From Lysobacter antibioticus (GTDB taxonomy: Bacteria; Pseudomonadota; Gammaproteobacteria; Xanthomonadales; Xanthomonadaceae), in contig NZ_CP013141.1 in the NCBI RefSeq assembly GCF_001442535.1, positions 1,550,105-1,614,104 on the forward strand: a DNA stretch of 64,000 nucleotides, in the 5' to 3' direction. Positions 1 through 64,000 of the stretch are shown in pieces. Every line of letters starts with the position of its first letter. Position 1 is the first letter of the stretch. The notes below the pieces were generated by a model, which did not search any database, was not told the origin of the DNA, and was given only the letters and a program-made list of their open reading frames with translations. A program made the position numbers and the translations under genes.

Positions 1-1
1 C

Positions 2-1576
2 CGTTCGTTGCGCCAGAGCAGCACCTTGCTGCGCAGCCTGCTGACCCGCAGCGATGCCGGCCTGGCGGTGGTCGCCGCGACCGTGGCCACGGCGCTGGCC
101 TGGATCGCCGAGCGCTGGATCGGGCTCGGCGACTTGTCGCTGATCTTCATCGTCGCGGTGGTCGTGGTCGCCGCGCGCACCCGCATGACCGCGGCGGTGA
201 TCGCCTCGGTCCTGTGTTTCCTCGCCTACAACTTCTTCTTCATCGAACCGCGCTTCACCTTGCTGATCGGCGCGCGCCAGGGCGTGGCGACGGTGTTGCT
301 GTTCCTCGCCGCGGCGCTGGTCGCCGGGCGCCTGGCCTCGAAGCTGCGCATGCAAGTGCTGGCACTGCGCGCCTCCAACGCGCACGCCACCGAATTGCAG
401 ACCCTCGGCCGCGAACTCGCCACCGCGGCCGACGTCGGCCAGGTCGTGCGTGCCGGCCGCGATGCGCTCAAGCGTTCGCTCGGCGTCGAGGCCTTCATCT
501 ATATCGGCGCGGCGCCGCTGCGCGGCGAATCGCTGCCGGAGATGGGCGACAAGGACCGTGCCGCCGCCGACTGGAGCCTCAAGCATCGCCAATCCGCCGG
601 GCGTTATACCGACACCCTGGCCGGCTCGGAATGGTGGCTGTTGCCGCTTAAGGGCAACGGCGCCGCCGACGCGCCGGCCGCGGGCGTGATCGGGCTGCGC
701 TTTCCGGCGTCGCTGACGCGGCTCGGGCCCGAGCAACGGCGCCTGGCCGAAGCGATGACCGACGATGTCGCCCAGGCGGTGCTGCGCACGCGACTGGTCG
801 CCGACCTCGAGGACTCGCGGGTCAGCGGCGAGACCGAGCGCCTGCGCTCGGCCCTGCTGTCCTCGGTCTCGCACGACCTGCGCTCGCCGCTGGCCTCGAT
901 CATCGGTGCCGCCAGCAGCCTGGACAGTTATGCCGAGGCGATGCCGCGCGAAGACCGCCACAGCCTGCTCGAAACCATCCGCATCGAAGGCGAGCGCCTG
1001 GACCGTTACATCCAGAACCTGCTCGACATGACCCGGCTCGGCCACGGCGGACTGGCGCTCAACCGCGACTGGATCGGCGTCGACGAATTGATCGGCTCGG
1101 CGGTGACGCGCCTGCAGCGCTACGAGCCGCGTGCGCGCTTCGAGCTGCGCGTCGAGCCCGGCCTCGGCCCGATCTGGGTGCATCCGGCCCTGGTCGAGCA
1201 GGCCCTGTTCAACGTCATCGAGAACGCGGTGAAATTCTCGCCTCCGGACGCGGCGGTGACGATCGATGCGCGCCGGGTCGACGGCGAACCCGGGGAGGGG
1301 CCGGCGCAAGTGCTGCGCATCGACGTCAGCGACCGCGGCCCCGGCATTCCCGAAGACGAGCGCGCGCGCATCTTCGACATGTTCTACAGCGTCGAGCGCG
1401 GCGATCGCGGCCGCCAGGGCACCGGCCTGGGCCTGGCCATCTGCCAGGGCATGATCGGCGCGCATGGCGGCAGCGTGGTCGCCCTGCCCGGCCTGGCCGA
1501 CGAGCAGGGTCGCCGCGGCACCACGATCCGGATTACCCTGCCGCCCATCGAACCCGCCGTGCCCGCCGCCCCATGA
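2..1576 (+). CDS. kdpD: KdpD sensor histidine kinase, C-terminal part (5' truncated by window)
   Basis: Membrane sensor kinase that phosphorylates KdpE to control the high-affinity Kdp potassium ATPase. The frame is already open at base 2, so the N-terminal KdpD/Usp region lies left of the window; the TTG at 8 is not a credible start. Visible in order are hydrophobic segments in about the first 110 residues (KdpD DUF4118-type membrane block), a GAF-like region, a HisKA segment with the phospho-acceptor His in SSVSHDLRSPLAS (about residue 290 of the visible part), and a HATPase_c domain with the N box (NVIENAVKFS), G1 (DRGPGIP) and G2 (GTGLGLAI). The stop codon overlaps the kdpE start (ATGA), so the two are translationally coupled. 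kdpFABC would be expected upstream but cannot be seen. Confidence 0.95.
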   Translation, partial: RSLRQSSTLLRSLLTRSDAGLAVVAATVATALAWIAERWIGLGDLSLIFIVAVVVVAARTRMTAAVIASVLCFLAYNFFFIEPRFTLLIGARQGVATVLLFLAAALVAGRLASKLRMQVLALRASNAHATELQTLGRELATAADVGQVVRAGRDALKRSLGVEAFIYIGAAPLRGESLPEMGDKDRAAADWSLKHRQSAGRYTDTLAGSEWWLLPLKGNGAADAPAAGVIGLRFPASLTRLGPEQRRLAEAMTDDVAQAVLRTRLVADLEDSRVSGETERLRSALLSSVSHDLRSPLASIIGAASSLDSYAEAMPREDRHSLLETIRIEGERLDRYIQNLLDMTRLGHGGLALNRDWIGVDELIGSAVTRLQRYEPRARFELRVEPGLGPIWVHPALVEQALFNVIENAVKFSPPDAAVTIDARRVDGEPGEGPAQVLRIDVSDRGPGIPEDERARIFDMFYSVERGDRGRQGTGLGLAICQGMIGAHGGSVVALPGLADEQGRRGTTIRITLPPIEPAVPAAP

Positions 1577-2295
1577 CCGAGGATCGCGTTCCGCCTTCCG
1601 CCACGACACCGCCGGCGCGCGTGCTGGTGATCGACGACGAGCCGCAGATCCGCAAGTTCCTCGACATCGCCCTGCGCGCGCAGGGCTATGCGGTCGAATT
1701 GGCCGACACCGGCGGCGCCGGCCTGGAAGCCCTGGCCACGCGCGGCGCCGACCTGGTCGTGCTCGACCTCGGCCTGCCCGACCGCGACGGCCACGACGTG
1801 CTGCGCGAGCTGCGCCAGTGGTCGAGCGTGCCGGTGATCCTGCTCACCGTGCGCGCTGGCGAGGCCGAGAAGGTCGCCGCGCTCGACAGCGGCGCCAACG
1901 ACTACGTCACCAAGCCGTTCGGCGTGCAGGAGCTCATGGCGCGCATACGCGCCCTGCTGCGCGCGCACGGCCCGCAAGGCGAAACCCTGCCGGTGTTCGA
2001 CGACGGCCGCCTGCACATCGACCTCGCCCGCCGCGAGGTGAGCCTGGACGGCGAAGCGGTGGTGCTGGCGCGCAAGGAATACGCCCTGCTCGCGATGCTG
2101 GTGCAACACGCCGGCCGCGTCGTGACCCAGCCGCAGCTGCTGCGCGAACTTTGGGGCCCGACTCATCAGGAAGACACCCATTACCTGCGCATCCTGGTCG
2201 GCAAATTGCGCCACAAGCTCGGCGACGACGCCGCGGCGCCGCGTTACATCGCGACCGAACCCGGCGTGGGCCTGCGCTTCATCGAGAAGCGTTGA
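1573..2295 (+). CDS. kdpE: KdpE response regulator (OmpR/PhoB family)
   Basis: Cytoplasmic transcription factor activated by KdpD under potassium limitation or osmotic stress. The 240 residues form a receiver domain (about 15-130) with the acidic pair D21/D22, phospho-acceptor D65 in VVLDLGLP, the conserved Thr in ILLTVR and Lys in YVTKPF, then a winged-helix DNA-binding domain (about 140-238) ending in the usual GVGLRFIEK. Length is normal for the family. It overlaps kdpD by four bases and is the last gene of the operon; a REP array begins about 70 bases downstream. Confidence 0.96.
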   Translation: MTEDRVPPSATTPPARVLVIDDEPQIRKFLDIALRAQGYAVELADTGGAGLEALATRGADLVVLDLGLPDRDGHDVLRELRQWSSVPVILLTVRAGEAEKVAALDSGANDYVTKPFGVQELMARIRALLRAHGPQGETLPVFDDGRLHIDLARREVSLDGEAVVLARKEYALLAMLVQHAGRVVTQPQLLRELWGPTHQEDTHYLRILVGKLRHKLGDDAAAPRYIATEPGVGLRFIEKR

Positions 2296-2365
2296 GCCGG
2301 GCCAGGGTCCCCGCCTTCGAAGAAGCGGCGGTCGTCGGCAATCCACCTCGCTGTTGCGCTCAAAG

Positions 2366-2830
2366 GGTAGGAGCGGCGCAAGCCGCGACATCGACCTCAC
2401 AGCTACGGCGTCAGCGCGATGGCGCAGTCGCGGCTTACGCCGCTCCTACACGGGGCTACGGCCAATAACGCCGCGAGATTGTGGTGGCGCGGTCGCGGCT
2501 TACGCCGCTCCTTCACGGGGCTACGGCCAATAGCGCCGCGAGATTGTGGTGGCGCGGTCGCGACTTGCGTCGCTCCTACACGGGGCTACGGCCAATAGCG
2601 CCGCGAGATTGTGGCGGCGCGGTCGCGACTTGCGTCGCTCCTACCCTCGCTCGGCAATCGACGACGCGAGATCGCAGTTGTGCGGTCGCGGCTTATGCCG
2701 CTCCTACACGGGGCTACGGCCAATAACGCCGCGAGATTATGGCGACGCGGTCGCGACTTGCGTCGCTCCTACCCTCGCTCAGCCATCGACGACGCGAGAT
2801 CGCAGCTGTGCGGTCCCGGCTTGTGACCGT
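2366..2830. repeat. REP/BIME-like tandem array, about 65-bp period
   Basis: The array opens with gtaggagcggcgcaagccgc (2366-) facing an inverted copy, tcgcggcttacgccgctcct (2428-). Six or so copies of the latter follow, alternating with a spacer of type cggggctacggccaata that recurs at 2451, 2516, 2581 and 2709 (a diverged copy at about 2646), giving a 65-bp period. Two units carry an alternative spacer (ctcgctcggcaatcgacgac). Small ORFs spanning it are by-products of the repeat. It fills the kdpE to tRNA-Arg interval; the rest (2831-3044) shows no gene. Confidence 0.85.
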
Positions 2831-3044
2831 AGGAAATCCCCGTGGGACCCCGCTCCCGTCCTTGCAGCGAAGCCGGGCCTCTTGCCGCTTCATGGGTGCG
2901 CCGCTCCTGCCCCGGTACTGCCGGCGGCCTGTATCGGCGATGTTCGGATGGGCTCGTAGTTAATAGTTCTGCGCGCAAGCTCGTGCGCAAACCAACGACC
3001 GGCCGCCGTGAACACGCGACGCCGAACAAAAAATCGCGCGCAAA

Positions 3045-3081
3045 GAAAAACCCGGCAATCTCGCGATTGCCGGGTTTCTTT
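3045..3081 (-). terminator. Rho-independent terminator after tRNA-Arg
   Basis: Perfect stem aacccggcaat / attgccgggtt with a six-base loop. On the minus strand it is followed by TTTTTCTTTG and lies 4 bases beyond the CCA end of tRNA-Arg. Confidence 0.85.
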
Positions 3082-3084
3082 GTA

Positions 3085-3161
3085 TGGCGCGCCCGGAAGG
3101 ATTCGAACCTCCGACCCCCAAGTTCGTAGCCTGGTGCTCTATCCAGCTGAGCTACGGGCGC
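3085..3161 (-). tRNA. tRNA-Arg, anticodon ACG
   Basis: The minus strand folds as a full cloverleaf: acceptor GCGCCCG/CGGGCGC, D-loop AGCTCAGCTGGATAGAGC, anticodon stem-loop CCAGG-CTACGAA-CTTGG (anticodon ACG), T-loop GGTTCGAATCC, discriminator G and an encoded CCA (3085-3087). It reads CGN arginine codons after A34-to-inosine editing. It is the last member of the alaS-csrA-tRNA-Ser-tRNA-Arg run, with its own terminator. Confidence 0.97.
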
Positions 3162-3256
3162 TGAGTTGAAAAATTATGACGGACGTTTTTCTGTTCGTCA
3201 ACATTTTCTGTTTTGCTCTTTACGTCCTCATCGATTGCGAAAACCCGATGGATCCG

Positions 3257-3287
3257 TAAAGAAAAGCCGCCAGAAGCGGCTCTTTTG
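3257..3287 (-). terminator. Terminator between tRNA-Ser and tRNA-Arg
   Basis: On the minus strand GCCGC-TTCTG-GCGGC is followed by TTTTC, five bases after the tRNA-Ser CCA end. The stem is short, so read-through to tRNA-Arg is possible. Confidence 0.65.
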
Positions 3288-3291
3288 TAAC

Positions 3292-3384
3292 TGGCGGAGA
3301 GTGAGGGATTCGAACCCTCGATAGAGCTTTTGACCCTATACTCCCTTAGCAGGGGAGCCCCTTCAGCCTCTCGGGCAACTCTCC
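3292..3384 (-). tRNA. tRNA-Ser, anticodon GCT
   Basis: Class II tRNA with a long variable arm: acceptor GGAGAGT, anticodon stem-loop CTCCC-CTGCTAA-GGGAG (anticodon GCT), variable arm TATAGGGTCAAAAGCTCTA, T-loop GGTTCGAATCC, discriminator G and encoded CCA (3292-3294). It reads AGC and AGU. It lies 66 bases downstream of csrA, the usual gammaproteobacterial order. Confidence 0.97.
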
Positions 3385-3450
3385 GCATCACTTAACGCGG
3401 TGCGGGCGGGAAGCATAACGGCTCACCCGATTCGCAGCAAACTTTTTTTA

Positions 3451-3654
3451 TCAGCCGCCGGTGTTCTTGCCCGAGTCGTCCGACGCATCCTCGCCGCGCT
3501 GGATGCGCTGATAGATCTCTTCGCGATGGACTGCGACATCTTTGGGTGCGGTAATACCGATACGCACCTGGTTCCCCTTGACGCCGAGCACGGTGACAGT
3601 CACCGAGTCGCCGATCATCAGGGTTTCGCCGACGCGACGCGTCAGGATCAGCAT
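3451..3654 (-). CDS. csrA: Carbon storage regulator CsrA (RsmA)
   Basis: Small dimeric RNA-binding protein that represses or stabilises mRNAs by binding GGA in leader hairpins. The 67 residues begin [16 protein letters not shown], the invariant family start, with the conserved [11 protein letters not shown] strand and the [10 protein letters not shown] helix; the C-terminal tail after residue 55 is low-complexity and acidic/Gly-rich. A near-perfect Shine-Dalgarno AGGAGG sits seven bases before the ATG and itself contains GGA, so autoregulation is plausible (inference). It lies 144 bases after alaS. Confidence 0.97.
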
Positions 3655-3750
3655 TGAAAACCTCCTCGAGCCGGCACCGCAGCGCCGGCGTTGGCATTCT
3701 TTTCCATCAGGAAGAATGCTTCAATTTGTACACAAACGTGAACCATCTTA

Positions 3751-3772
3751 GCGACCGGTCAAACCCGGTCGC
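3751..3772. other. Hairpin between alaS and csrA
   Basis: Inverted repeat gcgaccgg / ccggtcgc with a six-base loop, without a T-run on either side. It could be a weak alaS end structure or part of the csrA leader; the sequence does not decide. Confidence 0.4.
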
Positions 3773-3798
3773 AAGCGATAGAAGTCACTGTTCGCCAT

Positions 3799-6432
<2,634 letters not shown>

Positions 6433-6596
6433 GCCTGGGATTATTTGCCTGGTCGGGAGCGGTGCCGCTCGACCGAACCCATGCCACCACGATGGAGGCA
6501 TCGACTGGAACAGGCAACCCGGGACCCGAAAGCCGCGTAGCCTAACAGGCCCGGGGGCCTTATGTGCAAGGCCGTATGGCAAATATGTCCGACCGT

Positions 6597-7682
6597 TCAG
6601 TCGTCGGCGCCGGAACGGTTCGCTTTACGGGCCGTATCGCCGTCGAAGCCCCGCCGCATCAGCAGATCGGCGGCCTTGCGCCGCCTTGCCGGGTCGGCGG
6701 CGAAGTCCTCGCCGTAGCGGCGCCGGACCAGGTCGCGGGCGTTCTGCAGCCAGTCGCCCTCGTAGCTGGCCAGAGCGTCGGCGATGGTCTGGCTGTCGAG
6801 GCCGTGGGTGGCCAATTCGGCACGTATGTGCAAAGGCCCATAACCATTGCCGGCGCGGCTTCTGACCATGCTTTCGGCGAACCGGCCATCGTTCTGCCAG
6901 CCGGCCTCGGCAAGCTGGGCGACCGCGGTTTCCACCTCGCCGGCGTCGAGGCCACGGGAGGTCAGTTTGCGGGTCAATTCCTTGCGCGAGTGCTCGCGGC
7001 GGGTCAGCAGGCCGAGGGCGCGCTGGGTCGGGTTTTGCTCGCGCGGCGCCCGCCGGCGCTGGCCCCGGCCCGAGCCGTCGGGACGGCTTAGACTTTCGTC
7101 GAACAGTGCACTGGGTCGATCTTCCGCGGAGGCCTCGGAGGCCGGATCGGCCGGATCGGCGCCGCCCAGGGCGAGCTGCGCCTCGAAGCGGTCGGCCTCG
7201 GGCCAGGCCGAGCCGCCCGGAACGGACCGCTCCGGATGGTCGCTCCCGCTACCGAAGCCTCCGTTTCCGTACGATTTCGAGGCGAATGGTTTCGAGCCGA
7301 AGCCCTTGGAGCCCGACCATTTCGAAGCCGACGATTTCAAGCCCGAGCGCTTGGAGCCAAAGCCGCCGGAAAACCCGCCGCGCCGGCCGGTTTCAGAGGC
7401 GGAGCGCTCGTCAGCCGGTCTTTCATCCGTATCCGTATCCGTATCCGTATCCGCGTCCGTAGCTTGGTCTGGCGACGAAAGCCGCTGCGGACGGGGCGCC
7501 ACCGGCCCCAGGGCCGACTTCGGGGCCGCATTGCCGGCCTCGATGGCGCGCATCCGCGCCAGCAGCTCCTCGCGAAGCTGCGTGTCGCGATCGGACTTGG
7601 ACTTGGGCTGTCCGCCCTGCCCGCCCGGATCTTCGGCGCCGCCTTCGCGACGCCGGTCGTCGTCGTATCGATCCGACGTCAT
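6597..7682 (-). CDS. recX: RecX regulatory protein with long disordered N-terminal extension
   Basis: RecX binds RecA filaments and limits their extension. The recognisable three-helix-repeat RecX domain occupies only about residues 213-361 ([22 protein letters not shown] to [13 protein letters not shown]). The first 210 residues are low-complexity: a DTDTDTDTD run encoded by a GTATCC hexamer microsatellite (about 7428-7462), then Ser/Lys/Gly-rich near-repeats ([20 protein letters not shown]). RecX proteins are usually about 150-200 residues. The ATG at 7682 has AAGG four bases upstream and is the longest start; a later start is possible, for example the Met in RMRAIEAG. It lies 44 bases after recA, almost certainly in the same transcript. 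Confidence 0.85.
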
Positions 7683-7726
7683 GGAGCCTTAACCGTTCAC
7701 AGCCTTAACCATTCAGCGCCGGACGA

Positions 7727-8752
<1,026 letters not shown>

Positions 8753-8789
8753 GGTGGTGTCCTTAAGTCGTGTCGTGGTGAGAGGGAAG

Positions 8790-9023
8790 TTAGAGGAGGC
8801 GGATCGCAGAGACTGAGACCGCGTCGCCTGGAAGCAAATTATCGCTCGCCGCGACGGCGGTCAGCCGGGCGGCGGCTTGCGCGAGGGTCGGATTTCCCCG
8901 CGAAAACGCCGCGGAAATCGACTCGTCCAGGCCTTGCAGGGCGGCTTGTGCGGCCGGCACGGCGGCGCAGGCGCGCATTGAGCCGTAGCGATCGACGTTG
9001 GGATCGGGCTTGGCGCGCGCCAT
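8790..9023 (-). CDS. Small protein of unknown function in the lexA-recA operon
   Basis: 77 residues ([16 protein letters not shown] to VSVSAIRLL). The ATG shares its A with the lexA stop codon (TGATG), and the stop lies 37 bases before recA, so it fills the lexA-recA gap exactly and would be translated by re-initiation after lexA. It is alanine-rich, predicted helical, with no signal peptide or membrane segment. I do not recognise a family. Position alone suggests an SOS role, as with sulA beside lexA in pseudomonads, but no SulA motif is seen. Third-codon-position GC looks coding, though in such GC-rich DNA that is weak evidence. Confidence 0.5.
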
Positions 9024-9664
9024 CAGCGATTCGGCCGGACCAGGCCGCAGTACAGGCCCTCGATCGCGAAATCCTGATCGGGCTGGACCTCGATCGGCGC
9101 GTAGTCGGGGTTGCGCGGCAGCAGGCGGATGCGGTCCTTGCCGATCTTGAGCAACTTGACGGTGATTTCGTCGTCGATGCGCGCGACCACGATCTGCCCG
9201 GAACGGGCGTCGCGAGTGCGGTGCACGCCAATCAGGTCGCCGTCGAAAATGCCTTCGTCGCGCATCGAATCGCCCTTGACCTTGAGCAGGTAGTCCGGCG
9301 AAGGAAAGAACATGTTGCGGTCGAGCAGGACATAGTTGTCGGCGCCGGCGTCCGCGCCGATCGGCGCCCCGGCGGCGACGCGGCCCAGCACCGGCAAGCG
9401 GATCGCCTCCTCGTTCGCCGAAACCAGGCCTAATTCGTGCTGCGCCTGCGGCGGCGGCTGCAATACGCGGATGCCGCGCGCCCGGCCCGGCATGCGCTCG
9501 ATCGCGCCGGCGGTCTCGAGCGCATCCAGGTGGTATTGCGCCGCGCGCACGCCCTTGAAACCGAAGGCCTTGGCGATTTCGGTCTGCGACGGCGGGAAAC
9601 CCTCGGTGTCGATGCGTTCGGCGATCATCGCGAGGATGGCTTGCTGGGTGTCGGTCAGGCTCAT
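9023..9664 (-). CDS. lexA: LexA SOS repressor (self-cleaving)
   Basis: 213 residues from MSLTDTQQAILAMI. The winged-helix domain (about 1-70) includes the recognition segment PPSQTEIAKAFGFKGVRAAQYHL. The peptidase S24 domain has the cleavage site as Ala-Gly in GRVAAGAP, the catalytic Ser in VKGDSMRDEGIFDGD, and the catalytic Lys in DDEITVKLLK. The frame is open further upstream, but that would run through the operator; MSLTDTQQ is the family start. The ATG follows the LexA box by only two bases and no Shine-Dalgarno is present, so a leaderless or near-leaderless mRNA is likely. Confidence 0.96.
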   Translation of the reverse strand: MSLTDTQQAILAMIAERIDTEGFPPSQTEIAKAFGFKGVRAAQYHLDALETAGAIERMPGRARGIRVLQPPPQAQHELGLVSANEEAIRLPVLGRVAAGAPIGADAGADNYVLLDRNMFFPSPDYLLKVKGDSMRDEGIFDGDLIGVHRTRDARSGQIVVARIDDEITVKLLKIGKDRIRLLPRNPDYAPIEVQPDQDFAIEGLYCGLVRPNR

Positions 9665-9666
9665 GG

Positions 9667-9685
9667 TTAGTAGTATTACTACTAA
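9667..9685. promoter_or_regulatory. LexA operator (SOS box) of lexA
   Basis: TTAGTAGTATTACTACTAA is a perfect 9-1-9 palindrome and contains TTAG-N6-TACTA, the LexA motif reported for Xylella/Xanthomonas. It sits two bases before the lexA start and covers its predicted -10 element, as expected for autorepression. Confidence 0.92.
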
Positions 9686-9701
9686 CAAACCATGGGAGCA
9701 A
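9673..9701 (-). promoter_or_regulatory. Predicted lexA promoter
   Basis: On the minus strand TTGCTC (9701-9696), a 17-base spacer and TAATAC (9678-9673). The -10 is inside the SOS box. Transcription would begin around 9664-9667, at or just before the lexA ATG. Confidence 0.6.
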
Positions 9702-9722
9702 GTGTCTCGGCCAGGCATTTAA

Positions 9723-9750
9723 TTGACAAAGTCAAACAATTACCTAATCT
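9723..9750 (+). promoter_or_regulatory. Predicted promoter and operator of the marR-GNAT gene
   Basis: TTGACA (9723-9728), a 16-base spacer and TAATCT (9745-9750). The -35 is part of an inverted repeat TTGAC-AAA-GTCAA, extended outward as AATTG...CAATT, a plausible MarR-type operator (inference). It lies 35 bases upstream of the gene. Confidence 0.5.
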
Positions 9751-9784
9751 GGCCTTCGCCCTACCCGTCTCTGCGAGTTCTTTC

Positions 9785-10726
9785 ATGACCGGTGTTGCCG
9801 AGACCGCCGACGTCGATGCCGTCCGCGCCTTCAACCGTTTCTATACCCGCCGGATCGGCGTGCTGCAGGAAGACCTGCTCGACAGCGCGTTCCCGTTGAC
9901 CCAGGCGCGGGTGTTGTTCGAACTCGCCCAGCGCGAGCCGGTCGCCGCGCGCGAAATCGGCGAGGCGCTCGGCCTAGACCCAGGCTACCTGAGCCGTATC
10001 CTGCAGGGCTTCGCCAACGACGGCCTGGTCGAGAAGGCCCGCTCGGAACAGGACGCCCGCAGCTTCGTACTGACCTTGTCGGCGAAGGGCCGCGAAGCCT
10101 TCGCCGTGCTCGACCGCAGCTCGCACGAGTCGACCGCGGCGATGCTATCGGCCTTGTCGGCACTGGATCGCGACCGCCTGCTGCGGGCGATCCGCGACGC
10201 CGAACAAGCCTTGTCGGCGCCGTCGCTGCCGGCTGCGCAGCGTCTGCTGGTACGCGAACACCGGATCGGCGACATCGGTTGGGCGATCGAACGCCACGGA
10301 CGGTTGTACGCGGACGAGTACGGCTGGAACGGCGAGTTCGAAGCCCTGGTCGCGACCTTGTTCGCGCGCTTCGCGACCCGCCACGACCCGCAGCATGAGC
10401 GCTGCTGGGTCGCCGAGCTCGACGGCGAACGCATCGGCTGCGTGTTCGTGGTCCGCAACGAGGACGATGCCGCTACCGCGCAATTGCGCTGCCTGTTGGT
10501 CGACCCGCGCGCACGCGGGCTGGGCGTCGGCCGTCGTCTCGTCGAGACCTGCATCGCCTTCGCCCGCGACGCCGGTTATCGGCGGATGCTGCTGTGGACC
10601 AACGACGTGCTGAGTTCGGCGCGCAAGATCTACGAAGGCTGCGGCTTCAGCCTGATCGAACAGGCGCCGCACCACAGCTTCGGCCATGACCTGGTCGGCC
10701 AGGTGTGGACGCGCGCGTTGGATTGA
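9785..10726 (+). CDS. MarR-family regulator fused to GNAT acetyltransferase
   Basis: 313 residues. An N-terminal MarR winged helix (about 10-145, with LTQARVLFELAQREPVAAREIGEAL and the wing LVEKARSEQDARSFVLTLSAKG) is joined to a C-terminal GNAT domain (about 155-310, with the acetyl-CoA loop RARGLGVGRRLVETCIAFA and the terminal LWTNDVLSSARKIYEGCGF). This fusion is a common family in proteobacteria; substrates are mostly unknown. The start is the ATG at 9785; the frame is open upstream but would cross the promoter. It is transcribed divergently from lexA. Confidence 0.9.
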   Translation: MTGVAETADVDAVRAFNRFYTRRIGVLQEDLLDSAFPLTQARVLFELAQREPVAAREIGEALGLDPGYLSRILQGFANDGLVEKARSEQDARSFVLTLSAKGREAFAVLDRSSHESTAAMLSALSALDRDRLLRAIRDAEQALSAPSLPAAQRLLVREHRIGDIGWAIERHGRLYADEYGWNGEFEALVATLFARFATRHDPQHERCWVAELDGERIGCVFVVRNEDDAATAQLRCLLVDPRARGLGVGRRLVETCIAFARDAGYRRMLLWTNDVLSSARKIYEGCGFSLIEQAPHHSFGHDLVGQVWTRALD

Positions 10727-10859
10727 TCGAGAGGTCGGGTCGAGTCGAGACCGATCACCGGCCGGCGTGATCGGCGCGGCGATCAGGTCGGTGGATTCGC
10801 GACGCGAGCTTGACCGCGTCGCGTCTGGAGGCCGCGAGCGCCCGGCACCGCCGGCCGCA

Positions 10860-11360
10860 TCAGCCCGTCAGCGACTGCATCGCGTGCAACGCCGCGGCGA
10901 CGGTCTTGCGCCGCACCGCTTCGCGATCGCCGTCGAAATGGAAGACCTCGGCCATCGGGTAACCGCCGCGGCGTTTCCAGGCGATCCAGACGGTGCCGAC
11001 CGGTTTGTCGTCGGTGCCGCCGCCGGGCCCGGCGATGCCGGTCACCGCGACCGCGATGGTCGCGCCGGTATTGGCCAGGGCGCCGGACACCATTTCGATC
11101 ACCGTCTCGCGGCTGACCGCGCCGTATTGCTCCAGGGTCTGCGGGCGCACGCTCAGCAGCGACTGCTTGGCCTCGTAGCTGTAGGCGACGATGCCGCATC
11201 CGAACCAGGCCGAGGAGCCGGCGATATCGGTCAGGGTCTTTGCGATCCAGCCGCCGGTGCAGCTCTCGGCGGTGACCAGCATGTGGTGGTTGATGCGTGC
11301 CGCCTCGCCGAGTCGTTCGGCGAGGCCGCGCAGGGCGGTGTCGCTGGTATCGGGCGTCAT
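10860..11360 (-). CDS. pncC: Nicotinamide-nucleotide amidase PncC (CinA C-terminal family)
   Basis: Deamidates NMN to nicotinate mononucleotide in the pyridine nucleotide cycle. 166 residues consisting of the single CinA C-terminal domain: VTAESCTGGWIAKTLTDIAGSS with the nucleophile Ser, YSYEAKQSLLSV, and the glycine-rich AVTGIAGPGGG. Length matches stand-alone PncC; the N-terminal COG1058 domain is absent. The start is MTPDTSDTALRG at 11360, because upstream open frame runs into the REP array. In E. coli pncC also lies next to recA; here lexA and the marR-GNAT gene intervene. Confidence 0.92.
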   Translation of the reverse strand: MTPDTSDTALRGLAERLGEAARINHHMLVTAESCTGGWIAKTLTDIAGSSAWFGCGIVAYSYEAKQSLLSVRPQTLEQYGAVSRETVIEMVSGALANTGATIAVAVTGIAGPGGGTDDKPVGTVWIAWKRRGGYPMAEVFHFDGDREAVRRKTVAAALHAMQSLTG

Positions 11361-11445
11361 GGCGCCACTATAGCGGGCGTCGCGGGCGTGGCTTTGCCTG
11401 GACGGTCGGGATGGATGGCCGATTGGCGCGCAGGCCTCCCCTGTA

Positions 11446-12018
11446 CGAGCAGCGCGAGCCGCGACAGGGGACGCGGGGTTGCGTGAGCTCCGACGTCGTT
11501 GCGGCTGCGCGGTCGCGGCTCGCGCCGCTCCTACCCTTGGGCCGCGCCGCAACCGCTTTGGGGTAAGAGCGGCGCGAGCCGCGACAGCAGACGCGGGGTT
11601 GCATGAGGTGGCGACGTCGGTGCGGCTGCGCGGTCGCGGCTTGCGCCGCTCCTACTCTTGGGCCGCGCCGCAACCGCTTTGGGGTAAGAGCGGCGCGAGC
11701 CGCGACAGCAGACGCGGGGTTGCATGAGGTGGCGACGTCGGTGCGGCTGCGCGGTCGCGGCTTGCGCCGCTCCTACCCTTGGGCCGCGCCGCAACCGCTT
11801 TGGGGTAGGAGCGGCGCGAGCCGCGACAGCAGACGCGGGGTTGCATGAGGTGGCGACGTCGGTGCGGCTGCGCGGTCGCGGCTTGCGCCGCTCCTACCCT
11901 TGGGCCGCGCCGCGCCGCTTTGGGGTAGGAGCGGCGCGAGCCGCGACACAGGACGCGGGGTTGCATGAGGTGGCGACGTCGGTGCGGCTGCGCGGTCGCG
12001 GCTTGCGCCGCTCCTGGA
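11446..12018. repeat. REP/BIME-like tandem array, 121-bp period
   Basis: Nearly five units, each holding gagcggcgcgagccgcgaca and, about 65 bases on, its inverse gcggtcgcggcttgcgccgctc, then cttgggccgcgccgcaaccgctttgggg. The motif ggggtaRGag recurs at 11560, 11681, 11802 and 11922 (121, 121 and 120 bases apart). Units are almost identical, so the expansion is recent. ORFs through it are repeat by-products. Past the last unit, 12049-12070 forms a strong hairpin (ggagcggcg / cgccgctcc) before the TonB receptor stop. Confidence 0.88.
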
Positions 12019-12077
12019 TAAAGAACGGAGCGGCGCCTCGGCGACTGGAGCGGCGTCGCCGCCGCTCCCCGCTCCGC

Positions 12078-14606
12078 TCAGTACATCACCCGCAAGGTCA
12101 CGCCGTAGGTGCGCGGAGCGCCGAGGAAGGCGTTCCAGGAACCGGTCTGCAACGGCGCGTCGAAACCGACCTGCTTGTACTCCTCGTCGGTGAGGTTCAT
12201 CGCCCAGGCTTCGACCATCCAGCGCCGGTTCTTGGCGCCGATGCCGAGCCGCGCATTCACCACGGTGTAGGCCTCCTGGCCCTTCTCCGGGTCGAGGTCG
12301 GAACCGGTGTTGTAGTCGGACGAGTACTTGGCGCCGATGTTGAAGCGGCCGATCAGCGAGGCGCCGAAATCCCACTGATAGGTCGCCGAGGCCGAGGCCG
12401 ACCACAACGGCGCGAAGCTGGCCCGCGCGCCCGGCAGCTTGGCCAGGTCGGCATCGGGCAGCGGGTCGTTGCCGTACTTGGTGTCGGCGTACATCAGGCC
12501 GCCCTGCAACATCAGGCCCTTGAGCCCGGTCTGCCACAGGATCTCGGTGTCGATGCCCTGCGAAACCACTTCCGGGATCGAACGCACGACGAAGCTGGTG
12601 CCGAGGAAGCTGTTGAGCTGGAAGTCGGTGTAGGTCTGGTGGAACAAGGTCGCGTTGAGCAGCAGGTTGCCGTCGGCCCAGGTGGTCTTGGCGCCGAGCT
12701 CGTAGCTGTCGACGAACTCGCCCGGGAACGAGGTGTCGTTGACCGGGGCGATGCCGGCGGTGCCCGAGGACAGGCCGTTGGAGGACTGCACGCGGTCGAG
12801 GTTGAAGCCGCCGGCCTTGTAGCCGCGCGCGGCCGAGGCGTAGCCCATGACGTGCTCGTTCCAACGGTAGGCCGCCTTGATCGTGCCCGACCATTCCTTC
12901 TCGTCGCGTTCCTGATTGGTCACCCGACCGTTGTGCAGGGTGTTCGCCCACGGCAGGCACATGAAACCGACCACCTGCTGGACCAGCGCGGCGCGCGCCG
13001 CGGCCGGAACGCCGCGTGCGGCCAGGGCCGCGCCGACCCGGGTCGGATTAGCCAGCGCCGCACCGCAACCGAGGCCGCCGTTGGGATTGCTGTAGACCGA
13101 GTCGAGTTCCTTGTTTTCCTTGGTGTAGCGCAGGCCCAGGGTGATATCGAGCGCGTCGGTCGCGTGCCAGGTGTTGTTGGTGAACAGCGCCACGCTCTTG
13201 CTGTTCTGCTGGTAGCGGTCGAGCGCACCGAGCCCGCCGAAGCTGCTGCCGAACGGGCGGCCCGACGCCTGCGACAGGAAGGTGGCGGCATTGGCGGTAT
13301 TGATCAGCCCGGCCGGGAAGCGCGCGGCGATCTGGCTCAGCACCGCGGTCGACAGATACGGCTCGTAATGCGCGCCGAGGCTGTAGGAGTCGTTGCGCTT
13401 GAGGTCTTCGTCGGCATAGAACAGGCCGAACATCCAGTCGAGCTTGTCGGTCGCGCCGGTCAGGCGGAACTCCTGGCTGAACTGCTTGAAGCCGGTGAAG
13501 GATTCGTCCGGGTCCGGATTGCGGTAGATCAGGTCGGCGGTGGTGAAATCGAAATCCAGGCCGTTCATGGCCTGCCAGTCGCGCGAGGCGGTGATCGAGG
13601 TCAGGGTGGCACCGCCGAACCACGGCGTGATCCAGTTGACCTCGGCCGAGACGCCCTTGTCCTTGATGTCCTGGGTGGTCGGGCGGTTGCTCCACGCCAC
13701 GCGCGCGAACGGATCGGCGACCGGCGCGACACCGGTGCCGCCGACCAGCGCATTGATGATCGCCGAGGTCGGGCCGCGCACCGTGGTCAGGCCGACGCAG
13801 CAGTTCTCTTCGCGGCTGCTGTAGTCGGCGATGAAGTTGATGTCGAGGTTCTCGGTCGGCTCCAGCAGCAGTTGGCCGCGCAAGGTGTGGAAGTTCTGGT
13901 CGCCGTCCTCGCGCTCGCCGCGCGGGCCGCGGCCGATCTCGACGTCGGTAAAGCCGTCGCGCTTGCGCTTGCCGGCGTAGACGCGGAACGCGGCGTTCTC
14001 GCCGAGCGCGGTATTGAACGAGCCGGCCAAGCCGACCGCGCCGTAGTTGCCGATGGTCAACTCGCCCTCGACCGTGGTGTCGTAGCTCGGCCGGCGGGTG
14101 ATGACGTTGATGACGCCGGCCGAGGTGTTCTTGCCGAACACCGTGCCCTGCGGGCCCTTCAGCACTTCGATGCGTTCGATTTCGCCGAGGTCGCCGAAGC
14201 CGACGCCGTTGCGCGGGCGGTAGACGCCGTCGATGACCACGCCGACCGAGGACTCCAGGCCGGCGTTGTCGCCGACCGTGCCGATGCCGCGGATACGCGC
14301 CACGGTCTGCACTTCGCTCTGGGTGCTGCTCACGGTCAGGCCCGGCACCAGCACCTGCAGGTCCTTGACGTCGCGCACGCCGGTGTCCTGCAGCAATTGC
14401 TCGGGCAAGGCGGTGATCGAGATCGGCACGTCCTGCATGGCCTCCTCGCGCTTTTGCGCGGTCACGGTGAGGCCGGCCAAGGTCGTGGCCTCCTCTTCGG
14501 CGGGGGCGGCAGCGGTTTGTTGCGCCTGTGCGGTCGCGGCGAGCGACGCCACTCCCAAGGCGATGGCCAAAGACAAGGATTTGCGACCCGGCTGACGAGC
14601 GATCAT
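12078..14606 (-). CDS. TonB-dependent outer-membrane receptor
   Basis: 842 residues. A signal peptide (MIARQPGRKSLSLAIALGVA...AQAQ) is followed by a TonB-box-like stretch (TLAGLTVTAQKREE), the plug domain (about 45-155: DVPISITALPEQLL, IRGIGTV, VGVVIDGVYRPRN, IERIEVLKGPQGTVFGKNTSAGVINVIT) and a 22-strand barrel ending in an aromatic (TLRVMY). The ligand is not clear; the plug resembles the large sphingomonad/xanthomonad TBDR class often used for plant- or carbohydrate-derived compounds. Start ATG 14606 has GGGGGA upstream. No adjacent transporter or regulator suggests the substrate. Confidence 0.93.
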   Translation of the reverse strand: MIARQPGRKSLSLAIALGVASLAATAQAQQTAAAPAEEEATTLAGLTVTAQKREEAMQDVPISITALPEQLLQDTGVRDVKDLQVLVPGLTVSSTQSEVQTVARIRGIGTVGDNAGLESSVGVVIDGVYRPRNGVGFGDLGEIERIEVLKGPQGTVFGKNTSAGVINVITRRPSYDTTVEGELTIGNYGAVGLAGSFNTALGENAAFRVYAGKRKRDGFTDVEIGRGPRGEREDGDQNFHTLRGQLLLEPTENLDINFIADYSSREENCCVGLTTVRGPTSAIINALVGGTGVAPVADPFARVAWSNRPTTQDIKDKGVSAEVNWITPWFGGATLTSITASRDWQAMNGLDFDFTTADLIYRNPDPDESFTGFKQFSQEFRLTGATDKLDWMFGLFYADEDLKRNDSYSLGAHYEPYLSTAVLSQIAARFPAGLINTANAATFLSQASGRPFGSSFGGLGALDRYQQNSKSVALFTNNTWHATDALDITLGLRYTKENKELDSVYSNPNGGLGCGAALANPTRVGAALAARGVPAAARAALVQQVVGFMCLPWANTLHNGRVTNQERDEKEWSGTIKAAYRWNEHVMGYASAARGYKAGGFNLDRVQSSNGLSSGTAGIAPVNDTSFPGEFVDSYELGAKTTWADGNLLLNATLFHQTYTDFQLNSFLGTSFVVRSIPEVVSQGIDTEILWQTGLKGLMLQGGLMYADTKYGNDPLPDADLAKLPGARASFAPLWSASASATYQWDFGASLIGRFNIGAKYSSDYNTGSDLDPEKGQEAYTVVNARLGIGAKNRRWMVEAWAMNLTDEEYKQVGFDAPLQTGSWNAFLGAPRTYGVTLRVMY

Positions 14607-15153
14607 CTGGTTTCCCCCAAGTTTGAAAACGTTCGGGACGTGCTGGACTTCGATGTCCGGTGCGGCGGGTGCGCAAGATGAAGGCATGCGTCCGGGGGTC
14701 CGACCCGTGTCTGCGATACCGCGCCGTCCCCTGCGCGGATCACATCCTTGTTCGATACGTAATCCGTGAGCGATTGCGGCCTGAGTCTGTGAGGCGTGAA
14801 TCGAATCGGCGTGCGGAAATTAGCACGCTGTTAACGAACGTCATGCGGCGATGCAACACCTTTGTACCCGCAAACGACGCACGAAGGATAGAAGTCCGTC
14901 ATATCGCGCTTTGCGAATTAAAAACGAACGAACGTTCGCGTTTTCATCGCGCGAACGCACGATGCCGCGGTGTCGGATTGCGCAAACGCGACTGCACAAC
15001 CGTGCACGAAAACTGGGGCGTCTGTCCGCCGGCGCTAGGGTCGGTCCCAGGTGGCGGCCGCGATGCACGCGGCGTGCAATGCAGGCGAACCTTCCGTGGA
15101 ACCTCGCCCAGGCTGCGAAGTTCCGGCCGTTCCCCCGAACAAGGACTACGCCC
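14607..15153. other. Intergenic region with palindrome cgaacgttcg
   Basis: 547 bases between divergent genes; I see no gene. The stretch 14870-14960 is clearly AT-richer than its surroundings and holds the palindrome cgaacgttcg (14929-14938), extended imperfectly to aacgaacgttcgcgtt. This is a reasonable place for promoters of the receptor gene and the M15 peptidase. Confidence 0.5.
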
Positions 15154-16167
15154 ATGGACAGCGTCAACGGCGCATCGCACAGCAGCGAATCGCAATCCAC
15201 CGCCTCGGCCACCCAGACCCAGGCCACGCCGAGCATCAGCGAAGAGCGCGAGGAGGAAATCCGCACCGAGCTGGCGCAGAACCCGCAGGCGGTCGCCGCG
15301 CTCGACCAGTTGGTCGCCGACCGCAATTTCGGCCAGCTCAGCGAAGAACAGAAAGTCGAATCGCTGAACGCCTTCATGAGCGCGCCGAATGCGGCGACCG
15401 CGACCTATCTGCAGGGCGCGGCCGAGGTCAGCCTGAACCCGCAAGCGACCCCGTCCTCGCTGACGCCCGATGCCGGCACGCTGACCCTGGACGGCGTCAC
15501 CTACGGCATCCAGCACGGCAATCTGGTCGATGCCCAGGGCCTGACCGTCGGCACGATCCGCAACGACGGCACCGTGCAGCTCGCCAGCGAAACCGCCGCG
15601 CGCAGCGTCTACAGCGACATCAGCACCCGCGTGCAGCTGACCGAACAGATCGGCACGCAGAACCGGACCCTGGTCGACCTGCATGCGGCCGATCCGCGCG
15701 GCCGCCTTACCGACCCGAATCTGAATCCCGAGGTCGTCGACCGGGTCACCGCGGTGATCGAACAGGCGCGCCGCGAAGGCATGAACATGCGCGTGGACAC
15801 TGCCTACCGCACCTTCGCCGAACAGGACGCGCTGTACGCACAGGGCCGCACGGCTCCGGGCAACCGGGTCACCAATGCGCGCGCCGGCCAGTCCTGGCAC
15901 AACTACGGTGTCGCGGTCGATCTGGTGTTCAACAACGCCAACGGCCAGCCGAGTTGGGCCGAGACCCACAACTGGGACCGGTACGGCGAGATCGCCGTTG
16001 CTCAGGGGCTGGAATGGGGCGGCAACTGGCAAGGCTTGGTCGATCGTCCGCACGTCGAATACCACCCCGGCTTCGACGCCGGCGATGCGCGCAACATGCT
16101 GCAGAGCCATCGCCAGGGCGGGCTGGAGGCGGTCTGGGATCGCATGGGGATCGGCCAGATACCGTGA
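15154..16167 (+). CDS. M15 family (VanY/endolysin-like) peptidoglycan peptidase
   Basis: 337 residues. The C-terminal half (about 190-337) is a zinc D,D-/L,D-peptidase domain: YRTFAEQDALYAQGR, the ligand pair H249 and D256 in SWHNYGVAVDLVF, and H300 in VDRPHVEY. It should cleave peptide cross-bridges or stems in peptidoglycan. The first 190 residues are polar, Ser/Thr/Gln-rich at the very start, then helical (EEREEEIRTELAQNPQAVAALDQLV) and a small beta segment (LTLDGVTYGIQHGNLVDAQGLTVG). There is no Sec signal peptide or lipobox, so export, if any, would be by another route. No holin or phage gene is near. Confidence 0.82.
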   Translation: MDSVNGASHSSESQSTASATQTQATPSISEEREEEIRTELAQNPQAVAALDQLVADRNFGQLSEEQKVESLNAFMSAPNAATATYLQGAAEVSLNPQATPSSLTPDAGTLTLDGVTYGIQHGNLVDAQGLTVGTIRNDGTVQLASETAARSVYSDISTRVQLTEQIGTQNRTLVDLHAADPRGRLTDPNLNPEVVDRVTAVIEQARREGMNMRVDTAYRTFAEQDALYAQGRTAPGNRVTNARAGQSWHNYGVAVDLVFNNANGQPSWAETHNWDRYGEIAVAQGLEWGGNWQGLVDRPHVEYHPGFDAGDARNMLQSHRQGGLEAVWDRMGIGQIP

Positions 16168-16213
16168 CCCAGGCCGCGGCGCCTCGCCACGCGACGGCTA
16201 GACTGGTTTGCGC

Positions 16214-16918
16214 ATGAACTCGAACTCGCACCGCCTGTGTTTCGCGATCACCTGTGCGATCGCCCTGTTGCCGGCCTGCCGGGCCGGCGCCGCGCGCCCT
16301 GCCCCTGTATCGCCCGCCACCGCGGAAGCCGCGGCGTCGCCGCGCGTGCTCGCAGGAACCGGCGCGGTCGCGTTTCACCCGAGCCGGCCGCTGCTCGCCT
16401 GGAGCGATGGCAAACGCTGGCACGTGCTCGATCTGCATACCGACCGCGTCGCCGACTTCACCGGCGACAGCGAGATCGCCGACCTCGCCTACGCGCCCGA
16501 CGGCGACCTGTGGCTGGTCGGCGACCGTGCCGAACGTTGGCGCGACGGCCGGCGCAGCTGCCGCAGCGAAGCCGCCGACCTCAGCCGCGTGCTCGGCACC
16601 GCGCGCGACGGCATCGCCGCCGCCGGCTACGGCCATTCCGACGGCGTCGGGCCTTTGCGCCATCCGGTCTGGATCGACACCCACTGCGGCATCACCCGCT
16701 ACCCCGGCGAGCCGTTGCCGGCCGGCGTCGCCGATGCCTCCGCCGACCAGGGCGGCATCGCCGGCAAGGACACTCGATCTCCGCGCGCCGTCCCGAAAGG
16801 ATTCGTAGCGCCGGCGGGCACCTCCGCGAAACCGATCGCGGTGTCCCACGACGGACGCTGGTGGGTCGGCGGGGACGCGGGACGCTTGCATCTGTATCGG
16901 GCCACTGGCGGCCGCTGA
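16214..16918 (+). CDS. Putative lipoprotein with beta-propeller-like repeats
   Basis: 234 residues starting [25 protein letters not shown]: a short n-region, a hydrophobic core and the lipobox LPAC, so probably membrane-anchored after signal peptidase II cleavage. The mature part has WD40/propeller-like strands ([65 protein letters not shown]). No enzymatic motif is seen and I do not recognise a named family. A TTG two codons earlier is a possible start. It lies 170 bases before mutS. Confidence 0.65.
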
Positions 16919-17088
16919 GCGCGCCTGGCAAGCCGGGCGAATTCGTACCCGCCGACGCAACCCATCGCGCCCCTCCCGCAGCCACAACTCCGCAGCCACG
17001 GCGCGGGTCGCAGCCCGGCTGGCATACTGTGCCCCCGCCTGCAGCCCCCGGCGCGCAGGCTCCTCCCGCATCAGAACACCGGTATTTC

Positions 17089-19686
17089 GTGTCCGCCCCA
17101 GACTCTTCCAGCGCCCGCAATCTCGACGCCCACACCCCGCTCATGCGCCAGTTCTTCGCCGCCAAGGCGGAGCATCCGGACGTACTGATGTTCTTCCGCA
17201 TGGGCGATTTCTACGAGTTGTTCTACGACGACGCCCGCAAGGCGGCGCGACTGCTCGACATCACCCTGACCCAGCGCGGCAACTCGGCCGGGCAACCGAT
17301 CCCGATGGCCGGCGTGCCGCACCATTCGGCCGAAGGCTATCTGGCGCGCCTGGTCGCGCTCGGCGAATCGGTGGCGATCTGCGAGCAGATCGGCGACCCG
17401 GCCCTGGCCAAGGGCATCGTCGAACGCAAGGTGGTGCGCATCATCACCCCCGGTACGGTCACCGACGAGGCCCTGCTCAACGAACGCCGCGACACCTTGT
17501 TGCTGGCGGTGGCGCGCGGCAAGCACGCTTACGGCGTCGCCTGGGCCGACCTGGCCTCGGGCCGCTTCCTGGTCAACGAAGTGGCCAGCGAAGACGCGTT
17601 GGAAGCCGAACTGGCCCGGCTGGAGCCGGCCGAACTGCTGGTCGCCGACGAAGACGGCTGGCCGCCGTTCGTGGCCGAACGCAGCGGCATGCGCCGTCGT
17701 CCGCCGTGGCTGTTCGACGTCGACAGCGGCCGCCGCCAGTTGCTGCGCTTCTTCGGCCTGCACGATCTCAGCGGCTTCGGCCTGGAAGACAAGCCGCTGG
17801 CGATCGCTGCCGCCGCAGCCTTGCTCGGCTATGTCGAGGAAACCCAGAAACAGCGCCTGCCGCACCTGACCTCGATCGCGATCGAATCCGGCGACGGTGC
17901 GATCGCGATGAACGCGGCCACCCGCCGCCACCTCGAGCTCGACAGCCGCGTCGACGGCGACAGCCGCACCACCCTGCTCGGCGTGCTCGACAGCACCGTG
18001 ACGCCGATGGGCGGGCGTCTGCTGCGGCGTTGGCTGCACCGCCCGCTGCGCGACCGCGGCGTGCTGCGTCATCGCCACCAGGCGGTCGCGACCTTGATCG
18101 AAAGCCGCGCCGGCGACGACGTGCGCGAACGCTTCCGCGCGCTCGGCGATCTCGAACGCATCCTCTCGCGCATCGCCCTGCGCAGCGCGCGCCCGCGCGA
18201 CCTGTCGACCCTGCGCGACGGCCTCGGCCTGTTGCCCGACGTGCGCGCCACCTTGGCGCCGCTCGATGCGCCGCGCCTCAACGCGCTGGGCGCCGAACTC
18301 GGCGAACACGACGCCCATGCGCATCTGCTGGCCGAAGCGATCGTGCCGCAGCCGCCGGTGTTGGCCCGCGACGGCGGCGTGTTCGCCACCGGCTACGACG
18401 CCGAACTCGACGAATTGCGCACGCTGTCGACCAATGCCGATCAGTTCCTGGTCGACCTGGAAGCGCGCGAACGCGCCAGCAGCGGCATCGCCACGCTCAA
18501 GGTCGGCTACAACCGCGTCCACGGTTATTACCTCGAAATCAGCAAGGGCCAGGCCGACAAGGCGCCGACCCATTACACCCGGCGGCAGACGCTCAGCAAT
18601 GCCGAGCGCTACATCACCGAGGAACTCAAGCAGTTCGAGGACAAGGTGTTGTCGGCGCGCGAGCGCTCGCTGGCGCGCGAACGCCTGCTCTACGAACAAC
18701 TGCTCGATGCTCTCAACGAACGCCTGGAGCCGCTCAAGCATTGCGCCGCGGCCCTGGCCGAGCTCGACGTGCTGTGCGGCTTCGCCGAACGCGCGCAGGC
18801 GCTGGACTGGTCGCAGCCGGAACTCGGCGACACGCCCGGCCTGCGCATCGAGCGCGGCCGCCATCCGGTGGTCGAGGCGGTGCGCAAGGACCCGTTCGAG
18901 CCCAACGATCTGATCCTCGACGAGGACAATGGCCGCCGCATGCTGGTCATCACCGGCCCGAACATGGGCGGTAAGTCGACCTACATGCGCCAGAACGCGC
19001 TGATCGTGTTGCTCGCCCACATCGGCAGCTTCGTGCCGGCGGCGCGCGCGCTGATCGGGCCGATCGACCGCATCCTGACCCGCATCGGCGCCGGCGACGA
19101 CCTCGCCCGCGGCCAGTCGACCTTCATGGTCGAGATGAGCGAGACCAGCTACATCCTGCATCACGCCACCGACCAGTCGCTGGTGTTGATGGACGAGATC
19201 GGCCGCGGCACCTCGACCTACGACGGCCTGGCCCTGGCCGAGGCCTGCGCGCGCCACCTGGCCCACAGCAACCGCGCCTACACCTTGTTCGCCACGCACT
19301 ACTTCGAGCTCACCGCCCTGGCCGAACCCGGCAACGGCATCGCCAACGTCCACCTCGATGCGGTCGAGCACGGCGACCAACTGGTGTTCATGCACGCGGT
19401 CAAGGACGGCCCGGCCGATCGCAGTTTCGGCTTGCAGGTCGCCGCGTTGGCCGGTCTGCCGAAATCGGTGGTCAAGCAGGCGCGCGGGCGTTTGATCGAA
19501 CTCGAACAACAAGGCCGCGAAACGCCCAAGCCCTCGTTCGCCACCGCCGCGCTCGACCAGCCGCAGCAGTTCGGCCTGTTCGCGACCTCGTCGGCGGCGT
19601 TGGATGCGCTGGCCAAAGTCGATCCGGACGAACTGACGCCGAAGCAGGCCCTGGAAGCGCTGTATCGGATCAAGGCGCTGGCCTGA
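17089..19686 (+). CDS. mutS: DNA mismatch repair ATPase MutS
   Basis: Recognises mispairs and small loops and starts methyl-directed repair with MutL. Start taken at GTG 17089, giving 865 residues and the usual short lead before [12 protein letters not shown]; the open frame upstream is a shadow over the lipoprotein gene. Visible are the mismatch-contact motif [12 protein letters not shown] (conserved F-x-E), connector and lever domains, the clamp, Walker [10 protein letters not shown] (about residue 623), Walker [17 protein letters not shown], and the dimerisation/His motif [10 protein letters not shown]. The C-terminal tail ends with a dimerisation helix ([20 protein letters not shown]). 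Confidence 0.96.
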
Positions 19687-19743
19687 GCGCAGGTAACGCG
19701 GTGCACAGGGCGGCCGTATCGCACAAGTGCAGTCGCCGCAGCC

Positions 19744-19860
19744 GTCATCCCCGCGCAGGCGGGGATCCAGGGTTTACCGCGACATCGCTCTGAAGTCTTT
19801 GGATCCCCGCCTTCGCGGGGATGACGGTTGGACGTTGGATTCACGCCTGCGCGGGGACGG
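19744..19860. repeat. Inverted pair of GTCATCCCCGC palindromic repeats
   Basis: gtcatccccgcgcaggcggggatcc (19744-19768) and its inverse ggatccccgccttcgcggggatgac (19801-19825), then a degenerate third copy (19841-19860). Each is itself a hairpin. This is the other dispersed palindrome type of the genome; a related single copy lies at 40444-40469. Confidence 0.75.
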
Positions 19861-19945
19861 CCGCTGGTTGACCGATAGCGGCGGCGAACGACATCGCCGC
19901 CGACAGGCATAGCGCACGGTCCCTATCGGACGAACCGCTAAACTA

Positions 19946-22900
19946 ATGCCCGGAACGGACACCGGAGCACATGTGGAAGCCTTATTACTCGTCGTCGGCC
20001 TGATCGCCGGCCTGATTCTCGCGCGTCTTTATCGACCGCAGGCGGCGGTCGTCGCTGCGGCGGCGGATGCGCCGCGGGCGGATGCGGAAAACGCACCGGC
20101 CGTCGAGCAAATCCAAAACGAAGCCGAAGCACCGATTGAATCGACTTCGGAAACGGCCGAAGCACCAGAGGATCGATTACTTCGGTTGGTCCGTTCCATC
20201 GATGCGCTCGACGAACGCATCCAGCGCCCGCAGGACCTGCTTGCCCTGCCCGAATTCCACCAGGGCGTCGATCTGGTCGCGAGCGAAGCCTTCAACGCCG
20301 CCGACCTGGTGCGCCAGCTCAGCGGCACCGGCTACGTGCTGCAATCGATGATCACCAAGGCCCTGCCGCGACGCAGCGACGTCGCGCTCGACCCGGTGTT
20401 CGAACACGTCGGCCAGTTCGGCGGCTATCCCCTGCACTTCCTGATCGAGTACCTGCGCACCCGTCCCGACGCCGGCGACGTGCCCAAGCTGCTGCGCCAT
20501 GCCCAGCCGTGGTGGTGGGACTTCGCCCCGGTGCGCCAGCAACTGCGCGACTACCTGCAATGGGCCGAACAATTCGGCGCGGCGCCGGCCGCGCCGGTGC
20601 TGGACGAACTCGAGGAACACGCGGCCACGCAGTTGCGCGACACCCTCAAGCGGTTCCAGTCGCCGCTGCTGGAACCGCTGATCGAGCAGGCCGAACACGC
20701 CACCAATGCGCGCCGCGAAAGCCGCGTGCTCGGCGCCTTCGGCCGGGTCAACGCCAGCGCCAAGGCGCAGACGCGCATCGTCCACGACGCCCTCGCCCGC
20801 CAGCTCGAACGCCTGCATGAGCTGCTATCGGGCGACGATGCCGCCTCGGTGCTGGTCTCCGGCGAACACGGCGTCGGCAAGACCGTGCTGATCGACCTGC
20901 TGGCCGAGCGTCTGCAAGCCGAGGGCTGGCTGGTGTTCGAGGCCTCCGCGGCCGAGATCCTGTCCGGCCAGAGCTACATCGGCGAACTCGAAGAGCGGGT
21001 GCGCGAGATGCTCGGCGTGCTCAACCGCAAGCGCGCGGTGTGGCGCGCGCCGGAATTCTTCGACCTGCTCGCCAAGGGCTCGCACTCGCGCGACCCGCGC
21101 GGCCTGCTCGACCTGGTGCTGCCCGCGATCGAGCGCGGCCAGTTGCGGGTGATCGGCGAGATCACCCCGCGCCAACTGGCGCAGTTGCTGATCGCGCGTC
21201 CGGTCATCAAGCACCACGTCGAAATCGTGCAACTGCTGCCGACCGAAACCGATGCGCTGGAAGCGATCGCCGCCGAGTGGGCGCGCTTGGAAGGCGAGCG
21301 CCTCGGCCGCCCGGTCGCCGACGCGCGCGCCCTGGCCGAAGGCGCGCGCATGGCCGCCCAGTATTTCCCGGAGCAGCAGGAACCCGGCCGTCTGCTGCGC
21401 CTGCTCAACGACGCGCTGCAGAGCGCGCTGGCGGAAACTTCGCCGGCGCTGCCGCTCGACCCCGAACGTCTGCTCGCGACCATCGCCCAGCGCAGCGGCT
21501 TGCCGCTCGACGTCATCGACGACCGCCAGAGCCTCGACCTCGACCGCCTGCGCGCCTTTTTCCGCCAGCGCGTGATCGGCCAGGACGAAGCCGTCGACGC
21601 CCTGCTCGATCGCATCGCCATGCTCAAGGCCGGCCTGATCGACAGCAGTCGGCCGATCGGCGTGTTCCTGTTCGCCGGCCCCACCGGCACCGGCAAGACC
21701 GAGCTGGCGAAGGCGCTCGGCGAGCTCTTGTTCGGCAGCGACGAACGCCTGCTGCGCCTGGACATGAGCGAGTTCCAGTCGGAGGACTCGGCCTGGCGCC
21801 TGACCGCCGACGAAGGCGGCCAGAGCGGCGTGCGTTCGCTGACCTCGCGCATCCGCGAGCAGCCGTTCTCGGTGGTGTTGCTGGACGAGTTCGAGAAGGC
21901 CCATCCGAAAGTCTGGGACCTGTTCCTGCAGGTGTTCGACGATGCGCGCCTGAGCGACCGCAGCGGTCACACCGCCGATTTCCGCCACAGCATCATCATC
22001 CTGACCAGCAACGTCGGCTCGACCATCTCGCGCAGCGCCGGCCCGGGTTTCACCTCGGCGCGCGGCGGCTATTCGCGCGACGCGGTCGAGAAGGCGCTGT
22101 TCGAGACCTTCCGCCGCGAGTTCCTCAACCGCCTCGATCGGATCGTGCTGTTCAATCCGCTCGACCGCAGCCTGATGCGCGAGATCCTGCACAAGGAACT
22201 CAAGCGCGTGCTGACCCGGCGCGGCCTGCGCAACCGCGACTGGGCGGTGGAATGGGAGCCCTCGGCGATCGAGTTCCTGCTCGACCGCGGCTTCACCCCA
22301 GACCTCGGCGCGCGGCCGCTGCGCCGCGCGATCGAGCATTACCTGTTGGCGCCGCTGGCGCGCAGCATCGTCGAGCACCGCGCGCCGCAGGGCGACCAAT
22401 TTCTGTTCGTGCGCAGCGCCGGCGACCAGCTCGAGGTGCAGTTCATCGATCCCGACGCGTCGCGGCGCAACGACGGCGCCGCGGCCGAAGTCGTCGCGCC
22501 CGCCGACGCCGGCGATCTGCGCGACCTGGTGCATGCGCCATCGGCGGCGGCTGCGGCGGTGGCGCGGCTCGATGCGCGGCTGCAACAGCTCGACCAGACC
22601 GTGAGCGCGCAGGATTGGGTCTCGGCGCGCGAAGCCGATTACGCACGCATGGCCGAGGCCGATTTCTGGAACGCGGGCGACCGCCATCCGGTGCTCGACC
22701 GCATCGAGCGCCGCGACCGCATCGAGAGCGCGCTGGATACCGCCCAGCGCATGCGCCAGCGGCTGCGCGAGGACGGCGGCAACGACGAATTCGCCGGCCG
22801 CATCGCCCAGTTGCTGTTCCTGCTCGGCCTGGCGGTCGACGCCGTGCGCGAACAACGCCCGCAGGACGCCTTGATCGAAATCGATACCGACGAGGCCGCG

Positions 22901-23323
22901 CACCTGCGCCACGGCCCCGACCTGCGCCTGTGGTGGCAGCGTCTGCTGGCGATGTATCTGGCCTGGGCCCAGCGTCGCAACATGCGCGTCGAAGTGCTGC
23001 GCCAGGACGCCGAGCGCTGCAAGGCCTGGCTGGCGGTGAGCGGCTTCGGCGCCTTCGACCTGCTGCAGGCCGAGTCCGGCCTGCACGTGCTCGAAGACCA
23101 GGAAGACGGCGTCACCCGCCGGGTTTCGCTGTCGGTGCAGGTCGCGCCGGACTTGCCGGGACGCGCGCGCGTCGCCCAGGCCGCGGCCGAAGGCGAGCGG
23201 CGCATCAGCCGGCGTTACCGCGAGTCGCCCTCGCCGCTGGTCCGCGACGGCGTGCGCGGCTGGCGCAGCGGCCGCCTCGACCGCGTGCTCGGCGGCGAGT
23301 TCGACGTGATGCAGGGCGGCTGA
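19946..23323 (+). CDS. Membrane-anchored ClpB-like double AAA+ ATPase with C-terminal release-factor-like region
   Basis: 1125 residues. A transmembrane helix (about 10-28) and an acidic linker lead to a helical region (75-290). AAA-1 has Walker A SGEHGVGKT (305-313) and a pore tyrosine in GQSYIGELEERV, but the Walker B position reads KRAVWRAPEFF, without the D-E pair. AAA-2 has Walker A GPTGTGKT (578-585), Walker B VVLLDEFEKAH (643-653), sensor 1 LTSNVG, arginine finger in REFLNRLDRIV and sensor 2 GARPLRRAIE. The ClpB GYVG pore loop of AAA-2 is missing. Residues about 890-1125 resemble RF2: DFWNAGDRHPVLDRI, a PCRF-like core (WWQRLLAMYLAWAQRRNMRVEVL, ESGLHVLE...RRVSLSVQVAP) and an RF2-like tail (YRESPSPLVRDGVRGW), but the GGQ domain is absent. 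Function unknown. Confidence 0.85.
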   Translation: MPGTDTGAHVEALLLVVGLIAGLILARLYRPQAAVVAAAADAPRADAENAPAVEQIQNEAEAPIESTSETAEAPEDRLLRLVRSIDALDERIQRPQDLLALPEFHQGVDLVASEAFNAADLVRQLSGTGYVLQSMITKALPRRSDVALDPVFEHVGQFGGYPLHFLIEYLRTRPDAGDVPKLLRHAQPWWWDFAPVRQQLRDYLQWAEQFGAAPAAPVLDELEEHAATQLRDTLKRFQSPLLEPLIEQAEHATNARRESRVLGAFGRVNASAKAQTRIVHDALARQLERLHELLSGDDAASVLVSGEHGVGKTVLIDLLAERLQAEGWLVFEASAAEILSGQSYIGELEERVREMLGVLNRKRAVWRAPEFFDLLAKGSHSRDPRGLLDLVLPAIERGQLRVIGEITPRQLAQLLIARPVIKHHVEIVQLLPTETDALEAIAAEWARLEGERLGRPVADARALAEGARMAAQYFPEQQEPGRLLRLLNDALQSALAETSPALPLDPERLLATIAQRSGLPLDVIDDRQSLDLDRLRAFFRQRVIGQDEAVDALLDRIAMLKAGLIDSSRPIGVFLFAGPTGTGKTELAKALGELLFGSDERLLRLDMSEFQSEDSAWRLTADEGGQSGVRSLTSRIREQPFSVVLLDEFEKAHPKVWDLFLQVFDDARLSDRSGHTADFRHSIIILTSNVGSTISRSAGPGFTSARGGYSRDAVEKALFETFRREFLNRLDRIVLFNPLDRSLMREILHKELKRVLTRRGLRNRDWAVEWEPSAIEFLLDRGFTPDLGARPLRRAIEHYLLAPLARSIVEHRAPQGDQFLFVRSAGDQLEVQFIDPDASRRNDGAAAEVVAPADAGDLRDLVHAPSAAAAAVARLDARLQQLDQTVSAQDWVSAREADYARMAEADFWNAGDRHPVLDRIERRDRIESALDTAQRMRQRLREDGGNDEFAGRIAQLLFLLGLAVDAVREQRPQDALIEIDTDEAAHLRHGPDLRLWWQRLLAMYLAWAQRRNMRVEVLRQDAERCKAWLAVSGFGAFDLLQAESGLHVLEDQEDGVTRRVSLSVQVAPDLPGRARVAQAAAEGERRISRRYRESPSPLVRDGVRGWRSGRLDRVLGGEFDVMQGG

Positions 23324-26026
<2,703 letters not shown>

Positions 26027-26050
26027 GCCTGACCAGCTCGGCTTCGACGC

Positions 26051-26085
26051 GAACGGGCCGGCCGGTTGGCCGGCCCGTTCTGTTT
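26051..26085 (+). terminator. Terminator after katG
   Basis: A perfect 12-bp stem aacgggccggcc / ggccggcccgtt with GGTT loop, followed by ctgttt, 25 bases past the katG stop. Confidence 0.8.
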
Positions 26086-26282
26086 CCGAGCCGGCAGTTG
26101 CGCGAGTCGGCACCTTGCGGTCCGAGCGACGGATCGCCATGGATTGCATGGATCGTCGTTTATTGCCCTTGTATCGCCCGCTTATCGGCGGGCAAGTGTG
26201 CTATCGAAAAAAACCCGCGAATCTCACCCCAAGCTCACCGGCCGGCGCTAGCATCTGGGTTCCTTGCAATGGACCGACCCCG

Positions 26283-26912
26283 ATGAGCGCTTCGCTGACC
26301 GACGACCTTCTCAACCAACTCCAGGGCCAGCCGCTGGCGCAACTGGGCAGCCAACTCGGGCTATCGCAACCGCAGACGCAGAATGCCGTGAGCGCCGCCC
26401 TGCCCCTGCTGCTCGGCGCGCTCGGCCGCAACGCCAGCCAGCCGCAGGGCGCCGAGGCGTTGTTCGGCGCACTGCAACGCGACCATGCCGGCGCCGGCAG
26501 CGGTCTCGACATCGGCAGCGTGCTCGGTACTGTGCTCGGCGGCGGCGCAAGCCGGCAGACCGACGGCGCCGGCATCCTCGGCCACATCTTCGGCGGCCGC
26601 CAGGAAACCGCGGCGGAAGGTCTCGGCCAGGCCACCGGTCTCGGCGGCAGCCAGGCCAATACGCTGTTGAAGGTGCTGGCGCCGATCGTGCTGTCTTACC
26701 TCGCCCAACGCATGATGTCGGGCGGTAACCAGGCGGCATCGCCGCAAGCGCTCGGCCAGGTCCTCGGCCAGGAAGAACAGCGCATTTCCCAGCAGGGCGG
26801 CCTCGGCGGCGGCCTGCTCGGCGCGGTGCTCGACCAGGACGGCGACGGCCAGTTGGGCCTGGGCGATCTGCTCAAGATCGGCGGCGGCCTGCTCGGCGGC
26901 GGCCAGCGCTGA
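26283..26912 (+). CDS. DUF937 (YidB-like) protein
   Basis: 209 residues, Gly/Gln/Leu-rich. It starts MSASLTDDLLNQLQGQPLAQLGSQLGLSQPQTQNAV, with the DUF937 pattern of a helical bundle and glycine-rich loops (ALPLLLGALGRNA, GLGGSQANTLLKVLAPIVLSYLAQRM) and a terminal DQDGDGQLGLGDLLKIGGGLLGG. The DxDxDG element resembles a dockerin/EF-hand calcium loop. Function of the family is not established. It is preceded by the katG terminator and followed by its own, so it is a single-gene unit. Confidence 0.8.
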   Translation: MSASLTDDLLNQLQGQPLAQLGSQLGLSQPQTQNAVSAALPLLLGALGRNASQPQGAEALFGALQRDHAGAGSGLDIGSVLGTVLGGGASRQTDGAGILGHIFGGRQETAAEGLGQATGLGGSQANTLLKVLAPIVLSYLAQRMMSGGNQAASPQALGQVLGQEEQRISQQGGLGGGLLGAVLDQDGDGQLGLGDLLKIGGGLLGGGQR

Positions 26913-26941
26913 ATCCAGGCGGGTTTTCCCGATGTAACGAC

Positions 26942-26975
26942 GACGGCTGCGCCCAGGCGCAGCCGTTTTCGTTTT
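26942..26975 (+). terminator. Terminator after the DUF937 gene
   Basis: Stem cggctgcgc / gcgcagccg followed by ttttcgttttcg, about 30 bases after the stop. Confidence 0.8.
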
Positions 26976-27020
26976 CGCCGCCATCGATTCGCTGCTGTCG
27001 ACCGGCGACGCGCGCGCGAC

Positions 27021-27440
27021 TCACAACGCGTCGATATCGCCCAGGGCTTTGATCAACCGCCGCGCGCGCTTGTCGGGCTTGGTCTCCGGCGCGCGATAGC
27101 CGTTGCGTTCGGCCACGCGCATCGCCCGGGCCTGCTCGCGTGCGAGACGCGAGGCCTCGGTTTCCGCGTACAAGCTCTGGGCGACGCTCGCCGGCCCGCG
27201 CGTATCGCTGAGCCCGAGCACCGCGATCTCGAATATTTCCTCGCCGCGCGCTATGCGCAGCGCGTCGCCGACACGCAAGGCGCGCGAGGCCTTGCCGCGC
27301 TGACCGCCGATCTCGACCTTGCCGGTCTCGACCGCCTGCCGCGCCAGGCTGCGGGTCTTGAAGAAACGCGCCGCCCACAGCCACAGATCCAGACGGACCG
27401 AGGCCTGCGGCGGCGGCGAAGGAATCTCTTGCTTGCTCAT
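27021..27440 (-). CDS. hslR: Heat shock protein 15 (HslR), S4-domain RNA-binding protein
   Basis: 139 residues from MSKQEIPSPPP at 27440 (an earlier in-frame ATG at 27530 adds an unrelated stretch). The S4 fold is clear at about 14-75: VRLDLWLWAARFFKTRSLARQAVETGKVEIGGQRGKASRALRVGD, and the basic C-terminal tail ends KPDKRARRLIKAL. In E. coli, Hsp15 binds aborted 50S subunits carrying peptidyl-tRNA and helps rescue them. Stand-alone gene between convergent and divergent neighbours. Confidence 0.9.
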   Translation of the reverse strand: MSKQEIPSPPPQASVRLDLWLWAARFFKTRSLARQAVETGKVEIGGQRGKASRALRVGDALRIARGEEIFEIAVLGLSDTRGPASVAQSLYAETEASRLAREQARAMRVAERNGYRAPETKPDKRARRLIKALGDIDAL

Positions 27441-27580
27441 CGGCGCGAAAGATACCACTGCCGTCCTACACGGCAACTGAGGGCCGCGGGCCGACGTTCC
27501 CGCACCCGCCGACTCGGGCATGGCGACCACCCGCTGACCGATCAGCCGGCATACTGCCCCGACTCCGCACGGATTCCGTC

Positions 27581-29120
27581 ATGGCCCCCAGCCCCTCACG
27601 CGGCAGCCATCTGCTGACCGAAGGTCCGATCGGACGCACGATGATCGGCTTCGCCTTGCCGATCATGGCCGGCAATGCCGCGCAGTCGCTCAACGGTTCG
27701 ATCAACTCGATCTGGGTCGGCCGCTATCTCGGCGAAGCCGCGCTCACCGCGACCGCGAACGCCAACAACATCATGTTCTTCCTGATCGGTTCGATCTTCG
27801 GCATCGGCATGGCCGCGACGATCCTGATCGGCCAGGCGATCGGCGCCAAGGACACGGCGCGCGCGCGCCGGGTCATGGGCACCAGCGCGACCTTCTTCAT
27901 CGGCTTGTCGGCGCTGATCGCCGCGGCCGGTTGGTTCATGGCCGATCCGGTGTTGCGCGCGATGGGCACGCCCGCGGCGGCACTGCCGTTGGCCGAGGAC
28001 TACCTGCGGGTGATCTTCCTGTCGATGCCGTTCCTGTACGCCTTCGCCTTCATCTCCGCGGCCCTGCGCGGCGCCGGCGATTCGCGCACGCCGTTCCGCT
28101 TCCTGTTGATGGCGGTGGTGCTCGACATCGCCTTCAACCCCTTGCTGATCTTCGGCTGGGGGCCGATCCCCGCGCTCGGCATCGCCGGCTCGGCGGCCTC
28201 GACTTTCTTCGCCCAGGGCCTGGGCCTGACGGCGATGCTGCTGTACTTGCGGCGCAAGCGCCACGTGCTCTGGCTCGGACGCCAGGACGCGCACCTGCTC
28301 AAGATCGACCCGACCGTGCTGCGCGCGCTGATCGTCAAGGGCGTGCCGATGGGTCTGCAGATGGTGCTGATCTCGTTGGCGATGATCGCGATGATCAGCC
28401 TGGTCAACGCCCACGGCACCGGCACCGCCGCCGGCTACGGCGCCGCGCTGCAGTTGTGGACCTATGTGCAGATGCCGGCGATGGCGATCGGCGTGTTCGT
28501 CGATCGCCGCGCAAAGCGTCGGCGCCGGGCGCTGGGACCGGGTCGACGCGACCGCGCGCACCGGCACCGGTTTCAATTTCCTCATGACCGGCGCATTGAT
28601 CGTGCCGCTGATTCTGTTCGACCGTTACACCCTGGCGCTGTTCCTGCCGGAAGGCAGCGCATCGTTCGAGATCGCGCGCCATCTCAACCACATCGCGATC
28701 TGGTCGTTCCTGTTCTTCGGCGTGACCTTCGTGATTTCCGGCGTGGTCCGCGCGACCGGCGCGGTGGTGCCGCCGCTGTTGATCCTCGGTTTCGCGCTGT
28801 GGGGCATCCGCGTGCCGTTCGCGACCTTGCTGCAACCGGTGATCGGCACCGATGCGCTGTGGTGGAGTTTTCCGGTCAGCGCGCTGTGCTCGATGCTGAT
28901 GTCGATGGCCTACTACCGCTGGGGCGGCTGGCGACGTTCGCGGATGATGGCCGCGCCCGAACGCGTCGTCGCGCCGATCGCCACCCGGACCATCGCCACG
29001 CCGGCCGAAATCGCCGCGCCGCCGCCGGCGCCGGTGGCCGATGCCAGCCCAGAAGAGAGCGACGAGATCGTGGCGATGGCCGATGCCGGGACGGACTTGC
29101 CCGAGCGCCCTGCGCGCTGA
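27581..29120 (+). pseudogene. MATE-family multidrug exporter, single-base frameshift
   Basis: Na+- or H+-coupled drug exporter of the inner membrane. The frame from ATG 27581 encodes MATE sequence with many membrane helices up to MPAMAIGV (about residue 307), then turns into arginine-rich nonsense. The +1 frame picks up immediately with IAAQSVGAGRWDRVDATARTG and continues as MATE to 29120. Removing one T from the pair at 28496-28497 joins them as GVSSIAAQSVGAG, the normal family sequence. Intact length would be about 512 residues, with an unusual proline/alanine-rich acidic C-terminal tail after residue 470. A real mutation or a sequencing error: the sequence cannot say. Confidence 0.85.
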
Positions 29121-29135
29121 TGCCGAAATCGCTCT

Positions 29136-29224
29136 TGCAGGAGCGGCGTGAGCCGCGACTGCGACCTCTCAAGCTCGCACCGATACCGGCGATAGCCCCT
29201 TGGGTAGGAGCGGCGCGAGCCGTG
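29136..29224. repeat. Two REP palindromes
   Basis: gcaggagcggcgtgagccgc (29137-) and gtaggagcggcgcgagccgt (29203-) in the same orientation, 66 bases apart, just after the MATE gene. Same family as the arrays at 2366 and 11446. The remaining bases to 29402 show no gene. Confidence 0.7.
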
Positions 29225-29402
29225 AACACGCTGCGACGTACCGGTCACGCCAGATCGAACGAGCGACAACGCGAATACGCCTTCGCAGCCTTGCCCGGCT
29301 CGATGTCTGTTCTGCGGCGTGCAAGTCAGGCTGATTGCGGCATGCAGACGCTCGAAGATTCGTACTTCGCCATGCCGTCGTCGCCGGTTGGCGCAGGTCT
29401 AG

Positions 29403-29768
29403 TCAGATGTCCTGCAGCGGCAGCGTGAACACCCCGGCCTCGCCCTTGTCGAAAGCCTCGCGCCAGATGCGGTAGCCCTCCAGGTCGCTCTCGCGTACCG
29501 GAAGATGGCCGATCACCCGCGGCTCGACCTCGGCCACGCGCGTGCCGACGATGGGGAAATGGCCGAGCAGACGCAGGCTCTTGAGTTCGGCGACCTCCTC
29601 GACGTGCTCGCGCAGCACTTCTTCGGCGGTGTGCGTGTCGAACTTTCGCAGCGACAGGGCGTCGCGGCCGTCGGGCAAGGCATCGATCCGCTGCACCCAG
29701 AAGAATCCCCAGGCCCCGTCGCTGCGCAGATAGGTGCAGATATCGCCTTCGGACAAACCGGGATTCAC
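29403..29768 (-). CDS. Conserved-looking hypothetical protein
   Basis: 121 residues. Start chosen at GTG 29768 (VNPGLSEGDICTYLRSDGAWGFFWVQRIDAL) because AGGAGA lies seven bases upstream and the open frame beyond is arginine-rich without a ribosome-binding site. Predicted soluble, mixed alpha/beta, with the segment VEPRVIGHLPVRESDLEGYRIWREAFDKGEAGVF. No signal peptide. I do not recognise the family. It lies downstream of rplS on the same strand but beyond the rplS terminator. Confidence 0.7.
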   Translation of the reverse strand: MNPGLSEGDICTYLRSDGAWGFFWVQRIDALPDGRDALSLRKFDTHTAEEVLREHVEEVAELKSLRLLGHFPIVGTRVAEVEPRVIGHLPVRESDLEGYRIWREAFDKGEAGVFTLPLQDI

Positions 29769-29993
29769 GTTGCGCTCTCCTGCCGCGGGGGCGGCACCGT
29801 GCGGACGGCGCCGCGTCGGGAATCTAGCGCGAACCGGCCCCGGCGTATATTCCCGCGGCGGCCGAAAAGCGGGGCCGTTGCGGCCAATGGCGGAGCCATG
29901 TGCGTCCGCTGCGCCAGCAGCGCGGCGGCGAGGTCGAAGGCCCACGCGAACCGGCTCGTTGCAACCGCCGATGGTTCGCTCCGGGCTGATCGC

Positions 29994-30028
29994 CGGAAAC
30001 GAAAACGGCCGCCTTGCGGCGGCCGTTC
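29994..30028 (-). terminator. Terminator of the rpsP-rimM-trmD-rplS operon
   Basis: Stem acggccgcc / ggcggccgt; on the minus strand it is followed by TTTTCGTTT. It lies about 35 bases beyond the rplS stop. Confidence 0.8.
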
Positions 30029-30060
30029 GATGCGCTGCGCGGTGAGGCGCGGCGACGGGA

Positions 30061-30468
30061 TTACTCGGCTGCGGCAGCCGCGGCAGCGCTCTTGGCGCGC
30101 GCGTAGGCAGCGAGGTCTTCCTTGATGCGGGCCTTCTTGCCTTCCAGGCCGCGCAGGTAGTACAGCTTGCCGGCGCGAACCTTACCGCGGCGCTTGACGT
30201 CGACCGAGTCGATGATCGCGCTGTGGGTCTGGAAGACGCGCTCGACGCCGAAGCCGTGCGAAATCTTGCGGACGGTGAACGAGGAGTTCAGGCCGCCGTT
30301 CTTCTTGGCGATGACCACGCCTTCATAGGCCTGGACGCGCTCGCGGTTGCCTTCCTTGACCTTGACGTTGACCACGACGGTGTCGCCGGGGCTGAAGTCG
30401 GGCAGCTTGCGCTGGATCTGTTCGGCTTCGAAGTTCTGCAGCAGGGTGTGGATAGAGGGCTTGTTCAT
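30061..30468 (-). CDS. rplS: 50S ribosomal protein L19
   Basis: 135 residues from [33 protein letters not shown]. The L19 signature [22 protein letters not shown] is intact; an alanine-rich tail ends the protein ([10 protein letters not shown]). L19 sits at the 30S/50S interface. It is the last gene of the rpsP-rimM-trmD-rplS operon, 136 bases after trmD. A further upstream in-frame ATG (30537) adds sequence unlike L19. Confidence 0.97.
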
Positions 30469-30604
30469 GGGTGCGGCCTGTTGGATTAGTTGTTGCGCGA
30501 GTGCACGTGGACCCGCGTCATGGCATCGGTACAGCAAATGGGTACGGCTAAGCGGCTAATTATAGCGGCATTTTTTACCGGGTTGCCAGCTTGGGCTGCC
30601 CGTC

Positions 30605-31441
30605 TCAGGACGGCCGGCCCGGGCCGGGGCCCTCGGCCGGGCCCTGATCGGCGCTGGAAACGCTTCCAGCCCCGCCCTCGCCCGGCTCTGCGGCGGCCTC
30701 GGCGGCCGCCAGCTCGGCCCGATAGGCCTCCAGCAGCTTGCGGTCGGCCTTGGACAGGCCCGCCTCGTCGAGCAGGTCGGGCCGGCGCTGCCAGGTCCGG
30801 CCCAGCGACTGCTGGCGGCGCCAGCGCGCGATATGGGCGTGGTTGCCCGACATCAGCACCGCCGGCACGCCGCCGAGCTCGTGTTCGACCGGGCGGGTGT
30901 AATGCGGGCAGTCGAGCAAACCGTCCTCGAAGCTGTCCTGGACCGCCGACTCGGCATCGTTGAGGGCGCCCTCCTGGAGCCGGGCGACCGCGTCGACGAT
31001 CACCGCCGCGGCGAGTTCGCCGCCGGACAGGACGTAGTCGCCGATTGAGACCTCCTCGTCGACCTCGGCCTGGATCAGGCGCTCGTCGACGCCTTCGTAG
31101 CGGCCGCACAGCAAGATCAGGCGCTCGTGGGCGGCCAGTTCGCGGACCTTGGCCTGGCCCAGGCGCACGCCCTGCGGGCTCATATAGACCACCCGCGCAG
31201 GGGCCGGGTCGGCCGCGCGCGCGGCGCGGATCGCCGCACGCAGCGGTTCGATCAACATCACCATGCCGGGACCGCCGCCGAACGGACGCTCGTCGACGCG
31301 GCGGTAGTTGCCCTCGGCGTAGTCGCGCGGATTCCAGCCGTGCAGCGACAGCAGCCCGCGCTCGCCGGCGCGGCCGACCACGCCGAACGCGGCGCACTGG
31401 GCGACGAATTCGGGGAACAGGCTGATGACGTCGATACGCAT
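30605..31441 (-). CDS. trmD: tRNA (guanine-N1)-methyltransferase TrmD
   Basis: Methylates G37 of tRNAs next to the anticodon, preventing +1 frameshifting. 278 residues starting [18 protein letters not shown] trefoil-knot motifs: [28 protein letters not shown] and [20 protein letters not shown]; the C-terminal domain includes the catalytic Asp region (PHYTRP...[17 protein letters not shown]). The final 30 residues are an acidic, Gly/Pro-rich tail beyond the usual family end. Confidence 0.97.
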
Positions 31442-31553
31442 GGGAGCGAGGAACGAGTGCTCAGTAAAGAAAAACGAGTGACGATGCGGGAACTGCCGGA
31501 ACGCCGCGAGAGAGACGGGAACGCGCTCGTTCCTCGTTCCTCTTCGCTCGTTC
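31442..31553. repeat. Purine/pyrimidine-biased intergenic element in the trmD operon
   Basis: The spacer between rimM and trmD contains gagcgaggaacgagtg near 31444 and inverse-type repeats cgctcgttcctcgttcct and tcgctcgttctt near 31528-31557, with gaacgagtg/aaacgagtg in between. It can fold back on itself. A comparable aggagtgagc-rich spacer is at 61015-61088. Confidence 0.45.
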
Positions 31554-32069
31554 TTAGAACTCCGGATCCCAGTCGACCGTAACCAGATTGGCCTCGAAAT
31601 CGACCGAAACCACGTACTGCGGCAGCACGAACGGAATCATGCGCTCGCGGGTGTCGTCGCGGGCGACCAGCACGTCGTTGGCGCCGGTGGAAAACAGGTG
31701 CGAGACCGTGCCGAGCGAAACGCCCTCGGTGGTGACCACGCGCAGGCCTTCCAGGTCGACCCAGTAATATTCGCCGGCCTTGGGCGGCGGCAGCGCCGAA
31801 CGCGGCACGTAGATCTCGGTGCCGTGCATGGCCTCGACCGTGTCGCGGTCGGTGACCTCGGGGAAATTGGCGATCAGGTACTTGCCGCTTTCGCGACCGC
31901 GCACGCCCGAAAGCTCGCGCTCGCGGCCCTGCGGGTCGCGCACGATCCAGGGCTGGTAGCGGAAGATCGCAACGCGCGGCTCGGTCCAGGACTCGAGCTT
32001 GGCTTCGCCGCGAAGACCGAAAGCGCCAAGCACCCTGCCCAGCAGGATGCGGCGCGTAGAATCTGTCAT
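31554..32069 (-). CDS. rimM: 16S rRNA processing protein RimM
   Basis: Assembly factor for the 30S head; binds S19. 171 residues from [27 protein letters not shown], which is the RimM N-terminal motif, and the PRC-barrel half with [22 protein letters not shown] and [24 protein letters not shown]. The start at 32069 follows rpsP by 44 bases; longer open frame upstream is the shadow of rpsP. Confidence 0.96.
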
Positions 32070-32113
32070 CGGTGCGGTAATCGGGCCGCGCGCCAAACGC
32101 GCGGCCCGCCGGC

Positions 32114-32371
32114 TCAGGCGGCCGGAGCGGCCTTGACGGCCTGCTTGTACAGGTCGGCGACCTTTTCGGTCAGCTGCGCGCCCTGTGAAACCCAGTGCTT
32201 CACGCGCTCGACGTTGAGCTCGACGCGCTTTTCGGCGCCGTTGGCCACCGGGTTGTAGAAACCGACGCGCTCGATGTTGCGGCCGTCGCGGGCGCTGCGG
32301 CTGTCGGTGACGATGATGTGGTAGAACGGACGCTTCTTGGCGCCGCCGCGGGTCAGTCGAATCTTGACCAT
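32114..32371 (-). CDS. rpsP: 30S ribosomal protein S16
   Basis: 85 residues, [20 protein letters not shown] then [19 protein letters not shown], the S16 signature. Essential early 30S assembly protein. First gene of the operon; longer open frame upstream (to 32566) has no similarity. 277 bases separate it from the exported protein gene upstream; that gap must hold the operon promoter but I could not identify it. Confidence 0.97.
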
Positions 32372-32648
32372 GGGGTCTGCTTTCCTGTGTTGCCCAGCCG
32401 TCGGAATGACGGGGTAAGCCGGAAAGTTTAACCGATTCCGCGGCTTGGGCAAACCCGGGCCCTGCCCGAACCCAGGATCGGGTCGGATCGGGCCCGGATC
32501 GCCGGGCTTCCCTGCCTCCATCCCTGAACGAGGCCTCTTCCCTGAGGCCCCGATCATGGGCCGCACCGCCGCGGCCCGAACGGTTCCGCCCCCGCAACCG
32601 CCCTACGGATCGGTCATGCCGCTCGCCCCCTGCGAGCGGCCATCGGCA

Positions 32649-33554
32649 TCAAGCCTGGTAACGGATCGTGCCGCGCAAGGCCTCGCTCGAGCCGTCGCAA
32701 CGCTGGACGAACTCGGCATGCAGGCCGGTCATCGCGCCCGTCGCCGGGTCGAATTCGACCGCCTTGATCTCGAGCGTGCCGCCGGAGATCTGCGGGCAAC
32801 GCCGGGTCGGCCGCTCGAAGCGGAAACCGGCATGGCTGGCATCGGCCATCTCGGCGATCGCATAGGTCCCGACATGCAAGGCCTGGCCGACCGGCGGATA
32901 CAACTCCGCGCTCCAGCGATCACGCGAGCCGCTGGCGGTATACCCCGCCCCCTGCGCATCGCCCCACAGCTGGAACAACGTCGTATCGCCGTAATAGGTC
33001 TTGTCGATGCCCTCGCCGACGAAATCGCCCGGGTCGCCGTCCAGCTTCAGCGACAGCGGCTCGACGTTGTGGCGGATCACCGCGGCGAGCACCGGCGCGG
33101 CGGCCGAATCGCAATGCTGCAGGACGGTAGCTTCCAAAGCGGTGATGTTGTCGTCGGCATCGGTCTCGAACTGCTGGATGCGGATCTCGCCCCAGGCGTC
33201 GTCGCACCGCCGCCCGTTGTTCGCCAGGTAGACGTAGGGCGCGCGCCCCGTCCGACGCGTCGGATTTTCCGCATCGAGGAAACGCCGAACCTCGAATTTC
33301 TGATCCACCGGCGCGCCCAGGGAGACATACCAATTGTCGCTGCCGTCCTCGACCCGGACGATGATGTGCCGGGAGTCGCCGCTCAACGAAATCGTCGAGT
33401 CGGCTTCGGTATAGACCTTCGATTCTCCCAGCCCGACCGAATCCCCTGCCTGGCTGGTGAACGAAAACACCGTGGCCGCCGACGCGGCCGGTGCGGCCAG
33501 TGCCGCGGCCGCCGCCAGCGCGATACCGGCACAACGGACAGGTAACTGCTTCAT
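32649..33554 (-). CDS. Exported hypothetical protein
   Basis: 301 residues. Start at ATG 33554 (MKQLPVRCAGIALAAAAALAAPAASA), chosen because GGAG lies six bases upstream; it begins with a classical Sec signal peptide cut after ASA. The mature protein is beta-rich and appears to contain two related halves: GRAPYVYLANNGRRCDDAWGEIRIQQFE...VLQHCDS and FERPTRRCPQISGGTLEIKAVEFDP...FVQRCDG, each with a Cys pair. Family not recognised. It separates ffh from rpsP, which in many relatives are closer together. Confidence 0.75.
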   Translation of the reverse strand: MKQLPVRCAGIALAAAAALAAPAASAATVFSFTSQAGDSVGLGESKVYTEADSTISLSGDSRHIIVRVEDGSDNWYVSLGAPVDQKFEVRRFLDAENPTRRTGRAPYVYLANNGRRCDDAWGEIRIQQFETDADDNITALEATVLQHCDSAAAPVLAAVIRHNVEPLSLKLDGDPGDFVGEGIDKTYYGDTTLFQLWGDAQGAGYTASGSRDRWSAELYPPVGQALHVGTYAIAEMADASHAGFRFERPTRRCPQISGGTLEIKAVEFDPATGAMTGLHAEFVQRCDGSSEALRGTIRYQA

Positions 33555-33800
33555 TCCTCGCTCCATGATGATCGACTCCCCAACGCGCGCCGGCTCGGCG
33601 CGCGCCCGTTCGCTGTTGCGGCGACACGAATGCGTCGCCGCCGAGTCATACGACTCTTCGCCGCCGGCGCTACGCGCCGCGACGAAGATCATCTTGGGCC
33701 GAGGCCGTCTCTCCTTTCGAGAATCCCGCGCGCCGTTCGTCCGGACCCAGCGGCAGGTCGCCGCTCATTGCGCGCGGCCTATGCACGGCCGATTCGCACA

Positions 33801-33833
33801 AACAAAAACGGCGGCCGAACGGCCGCCGTTTTC
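33801..33833 (-). terminator. Terminator after ffh
   Basis: Stem acggcggcc / ggccgccgt with gaac loop; minus strand continues TTTTTGTTTG. It is the only structure I see in the 316-base gap between ffh and the exported protein gene (33555-33870). Confidence 0.85.
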
Positions 33834-33870
33834 CACCTGCGATGACGGAGCCGCAGTGCGCGGCGTGCGC

Positions 33871-35238
33871 TCAGCGGAACGGCATGCCGCCGCGGCCGCC
33901 CATCATGCCCTTCATGCCGCGCATCAAGCCCTTCATGCCGCCGCCGGACAGCTTGCTCATCATCTTTTCCATCTGCTGATACTGCTTCATCAGCTTGTTG
34001 ACGTCGGCCGGGGTCAGGCCGGCGCCCTTGGCGATGCGGGCGCGGCGCGAGCCGTTGAGCAGGCCCGGGTTGCGGCGCTCTTTCTTGGTCATCGAATTGA
34101 TGATCGCGACCATGCGCGGCACTTCCTTGCCGGTGACCTGGTTCTTGACCGATTCCGGGATCTGGCCCATGCCCGGCAGCTTGTCCATGAGGCCGTGCAG
34201 GCCGCCCATGTTCTGCATCTGCTCGAGCTGGTCCTTCATGTCGTTGAGGTCGAACTTCTTGCCCTTGGCGACCTTCTCGGCGAGCTTCTGCGCCTTGTCC
34301 TTGTCGACCTGCTGCTCGACTTGCTCGACCAGCGACAGCACGTCGCCCATGTCGAGGATGCGGCTGGCGACGCGGTCGGGGTGGAACACGTCGAGGCCGT
34401 CGGGCTTCTCGCCGACGCCGATAAACTTGATCGGGCGGCCGGTCACGTAACGCACCGACAGGGCCGCGCCGCCGCGGGCGTCGCCGTCGGTCTTGGTCAG
34501 CACCACACCGGTCAGCGGCAGGGCTTCGCTGAAAGCCTTGGCGGTGATCGCGGCGTCCTGGCCGGTCATCGAGTCGACCACGAACAGGGTCTCGACCGGC
34601 GCGGCAGCGGCGTGCAGCGCCTTGATCTCGCTCATCATCGCCTCGTCGATGGCGAGGCGGCCGGCGGTGTCGACCAGCAGCACGTCGACGTAGGACTTGC
34701 GCGCGTCGGCGATCGCCGCGCGGACGATGTCCTCGGGCTTCTGCGACGCGTCCGAGGGGAAGAACAACACCTCGACCTGTTCGGCGAGCTGCTTGAGCTG
34801 CTCGATCGCGGCCGGACGGTAGACGTCGGCCGAGACCACCATGACCTTCTTCTTGCGGCGCTCGCGCAGATGCTTGGCGAGCTTGCCGACGGTGGTGGTC
34901 TTGCCGGCGCCTTGCAGGCCGGCCATCAGGATCACCGCCGGCGCCGGCACGTTGAGGTTCAGGTCGGCGGCCTGCGAGCCCATGACCGTGGTCAGCTCGT
35001 CGCGCACCACCTTGATCAGGGCCTGGCCCGGGGTCAGGCTCTTGAGCACTTCCTGGCCGACCGCGCGGATCTTGATGCGCTCGATCAGGGCCTGCACGAC
35101 CGGCAGGGCGACGTCGGCCTCGAGCAGGGCGATGCGGACCTCACGCAGCGATTCGCGGATGTTTTCCTCGGTCAGACGGCCGCGGCCACGCAGGCGCTCG
35201 ATGGTGCCGGAGAGACGTTGGGTCAGGGATTCGAACAT
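33871..35238 (-). CDS. ffh: Signal recognition particle protein Ffh (SRP54)
   Basis: GTPase that, with 4.5S RNA, targets nascent membrane proteins to FtsY/SecYEG. 455 residues from MFESLTQRLSGTIERLRGRGRLTEENI. N domain, G domain with GLQGAGKTTT, DVYRPAAIEQLK, DTAGRL, TKTDGDARGGAALS and the M domain (PGMGQIP to the Met/Gly-rich tail KGLMRGMKGMMGGRGGMPFR). The start is ATG 35238; the open frame beyond is the shadow of the divergent ypjD region. Confidence 0.97.
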   Translation of the reverse strand: MFESLTQRLSGTIERLRGRGRLTEENIRESLREVRIALLEADVALPVVQALIERIKIRAVGQEVLKSLTPGQALIKVVRDELTTVMGSQAADLNLNVPAPAVILMAGLQGAGKTTTVGKLAKHLRERRKKKVMVVSADVYRPAAIEQLKQLAEQVEVLFFPSDASQKPEDIVRAAIADARKSYVDVLLVDTAGRLAIDEAMMSEIKALHAAAAPVETLFVVDSMTGQDAAITAKAFSEALPLTGVVLTKTDGDARGGAALSVRYVTGRPIKFIGVGEKPDGLDVFHPDRVASRILDMGDVLSLVEQVEQQVDKDKAQKLAEKVAKGKKFDLNDMKDQLEQMQNMGGLHGLMDKLPGMGQIPESVKNQVTGKEVPRMVAIINSMTKKERRNPGLLNGSRRARIAKGAGLTPADVNKLMKQYQQMEKMMSKLSGGGMKGLMRGMKGMMGGRGGMPFR

Positions 35239-35389
35239 GCGCGCGCTACCTGCGTTGGGGCCGGCGCGACCGGGACGATGCCGGGCGGCCTTGCCGTATG
35301 GGTCTGATAAGACCGCGAAGTATAGCCCGGCGCGCGAATCCGCCATCCGGTCGCTGCAGATCGCCATGCCGCTATGCCACACTGCCGCG

Positions 35390-36181
35390 ATGACAATCGT
35401 TCTCATCGCCGTCGCGCTGTATCTCGTCGCCAGCGGACTGCTGATCGCGGCGGTGCGCCACGACGCCGGCCGCCAGGCGCGGGTGTGGCTGTTGCCGGCC
35501 AATCTGGCGGTGCTGCTGCATGGCGCCGCCCACTTCTTCGCCTGGCGCGCCGCCGGCGGCGCCGACCTGCATTTCTTCGCCGCGCTGTCCCTGGTCGGCC
35601 TGGGCATGGCCGCGCTGACCGCGATCGTCGGCGCCTCCGGGCGCATGGCCGCGCTCGGGGTGGTGGTGTTCCCGCTCGCCGCGCTGATGCTCGGCGCCTA
35701 TCAGTTCACCGGCCACGTCCAGCACCCCGCGCCGCTGGACTGGCGACTGCAATTGCACGCCTGGTTCGCCCTGCTCGCCTACGCCACCCTGGCCGTCGCG
35801 GCCCTGTTCGCGCTGATGCTGTGGCTGCAGGAACGCGCCCTGCGCCGGCGCGAATTCCACGGTTGGCTACGCGCCCTGCCGCCGCTGGTGGAGCTGGAAA
35901 GCCTGTTGTTCCGCACCATCGCGGTCGGCTTCGCCCTGCTGACCGCGACCCTGCTGACCGGAGTGCTGTTCGTCGAAAACCTGTTCGCCCAGCACCTGGT
36001 GCACAAGACCGTGCTCAGCGTGCTGTCCTGGCTGGCCTTCGGCGGCCTGCTGCTGGGGCGCTGGCGCTACGGCTGGCGCGGGACCACCGCGGTACGCTGG
36101 ACCCTGGCCGCGATGATCCTGTTGGTGCTGGCCTTTTTCGGCAGTAAGTTCGTACTCGAACTGGTCCTGCGCAGGACCTGA
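35390..36181 (+). CDS. ypjD: CcsA/HemX-like membrane protein (YpjD family)
   Basis: 263 residues with about eight membrane helices (MTIVLIAVALYLVASGLLIAAV; HFFAALSLVGLGMAALTAIVGA; LQLHAWFALLAYATLAVAALFALMLWLQE; TIAVGFALLTATLLTGVLF; VLSVLSWLAFGGLLLGRW; AMILLVLAFFGSKFVLELVL) and conserved histidines in LQLHAWFALLAY and HKTVLSVLSW, as in cytochrome c assembly CcsA/HemX proteins. In gammaproteobacteria this gene is typically divergent from ffh, as here. The exact role is not established. ATG 35366 is an alternative start eight codons upstream. Confidence 0.88.
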   Translation: MTIVLIAVALYLVASGLLIAAVRHDAGRQARVWLLPANLAVLLHGAAHFFAWRAAGGADLHFFAALSLVGLGMAALTAIVGASGRMAALGVVVFPLAALMLGAYQFTGHVQHPAPLDWRLQLHAWFALLAYATLAVAALFALMLWLQERALRRREFHGWLRALPPLVELESLLFRTIAVGFALLTATLLTGVLFVENLFAQHLVHKTVLSVLSWLAFGGLLLGRWRYGWRGTTAVRWTLAAMILLVLAFFGSKFVLELVLRRT

Positions 36182-36225
36182 GGACCCGCCGGCGGCGGGA
36201 CCGCACCACTCTCCCCGGCACAGGC

Positions 36226-36891
36226 ATGGACCGCTGGATCAAGTCGCTTTCGGCGCGCAATGAATTCGTCTTCGTGCTGGCGCTGGCGTTCGCCTGGCCG
36301 GTCCTCGGCAGCCTGACCGCAGTCGCCTACCCGCAGCCGCCGACACCGATCGACGGCGCCGGGCTGGCTTCGATCCTGAGCCTGGAAATCCCGGTGTTGG
36401 CGGTGCTCGCGGTGTTTCTGTCGCTGCGCGGCTGGAACCTGGCCAGGCTCGGCCCGGCGCCGACGAAGACCGACCTGCCGCTGGGCCTGGCCCTGGCCGT
36501 GCTGACCGCGATGCTGTTCTGGCTGCTGCAGGCCCTGGCGCTCGCGTTCGGCCTGAGCCTGCCGTCGGTCGACGAGGCGGTACCGATCGCCAGCGACATC
36601 GGCTGGCCGATGCGGCTCGCGGCCTCGGCGGTGAACGGCTTCTACGAGGAAGCCCTGGTCTGCGGTTATCTGATCACCGCGATGCGCGACCGCCGCAGCA
36701 CCTGGACCGCGATCCACCTGAGCACCGCGATCCGCACCGCCTACCACCTCTACCAGGGCAGCGTCGGGGTGATCTCGATCGTGCCGATGGGCTTGCTGTA
36801 CGCCTGGCTGTATGCCCGCACCGGCCGGCTCTGGCCATTGGTGGTGGCTCACATCGTCCTGGATTTTTGGGCACTGAGCCTTCCGAGCTGA
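36226..36891 (+). CDS. CPBP-family intramembrane protein (CAAX protease-like)
   Basis: 221 residues, about six to seven membrane helices. CPBP motifs are recognisable near the C-terminus: motif 1 FYEEALVCGYL, motif 2 STAIRTAYHLYQG with a His, motif 3 VVAHIVLDFWAL. The Arg that normally follows the Glu pair (EExxxR) appears replaced by Cys, so activity is uncertain. Members act as CAAX-type proteases or bacteriocin-immunity proteins; neither is indicated by the surroundings. It lies 44 bases after ypjD and may be co-transcribed. Confidence 0.8.
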   Translation: MDRWIKSLSARNEFVFVLALAFAWPVLGSLTAVAYPQPPTPIDGAGLASILSLEIPVLAVLAVFLSLRGWNLARLGPAPTKTDLPLGLALAVLTAMLFWLLQALALAFGLSLPSVDEAVPIASDIGWPMRLAASAVNGFYEEALVCGYLITAMRDRRSTWTAIHLSTAIRTAYHLYQGSVGVISIVPMGLLYAWLYARTGRLWPLVVAHIVLDFWALSLPS

Positions 36892-37033
36892 GTGTTCCCG
36901 ACAGCAGCCGGCGCCCCCGCCTCGTGCCGTCGAATCTGCCCTGACCAGGCAATAACCATACAAATCAACTATCTGCCGGCGAGCATGAGGCGGGCAGCGC
37001 CTGTGCACGATTCGTCGACTTGGCTGAACAGGC

Positions 37034-37070
37034 TATTGCCGGAACAATATTTGCCTTAACAACTATTGCC
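37034..37070. promoter_or_regulatory. Candidate MarR operator: three direct TATTGCC repeats
   Basis: TATTGCC (37034-37040), TATTTGCC (37048-37055) and TATTGCC (37064-37070), 14-16 bases apart, 22 bases before the marR start. An inverse copy, AGGCAATA, lies at 36947-36954. The region is distinctly AT-richer than its surroundings. Confidence 0.5.
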
Positions 37071-37092
37071 TGGGCGCAGATTATTCGGCGCC

Positions 37093-37551
37093 ATGACCAC
37101 CCCCAATCCGAACCAGCCCTGCTCGACCTCGAACCTCGGCCTGCTGTTCCGCCAGGTCCGCGATGCGATGTGGGCGCAAATGGAACGCGAGCTGGCCCAG
37201 GCCGGCCACGACCTGACCTTCAGCCAGTTCATCACCCTCAAGGAACTGGCGATCGGCACCGCCGGCGTGACCGAGCTGGCGCGCGCCGCCCAGCTCAATC
37301 CCGGGGCGATGACGCGCTTGCTCGACAAGCTGGAAAGCCGCGGCCTGGTCGCGCGCGTCGCCGATCCCGACGATCGCCGCGCCATCAACATCCACCTGAC
37401 CGAGGCCGGTTCGGCGATCTGGAGCGACATCGACCAATGCGGCCGACGCGTGCGCGAACGCGCGATGGCCGGCCTCAGCGAAGACGACCGCGACCAGCTC
37501 TACCGTCTGCTCGAACAGGTTCGCGACAACCTCTCCCTTACCGGTTCCTGA
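37093..37551 (+). CDS. MarR-family transcriptional regulator of the efflux operon
   Basis: 152 residues from MTTPNPNQPCSTSNLGLLFRQV. Winged helix with the recognition helix in VTELARAAQLNPGAMTRLLDKLESRGLV and the wing VADPDDRRAINIHLTEAG. It lies three bases before the outer-membrane factor gene and is almost surely the local repressor of the pump, as in emrRAB. Confidence 0.9.
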   Translation: MTTPNPNQPCSTSNLGLLFRQVRDAMWAQMERELAQAGHDLTFSQFITLKELAIGTAGVTELARAAQLNPGAMTRLLDKLESRGLVARVADPDDRRAINIHLTEAGSAIWSDIDQCGRRVRERAMAGLSEDDRDQLYRLLEQVRDNLSLTGS

Positions 37552-37554
37552 GCC

Positions 37555-39075
37555 ATGTCACCCATCGACACTCGCCCGCGCCGCGGGCTGCTCCTCGTGC
37601 TCGCGCCGCTCGCCGCGGCCTTGATCCTCGCCGGCTGCGCCAGCACCCGCGGCCTGGTCCCCGAAGGCCGCGCGCTCGACGCCGACGACCTGGCGACCCA
37701 GCTCAGCTTCGCCGACGCCACCTTGTCGGAAGCCACGTTCCCGAAGCGCGACTGGTGGACCTCGCTCGGTGATACGCAATTGAACGGCTTGATCGACGAA
37801 GCCCTGGCGGGCACGCCGGGCCTGGACGCCGCCGACGCGCGCGTGCGCCAGGCCGTCGCCCAGGCCGGCCTCGCCGATGCCGCGCGTAAAGCCACCCTCG
37901 GCGGCAGCGCCCAGTATTCCGGCCTGCAACTGCCCGAGACGGTCGCCCCGGAACCGCTCGGCGGTAAATACAGCGGCGTGGAAGTGCTGTCGCTGAGCTT
38001 CAAGTACAGCCCCGATCTTTGGGGCGGCAAACGCGCGCGCTGGCATGCCGCACTCGGCCAGGCCCGCGCCGCCGAAGTCGAATCGCAGGCCGCGCGCCTG
38101 ACCCTGTCGTCGAACATCGCCCGCGCCTACGTCTCGCTTGCCCAAGCCTATGCCGGGCTCGACGTCGCCCAGGCCGAGAAGCAACGTTCCGAACATCTGC
38201 TCGGCCTCGGCCGCCAGCGAGTCAAGGCCGGCCTCGACAATCAACTGCAGATCCGCAACGCCGAAAGCGCCAGCGCCGCCGCCGATCAACAGATGCAGTC
38301 GGCGCAGCAGCAGATCGATGCGACGCGCAACGCGATCGCCGCCTTGCTCGGCAAAGGCCCCGACCGCGGCCTCGAGATCGCGCGCCCGTCCCTGCTGAAA
38401 GCGAAGTCGCCGGCGGTGCCGGCGGTGACCTCGAGCGAATTGCTCGGCCATCGTCCCGACGTGGTCGCCGCGCGTTGGCGCGTGGAAGCCGCATCGCACG
38501 GCATCAAGGCGGCCAAGGCCGAGTTCTATCCGAGCGTGAATCTCAGCGCGATGCTCGGACTGGCCTCCGGCGGCCTGTCGGATCTGTTCAGCAGCGATGC
38601 GGTGCTGATCCAGGGCGGCCCGGCGATCAGCCTGCCGATCTTCGACGGCGGCCGCCTGCGCAACCAACTCGCCGAAAGCGATGCCGAGTACGACCTCGCC
38701 GTCGCCAACTACAACCAGAACCTGGTCGCGGCCCTGCGCGAAGTCGCCGATGCCCTGCAGGCTTCGCGCTCGCTCGATGCGCAGTTGGTTTCGGCGCAAC
38801 AGGCCCGCGATGCCGCGCAGCAGGCCTGGCAAATCGCCAGCACTCGCTACCGTGCCGGCCTGGGTACGCAGCTCGACGTGCTGTCGGCGCAGCGCCCGCT
38901 GTTGCAGCTCGACCAACAGCTCGCCGGCTTGCGCGCGCAACGCCTGGCCGCGGCGATCGAACTCGACCGCGCGCTCGGCGGCGGTCTCGAACTGCGCGCT
39001 CCCGACCCGGTCGCCGCGAAGCACCCCGTCACCACTTCCGATTCCAGCGTTATCGCCAAGGCCTCCACGCCATGA
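37555..39075 (+). CDS. Outer-membrane efflux lipoprotein (NodT/OprM family)
   Basis: 506 residues. Lipoprotein signal peptide with lipobox LAGC (about residues 25-28), then two OEP repeats with the typical coiled-coil alpha-barrel segments (YSGVEVLSLSFKYSPDLWGGKRARWHAALG, LDAADARVRQAVAQAGLADAARKATLG, ELLGHRPDVVAARWRVEAASHGIKAAKAEFYPSVNL, LPIFDGGRLRNQLAESDAEYDLAVANYNQ). It forms the outer-membrane channel of the pump encoded next to it. ATGA overlap with emrA. Confidence 0.95.
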   Translation: MSPIDTRPRRGLLLVLAPLAAALILAGCASTRGLVPEGRALDADDLATQLSFADATLSEATFPKRDWWTSLGDTQLNGLIDEALAGTPGLDAADARVRQAVAQAGLADAARKATLGGSAQYSGLQLPETVAPEPLGGKYSGVEVLSLSFKYSPDLWGGKRARWHAALGQARAAEVESQAARLTLSSNIARAYVSLAQAYAGLDVAQAEKQRSEHLLGLGRQRVKAGLDNQLQIRNAESASAAADQQMQSAQQQIDATRNAIAALLGKGPDRGLEIARPSLLKAKSPAVPAVTSSELLGHRPDVVAARWRVEAASHGIKAAKAEFYPSVNLSAMLGLASGGLSDLFSSDAVLIQGGPAISLPIFDGGRLRNQLAESDAEYDLAVANYNQNLVAALREVADALQASRSLDAQLVSAQQARDAAQQAWQIASTRYRAGLGTQLDVLSAQRPLLQLDQQLAGLRAQRLAAAIELDRALGGGLELRAPDPVAAKHPVTTSDSSVIAKASTP

Positions 39076-40265
39076 CCACCGAAATCAATCCGCAAGCCGC
39101 GGCCGCAGCCGCCGCCCCGCCCTCCAACGGCAAGCGCCGCAAGGCCCTGTTGATCCTGCTCAGCGTGGTCGCCATCGCCGCGATCGCCTGGGGCCTGTAC
39201 TACATGCTGGTGCTGCGTTGGCATCAAGACACCGACGACGCCTACGTGCAGGGCAACGTCGTCAGCATCACCCCGCAGACCCTGGGCACCGTGGTCAGCA
39301 TCGGCGCTGACGACGGCATGAAGGTCAGCGCCGGCCAGGTGCTGGTCCAGCTCGATCCGAACGACGCCCAGGTCGCCTACGACCAGGCCACCGCCAACCT
39401 CGCCAATACCGTGCGCCAGGTGCGCGGCTTGTTCAGCGCGGTCGATGCCGGCCAGGCCGATCTGTCGGCGCGCCAAGTCGCGGTGCAGAAGGCGCGTGCC
39501 GACGTGAAGCGTCGCGAAGGCCTGGTCGCCGGCGGCGCGGTCTCGGCCGAAGAGCTCGCCCACGCCCGCGACGAACTCGCCGCGGCCGAAGCGGCACTGT
39601 CGTCCTCGCGCGGCTCGCTGGCGCGCAATCGCGCACTGGTCGACGCCACCACCGTCGCCAAGCAGCCGCAGGTCGCCGCGGCCGCCGCGCAATTGCGTCA
39701 GGCCTATCTGAACCTGCAGCGCGCGGCCATCGTCGCTCCGGTCGACGGCTACGTCGCCAAGCGCAGCGTGCAGCTCGGCCAACGCGTCCAGCCCGGCACC
39801 GCGTTGATGACGATCGTGCCGCTGGAGCAGGTCTGGATCGAAGCCAACTTCAAGGAAACCCAACTCGCCGACATGCGCATCGGCCAACCGGTCGAATTGC
39901 ACTCGGACCTGTACGGCAGCGACGTGACCTACCAGGGCAAGCTGGTCAGCCTCGGCATGGGCACCGGCAGCGCTTTCTCGCTGCTGCCGGCGCAGAACGC
40001 CAGCGGCAACTGGATCAAGATCATCCAGCGCGTGCCGGTGCGGATCGAGGTCGAGCCCAAGCAGCTCGTCGAACACCCGTTGCGCCTTGGCCTGAGCATG
40101 CACGTCGATGTCGGCATCCGCGAACGCGGCGGCGCCGTGCTCGCCGCCGCGCCGCCGGCCAAGCCGCTGCTGAGCACCCAGGCCTATGCCAAGCAGTTGT
40201 CCGAAGCCGATGCGGTGATCGCGAACATCGTCCGCGACAACCTGCCCGGCACCCATCACGGTTGA
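39072..40265 (+). CDS. emrA: EmrA-type membrane fusion protein (HlyD family)
   Basis: 397 residues. One inner-membrane helix (about 24-45, LLILLSVVAIAAIAWGLYYMLVL), the start of the lipoyl domain TDDAYVQGNVVSITPQTLGTV, a long coiled-coil hairpin (about 100-200), the second lipoyl half RAAIVAPVDGYVAKRSVQLGQRV and the beta-barrel VWIEANFKETQLADMRIGQPVEL. It bridges EmrB and the outer-membrane factor in the periplasm. Start overlaps the upstream stop by four bases. Confidence 0.95.
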   Translation: MTTEINPQAAAAAAAPPSNGKRRKALLILLSVVAIAAIAWGLYYMLVLRWHQDTDDAYVQGNVVSITPQTLGTVVSIGADDGMKVSAGQVLVQLDPNDAQVAYDQATANLANTVRQVRGLFSAVDAGQADLSARQVAVQKARADVKRREGLVAGGAVSAEELAHARDELAAAEAALSSSRGSLARNRALVDATTVAKQPQVAAAAAQLRQAYLNLQRAAIVAPVDGYVAKRSVQLGQRVQPGTALMTIVPLEQVWIEANFKETQLADMRIGQPVELHSDLYGSDVTYQGKLVSLGMGTGSAFSLLPAQNASGNWIKIIQRVPVRIEVEPKQLVEHPLRLGLSMHVDVGIRERGGAVLAAAPPAKPLLSTQAYAKQLSEADAVIANIVRDNLPGTHHG

Positions 40266-40443
40266 CGATCGCGCGACCGGATCCGCATCCCAAGCGCGAT
40301 CCGGTCACGCACTACCCCGCAGCAAAGACGAAGCGCCTCCCCCACGTCGTTCTTCGTCTGTCGCGACGCATCGCATCGAAGCAGCCGCGCCATCGGCGCC
40401 GCTTCGTCCCCTCCCCCGGCGATGCGCCGCGAGCTCCGAGACC

Positions 40444-40469
40444 GTCATTCCGGCGCAAGCCGGAATGAC
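40444..40469. repeat. GTCATTCCGGC palindrome
   Basis: gtcattccggc / gccggaatgac, a perfect 11-bp stem with a four-base loop, in the emrA-emrB gap. It is the same class as the pair at 19744. It could attenuate emrB expression. Confidence 0.6.
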
Positions 40470-40560
40470 GGGAATCGGAAGCGTTGGTTCCCGCTCTTGG
40501 TCCCGCGCCCGCGCGGCCCACCCGATCAGACAGGCAGATCCATGTCCGCCACCACGGCCA

Positions 40561-42120
40561 ATGCCGGCGCCGCCCCCGCCGCGCCCACGCAAGCGGGCTT
40601 CCGCCCGCCGAACATCGCTGACCACGCTGGGCCTGGCCCTGGCGTCGTTCATGCAGGTGCTCGACATCACCATCGCCAACGTCTCGTTGCCGACCATCGC
40701 CGGCAACCTCGGCGGCAGCAGCAGCCAGGCGACCTGGGTCATCACCTCGTTCGCAGTCAGCAATGCGATCGCCCTGCCGCTGACCGGTTTCTTCACCCGC
40801 CGCTTCGGCGAGCGCAAATTGTTCATGTGGGCGACGCTTGCGTTCGTGGTCGCATCCCTGCTGTGCGGCCTGGCCAGCAGCATGGGGCTGTTGGTCACCG
40901 CGCGCGCCCTGCAAGGCTTCGTCGCCGGCCCGATGTACCCGGTCACCCAGGCGTTGTTGATCTCGATCTACCCACCGCATAAACGCGGGCAAGCGATCGC
41001 GCTGCTGGCGATGGTCACGGTGGTGGCGCCGATCGCCGGCCCGATCCTGGGCGGCTGGATCACCGACAACTACAGCTGGGAATGGATCTTCTTCATCAAC
41101 ATTCCCATCGGCATCTTCGCCAGCCTGGTGGTCGGCAGCCAGTTGCGCGGGCGCCCGGAGAAACTCGAACGGCCGAAGATGGACTACATGGGCCTGATGA
41201 CCCTGATCGTCGGCGTCGGCGCGCTGCAGGTCCTGCTCGACCTGGGCAACGACGAAGACTGGTTCAACTCGACCAAGATCGTGATCCTGGCGATCGTCTC
41301 GGTGATCGCGCTGACCGTGTTCGTGATCTGGGAACTGACCGAGCGCGACCCGATCGTCAACCTGCGCCTGTTTCGCCATCGCAACTTCGCCGCCGGCACC
41401 GCGGCGATGGTGCTGGCCTACTCGGCTTTCTTCGCGGTCGGCCTGCTGGTGCCGCTATGGCTGCAGCGCAACCTGGGCTATACGCCGATCTGGGCCGGTT
41501 TCGCCACCGCGCCGATCGGCATCCTGCCGGTGTTGCTGACGCCTTTCGTCGGCATGTACGCGACCCGTTTCGATCTGCGCATGGTCGCCAGCTTCGCCTT
41601 CATCGCCATGGCCTTCACCAGCTTCATCCGCTCCGGCTTCAACCTCGACGTCGATTTCAACCACGTCGCGATGGTGCAGCTGTGGCAGGGCCTCGGCGTC
41701 GCCCTGTTCTTCATGCCGGTGCTGACGATCCTGCTGTCGGATCTGGAGCCGCACGAGATCGCCGCCGGCTCCGGCCTGGCCACCTTCGTGCGCACCCTCG
41801 GCGGCAGCTTCGCGGCCTCGCTGACCACCTGGGGCTGGAACCAGCGCAGCACCGTCCACCACGCCCAGCTCACCGAACACATCGGCGCCTACGACCCGGC
41901 GGTGCTGCAGACGGTCGATACGCTCGGCCACGGCGACCTGCAACGCGGCGCGGTGAGTTTGAATCAGATGATTTCGCAGCAGGCCGCGCAGATCGGCTTC
42001 AACGAGATCTTCCACCTGCTCGGCATCCTGTTCCTGGCGGTGATCGTGATCGTCTGGTTCGCCAAGCCGCCGTTCACCGCCAAGCTCGGCGGCGGCGCGG
42101 CCGCGGCCGGCGGGCATTGA
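40561..42120 (+). CDS. emrB: EmrB/QacA-type DHA2 drug:H+ antiporter (probable frameshift near the start)
   Basis: Major facilitator with 14 predicted helices. The body is intact from LTTLGLALASFMQVLDITIANVSLPTIAGNLGG to the C-terminus, with motif A-like FFTRRFGERKLFMW, motif C-like GPILGGWI and the terminal VIVIVWFAKPPF. The expected N-terminus, MSATTANAGAAPAAPTQAGFRPPN, is in another frame starting at ATG 40542; the two frames meet at about 40614-40619, where one base too many or two too few would explain the break. In the intact frame the first ATGs are 40465 and 40561; 40561 is used here only to delimit the open part. Together with emrA and the outer-membrane lipoprotein it would form a tripartite pump. 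Confidence 0.85.
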   Translation: MPAPPPPRPRKRASARRTSLTTLGLALASFMQVLDITIANVSLPTIAGNLGGSSSQATWVITSFAVSNAIALPLTGFFTRRFGERKLFMWATLAFVVASLLCGLASSMGLLVTARALQGFVAGPMYPVTQALLISIYPPHKRGQAIALLAMVTVVAPIAGPILGGWITDNYSWEWIFFINIPIGIFASLVVGSQLRGRPEKLERPKMDYMGLMTLIVGVGALQVLLDLGNDEDWFNSTKIVILAIVSVIALTVFVIWELTERDPIVNLRLFRHRNFAAGTAAMVLAYSAFFAVGLLVPLWLQRNLGYTPIWAGFATAPIGILPVLLTPFVGMYATRFDLRMVASFAFIAMAFTSFIRSGFNLDVDFNHVAMVQLWQGLGVALFFMPVLTILLSDLEPHEIAAGSGLATFVRTLGGSFAASLTTWGWNQRSTVHHAQLTEHIGAYDPAVLQTVDTLGHGDLQRGAVSLNQMISQQAAQIGFNEIFHLLGILFLAVIVIVWFAKPPFTAKLGGGAAAAGGH

Positions 42121-42215
42121 TCGGGACGGATGGGGCCACGCAGCGCTTCAACATCAAGATTTCAGCATCGCTGCCGCATTCGAAACGCGACGGCGATGGC
42201 ATCGACGCCATCGAC

Positions 42216-42252
42216 GCGACAGGCCGGGTTCGCCCGGCCTGTCGCGTTTCGC
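42216..42252. terminator. Strong hairpin terminator between emrB and hoxX
   Basis: A 14-bp stem gcgacaggccgggt(tc)gcccggcctgtcgc followed on the plus strand by gtttcgcgt. It lies between convergent genes and could serve both. Confidence 0.65.
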
Positions 42253-42292
42253 GTCTTGTCCCCTAACGGCCGCAGCCGTATCGATGCCCGAC

Positions 42293-44008
42293 TCAGGCCG
42301 GCACCCGCACCGCCGGCTGCGCCACCGGCGCCGCCTCGCACACCTCCGCCGCGCACTTCAATACGAAGCGTTGCCGCGCCTCGTGGTAGCTGCGATCGGC
42401 GCCGAAGAAATTGCGATACATGTGCGCGAGTTCTTCGGCACCGTAACTTTCCAGCGGTTTGCGGCGTTCGTCGGCGGCGCGGCGCCGACGCTTGAGCGCC
42501 AACGCCTTGCGACAACTCGCCGGATCGGCCGCGCGTTCGGCGCGCTGTTCGACATGGGCGACGAAGTCGGCGGCGCTGGCGCCGAAGGCCGCATCGATCA
42601 AGCCGATGCGCTCGGCACCGGCGGCGCCGATGGGACGCAGGCCCTCGGTCAGCTCCTGGGCCAGGGTGTCGCCGACCCGACGCGGCAACAGATAGGTCCA
42701 ATACTCCGAACCGTACAGCCCACCCATGCTCTTGTAGTGCGGATTCATCACCACGCCGCGCCGCGCCCACACCTGATCCGCCGCCAAGGCCAGGATCACC
42801 CCGCCGGCGCCGGCATTGCCCTGCATCGCCGAGATCACCAGATGGCTGTCGGTCAGCACGATCTCGCGCACCAGGGCATTCATCGCCAGGATGTTGCGCC
42901 ACGACTCCAGCGCCGGATCGTTCGAGGCCTGGATGGTGTTGAGGTGGATGCCGTTCGACCACAGGTCGGCGCCGCCCATCAGCACGATCGCCCGGGTCGG
43001 GCGTTGCCGCGCCTGCAGGAAGGCGGTGCGTAACCGATCGCACTGCGCGGTCGACATCGCGCCGTTATAGAAGTCGAAATGCAGATAGCCGACCGCGCCG
43101 ACTTCGCGGTAACGGATCTGCCGGTAGCCGTGGTCGCGGCGACCGGCGACCGACATCGCCGGCCTCGACGCGCGCTCGATCACCCCTTGCATGCGCCGCT
43201 CGCCCAGCACCTGGGTCGCCGGCAGCTTGATCCCGTCCTTCTCGCGCAGATGGCTGAGCCATACCGCGCCGTCGCCGGTGGCCACGCAGACCGCGCCTTC
43301 GCGCCATCCGAGCAAGTCGCCCGGGCGGCCGCGCAGGGAACGCTCGAGATGAGCGCCGAACACTTGGCAACGCAGCCCGGCCAGTTCGGCGCGCGCGCCC
43401 GGATAGCTATCGGCGCTGCGGACCCGCGCCAGCACCGAGGCGCTGTCGAGTTGCCAGTCGATCGCGCGCTCGGACGGGCGCATCGCCGCGCGCAGGCGGC
43501 CGCGCACCTCGGCGCGGCCGTAGTCGAGCGGCTGCGGGCGATAGCCGCCCCCGGCGTAGCGTTCCACCGCCTGCAGCAAGGCGCGGATCGCGGCATCGGT
43601 GACTTCGTGCCGGTACAGCTGACTCTTGGACGCGCCGCGCATGGCGAAACCGGCGCTGGCCCAGATATCGCCGGCGTCCATCTCGGCCGCCGCCTGCAAC
43701 ACCGTCGCCCCCCAGTCGTGTTCGCCGTCGAGGATCGCCCAGTCCAGCGAGGACGGCCCACGGTCGCCGACGATGCCGGGATGGACGATCAGACAGGTGT
43801 GGTGGGTCCAGATGTCGTCGGGAATCGCCGACTTGAGCATCGGCGCGACGATCAATTGCGGCCGCTCGCGCGCGACCGCGGCACGCATCGTGTCGGCATC
43901 GGCGGCGACTTGCACGCTGACCTCATGGCCGAGATCGGTCAGCTCGACCCAGGCGCGCTGCGCAAGGCCGTTGTACGCGGTGCACAGGAACAGGATACGC
44001 AGCGCCAT
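42293..44008 (-). CDS. hoxX: HoxX-like protein (hydrogenase CO-ligand maturation; formyltransferase plus enoyl-CoA hydratase domains)
   Basis: 571 residues. N-terminal formyl-THF transferase-like domain (about 1-270) with HPGIVGDRGPSSLDWAI and DAGDIWASAGFAMRGASKSQLYRHEVTDAA; C-terminal crotonase domain with LMGGADLWSNGIHLNTI, SAMQGNAGAGGVILALAADQVWAR and GGLYGSEYWTYLLPRRVG. In Ralstonia-type systems HoxX makes CO for the NiFe site from formyl-THF during aerobic growth. Start ATG 44008 is preferred over 44020 because GGAG lies seven bases upstream. No hydrogenase or hyp gene is in the window, so the partner is elsewhere or the protein serves another role. Confidence 0.88.
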   Translation of the reverse strand: MALRILFLCTAYNGLAQRAWVELTDLGHEVSVQVAADADTMRAAVARERPQLIVAPMLKSAIPDDIWTHHTCLIVHPGIVGDRGPSSLDWAILDGEHDWGATVLQAAAEMDAGDIWASAGFAMRGASKSQLYRHEVTDAAIRALLQAVERYAGGGYRPQPLDYGRAEVRGRLRAAMRPSERAIDWQLDSASVLARVRSADSYPGARAELAGLRCQVFGAHLERSLRGRPGDLLGWREGAVCVATGDGAVWLSHLREKDGIKLPATQVLGERRMQGVIERASRPAMSVAGRRDHGYRQIRYREVGAVGYLHFDFYNGAMSTAQCDRLRTAFLQARQRPTRAIVLMGGADLWSNGIHLNTIQASNDPALESWRNILAMNALVREIVLTDSHLVISAMQGNAGAGGVILALAADQVWARRGVVMNPHYKSMGGLYGSEYWTYLLPRRVGDTLAQELTEGLRPIGAAGAERIGLIDAAFGASAADFVAHVEQRAERAADPASCRKALALKRRRRAADERRKPLESYGAEELAHMYRNFFGADRSYHEARQRFVLKCAAEVCEAAPVAQPAVRVPA

Positions 44009-44385
44009 CGCACGCTCCATGTCACGACGAAGCGTCGAATTTGTGCCATCGCATGTTCATATTCCTGAGCGGCGATCACAAATTTCTGCTGCGCCGCAGC
44101 GGGATCGCGAATTCTCGACGGCCATCGCCGTTCCAGGAAGAACTGCGGAAAACAAGTGTTTTCATTGACCGTCGCGGCTGCCAGGCTACGTTTTGCTACG
44201 GGCGACGACCGTCTGTTTTGACAGTGGCCCGGCACGCGCCGCGCCGATTCGGCATCCTCGCCGGGCGACGGCGGATCCGTTGCAAGCGCGGCGTCGGGGA
44301 CGCAACGTCGCCTGTTCTCGTCGAGCGTCCAGGAACGGCCGCGACCGCGGCCTCATCGCCCATGACGGGCTCAAGGAGAGGACTG
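44009..44385. other. Intergenic region between divergent hoxX and the Cys-rich peptide gene
   Basis: 377 bases, AT-richer than average around 44040-44220. Open frames through it lack convincing starts. It should contain both promoters; none could be assigned with confidence. Confidence 0.35.
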
Positions 44386-44601
44386 ATGTTGAAGCGCACG
44401 ACCACCAAGTTGTTCGCCACCTGCGCGTTCTGTTTCGGCATGGCGTTTTCGTTGAGCGCCATCGGCTCCGGCGGTTGCCAGAGCTGTTGGGACGCTTGCC
44501 AGGCGGATTTCGACTACTGCATCGACGCCGGCTATCCCGCGGAAAACTGCCGGGTCACCTGGCGCAGCTGCGGCATTTCCTGCGGTTGCCAGATCCCCTG
44601 A
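44386..44601 (+). CDS. Small exported cysteine-rich peptide
   Basis: 71 residues starting MLKRTTTKLFATCAFCFGMAFSLSAIGS, a good signal peptide, preceded by AAGGAG eight bases upstream. The mature part of about 43 residues contains eight cysteines (GGCQSCWDAC, FDYCIDAGYPAENC, WRSCGISCGCQIP) and is acidic, so it is probably a disulfide-stabilised secreted peptide, or a ribosomally made precursor. I do not recognise the family. The gene stands alone: 380 bases from hoxX, and no modification enzyme or exporter is adjacent. Confidence 0.75.
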   Translation: MLKRTTTKLFATCAFCFGMAFSLSAIGSGGCQSCWDACQADFDYCIDAGYPAENCRVTWRSCGISCGCQIP

Positions 44602-44861
44602 GCCGCTCTCGCGGCCGGCAGGCGCCACTACGCCTGCCGGCCGCGTTCGATGCGCAAGATCGTGATGCATCGCAGCGAAGACCGCCGCCGGCGGACCGGA
44701 CGCGGCCGCCGGAGCGTACGCCACGCGCGCGCCGAACACTCGAACAGGCGACCGGAGCGGTGTTTAGCAACGCCGATCACATCGGCACAGCGGCCGGGTC
44801 GTGGCGCCGGATCGCGGCGGTGCTATAACTCCGAGCGTCCAGTGACGGACCAGGAGCAACA

Positions 44862-45095
44862 GTGACGTTGACGCCCTCCACCGGCTTATCTCCGCAGGCC
44901 GCATCGCCTCCGTTACCACCGCTCCCGAAGCCCGGCCCCCGCCCGGATCGCCGCACTGGCCGCCATCCGCATACCCCATCGCCTGTCGGCGAACGCATCC
45001 GCCCTGCTGCGGCCGCGATCGCAGGCCTGCGCGATCACCCCATCACAGCCACCGCCGGCCCGCGCACGCCCCGGCTCTACGAGGACATGGAATGA
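44862..45095 (+). CDS. Possible small Pro-rich protein coupled to the glutaredoxin gene
   Basis: GTG start at 44862 with AGGAG five bases upstream; 77 codons (MTLTPSTGLSPQAASPPLPPLPKPGPRPDRR...), ending in an ATGA overlap with the glutaredoxin start. Composition is Pro/Ala/Arg-rich with no motif. The ribosome-binding site and exact overlap argue for a real leader gene; the composition argues for chance. The rest of the 44602-45091 interval shows no other gene. Confidence 0.4.
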   Translation: MTLTPSTGLSPQAASPPLPPLPKPGPRPDRRTGRHPHTPSPVGERIRPAAAAIAGLRDHPITATAGPRTPRLYEDME

Positions 45096-45514
45096 ACTTC
45101 AAATCGATCATGACGACGATTCTGGTCGTGGCGCTGGCGCTCGGTCTCGGCGTCGGTGCCGGTTATCTGGTCCGCAACAGCGGCCTGCTCGGCAACGGCG
45201 GAGGCGGCGGTGCGCTGGTGACCCAGGGCGATTACTCCTCGGTCTACGCCAAGGCCGGCGGCGACGTGGTGATGTACTCGTTGTCGACCTGCCCGTTCTG
45301 CAAACAGGCGCGCGCCGTGCTCGAAAAACAGAACGTCAAGTTCGTCGAACGCATCATCGACCAGGACAAGGATGCCAAGCTCGAGGCCGACGGCCTGAAG
45401 ATCAAGAGCGTGCCGACCTTATACATCGGCGACCAGAGCCTGCAGGGCTACGACGAAGCCAAGCTGGTCGAACTGATCAATGCGCACGGCAAGGCGGCCA
45501 AGCCGGCGGCCTGA
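45092..45514 (+). CDS. Membrane-anchored glutaredoxin
   Basis: 140 residues. N-terminal membrane helix (about 7-28, MTTILVVALALGLGVGAGYLV), Gly-rich linker, then a glutaredoxin fold (about 55-130) with the active site TCPFC, the cis-Pro in KSVPTLYIG and the terminal GYDEAKLVELI. A CPFC site supports dithiol or de-glutathionylation chemistry. If the helix is an uncleaved anchor with the domain outside, it would act in the periplasm (inference). Confidence 0.88.
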   Translation: MNFKSIMTTILVVALALGLGVGAGYLVRNSGLLGNGGGGGALVTQGDYSSVYAKAGGDVVMYSLSTCPFCKQARAVLEKQNVKFVERIIDQDKDAKLEADGLKIKSVPTLYIGDQSLQGYDEAKLVELINAHGKAAKPAA

Positions 45515-45559
45515 GCCCGGCGCGGTTCGACTTACCTCGCCGGCCCGGCCTCCATGGGC

Positions 45560-46150
45560 TTAGCCGGCGAGGACATGCAGGCCGCAGGCGAACGCTGCGC
45601 CGAGCAGCGTTCCGCCGATCACTTCGGCCAGGGTGTGTCGCGCCAGTTTCAGGCGCGACCAGGCCAGCAACGGCAATAGCAAGATCGCAACCGCGGCCAG
45701 CGCGGGCCGCAGCGAAAACAGCGACACCCCGGCGAACGCCAGGCTCGCCATGTGCAGGGACAGTTTGATCCAGCGATTGAGCAAGGCCGCCACGACCAGC
45801 ATCGCCGCGACCGCGAGTATCCCCTGCCCCATCGGTGCCGCGCGTTCGCGCATCCACCACCAACAGATCGCCAGCACCGCGAGCAACACCGCATACAGCA
45901 GCGGCCGCTCGCTGGGATGCGAGGCATCCACGGTCGACCACTGTCCGCTGCGCCGACGCTGGGCCACGAAGGCCCAGCTCACCAACACCGCCGCCGCGAC
46001 CGCGCACAGCGCCGACCAGAACGCCTGCGGCGCGAGCATCCGCACGCTGACCATCGTCAATACGATGAAGACCGCGAACGGATGCAGGACGATCGATACC
46101 CAACGGGCGAACCCGCCCGTGCCGCCGTGTTCGCGACGAGCGTCGCTCAC
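45560..46150 (-). CDS. PAP2-superfamily membrane phosphatase
   Basis: 196 residues with about six helices. The three phosphatase motifs are present in diverged form: RRRSGQWSTVDASHPSERP (K/R-x6-RP), LSLHMASLAFAG (the SGH-like motif with a His) and SRLKLARHTLAEVIGG (SR-x5-H-x3-D/E). Likely dephosphorylates an undecaprenyl or phosphatidyl phosphate. Its start overlaps the radA stop by four bases, so it is in the radA transcript. Confidence 0.82.
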   Translation of the reverse strand: MSDARREHGGTGGFARWVSIVLHPFAVFIVLTMVSVRMLAPQAFWSALCAVAAAVLVSWAFVAQRRRSGQWSTVDASHPSERPLLYAVLLAVLAICWWWMRERAAPMGQGILAVAAMLVVAALLNRWIKLSLHMASLAFAGVSLFSLRPALAAVAILLLPLLAWSRLKLARHTLAEVIGGTLLGAAFACGLHVLAG

Positions 46151-47574
46151 GCCGCGTCCAAGGCCTCGGACAGGCGTTCGACCGCGATCACCTCCATCTC
46201 GCCGATACGGCCGCCGCGCGGGGCGTTACCCTTGGCCACGATGGCGCGTTTGAAGCCGTGGGTCGCGGCTTCCTTGAGGCGGTCTTCGCCGTTCGGCACC
46301 GGCCGGATCTCCCCGGACAGGCCGACTTCGCCGAAGGCGACGGTGTGCTCGGCCAGGGGCTGATCGCGCAGCGACGACAGCACCGCCAACAGCACCGGCA
46401 GATCGGCTGCGGTTTCCTGCACGCGGATGCCGCCGACCACGTTGACGAACACGTCCTGGTCGCCGACCGAGATGCCGCCGTGGCGATGCAGCACGGCGAG
46501 CAGCATCGCCAGGCGGTTCTGCTCCATGCCGACCGCGACCCGGCGCGGGTTCGACAAGGGCGAGGAATCGACCAGCGCCTGCACCTCGACCAGCAACGGC
46601 CGCGTGCCTTCGCGCGTCACCATGACGCAGCTGCCCGGCTGCGGGCTACGGCTACCGGACAGGAAGATCGCCGAGGGGTTCGGCACTTCGCGCAGGCCCT
46701 TGTCGCTCATCGCGAACACGCCGAGCTCGTTGACCGCGCCGAAGCGGTTCTTGAACGCGCGCAACACGCGGAAACGGCTGCCGCTCTCGCCTTCGAAATA
46801 CAACACCGCATCGACCATGTGTTCGAGCACGCGCGGGCCGGCGATGCCGCCCTCCTTGGTCACGTGGCCGACCAGGAACACCGCGGTGCCGGTTTCCTTG
46901 GCGTAGCGCACGAGCCGCGCCGCGCTCTCGCGGACCTGGCTGACCGATCCCGGCGCGGCGCCCAGTTGTTCGGTCCACAGGGTCTGCACCGAGTCGGCGA
47001 CGATCAGCGCCGGCTTGGTCGCGGCGGCGTGTTCGAGGATGCGCTCGACACCGGTCTCGGCCAGGGCATGCACGCCGTCGAGCGGCAAACCGAGGCGAGC
47101 GGCCCGGCCGGCGACTTGCGACAGCGATTCTTCGCCGGTGACGTACAGACCCGGCAGGGTCTGGGCCATGCGCGTGATCGCCTGCAGCAACAGGGTCGAC
47201 TTGCCGATGCCGGGGTCGCCGCCGACCAGCACGACCGCGCCGTGCACCAGGCCGCCGCCGAGGACACGGTCGAACTCGCCGATGCCGGTGCTGACCCGCG
47301 ACTCCTCGCTATGGCGCACGTCCTTCAATGCGGTCACCGCGGGCGCATCGACGCGTCCGGCCCAACTCGAACGGCGGCTGGCGGCGACTCCGCCGCCGCC
47401 CGCGCCGGCCTTGGCCGCCGGTTCGACGATGAATTCGCTGAGGGTGTTCCAGCCGCCGCACTCGCCGCACTGCCCCTGCCATTTGTTGTAGTCCGCGCCG
47501 CACTCCGAACAGACGTAGGCGGTGCGGGCGGCCTTGGCGGCGGACTTGCCGGGCGATTTGGACATATTCGACAT
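46147..47574 (-). CDS. radA: DNA repair protein RadA (Sms)
   Basis: RecA-like helicase that promotes branch migration in recombination. 475 residues: N-terminal C4 zinc finger YVCSECGADYNKWQGQCGECGGW, Walker A GGDPGIGKSTLL, the KNRFG motif (FKNRFGAVNELGVF) and a C-terminal Lon-protease-like domain (NVVGGIRVQETAADLPVLLAVLSSLRDQPL...GEVGLSGEIRPV). Start ATG 47574, or three codons later at 47565. Followed by the overlapping PAP2 gene. Confidence 0.96.
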   Translation of the reverse strand: MSNMSKSPGKSAAKAARTAYVCSECGADYNKWQGQCGECGGWNTLSEFIVEPAAKAGAGGGGVAASRRSSWAGRVDAPAVTALKDVRHSEESRVSTGIGEFDRVLGGGLVHGAVVLVGGDPGIGKSTLLLQAITRMAQTLPGLYVTGEESLSQVAGRAARLGLPLDGVHALAETGVERILEHAAATKPALIVADSVQTLWTEQLGAAPGSVSQVRESAARLVRYAKETGTAVFLVGHVTKEGGIAGPRVLEHMVDAVLYFEGESGSRFRVLRAFKNRFGAVNELGVFAMSDKGLREVPNPSAIFLSGSRSPQPGSCVMVTREGTRPLLVEVQALVDSSPLSNPRRVAVGMEQNRLAMLLAVLHRHGGISVGDQDVFVNVVGGIRVQETAADLPVLLAVLSSLRDQPLAEHTVAFGEVGLSGEIRPVPNGEDRLKEAATHGFKRAIVAKGNAPRGGRIGEMEVIAVERLSEALDAA

Positions 47575-47846
47575 GGGCGGACGACTGGCAACGATGCGGT
47601 ACGAAACCGCACTGTAGCCGCTCGCCGTCGCATGCTGCGAGATTGGCCGCGCAACTCATTGATTCGCCGGGGCAAGCGCCACGGTCGGCGGATTCGCCGA
47701 GGATCGATGAGCCGACAGAACCAAAGGCGCGACGCTCCGGATGGCGCCGGCAGTCTCGCCGCCCCCACTTGAATCGATCGAACTAGCGGTCGCTGCGCCG
47801 GACGCGCCCGAAGGCCGCCCTCAGGCGGCCCCGCCATGCCGAGGGC

Positions 47847-48140
47847 TCAGGCCGCGAAGGGCGGGTGGTGCTCGGGATAGATCGCGCGCAGGTTCTGCTG
47901 CGGGATCGCCAGCAGGCCGCCGACATCGTGCGAGGCGACGATGCTGTAGCCGCGCGCATCGATGTCCTTGGCGATCGTATGCCAGTCCAGCTTCGGCATC
48001 GCCATCGAAGTGTCGATCGTCCAACCGAAGCGCAAGGCGCCGAGGGCCTTCATTTCGTCGAGCGGCAACCAGCTGTCGGCAGGTGCGACCACATAACCCT
48101 CGTCCTCACCCACCACGAATACGTCTACGCGCATTTTCAT
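47847..48140 (-). CDS. Hypothetical protein
   Basis: 97 residues from MKMRVDVFVVGEDEGYVVAPADSWLPLDEMKALGALRFG. ATG 48140 is chosen because AAGG lies six bases upstream; the open frame extends 12 codons further. Soluble alpha/beta, no signal peptide, no recognised motif. It lies 270 bases upstream of radA on the same strand; the gap between shows no other gene. Confidence 0.6.
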   Translation of the reverse strand: MKMRVDVFVVGEDEGYVVAPADSWLPLDEMKALGALRFGWTIDTSMAMPKLDWHTIAKDIDARGYSIVASHDVGGLLAIPQQNLRAIYPEHHPPFAA

Positions 48141-48658
48141 CAGTGCCTTTGCTGTATTTGCTGCAAGCCGGCGCATGGTGTCGATCGGCCCGATAAAAAA
48201 AGGTGAAGAAGGAATTAGCGATTTGCTGAAGCGCCGCCGGTTGCTGATATTGGATTCAAGTTCTATGCAAGTTGATGACAGAAACGCAGGACTCCGTGCT
48301 GCCCTGCAGCTTGACAGGGCAAGATCTCAGGCGTTGCGACGCGGGATTTTCCAAACTGAACACTACGGCCGAGGCTAAGCACATTGCGCCGTCTACCGCC
48401 GCGCCAGGGCTTCGGGTTAAATAGCCTCGACGACACGTCGATCGTTCTTGCTGAGGAAGCTGCGCTCGGCATCCGAACGCCGGCGGCCGACGATCAATCA
48501 CCGCTTCAAGGCCCCGTTTTTTGCGGGAGCCGCTCTGGGGAGAGCACCAACGACACGCACGCATTCGGACCGACCGTGTCCCGTCTCGGTTCGTGCGTGC
48601 GTCATCGCCAAGGTGACCATCCGTTTCCATCGAAACGTCTACACACAAGGAACCCGCC
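48141..48658. other. Intergenic region, no gene seen
   Basis: 518 bases, AT-richer around 48190-48280. Frames open across 48384-48662 have no ribosome-binding site or recognisable product. It must contain the promoters of the flanking divergent genes. Confidence 0.35.
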
Positions 48659-51600
48659 ATGAGGCCCAAGCAACAGGAAGTTCGCAGGAATTGGCGTTGG
48701 AGCGCAGTGGCCATGGCTCTGACTCTGACGATGGGATCGTCGGCATTGCTATCGAGCAGGGCCGGCGCCGCTTCCGAGCCACTGCCGCAGACGCTCGCGC
48801 ACAGTCTGGCGGCCGATGCCCGCGAAGCGCGCGCGCAACTACCGGACGGCCGCTGGCTGGTACTCGAGCGCAGCGGCGCCGCATTGGCCTTGATAGAAGA
48901 CCGCGCAGGCGGCAGCGCCGTGCGTCGCTGGCCGCTTTCGACGCCTAGGCGCTGGGCCAGCCTCAGTCTGCTGCCGAGCGGACGCGTGCTGATCTGGGGC
49001 GGCGTCGACGGCAAAGGGCTGGCACATCAAGGCGGCCTTTGGTTCGACCCGACGTCGCACACCTTGAGCGCGAGCGGCCCGCTCAAGCTCTTGCCGCGCG
49101 CTGGCCATGCCGCCACCGTACTCAGCGACGGCCGTCTGCTGGTCACCGGCGGTTGGACACCAGGCAGCGCCGGCGTCGCCCAGGCCGAGCTGTGGGACGA
49201 ACGCAGCGCATCGGCATCGGTGCCGACGGGCCTACCGACCCCACCACGCATCGGCCATCGCAGCCGGATCGAGAACGACGGTGGCGTGCGTCTGTCCGGC
49301 GGCATCGACGGCCGAGGCCGCCGCATCGTCCAGGACCAGCGCTACGACCCGGTCCGGCAGAGTTTCGATGCCGCCGGCGCAGCCTCCGCCACCGACAACG
49401 GGCAGGCGCCGCGATTGATGGCGGCCTTCCCGCACGACCTGGCACAGAACGTCGCTCCGGACTCGCGCCTGTCGCTGCGCTTCGACCAGCCGCTGCGCAC
49501 GGCGGAATTGAACGCTGCCAGCGTCACCCTGCTCGGCCCGCGCGGCTTCGCCGCCGTCCAGGTCACTCCGGCCGAGGCCGGCCGCCTGCTGTTCGTGACG
49601 CCGCGGCAACCGATGCAACCCAACGCAGCGTATTCGCTGTTGGTCGACGGCGTGCACGCGCGCAACGGCAAGTCCTTGCCGACGACGCTGATCGACTTCG
49701 AAACCGGGACCGCCGGCTCGCGTCCATCGCCGCAACCCACAGCGTCGGTCGCGACCGCAACGCGTACGGCGGCTACTTCGATGCCGACATCGGTCAGCGG
49801 CACGCTCGCCCCCGACGGCACCCCGGTGGATGTCGAATCGCAGACGCCAGGGCAAGAAATCACCGTGCCGTTCACGATCTCGCAAACCGGCGACTACGGC
49901 CTGGGCGTCAGCGAGCTGAACTTGAGCGCGGGCACCTCGGCGACCGTGAAAGTCACCCGCAGCGGCAGCACCGTGGTCAGCACCAGCTGTACGGCTCAAT
50001 ACGCGGGATGTGCGCTCAACCTGGCCAAACTCAGCACGGGCAGCTATGTATTGAGCGCGCGTCCGACCTCGAGTACCGCAACGATCAAGTTCAAGGCCAC
50101 GCTGAGTCGCGACGCGACAACGCTGCTACAGCCCGGCGCCACCTATCCGCTGAGCCTGAGCTATCGCGGCCAGAACGGCCGTCCGGTGTTCAACGGCAGC
50201 GCCAATCAGCAAGTCAGCCTGCGCATCGCCGGGCAAGCCACGCTGCCGGCCGGCCGCGACATCAGCTACGTCGTCTACAACCCGGCCGGCGCCGCCATCA
50301 AGACCAGCGTGATTTCCGCTGCGACCGCCTCGATCAACCTCGTGCTGCCGAGCACCGGGCGATACACCCTCCTGGTCGACCCGCTCTACGGCGAAACCGC
50401 GAATACCGAGATCACCCTGACCCAGGGTTTCAGCGGCGCGCTCGTCGCCGACGGCGATTCGATGGATCTGTCCTCGCCGACCGAAGGCAAATCTGCAGCA
50501 GTCGATTTCTACGTCGCCGCGGGCGCCAGGCTGGGCTTGGGCTTCAGCAACCTGGCCCTTAGCGGTGCGCCAGCGGGAGAACCGGCGATCGCGGTGCTGA
50601 CCAAGCCCGATGGCAGCCAAAGCACGCTGGGCAACTGTTTCGTCGCCAACGGCGGTTGCGACTTCAATCTCAGCGGCCTGGCGGCCGGCGTGCACAACAT
50701 CCGGCTCGGCGCATATTCGGCCACGGCCCGGGTTTCGGTCACCGCGACCTTGAGCAACGACAAGACAGGTCCCGTGCCTTCGACCCCCACGCCGTTCGCA
50801 TTGGATCGTCGCGGCCAGAATGCGCGCCTGTGGTTCGATGCCAGCGCCGGCCAGACCGTGGCACTCGCGTATTCGCAGTTGCTCAGTGCCCCGGCCAACC
50901 GGGCGGTCGCGATCACCGTGTACCGGCCCGACGGAATGAGCTTGAAAACCAACAGCTCGCGCTCGTCGGCGACTACCCTCAATCTGCCCAACCTGCCGGC
51001 GAGCGGACGTTATTCGGTGCTGGTCGATACCGAATTCGGCGCCACCGCGTCGATGAACCTGTGGCTCGCGAACGGTGTCGACGAAAGCCTTATGCTCGAC
51101 GGCGATAGCGTCGACGCAGCGGCGCAGAACGCCGGACAGAATTTCTACTTCCGTTTGTCCAACCCGCAGACCGGCACTATCGGCCTCGGCTTCAGCGAAC
51201 TGTCGGCTCCGGACCTCGGAAACGACCGCGTCCGCATCAGCGTCCTGTCCAGCGGCGGCGCCAGCGTGCTTTCGGAAGAGTGCCGCATCTCCTTGAGCGG
51301 TTGCGACCTCAACCTGACGAATCTCGCAAGCGGCAACTACAACATCGTCGTCGAACCTCTGGGCCAGCAGAAACTGAGCCTGCGCGCCACCGCCAGTACC
51401 CAGCTCAGCGGGTCGCTGGCCGGGGAAACCCCGTTCGCTCTGGCCCTTGCCCGCCCCGGCCAGGATGCCCTGCTCAGCTTCAACCTGCCCCAGACGCAGG
51501 ACGTGGCCTTGGGCATCTACCAGCACGCGACTCAGCCGGTCGGCCGCGGCGTCGTCTACCGCATCTACAAGCCCGATGGGAGCCTGATCCTGCACCGCTC

Positions 51601-53011
51601 GGTCGATGCCGACCAATCGCTCTTTCTGCCGGGGCTCGCCGCAGGCGCCTATACGATCGGAATCGACCCCACCGAAGGCGAAACCGCCAGCGCGCAACTG
51701 ATCCTGCACACGCCCAAGACCGGTGTGTTGGCGGTCGACGGCGATTCCCTGCCGATGTCCACCCAGACCGCGGGCCAGGAAATCCATCTGAGTTTCGAAG
51801 CGCAACAAGGCGCCAATCTCGGCCTCGGCATTTCGGAGTTGAGCGGCTCGACTTCGGCGGCGGCCTGGCTCAAGGCTTACCGACCGGATGGCACTCAACT
51901 GCATTCGCAATCCTGCGCACCGCCGGGCTGCAGCATGAACTTCAAGAACCTCGATGCCGGCATCTACACGGTCAAGATCTCCGATAGCGCTCCACCGCCG
52001 CCGGCCCGCTCGCTGCTCGCGACACTGAGCTCGGACCTGGAAGGCGGCGTCGGCGTGAATGCCCCGACCACGATTACCTTGAACCGCCCGGGCCTCAATG
52101 GCCGCTACCGTTTCAATGCGGTGGCCGGACAGAACCTGGCACTGACGATTTCGAATGTCGCGACCGCACCCGCGTTCGGGGATGTCGATTACACATTGTA
52201 TCTGCCCGATGGCAGCCAGCGCACCGGCAGGTCGCAAAAGGGTTACAGCTTCAACCTGGACGCGCTTGCGTTGACCGGCGAATACATGCTGTTCGTCGAT
52301 CCATCCAAGGCGATGCAGTTGAGCGGCAAGATCGAACTCGCGCTCGGAGAAAGCGGCCATATCGTCGCCGATGGCGATCCGGTCAACTTCGCCACCCAGC
52401 TTCACGGTCAGTCGCTGTATTTCACCTTCGATGCGGTACAGGGCGAATACCTCGACCTGGGTTTGAGCGAGTTCCAGCTCGACGGCTCTTCGGGCGACTA
52501 CAGGATCTTCGTGGTTCCGCTGGCCGACGGCCCCACGCGCCAGGGTTACTGCGTCATGCAAGGCCCCTGCAGCATGCGTCTGAAGGACCTCGCGGCCGGC
52601 CGTTATCTGGTCGCCCTGGAGCCGTACTGGCAGGACCCCGACCGCTACAGCCCCTTCAGCACGACCGCGACCCTCAGCCGCGAACTCTCCGGAACCTTGA
52701 GCCTCGACCAGCCGCAGACCGTGACGATTCCGCGCCACGGCCAAGTCATGCGCCTGGCCCTTCCGGTGGTGGCGGGACAGAAGCTGCTGCTGAAAGTCGC
52801 CGGTCAATCGACTGCTCCCACTGGCAACGTCGTCGGCTACAGCGTGCAGACGCCATCCGGCGAACTGGTGTTGTCGAGCGGCAACAGCAACGAGACCGCG
52901 ACTTTCAACCTGAACTACGCGCCCACGAGCGGCGACTACCCGATGACGATCATCAATGGGCACGCGACCAGCGCGCAGATGCAAGTAGTGATCGAGCAGG
53001 CTCCGGAATAG
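48659..53011 (+). CDS. Giant exported protein: kelch-like head, Ig-like domain and five A-B beta modules
   Basis: 1450 residues. Signal peptide (about 1-37, cut near SSRAGA-AS), then three kelch-like strands (GRVLIWGGVDGKG, DGRLLVTGGWTPGS, DGGVRLSGGIDGRG; about 100-240), an Ig-like Big_5/SbsA-type domain (about 255-350: FPHDLAQNVAPDSRLSLRF), a Pro/Thr linker, and from about 379 to the end five tandem modules of about 210 residues. Each module has an A part (DGD..., LGLGxSEL, one Cys pair such as NCFVANGGC, LAAGxY) and a B part (RxGQxARLxF, AGQxVxL, YxPDGS, TGRYxLLVDPxxGETA). These resemble PPC-type beta domains. Probably periplasmic, surface or secreted; no catalytic motif seen. Start has AAGGA upstream. 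Confidence 0.85.
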   Translation: MRPKQQEVRRNWRWSAVAMALTLTMGSSALLSSRAGAASEPLPQTLAHSLAADAREARAQLPDGRWLVLERSGAALALIEDRAGGSAVRRWPLSTPRRWASLSLLPSGRVLIWGGVDGKGLAHQGGLWFDPTSHTLSASGPLKLLPRAGHAATVLSDGRLLVTGGWTPGSAGVAQAELWDERSASASVPTGLPTPPRIGHRSRIENDGGVRLSGGIDGRGRRIVQDQRYDPVRQSFDAAGAASATDNGQAPRLMAAFPHDLAQNVAPDSRLSLRFDQPLRTAELNAASVTLLGPRGFAAVQVTPAEAGRLLFVTPRQPMQPNAAYSLLVDGVHARNGKSLPTTLIDFETGTAGSRPSPQPTASVATATRTAATSMPTSVSGTLAPDGTPVDVESQTPGQEITVPFTISQTGDYGLGVSELNLSAGTSATVKVTRSGSTVVSTSCTAQYAGCALNLAKLSTGSYVLSARPTSSTATIKFKATLSRDATTLLQPGATYPLSLSYRGQNGRPVFNGSANQQVSLRIAGQATLPAGRDISYVVYNPAGAAIKTSVISAATASINLVLPSTGRYTLLVDPLYGETANTEITLTQGFSGALVADGDSMDLSSPTEGKSAAVDFYVAAGARLGLGFSNLALSGAPAGEPAIAVLTKPDGSQSTLGNCFVANGGCDFNLSGLAAGVHNIRLGAYSATARVSVTATLSNDKTGPVPSTPTPFALDRRGQNARLWFDASAGQTVALAYSQLLSAPANRAVAITVYRPDGMSLKTNSSRSSATTLNLPNLPASGRYSVLVDTEFGATASMNLWLANGVDESLMLDGDSVDAAAQNAGQNFYFRLSNPQTGTIGLGFSELSAPDLGNDRVRISVLSSGGASVLSEECRISLSGCDLNLTNLASGNYNIVVEPLGQQKLSLRATASTQLSGSLAGETPFALALARPGQDALLSFNLPQTQDVALGIYQHATQPVGRGVVYRIYKPDGSLILHRSVDADQSLFLPGLAAGAYTIGIDPTEGETASAQLILHTPKTGVLAVDGDSLPMSTQTAGQEIHLSFEAQQGANLGLGISELSGSTSAAAWLKAYRPDGTQLHSQSCAPPGCSMNFKNLDAGIYTVKISDSAPPPPARSLLATLSSDLEGGVGVNAPTTITLNRPGLNGRYRFNAVAGQNLALTISNVATAPAFGDVDYTLYLPDGSQRTGRSQKGYSFNLDALALTGEYMLFVDPSKAMQLSGKIELALGESGHIVADGDPVNFATQLHGQSLYFTFDAVQGEYLDLGLSEFQLDGSSGDYRIFVVPLADGPTRQGYCVMQGPCSMRLKDLAAGRYLVALEPYWQDPDRYSPFSTTATLSRELSGTLSLDQPQTVTIPRHGQVMRLALPVVAGQKLLLKVAGQSTAPTGNVVGYSVQTPSGELVLSSGNSNETATFNLNYAPTSGDYPMTIINGHATSAQMQVVIEQAPE

Positions 53012-53136
53012 GTCGAACCTCACCGCCGATCCGTCGTTGGATCGGCGGCGTCGCCCGCAGTCGCCGTCCATCGCCGATAACCTCGGCCTCGCAGACACCG
53101 AAGCGTCCAGAAACAGAGGCCCTGTTTAACAGATAC

Positions 53137-53166
53137 AGCCCCGCTCCGGCGGGGCTTTGTCTTTTG
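53137..53166 (+). terminator. Terminator after the giant exported protein gene
   Basis: Stem agccccgc / gcggggct, loop tccg, then ttgtctttt. A second hairpin, cgccgatcc / ggatcggcg, lies at 53023-53046 just after the stop. Confidence 0.8.
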
Positions 53167-53210
53167 GCAATCGATCAACGACCCGGTAGTGCAGCATGCG
53201 GGCGCCGTTC

Positions 53211-53345
53211 CTAGGCGATGCAGCTCTTGACCTTATCCCGGCCGATGCTGAGGAAACGCGCAGTCGCATCGAGGTGCTCGTTGTTCTCGCGCAGACAACT
53301 TAAGACCACCCTAGCCGCGCTAGCAGGCAATATTGACAGTCCCTT
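53211..53345 (-). pseudogene. Fis-type helix-turn-helix remnant or very small protein
   Basis: On the minus strand, a TAA at 53346-53348 is followed by 44 codons to TAG at 53211: ...RVVLSCLRENNEHLDATARFLSIGRDKVKSCIA. The last 30 residues match the pattern of a Fis/HTH_8 C-terminal domain (ENNEHLDATARFLSIGRDKV), as found at the end of sigma-54 activators. No other domain is in frame, so it is probably a decayed gene end. A TTG at 53330 with AAGGGA upstream leaves open a 39-residue product. Confidence 0.4.
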
Positions 53346-53386
53346 TTATCTTTCTTGCTATTCAAACAACGATTGAAATGCGCAAA

Positions 53387-54238
53387 TCAGTTCCTCTCGA
53401 CAACTGCTAACGCATTGACTTTCCTTCTCAAGGCGGCATCCACTTCCAGTATTTTATCGACGGGAAGCCTCGATTTATCGAATCCGTAACTCAAGCTGAC
53501 ACCCCTATACAGGCGGTAATAAACATGGCAGTCATCAGGGGAAATTGTCGGCCCGAGGCCGCAAAGAACGATATAACGACGCCCCTGTGGCGCCGTGTAA
53601 CCACGCGAATCACCGCGGAACGTGGAGACTTGCGCATGCTCGAAGTCGCTACCGACCGAGCAGCCTTGAAGTCCGTTCTTCAGGTTCTTGCACACAGCCA
53701 TATTGACGAAGCGATCCGAGGCCCGTTCGCTGACGTCTTGCATCGCGGACGATCCATCGGAAGTTCCGATCAGACTTATCGAGGTGAGCAGACCGAACTG
53801 CTGCGCATATGGCCCTTGATCTCGTTCGAATACGTCTTTTAAGTCCAACACCTGGACGCGAGCGGGAACTTCTGCGCAATAACCTGCATCGTTCGCGCCC
53901 CCCTCATCCGACCGATGCGTATTGCCCGGTGAGCGACCCACCGATTGAACTATATTGGCGCGCGGGTACTTGAACAGCGTGGCACCAACCAACGCATAAA
54001 CAGCATCGACTTCCTTTCCACGAGGACAACGACGAGCGCCGGAAACGGATTCGTCCGAGCGTTCCGACAAAGGATGCTGCGACCGAGATTGTGGCGACGA
54101 TGTCGATTTCGGTCTCTGGGCCGGAGTCGACGTCTGAAGGGAGCCATCGCAAGCGTTCATAAGCAACGATGTCAGCAACACGCCGCCTACGCTCAGGACC
54201 GCGCGAAACCGAAGCCTGCTCTTCGCACGAATGTCCAT
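53387..54238 (-). CDS. Putative lipoprotein of unknown function
   Basis: 283 residues from ATG 54238 (GGAG six bases upstream): MDIRAKSRLRFRAVLSVGGVLLTSLLMNAC has a lipobox LMNAC. A Ser/Pro/Gln-rich linker follows (TPAQRPKSTSSPQSRSQHP), then a domain with several cysteines (RRCPRGKEVDAVYALVGATLFKYP, AGYCAEVPARVQVLDL, AVCKNLKNGLQGC, IVLCGLG, DDCHVYYRLYRGV). Base composition is clearly more AT-rich than the neighbours and codon use is less biased, suggesting recent acquisition. It lies 40 bases after the HlyD gene on the same strand, so it may belong to that operon. Family not recognised. Confidence 0.75.
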   Translation of the reverse strand: MDIRAKSRLRFRAVLSVGGVLLTSLLMNACDGSLQTSTPAQRPKSTSSPQSRSQHPLSERSDESVSGARRCPRGKEVDAVYALVGATLFKYPRANIVQSVGRSPGNTHRSDEGGANDAGYCAEVPARVQVLDLKDVFERDQGPYAQQFGLLTSISLIGTSDGSSAMQDVSERASDRFVNMAVCKNLKNGLQGCSVGSDFEHAQVSTFRGDSRGYTAPQGRRYIVLCGLGPTISPDDCHVYYRLYRGVSLSYGFDKSRLPVDKILEVDAALRRKVNALAVVERN

Positions 54239-54278
54239 CTTCACTCCATCGATATTTTGATTTTGGCGCGGGACATAA

Positions 54279-55700
54279 TTACCGCTCCCGCAAGGCCTCA
54301 CCCGTATGCTGCTGCAACGGACTCAATAGGTAATCGATCACCCTGCGCTTGCCGGTACTGATCTCGACGCTCAAGGCCATGCCCGGTGTCAGGCGAACCC
54401 GCACCCCGTCGATATCGAGCGCGGTCTGGGCCAACCTGACCCGCGCGGGGAATACCAGTCCCAGCTTTTCGTCCTGGGCGGCGTCGTGCGAGACGCTTTC
54501 GACGGTGCCGGTCAGGTAGCCGTAGCGGGTGTAGGGAAAGCTTTCGACTTTCACCGTCACCGGCTGGCCGGCACGCACGAAGCCGATGTCCTTGTTCAAC
54601 ACCGTCGCCTCGACCTCCAACGCCTCTTCGGCCGGCACCACCGCCAGTAGCGGCTGCGCCGGGGTGACCACGCCACCGACGGTATGCACGGCGAGCTGCT
54701 GGACCGTGCCTGCTACCGGCGCTCGCAGCTGCATGAGCTTATCGCGCTGACCGGTCTTGGCCACTTCCGGAGTGAACTGCTGGACTTGTTCGCGCGCTTT
54801 GCGCAGCCCGTCCAAGGTTTGCTGACGGGTTTCGGCGACCAACACCTTCAACTGCTCCTGCGCGCCGCTCAGAGCCGATTGAGTCTCGTGCAGCCGGCTG
54901 CGTTGCGCGGCAAGGTCGCGTTCGGCGGCGATGCGTTCCTGCTCGCGCAGCAGGTACTCGTGCCGTCCTACATACTTGCCTTCGACCAGCTTGGCGTAAT
55001 CGTCAGCGCGTCCTTTGGCGATCACGGCGCTTTGCTGCAAGGGGCCAATCAGGGACTGAACGGTCTGCAACTCGGCCTTGCGCTGGCCGATCGCCGCTTC
55101 CAAGTTGTCGCGCTTGGCGCTGAAGGCCTGGAATTCGCTGTGCGCGAGCTGCTGTTCGGACTGGAAACGCACCGCCGGCAAGGCCGGGTCCGAAGCCAGT
55201 ACCGGCGCGCCGTGCCCATCGATCGCCGCCGCCAGCGCACTCAGGCGCAATTCCGCCAGGCGCGCGTTGACCAGGGTCTCCCCGGCCTTCTCGTAGTCGG
55301 CGGTGGTCGCGGTGGCGTCCAGTTCGATCAACAGCTGCCCTTGCTTCACCCGCTCGCCGTCGCGCACCAATATCCGCCGCACCACCGCGGTTTCCGCCGG
55401 CTGCAGCACTTTGGTGCGCGAACCGACCACCGTCTTGCCTTGCGCCACCGCGACGATGTCCAGCTTGCCGATGCAGGCCCACAACAGCGCCACGCAGAAG
55501 AACGCGACGATGATGCGCATCGTCCAGCGCGGCAACGGCGCCAGCGGCGTCTCTATCAACTCCAGATGCGCAGGCAGGAACGCCAACTCGTCCTGACTGC
55601 GTTTCGGCGGATCCAGGGTCTCGCGCACGGACCAAGCCGCCTTGAAGACACGACCGTAGCGCGCGACGAAATCGCCGACCGCCTGAAAGACATGCTTCAT
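54279..55700 (-). CDS. Type I secretion membrane fusion protein (HlyD family)
   Basis: 473 residues. One membrane helix (about 60-80, MRIIVAFFCVALLWACIGKLDIV), the HlyD N-terminal GKTVVGSRTKVLQPAETAVVRRILVRDGERVKQGQLLIELD, a long coiled coil (about 150-320) and the C-terminal half with APVAGTVQQLAVHTVGGVVTPAQPLLAVVP and FPYTRYGYLTGTVESVSHDA, the HlyD family secretion signature. It links the ABC exporter to an outer-membrane TolC-type channel. Four bases separate it from the ABC gene. Confidence 0.94.
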   Translation of the reverse strand: MKHVFQAVGDFVARYGRVFKAAWSVRETLDPPKRSQDELAFLPAHLELIETPLAPLPRWTMRIIVAFFCVALLWACIGKLDIVAVAQGKTVVGSRTKVLQPAETAVVRRILVRDGERVKQGQLLIELDATATTADYEKAGETLVNARLAELRLSALAAAIDGHGAPVLASDPALPAVRFQSEQQLAHSEFQAFSAKRDNLEAAIGQRKAELQTVQSLIGPLQQSAVIAKGRADDYAKLVEGKYVGRHEYLLREQERIAAERDLAAQRSRLHETQSALSGAQEQLKVLVAETRQQTLDGLRKAREQVQQFTPEVAKTGQRDKLMQLRAPVAGTVQQLAVHTVGGVVTPAQPLLAVVPAEEALEVEATVLNKDIGFVRAGQPVTVKVESFPYTRYGYLTGTVESVSHDAAQDEKLGLVFPARVRLAQTALDIDGVRVRLTPGMALSVEISTGKRRVIDYLLSPLQQHTGEALRER

Positions 55701-55704
55701 CGGT

Positions 55705-57864
55705 TCATCCCTGCTGCAGACGATGCAGATACGCGTAATGACCGTCCGGACGTTCGAGCAGCTCGGCGTGCGAGCCGCTTTCGACTATCCGCCCCTTCTC
55801 GACGACGACGATGCGATTGGCCTGGCGCACGGTTGAGAGACGGTGGGCAATGATCAATACCGTGCGCCCTTTGCAGATCGCCCGCATGTTGGCCATCACC
55901 GCGTGTTCGGATTCGTAGTCGAGCGCGCTGGTGGCCTCATCGAAGATCAGGATGCGCGGATCGGTGATCAGGGCTCGCGCGATCGCGATGCGTTGACGTT
56001 GCCCTCCCGACAAGCCCGCACCTTGCTCGCCGACCTTGGTGTCGTAGCCTTCGGGCAGCTCGACGATGAAGTCGTGCGCGCCGGCCAGTTTGGCGGCGTG
56101 GATGACCCGCTCCAGCGGAATACCCGGATCCGACAAGGCGATGTTCTCGCGCACGCTGCGGTTGAACAGGAAATTCTCCTGCAGCACCACGCCCAGCTGA
56201 CGCCGCAGCCACGCTGGATCGGCCAGGGCAAGATCGTGACCGTCGATCAGAACCCGGCCGCGCTCGGGCACGTACAGGCGCTGAACCAGCTTGGTCAGCG
56301 TACTCTTGCCGGAACCCGACCGGCCCACGATGCCGATCACCTCGCCCGCGGCGATGTTGAAATCGATGCCGCTGAGTACCTCGGCCGCGTCGGGCCGATA
56401 GCGGAAGGTCACGCCCTCGAAAGTCACCTGGCCGCGGATCGGCGGCAGGACCATGCGGCTACCCGGCAGCTCGGTGCGGGTATTGAGAATGTCGCCCAGG
56501 CGCTCGACGGAAATGCCGACCTGCTGGAAGTCCTGCCACAGCTGCGCCAGCCGGATGATCGGCGCGGCGACTTGCCCGGCGAGCATATTGAACGCGATCA
56601 GCTGCCCGATCGACAGGTCCCCTGCGATCACCAACTGGGCTCCCCAGAACAGGATCGCGATGCTGACCAGCTTCTGCACCAACTGCACGCCTTGCTGGCC
56701 GATCGTCGCCAACCGGGTAACGCGGAACGCGGCACCGACGTAGCCCGCGAGCTGGTTGTCCCAGGTGCGGGTGACCCGGGGGTCGACCGCGGTGGCCTTG
56801 ATGGTGCCGATGCCGGTCACCGTCTCGACCAGGAACGACTGATTGTCGGCGCTGCGGGCGAACTTCTCGTTCAACCGTTTGCGCAGCACGGGCGTGATCG
56901 ACGCGGACCACAGGGCGTAGACCGGCAGCGAGATCACCACGATCAGGGTGAGCCAGCCGCTGTAGTAGAACATCACCGCGAGAAACACCACGGTAAAGAA
57001 CAGATCGAGTACCGAGGTCAGCGCCTGTCCGGTAAGGAAGGTGCGGATGTTCTCGAGTTCGCGCACACGCGCCATGGTGTCGCCGACGCGGCGCGACTCG
57101 AAGTACGCCAGCGGCAAGGCCAGGATGTGCCGGAACAGGCGCGCGCCCAGCTCGACATCGATCTTGCTGGTCGTGTGCGCGAACACATAGGTACGCAAAC
57201 CCGACAAGACCACGTCGAATACCGCGATCGATACCAGCCCGACCGCGATCACATGCAGCGTCGTGAGGCCGTGGTGCACCAACACCTTGTCCATCACCAC
57301 CTGATAGAACAGCGGCGTGATCAGGGCGAACATCTGGATGAAGAACGATACCGCGAACACTTCCAGCAACAGCTTGCGGTACTTCACCACCGCCGGCACG
57401 AACCAGCTGAAGTCGAACTTGGCGAGCTCGCCCAGTACGGAAGCCCGCGACGCGACCTGCAGCAATCGCCCTGCATAGCGCGACTCGAACTCGGCCATCG
57501 ACAGGCTGCGCGGTCGCTTCTGCACGAGGTCGTGGATCAATACCGTGTCGCCGCTGACTTTCGCGACGATGAACGACTCCCCGTTCTCGACCAACGCCAG
57601 GGCCGGCAGGCTCGCCATACCGATACGTCCGGCAGACTGCGCGGTGATGCGCGCTTTCAGTCCGAGCTGTTTTGCGGCAAGCAAAAGACGAGTGTCGTCG
57701 AACGCTTCGCTGCCGGCACCGTGTTGGTGGCTGAGTTGAGCGGCGTCGGCGGCGATACCGTGGAACTGGGCAAGTAAGACCAGCCCGACCAGAGCGAGGT
57801 CCGGCCGATTGCCAGGCGCAACGACGGTGTCTACGACCGCAAGCGCCGCACTTCCCTGTGACAT
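55705..57864 (-). CDS. Type I secretion ABC transporter with C39-like domain (HlyB family)
   Basis: 719 residues. N-terminal C39-like domain (about 1-135) lacks the catalytic Cys: the position corresponds to [11 protein letters not shown]. This is the non-cleaving CLD of HlyB-type exporters, typical for RTX cargo. Six membrane helices (about 155-430) precede an ATPase domain with Walker [10 protein letters not shown] (514-522), Q-loop LQENFLF, signature LSGGQ (618-622), Walker [13 protein letters not shown] and H-loop IIAHRLS. With the HlyD gene it forms the inner part of a type I system. No RTX repeats or TolC gene are nearby. Confidence 0.94.
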
Positions 57865-58359
57865 TCGAACCGCCCTTCAAGTAATGCTATGGCACCGCAA
57901 TGAATGCCTTCCCCAATACGATCAGCGTCACATCGGGAAGGATCGGCTGTCAAGAAATAATCGGCAGCCCGCATGGGCATTCAGCTTGTTCATCAAGCGC
58001 TTGCCAGATGAATCTGCTTACCTGCGAAGCCCTGAGCTGATAGGCCTAAGGCGGGCTCGTGTCAGGACTTGAGATCGTTGTGATGGAGCAAACGAGTTTC
58101 TTTCGTATAAAACGCTTAAGAGGGCGTTCCGTTGAGAACTGCTCGAAAGGACACAGACGAAGATTGCTCTAAGTCGGACCTGCACAATCCGCTACGCGCG
58201 CCATGTGAGTGGAGTCGGCGAAGACTGAGGCCGGGCTCCAAAATTCAGGCGGCCGCATCCTCACAAAAAAATCTCGTCTGGACCGTGGCCTGCTTCCGCA
58301 AGACTGGCTGTCAGGATCTTCGGCCGGCATTTGAACCTTTGCAGGCCCGTATGCGCCGC
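57865..58359. other. Intergenic region between the ABC exporter and tRNA-Thr, no gene seen
   Basis: About 495 bases, AT-richer than the neighbours (57940-58130 in particular). It should contain the promoter of the type I operon. A frame open from 58132 runs across the terminator and the tRNA and is not credible. On the plus strand gtataaaacg (58109-58118) resembles a -10 without a good -35. Confidence 0.35.
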
Positions 58360-58391
58360 ACAAAAAAGCCCCGCTTTAGGCGGGGCTTTGA
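58360..58391 (-). terminator. Terminator after tRNA-Thr
   Basis: Stem aagccccgc / gcggggctt, tttag loop; on the minus strand it is followed by TTTTTTGTG. It lies about 70 bases beyond the tRNA. Confidence 0.85.
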
Positions 58392-58458
58392 AGCGCTTCC
58401 GGAAGGCGCGCGGCCGCTGGATCGTTGGCCGGGCGGTTGGCTTGCCTTCGGGGTTACG

Positions 58459-58534
58459 TGGTGCCGGAAATAGGAATCGAACCTACGACCTACGCATTAC
58501 GAATGCGCCGCTCTACCAACTGAGCTATTCCGGC
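58459..58534 (-). tRNA. tRNA-Thr, anticodon CGT
   Basis: Minus-strand cloverleaf: acceptor GCCGGAA/TTCCGGC, D-arm AGCTCAGTTGGTAGAGC, anticodon stem-loop GCGCA-TTCGTAA-TGCGT (anticodon CGT, reading ACG), T-loop GGTTCGATTCC, discriminator A and an encoded CCA (58459-58461). Confidence 0.97.
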
Positions 58535-58759
58535 GAAGACGGCAATTCTAGGCGGCGACGGTCGGCGCGGTCAATCGACCAAGGCCGGAACGTCCCTGAT
58601 AAGCGGCCAGGAACAGGCCTGGGCACGCTCACCGCTGCTCCCAGGCACGACACCTTCGATGGGCCGGGTACGAACTCCCCTAGGCTGCCGGAACCGGTGC
58701 TGCGGCGAGGCTGATACGGCGCATGCGGCGCATTCCGCGGCGCCGTTATCATCCGCGCC

Positions 58760-60007
58760 ATGCAAGCCATCCTCGCCGCACTCGTCGATTCGTCGATCTT
58801 CATCCTGTTGTCCTGGGGCATCTGGCGCCTGTTGGGCCGCTCGATCCCGCTGGCGGTGGTGCCGATCGCGATCGGCCTGGGGCTGGCGGCGGTGGGCGGC
58901 CTGCCGGCGCAGGTCGGCGTGCCCTCGGCCATCGGCGACCAGTTCGGCTGGGTCGGGGTGCTGGCGCTGGCCTTCACCGCCGGCCTGGAGACCCGCCACG
59001 GCGGAGATCCGGCCATGCCCTCGCCTGCTGCGCCGGGTGCGCTCGGCTCGTCCCTGCCCCGTTTCGTTCTCAGTGCCGCGCTGGCGCTGGCGCTGCCGTT
59101 CCTGGTCGGCACGGTCGCCGCCCACGCTTATTTCACCGGCCTGCCCGGCTGGGCGCCTCCACGGGGCCAGGACTGGCTCGGTGCGGTCGCGATCGGGCTC
59201 TGCGTGGCGGTCAGCGCCTTGCCGGTGCTGATCGGCATCGTCCGCGAACTCAAGGCCGAGCACCGCGCCTTGACCCAGGTGGCGGTCGGCATCGCGGTCG
59301 TCGACGACGCGGTGCTGTGGGTCGGCCTGGCGGCGTTGCTGTTGATCGCCGACGGCGGCGCCGGCTTCGCCGGCTGGTCGGGGCTGGATGCGCTGGCGGT
59401 CGTGGTGCCGCTGGTTCTCGCCGCGGCCGCCGCATTGGCCGAACGCAAGGCCTGGGTGCCGCCGACAACCGCGATCTGGCTGGCCATGCCGCTGTACCTC
59501 GGCGCCTGCTCATCGGCCAGCTCGCAACTGGGGCTGCACGCGCTGCTCGGCGCCTATTTCGGCGGCGCGATCATGGCGCCGGGCTGGATCCGGCGCTTAC
59601 CGGTCGAGCGGATCGGGCAGCTCGCCCTGGTCGGGCTGGCGCCGCTGTTCTTCGGCCACAGCGGCTTGCGCATCGACGGCGACGCGCTCGGCTGGAGTTC
59701 GCTGCAGGCCACCGTGGCCCTGCTGGCCCTGTCGGTGGCGGCGAAGCTGGCGGCCTTGCTGGTGTGCCCGCCGTCGGCGACGTTCTCGCGTCGGGACGCA
59801 CTGGCGATCGGCGCGCTGCTGCAATGCAAGGGACTGATGGAGATCGTCGCGGCGACCGTGCTGCGCGACAAGGGCCTGCTGTCGGAACCCGCCTACGCCG
59901 CGCTGGTCATGCTGGCGGTGCTTTCGACCGTGCTGACCGGCCCGCTGTTCCGTTCGATCGTGGGGCGTCGCAGCGCCGCCCCGGATGCCGACCGCAAGTA
60001 CGTCTGA
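58760..60007 (+). CDS. Cation:proton antiporter, CPA2 family (KefB/NhaP-like)
   Basis: 415 residues with about 11-12 membrane helices, from MQAILAALVDSSIFILLSWGIWRLLG. Antiporter features: LAFTAGLETR, AVAIGLCVAVSALPVLIGIVRELK and GIAVVDDAVLWVGLAAL with the ion-binding Asp pair; the SxSxLGLHALLGAYFGGAIM and LAPLFFGHSGLRI segments follow the Na_H_Exchanger pattern. No cytosolic TrkA-N/KTN domain, so not a glutathione-gated KefB/C. It exports Na+ or K+ in exchange for protons, ion unknown. Single-gene unit. Confidence 0.85.
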   Translation: MQAILAALVDSSIFILLSWGIWRLLGRSIPLAVVPIAIGLGLAAVGGLPAQVGVPSAIGDQFGWVGVLALAFTAGLETRHGGDPAMPSPAAPGALGSSLPRFVLSAALALALPFLVGTVAAHAYFTGLPGWAPPRGQDWLGAVAIGLCVAVSALPVLIGIVRELKAEHRALTQVAVGIAVVDDAVLWVGLAALLLIADGGAGFAGWSGLDALAVVVPLVLAAAAALAERKAWVPPTTAIWLAMPLYLGACSSASSQLGLHALLGAYFGGAIMAPGWIRRLPVERIGQLALVGLAPLFFGHSGLRIDGDALGWSSLQATVALLALSVAAKLAALLVCPPSATFSRRDALAIGALLQCKGLMEIVAATVLRDKGLLSEPAYAALVMLAVLSTVLTGPLFRSIVGRRSAAPDADRKYV

Positions 60008-60056
60008 GCGAGCCCCACAGACAACCACTCGAGCGCCCGAGCGCTAGGCCGAGCCC

Positions 60057-61007
60057 TCAACTCACCAATTGCAGGCGCAGTTCTTTGGGCAGGGCGAAGA
60101 CCATGTTCTCGGGCTCGCCTTCCAGTTCGTTGACGCGCTCGGCGCCGAGTTCGCGCAGGCGTTCGATCACGCCGCGCACCAGCACCTCGGGAGCGGAAGC
60201 GCCGGCGGTGATGCCGATGTGCTTGCGGCCGCGCACCCAGTTCGGGTCGATCTCGATCGCGCCGTCGATCAGGTGGGCCTCGACGCCCTCGCGCTCGGAC
60301 AACTCGCGCAGGCGATTGGAGTTGGAGCTGTTCGGCGAACCGACCACCAGCACCAGGTCGCAACGCGCAGCCAGCGCGCGGACGGCGTCCTGGCGGTTCT
60401 GGGTGGCATAGCAGATGTCGTCGTGGCGCGGGCCCTGGATCGCCGGGTACTTCGCCCGCATGGCCTCGATGACCGCGCGGGTGTCGTCGACCGACAAGGT
60501 GGTCTGGGTGGTGTAGGCCAGGTTTTCGGGTTGGTCGACTTCGAGCGCGGCGACGTCGTCGATGTCCTCGACCAGGTAGATCCGGCCGGAACCGGCTTCG
60601 CGCCGCCACTGACCCATCGTGCCTTCGACTTCCGGATGGCCTTCGTGGCCGATCAGGATCACGTCGCGGCCGGCGCGGCAGTGGCGCGAGACTTCGAGGT
60701 GGACCTTGGTCACCAGAGGACAGGTCGCATCGAAGACCTTGAGGCCGCGACGATCTGCTTCCTCGCGCACGGCCTTGGACACGCCGTGGGCGCTGAAGAT
60801 CACCGTCGCGCCGTCGGGCACTTCGTCGAGTTCTTCGACGAAGACCGCGCCGCGGTGTTTGAGGTCGTCGACGACGAAGCGGTTGTGCACGACTTCGTGA
60901 CGCACGTAGATCGGCGCGCCGAGCGTCTCGATGGCGCGCTTGACGATCTCGATCGCGCGGTCGACGCCGGCACAGAAGCCACGGGGGTTGGCGAGGATGA
61001 CGTCCAT
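60057..61007 (-). CDS. ispH: 4-hydroxy-3-methylbut-2-enyl diphosphate reductase IspH
   Basis: Last step of the MEP isoprenoid pathway, making IPP and DMAPP with a [4Fe-4S] cluster. 316 residues from [22 protein letters not shown]; the three cluster cysteines are in [20 protein letters not shown] and [12 protein letters not shown]. Other conserved segments: [52 protein letters not shown] and [13 protein letters not shown]. Last gene of ileS-lspA-ispH. Confidence 0.97.
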
Positions 61008-61081
61008 GGGGGCATTGTACTCCTGGCTAAGGAGCTAGGAGTGAGCCAGGAGTAGCGAGGAGTGAGCAAAAGCGCTCCCGC
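61008..61081. repeat. AGGAGTGAGC-rich spacer between lspA and ispH
   Basis: Contains aggagctaggagtgagccaggagtagcgaggagtgagc on the plus strand: three to four imperfect copies of aggagtRagc, strongly purine-biased. Compare the spacer at 31442-31553. Confidence 0.45.
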
Positions 61082-61579
61082 TCACTTCTCGTTCCCGGGT
61101 TTGCTGAACAAACCATAGACCGCGATCCCGATCGCCCCGGCGACGATGGCCGAGTCGGCGATGTTGAACGAGGGCCAATGGTAGTCGCGCCAGTACCACT
61201 GGATGAAGTCGACGACATGGCCGTGCAGCATGCGGTCGATGACGTTGCCGATCGCGCCGCCGATCACCAGGGCGTACGGCAGCGCGGTCTTCCAGTCGCC
61301 GCGCGAGGTCCGCGACAGCCAGTACCCGAGCAAGCCGCTGATACCGACGGCGAGGATCGCGAAGAAATACTTCTGCCAGCCGCCGGCGTCGCTGAGGAAG
61401 CTGAAGGCCGCGCCGGTGTTGTAGCTGCGGTACCAGTTCCAGAAACCGTCGATGACCGGCACCGCGGTGTACTCGGGCAAGGAACTCAGCACCCAGGCCT
61501 TGCTGAGCTGGTCGAGCACGATCACGACGATCGAGACGATCAGCCAGGGCAATGCGTTCTTGCGGGGGGTATCGGTCAT
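61082..61579 (-). CDS. lspA: Lipoprotein signal peptidase LspA
   Basis: Inner-membrane aspartic peptidase that cleaves prolipoproteins before the lipidated Cys. 165 residues, four helices: [21 protein letters not shown], a second near [41 protein letters not shown] with the first catalytic Asp, and [24 protein letters not shown] with the second. It lies 83 bases after ileS and 74 bases before ispH. Confidence 0.97.
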
Positions 61580-61662
61580 AAGCCTTCGGTTCTACGGATC
61601 GGTGCGAAACCGGTGGATTGAAGCGGCCGCGCGCGATGCCTCGCCGCGCGGCCGTGTTGCAG

Positions 61663-64000
61663 TCAGAACCAGTGCCGGTCCTCGCCCTCGCCCGCCACGT
61701 TGTCGACGCAGCGGCCGCAGAGCTCGGGATGCTCGGCGACGGCGCCTACGTCGGCGCGGTAATGCCAGCAACGCACGCACTTGCTCTTGGCGGTCGGTAC
61801 GGCGAGCACGGCGATGTCCTTGATGCCGTCGTCGGCGACCACTTCGACATCGCCGCTGATGAACAGGAAACGCAGTTCCTCGGCCAACGGCGCCAGCCAG
61901 TTCTGGTCGGACACGCCGCAGCGCAGCGAGATTTCGGCCTCGAGCGCAGCGCCGATCTGGCCCGCAGCACGCATCGGCTCCAGGGTCTTGGCGACGCTGT
62001 CGCGCAGCGCGAGCAAGCGCTCGAACTCTTCGTTCGACAAGGCCGCGTCGGCCGGCAACAGGGCCAGGCCGTCGTACCAGGTGGTGAACAGGACGTTGTC
62101 TTCGCGTGCGCCGCGTTCGGTCTGCGCCGGCAGATGGCGCCACATCTCGTCGGCCGTGAACGCCAGGATCGGCGCGATCCAGCGCACGAAGGCTTCGCAG
62201 ATGCGGTACATCGCGCTCTGCGCCGAACGGCGGCCGCGCGAATCCTCCTGCATCGTGTACAGGCGGTCCTTGGTCACGTCGAGGTACAGCGAGCCCAGGT
62301 CGACGCTGCAGAAGTTCGACAGCAGTTGCACGATCTCGGCGAAGTCGTAGCGCTCGTAGGCCGAGGCGATGCGGTCCTGCAGTTCGGCGGCGCGATGCAC
62401 GATCCAGCGGTCCAGCGCGACCATGTCGGCGAGCGCGACCAAGTGCTGGCCGGGATCGAAGCCGGCCAGGTTGCCGAGCAGGAAGCGCGCGGTGTTGCGG
62501 ATGCGCCGGTAGACGTCGCCGTTCTGCTTGAGGATGGCGTCGGACACCGTCATCTCGTTGCGGAAATCGGTCGAGGCCACCCACAGGCGCAGCACGTCGG
62601 CGCCCATCGCGTCGGTGACCTTCTCCGGCGCGAGCGCGTTCTGCATCGACTTCGACATCTTCTTGCCTTCGGCGTCGACGGTGAAACCGTGCGTCAACAC
62701 CTGCCGGTACGGCGCCACCGCGTCCATCGCCACGCCGCTGAGCAGCGCGCTGTGGAACCAACCGCGGTGCTGGTCGGAGCCTTCCAGATACAGATCGGCC
62801 GGCTTGCGCAGCCCGTCCTGCGGCCGCTGTGCGAGCACGCATTCGTGGCTGGTGCCCGAGTCGAACCAGACGTCGAGAATGTCGTTGACCTTCTCGTAGC
62901 CCTCGGCCTCGTCGCCGAGCAGCTCTTCGGCGGTCATCGAATACCAGGCGTCGACGCCTTCGCGCTCGACCCGGTCGGCGACCTGGTGCATCACTTCGAC
63001 CGTGCGCGGATGCGGCTCACCGGTTTCGCGACTGAAGAACAGCGCGATCGGCACGCCCCAGTAGCGCTGGCGCGAGATGGTCCAGTCCGGACGCGCCTCG
63101 ATCATGTTGTAGATGCGCGCCTCGCCCCAGCCCGGCACCCAGGACACGCCGCCGATCGCGGCGAGCGCGTCGCGGCGCAGCCCGGCCTGCTCCATCGAGA
63201 TGAACCATTGCGGCGTGGCGCGGAACACCACCGGCGTCTTGTGGCGCCAGCAATGCGGATAGCTGTGCTTGAGGCGGCCGGTAGCGAGCAAGGCGCCGCG
63301 CTCGCGCAGCACCTCCAGCAATAGCGCATCGATCTTGAAGATGTGCTGCCCGGCCAGTTCGTGCGAGCCCGCCGGCGGCGTCGACGGCAGGTAACGGCCG
63401 CGCGCGTCGACCGGATTGATCTGCGCGGCGCTGTAACGCTCGATCAGGCCGTACTTGAGCGAAACCGCATAGTCCTCCTGGCCGTGGCCGGGCGCGGTGT
63501 GCACCGCACCGGTACCGGCCTCGACGGTGACGTGGTCGCCGAGCAGCACCGGGATTTCGCGGTCGTTGTAGAACGGGTGCTGCAGGCGCAGGCCCTCGAA
63601 GGCCTCGCCCTTGTGCGAGGACCAGTCGCGGCTTTCCACGCTGTGCCCTTGCTTGAGCGCATCGGCGGCGGTGATCGCGGCGAGCACGCCGCCGATCAGT
63701 TCGCTGGCGACCAGCAGGTATTCCGGGCGCTGACCCGGCTCCTTGAACAGCGATTCTTCGCTAGGCTCGACCCGCACCAGCGAATACTCGACCTGCGGCC
63801 CCATCGACACCGCCAGGCTGGCCGGCAGCGTCCACGGCGTGGTCGTCCAGATCGGCACCGACAGCGGCGCGCCGTCGTCCTCGATGCCGAAGGTGTCGAA
63901 CACCTTCTTGCGCTCGATCACCGGATAACGCACGTAGATCTGGGTCGATTCTTTGTCCTGATACTCGATTTCGGCCTCGGCCAGGGCCGAGCCGCAGTCG
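61663..64000 (-). CDS. ileS: Isoleucyl-tRNA synthetase, C-terminal part (5' end beyond window)
   Basis: Charges tRNA-Ile and edits Val. The frame is open to the right edge (first complete codon at 63999: [23 protein letters not shown]), so the HIGH motif and N-terminus lie outside. Visible are the CP1 editing domain ([40 protein letters not shown]), [39 protein letters not shown], the KMSKS loop (KKMSKSMQN), the anticodon-binding domain and a C-terminal zinc finger with four cysteines ([13 protein letters not shown]...LCGRCVDNV). First gene in view of ileS-lspA-ispH. Confidence 0.97.

Follow-up and report, generated by a model that had tools for sequence, protein, structure and literature searches.

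What kind of protein carries a Clp-type ATPase motor at one end of a single chain and the remains of a peptide chain release factor at the other, and what could such a protein do? This question was raised by one gene in the window, that is, the whole stretch of 64,000 nucleotides of Lysobacter antibioticus DNA that was analysed. On the forward strand, an open frame (19946..23323, with ATG 19946 as the listed start) runs for 1125 aa and is free of interruptions. The parts are arranged in the order hydrophobic helix, all-helical domain, AAA+ domain D1, AAA+ domain D2 with a D2-small domain, flexible linker, and RF2-derived module. The initial annotation had described a membrane-anchored ClpB-like AAA+ protein with a C-terminal RF2-like part from which the GGQ domain is absent, and our analysis confirmed this observation. 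On the basis of sequence and structure prediction, the protein is a Clp/HSP100-class AAA+ protein fused to a relative of RF2 in which the catalytic domain and the codon-reading motifs are missing and which is predicted to keep the RF2 fold.

The start of the gene probably lies downstream of the listed one. Residue 10 is the first to be covered by the family alignment, and a GGAG motif (19964-19967) is located just 5' of GTG 19973; the protein therefore probably has 1116 aa, and 19973..23323 (forward strand) is the most likely coding sequence. Upstream of ATG 19946, a GGAG-type motif was looked for and none was seen. Residues are numbered throughout from ATG 19946, in the 1125-aa frame. The current database names of such proteins ('AAA family ATPase', 'ClpC' and 'PCRF domain-containing protein') look automatic, and names as generic as these keep the fusion hidden. 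The closest named module, with 97% identity, was found in an L. antibioticus record. No description of a fusion between an RF2 module and an ATPase was found in the open-access literature. In a survey of release-factor evolution, the term AAA occurs five times and PCRF, ClpB and Lysobacter do not occur (PMC6514570). A single paper was found to contain both 'PCRF domain' and 'AAA', and in the passages concerned they stand in separate table rows, not as one fusion (PMC5581361).

The RF2-derived module

Profile, structure and tree evidence define the module (22541..23320, forward strand, aa 866-1125). The initial annotation had named a profile search as a refutation test of the kinship with RF2, and the kinship held: PF03462 (PCRF) was matched with 32.4 bits against a cut-off of 24 (E 1e-7), and comparison of module profiles gave RF2 at 2.9e-16. 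The hhalign alignment to RF2 skips the GGQ domain. The model of the module superposes on RF2 domains 1, 2 and 4, as had also been claimed, and the fold is retained. The domain-1-like helical bundle (22544..22849, forward strand, aa 867-968) carries the RF2 start 'D.WN' in the form ADFWN, and its W908 falls in the alignment column of W46 of RF2. The domain-2-like alpha/beta core (22868..23149, forward strand, aa 975-1068) is without the GGTE tip, SPF and HTS. A linker (23153..23203, forward strand, aa 1070-1086) replaces the GGQ domain, and is followed by an arginine-rich domain-4-like tail (23204..23305, forward strand, aa 1087-1120) that reads RRYR..PSPLVRD.VRGWRSGRLDRVL.GEFD. The idea of an ordinary RF2 whose GGQ part had merely been frameshifted was rejected, since the frame is open throughout and the linker sits at one and the same place in 26 module rows. 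Members outside Xanthomonadales (L056, L059, L060, L062, L063 and L064) have a longer linker before the RRYR tail, often rich in Ala and Leu, which is possibly a remnant of the last GGQ-domain helix.

Motifs were compared by alignment columns between 26 modules and 13 RF2s; the GGTE-tip counts were also taken from columns, as the pattern AGxGG[TD]E matched just 7/13 RF2s. SPF and HTS were each present in 13/13 RF2s and in 0/26 modules. GGQ and the GWGxQ switch were likewise found in 0/26 modules. We take these four to be the elements with which RF2 reads the A site and releases the peptide. Fifteen strongly conserved positions are common to module and RF2, 43 positions conserved in RF2 are lost, and 15 are newly conserved in the module, seven of which are Arg (five in the tail). 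The mean net charge of the tail is +3.0 in modules versus -1.5 in RF2, with ranges that do not overlap. The motif losses, together with the shared conserved positions, indicate that the fold was kept while the reading and releasing motifs were removed. The module resembles RF2 (prfB) in domains 1, 2 and 4, in the shared positions and in the RF2-type tail, and differs from it by the missing GGQ domain, SPF, HTS, GGTE tip and switch loop, by the basic charge of the tail and by its fusion to a Clp motor. Judged by its motifs, the module is not expected to recognise stop codons, and it has no means of releasing peptides by the GGQ mechanism.

In a 48-row tree, the modules group together as one clade (100/100); with midpoint rooting, this clade stands apart from both RF1 and RF2. 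Because of the midpoint root and the meeting of long branches, the sister group of the module is not settled as RF2 alone. RF2 relatives with other tasks have been reported. According to the part of the report that was available, PrfB3 of plant chloroplasts is a paralogue of RF2 whose motifs for the stop codon and for hydrolysis were lost and which became a stromal, RNA-stabilising protein, an example of an RF2 paralogue turned into an RNA-binding factor (PMC3555233). PrfB3 shares with our module the descent from RF2 and the loss of the same motif classes, but it is stromal and no AAA+ motor is mentioned for it in that part (PMC3555233).

The N-terminal helix and the AAA+ motor

The N-terminal hydrophobic helix (19964..20029, forward strand, aa 7-28) is a probable membrane anchor, with a Kyte-Doolittle mean of 2.36 over 19 residues and a helix at 7-28 in the model. 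An Arg lies on its C-terminal side, and by the positive-inside rule the helix presumably runs N-out/C-in. No hydrophobic stretch above the hydropathy threshold was found in 8 of the 76 family rows: two of these have script-extended starts (L060 and L021), L063 begins at a contig end, L062 is just under the threshold, and the others are L056, L061, P0045 and P0051. The helix is seemingly absent from L056 and L061, the Eisenbacteria and Solirubrobacter members, so tethering may not be universal. The model places an all-helical domain next (20165..20740, forward strand, aa 74-265), which belongs to no Pfam family. A search of aa 1-275 against Pfam at E 0.1 returned no family and hence no Clp_N match; Clp proteins generally carry Clp_N at this place, where the fusion protein has the helical domain instead.

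The profile searches found two AAA+ domains and a D2-small domain, which places the motor in the Clp/HSP100 class. Motor residues were counted over the 76 aligned family rows. In D1 (20786..21496, forward strand, about aa 281-517), Walker A is kept, the Walker B Asp was found in 0/76 rows (with D or E at the next position in 74/76), and the arginine finger (RR) in 0/76. The pore-loop aromatic, Tyr344 in the window protein, was retained in 74/76. The catalytic residues that were checked in D2 (21533..22450, forward strand, about aa 530-835) are present: K584, T585 (T or S), D647, E648, N689, R729 and R790 were each found in 76/76, the Walker A count being biased because 13 of these rows had been chosen by requiring GPTGTGKTE and more than 850 aa. 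The GYVG pore loop of D2 was seen in none of the 76 rows. ClpA and ClpB of the same genome, both named by sequence, have GYVG; the D2 segment aligned with that region is three residues shorter and holds no GYVG-like motif. This missing pore loop argues against ordinary threading. Of the folded parts of the full-length model (pTM 0.52), D2 is also the weakest, with 10-residue pLDDT means of 39-78.

In the alignment, P700-G701-F702 (22043..22051, forward strand) fall on the IGF loop of the ClpA encoded in the same genome. In ClpA, the IGF loop is the loop that docks ClpP, and such docking loops follow the consensus I/L/V-G-F/L, with a first residue unlike Pro700. G701 and F702 are invariant (76/76), and position 700 is P in 67 rows (the window protein included), I, L, V or M in eight and A in one. 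Compared with ClpA, ClpC and ClpB (HSP100), the fusion protein shares the two AAA+ domains, the D2-small domain, the D2 catalytic residues and the GF pair at the IGF position of its own ClpA. It differs from them in having a catalytically degenerate D1, a hydrophobic N-terminal helix and the RF2 module, and in lacking Clp_N, GYVG and, as inferred from the aligned ranges, the middle domain. The name unfoldase, which the initial annotation had proposed, is uncertain: D2 has the catalytic residues checked and is without GYVG, and D1 has the pore aromatic and is without the Walker B Asp and the arginine finger.

Distribution and gene neighbourhood

All genome counts are lower bounds from sampled genomes. 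Full-length members were present in at least 20 of 60 relatives (17/20 of the genus, own genome included, 1/16 of the rest of the family and 2/24 of the rest of the order), and the fusion module in at least 10/200 sampled genomes of the order. The phylum sample gave at least 3/398 at E <= 1e-15, all within this order. Elsewhere, the module was found in at least 7/247 genomes from the phylum of L062 (Thermoanaerobaculia, Acidobacteriota; E below 1e-60), at least 10/80 from the group of L064 (the genomes of L059 and L064 themselves included), at least 9/199 from the phylum of L060 (titled Planctomycetota) and at least 2/149 from the class of L061 (Thermoleophilia, Actinomycetota), one of the latter solely as a 296-aa frame. 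The titles of 33 module loci include Lysobacter, Xanthomonas, Pseudoxanthomonas, Luteimonas, Tahibacter, Rudaea and Solirubrobacter, and metagenome-assembled genomes titled Eisenbacteria, Latescibacterota, Planctomycetota, Thermoanaerobaculia, Thermoleophilia and Krumholzibacteriota. The distribution outside Lysobacter is patchy and rare. With members in distant phyla, the fusion is more than a local peculiarity.

The C-terminal region as a protein query gave 554 matches. Among the 120 matches listed, all 120 contain AAA domains; precomputed PF03462 was present in 92 and absent from 28, so that some of the family members carry a weak PCRF signature. A phage or plasmid gene was rejected, as the window's module gave no tblastn match among 50,697 records of phages or among 72,556 of plasmids. 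On viral contigs, 20 pattern stretches included no relative of the module. A search of short proteins for stand-alone RF2 modules without GGQ gave 59 matches, many of which are probably fragments because they lie on 1-3 kb contigs and are named ClpC. Long contigs, too, encode short proteins that consist mainly of the RF2 module (P0158, P0170, P0180 and P0181, of 238, 205, 173 and 180 aa), and G961 has a 296-aa frame with the module. These may be split genes, frameshifts or true stand-alone modules.

The gene lies between mutS (upstream) and katG (downstream) in 6/6 same-genus loci and in the one same-family locus compared. At L021 and L022, the 13 window neighbours used as queries gave no match and different neighbours are present. 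Eight further neighbours of distant members, scanned with Pfam, were of unrelated kinds or had no hit. Among the neighbours searched, an operon partner was rejected. A defence gene was rejected as well, all eight PADLOC matches being on the AAA parts. Three other observations were made. A REP-like inverted repeat (CGTCATCCCCGCGCAGGCGGGGATCC ... GGATCCCCGCCTTCGCGGGGATGACG, window 19743-19827) lies between mutS and the fusion gene. A MATE-type transporter gene (window 27581-29120) is seemingly split over two frames, from 27581 onward and at 28464-29120, which seems to be a frameshift or sequencing error. Adjoining genes for Clp-like AAA+ proteins of about 830-1060 aa occur in another family of the order, at L028:7072-13223 and L029:7149-15579; these proteins are 34-38% identical to the motor relatives in L021 and L022, and no PCRF was found among the rows shown (three scanned with Pfam).

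Possible roles of the fusion protein

In the reading that we prefer, and hold to be as likely as not, the protein is a tethered ATPase of the Clp class. Its RF2 scaffold would be exapted for docking to a partner that is rich in RNA or is a protein. The helix would hold the fusion protein in the inner membrane, leaving the rest of it on the cytosolic side, and the motor would form a two-tier ring assembly like other Clp proteins, in which D1 would bind ATP and aid assembly and D2 would be the sole hydrolysing ring. Flexibly linked to D2, the RF2-derived module would capture the target as a docking domain. The candidate partner would be RNA-rich or acidic, as the newly arginine-rich tail suggests (rRNA or the ribosome surface, or mRNA), or a protein able to recognise the core of RF2; a positive tail by itself does not demonstrate RNA binding. 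ATP turnover in D2 would then pull on or remodel the captured partner, and ClpP may be engaged through the GF loop.

A less likely alternative is quality control by ribosome docking at the membrane. The module would bind the ribosome at a stalled or vacant A site or at another site, and the motor would extract the nascent chain or split the complex and perhaps feed ClpP. The retained fold of RF2 domains 1, 2 and 4, the hydrophobic helix, the invariant GF pair and the basic tail are consistent with such a role. Codon-guided A-site binding is unlikely because the module has lost SPF, HTS, the GWGxQ switch and GGQ, though it may dock elsewhere on the ribosome; the ribosome- or RF-docking unfoldase proposed in the initial annotation is partly supported. 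A similar arrangement is known from the Vms1-Cdc48 ribosome quality control of eukaryotes, in which an RF-like factor interacts with an AAA+ chaperone, as the accessible text of the survey describes (PMC6514570). Vms1-Cdc48 differs in belonging to the aeRF-1 superfamily, in consisting of two separate proteins and in having kept the peptidyl-hydrolase domain. Neither PrfB3 nor Vms1-Cdc48 is a relative of the fusion as a whole. The boldest form, which we regard as improbable, is a quality-control machine built as one polypeptide and tethered to the membrane. Its RF2 mimic, without codon reading or hydrolysis, would guide a Clp motor, with ClpP, to ribosome- or RNA-bound targets, and the whole would be a counterpart of the Vms1-Cdc48 logic in several bacterial phyla.

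About as likely as ribosome docking is that the AAA+ part is no longer a translocase and works at the membrane as a scaffold or as a switch driven by nucleotides, with the RF2 module serving structure or oligomerisation. The absence of GYVG from D2 and of the Walker B Asp and arginine finger from D1 would fit this explanation, but the constancy of the checked D2 catalytic residues, the D1 pore aromatic and the GF pair argues against it. PrmC, RF3 and ArfA-type factors are partners of RF2, and the module could act as a decoy or regulator that binds such a partner for the motor to sequester or degrade. We consider this quite unlikely: the domain 2 core is retained, but the GGQ domain, the substrate of PrmC, is missing, and no gene for PrmC, RF3 or an ArfA-type factor is among the identified neighbours. 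A spurious coiled-coil PCRF match or a misassembled gene is hardly credible, for although the lone Pfam match at 1e-7 is modest, the agreement of profile, structure and tail rules out the former and the identical architecture in many independent assemblies speaks against an artefact.

As for the docking ATPase that we prefer, the data suggest that evolution turned an old translation factor into a handle for attachment. The fusion shows which parts of RF2 can go while the fold stays, and it offers a direct way to test for a link, in bacteria, between mimicry of a translation factor and remodelling by an AAA+ protein at the membrane.
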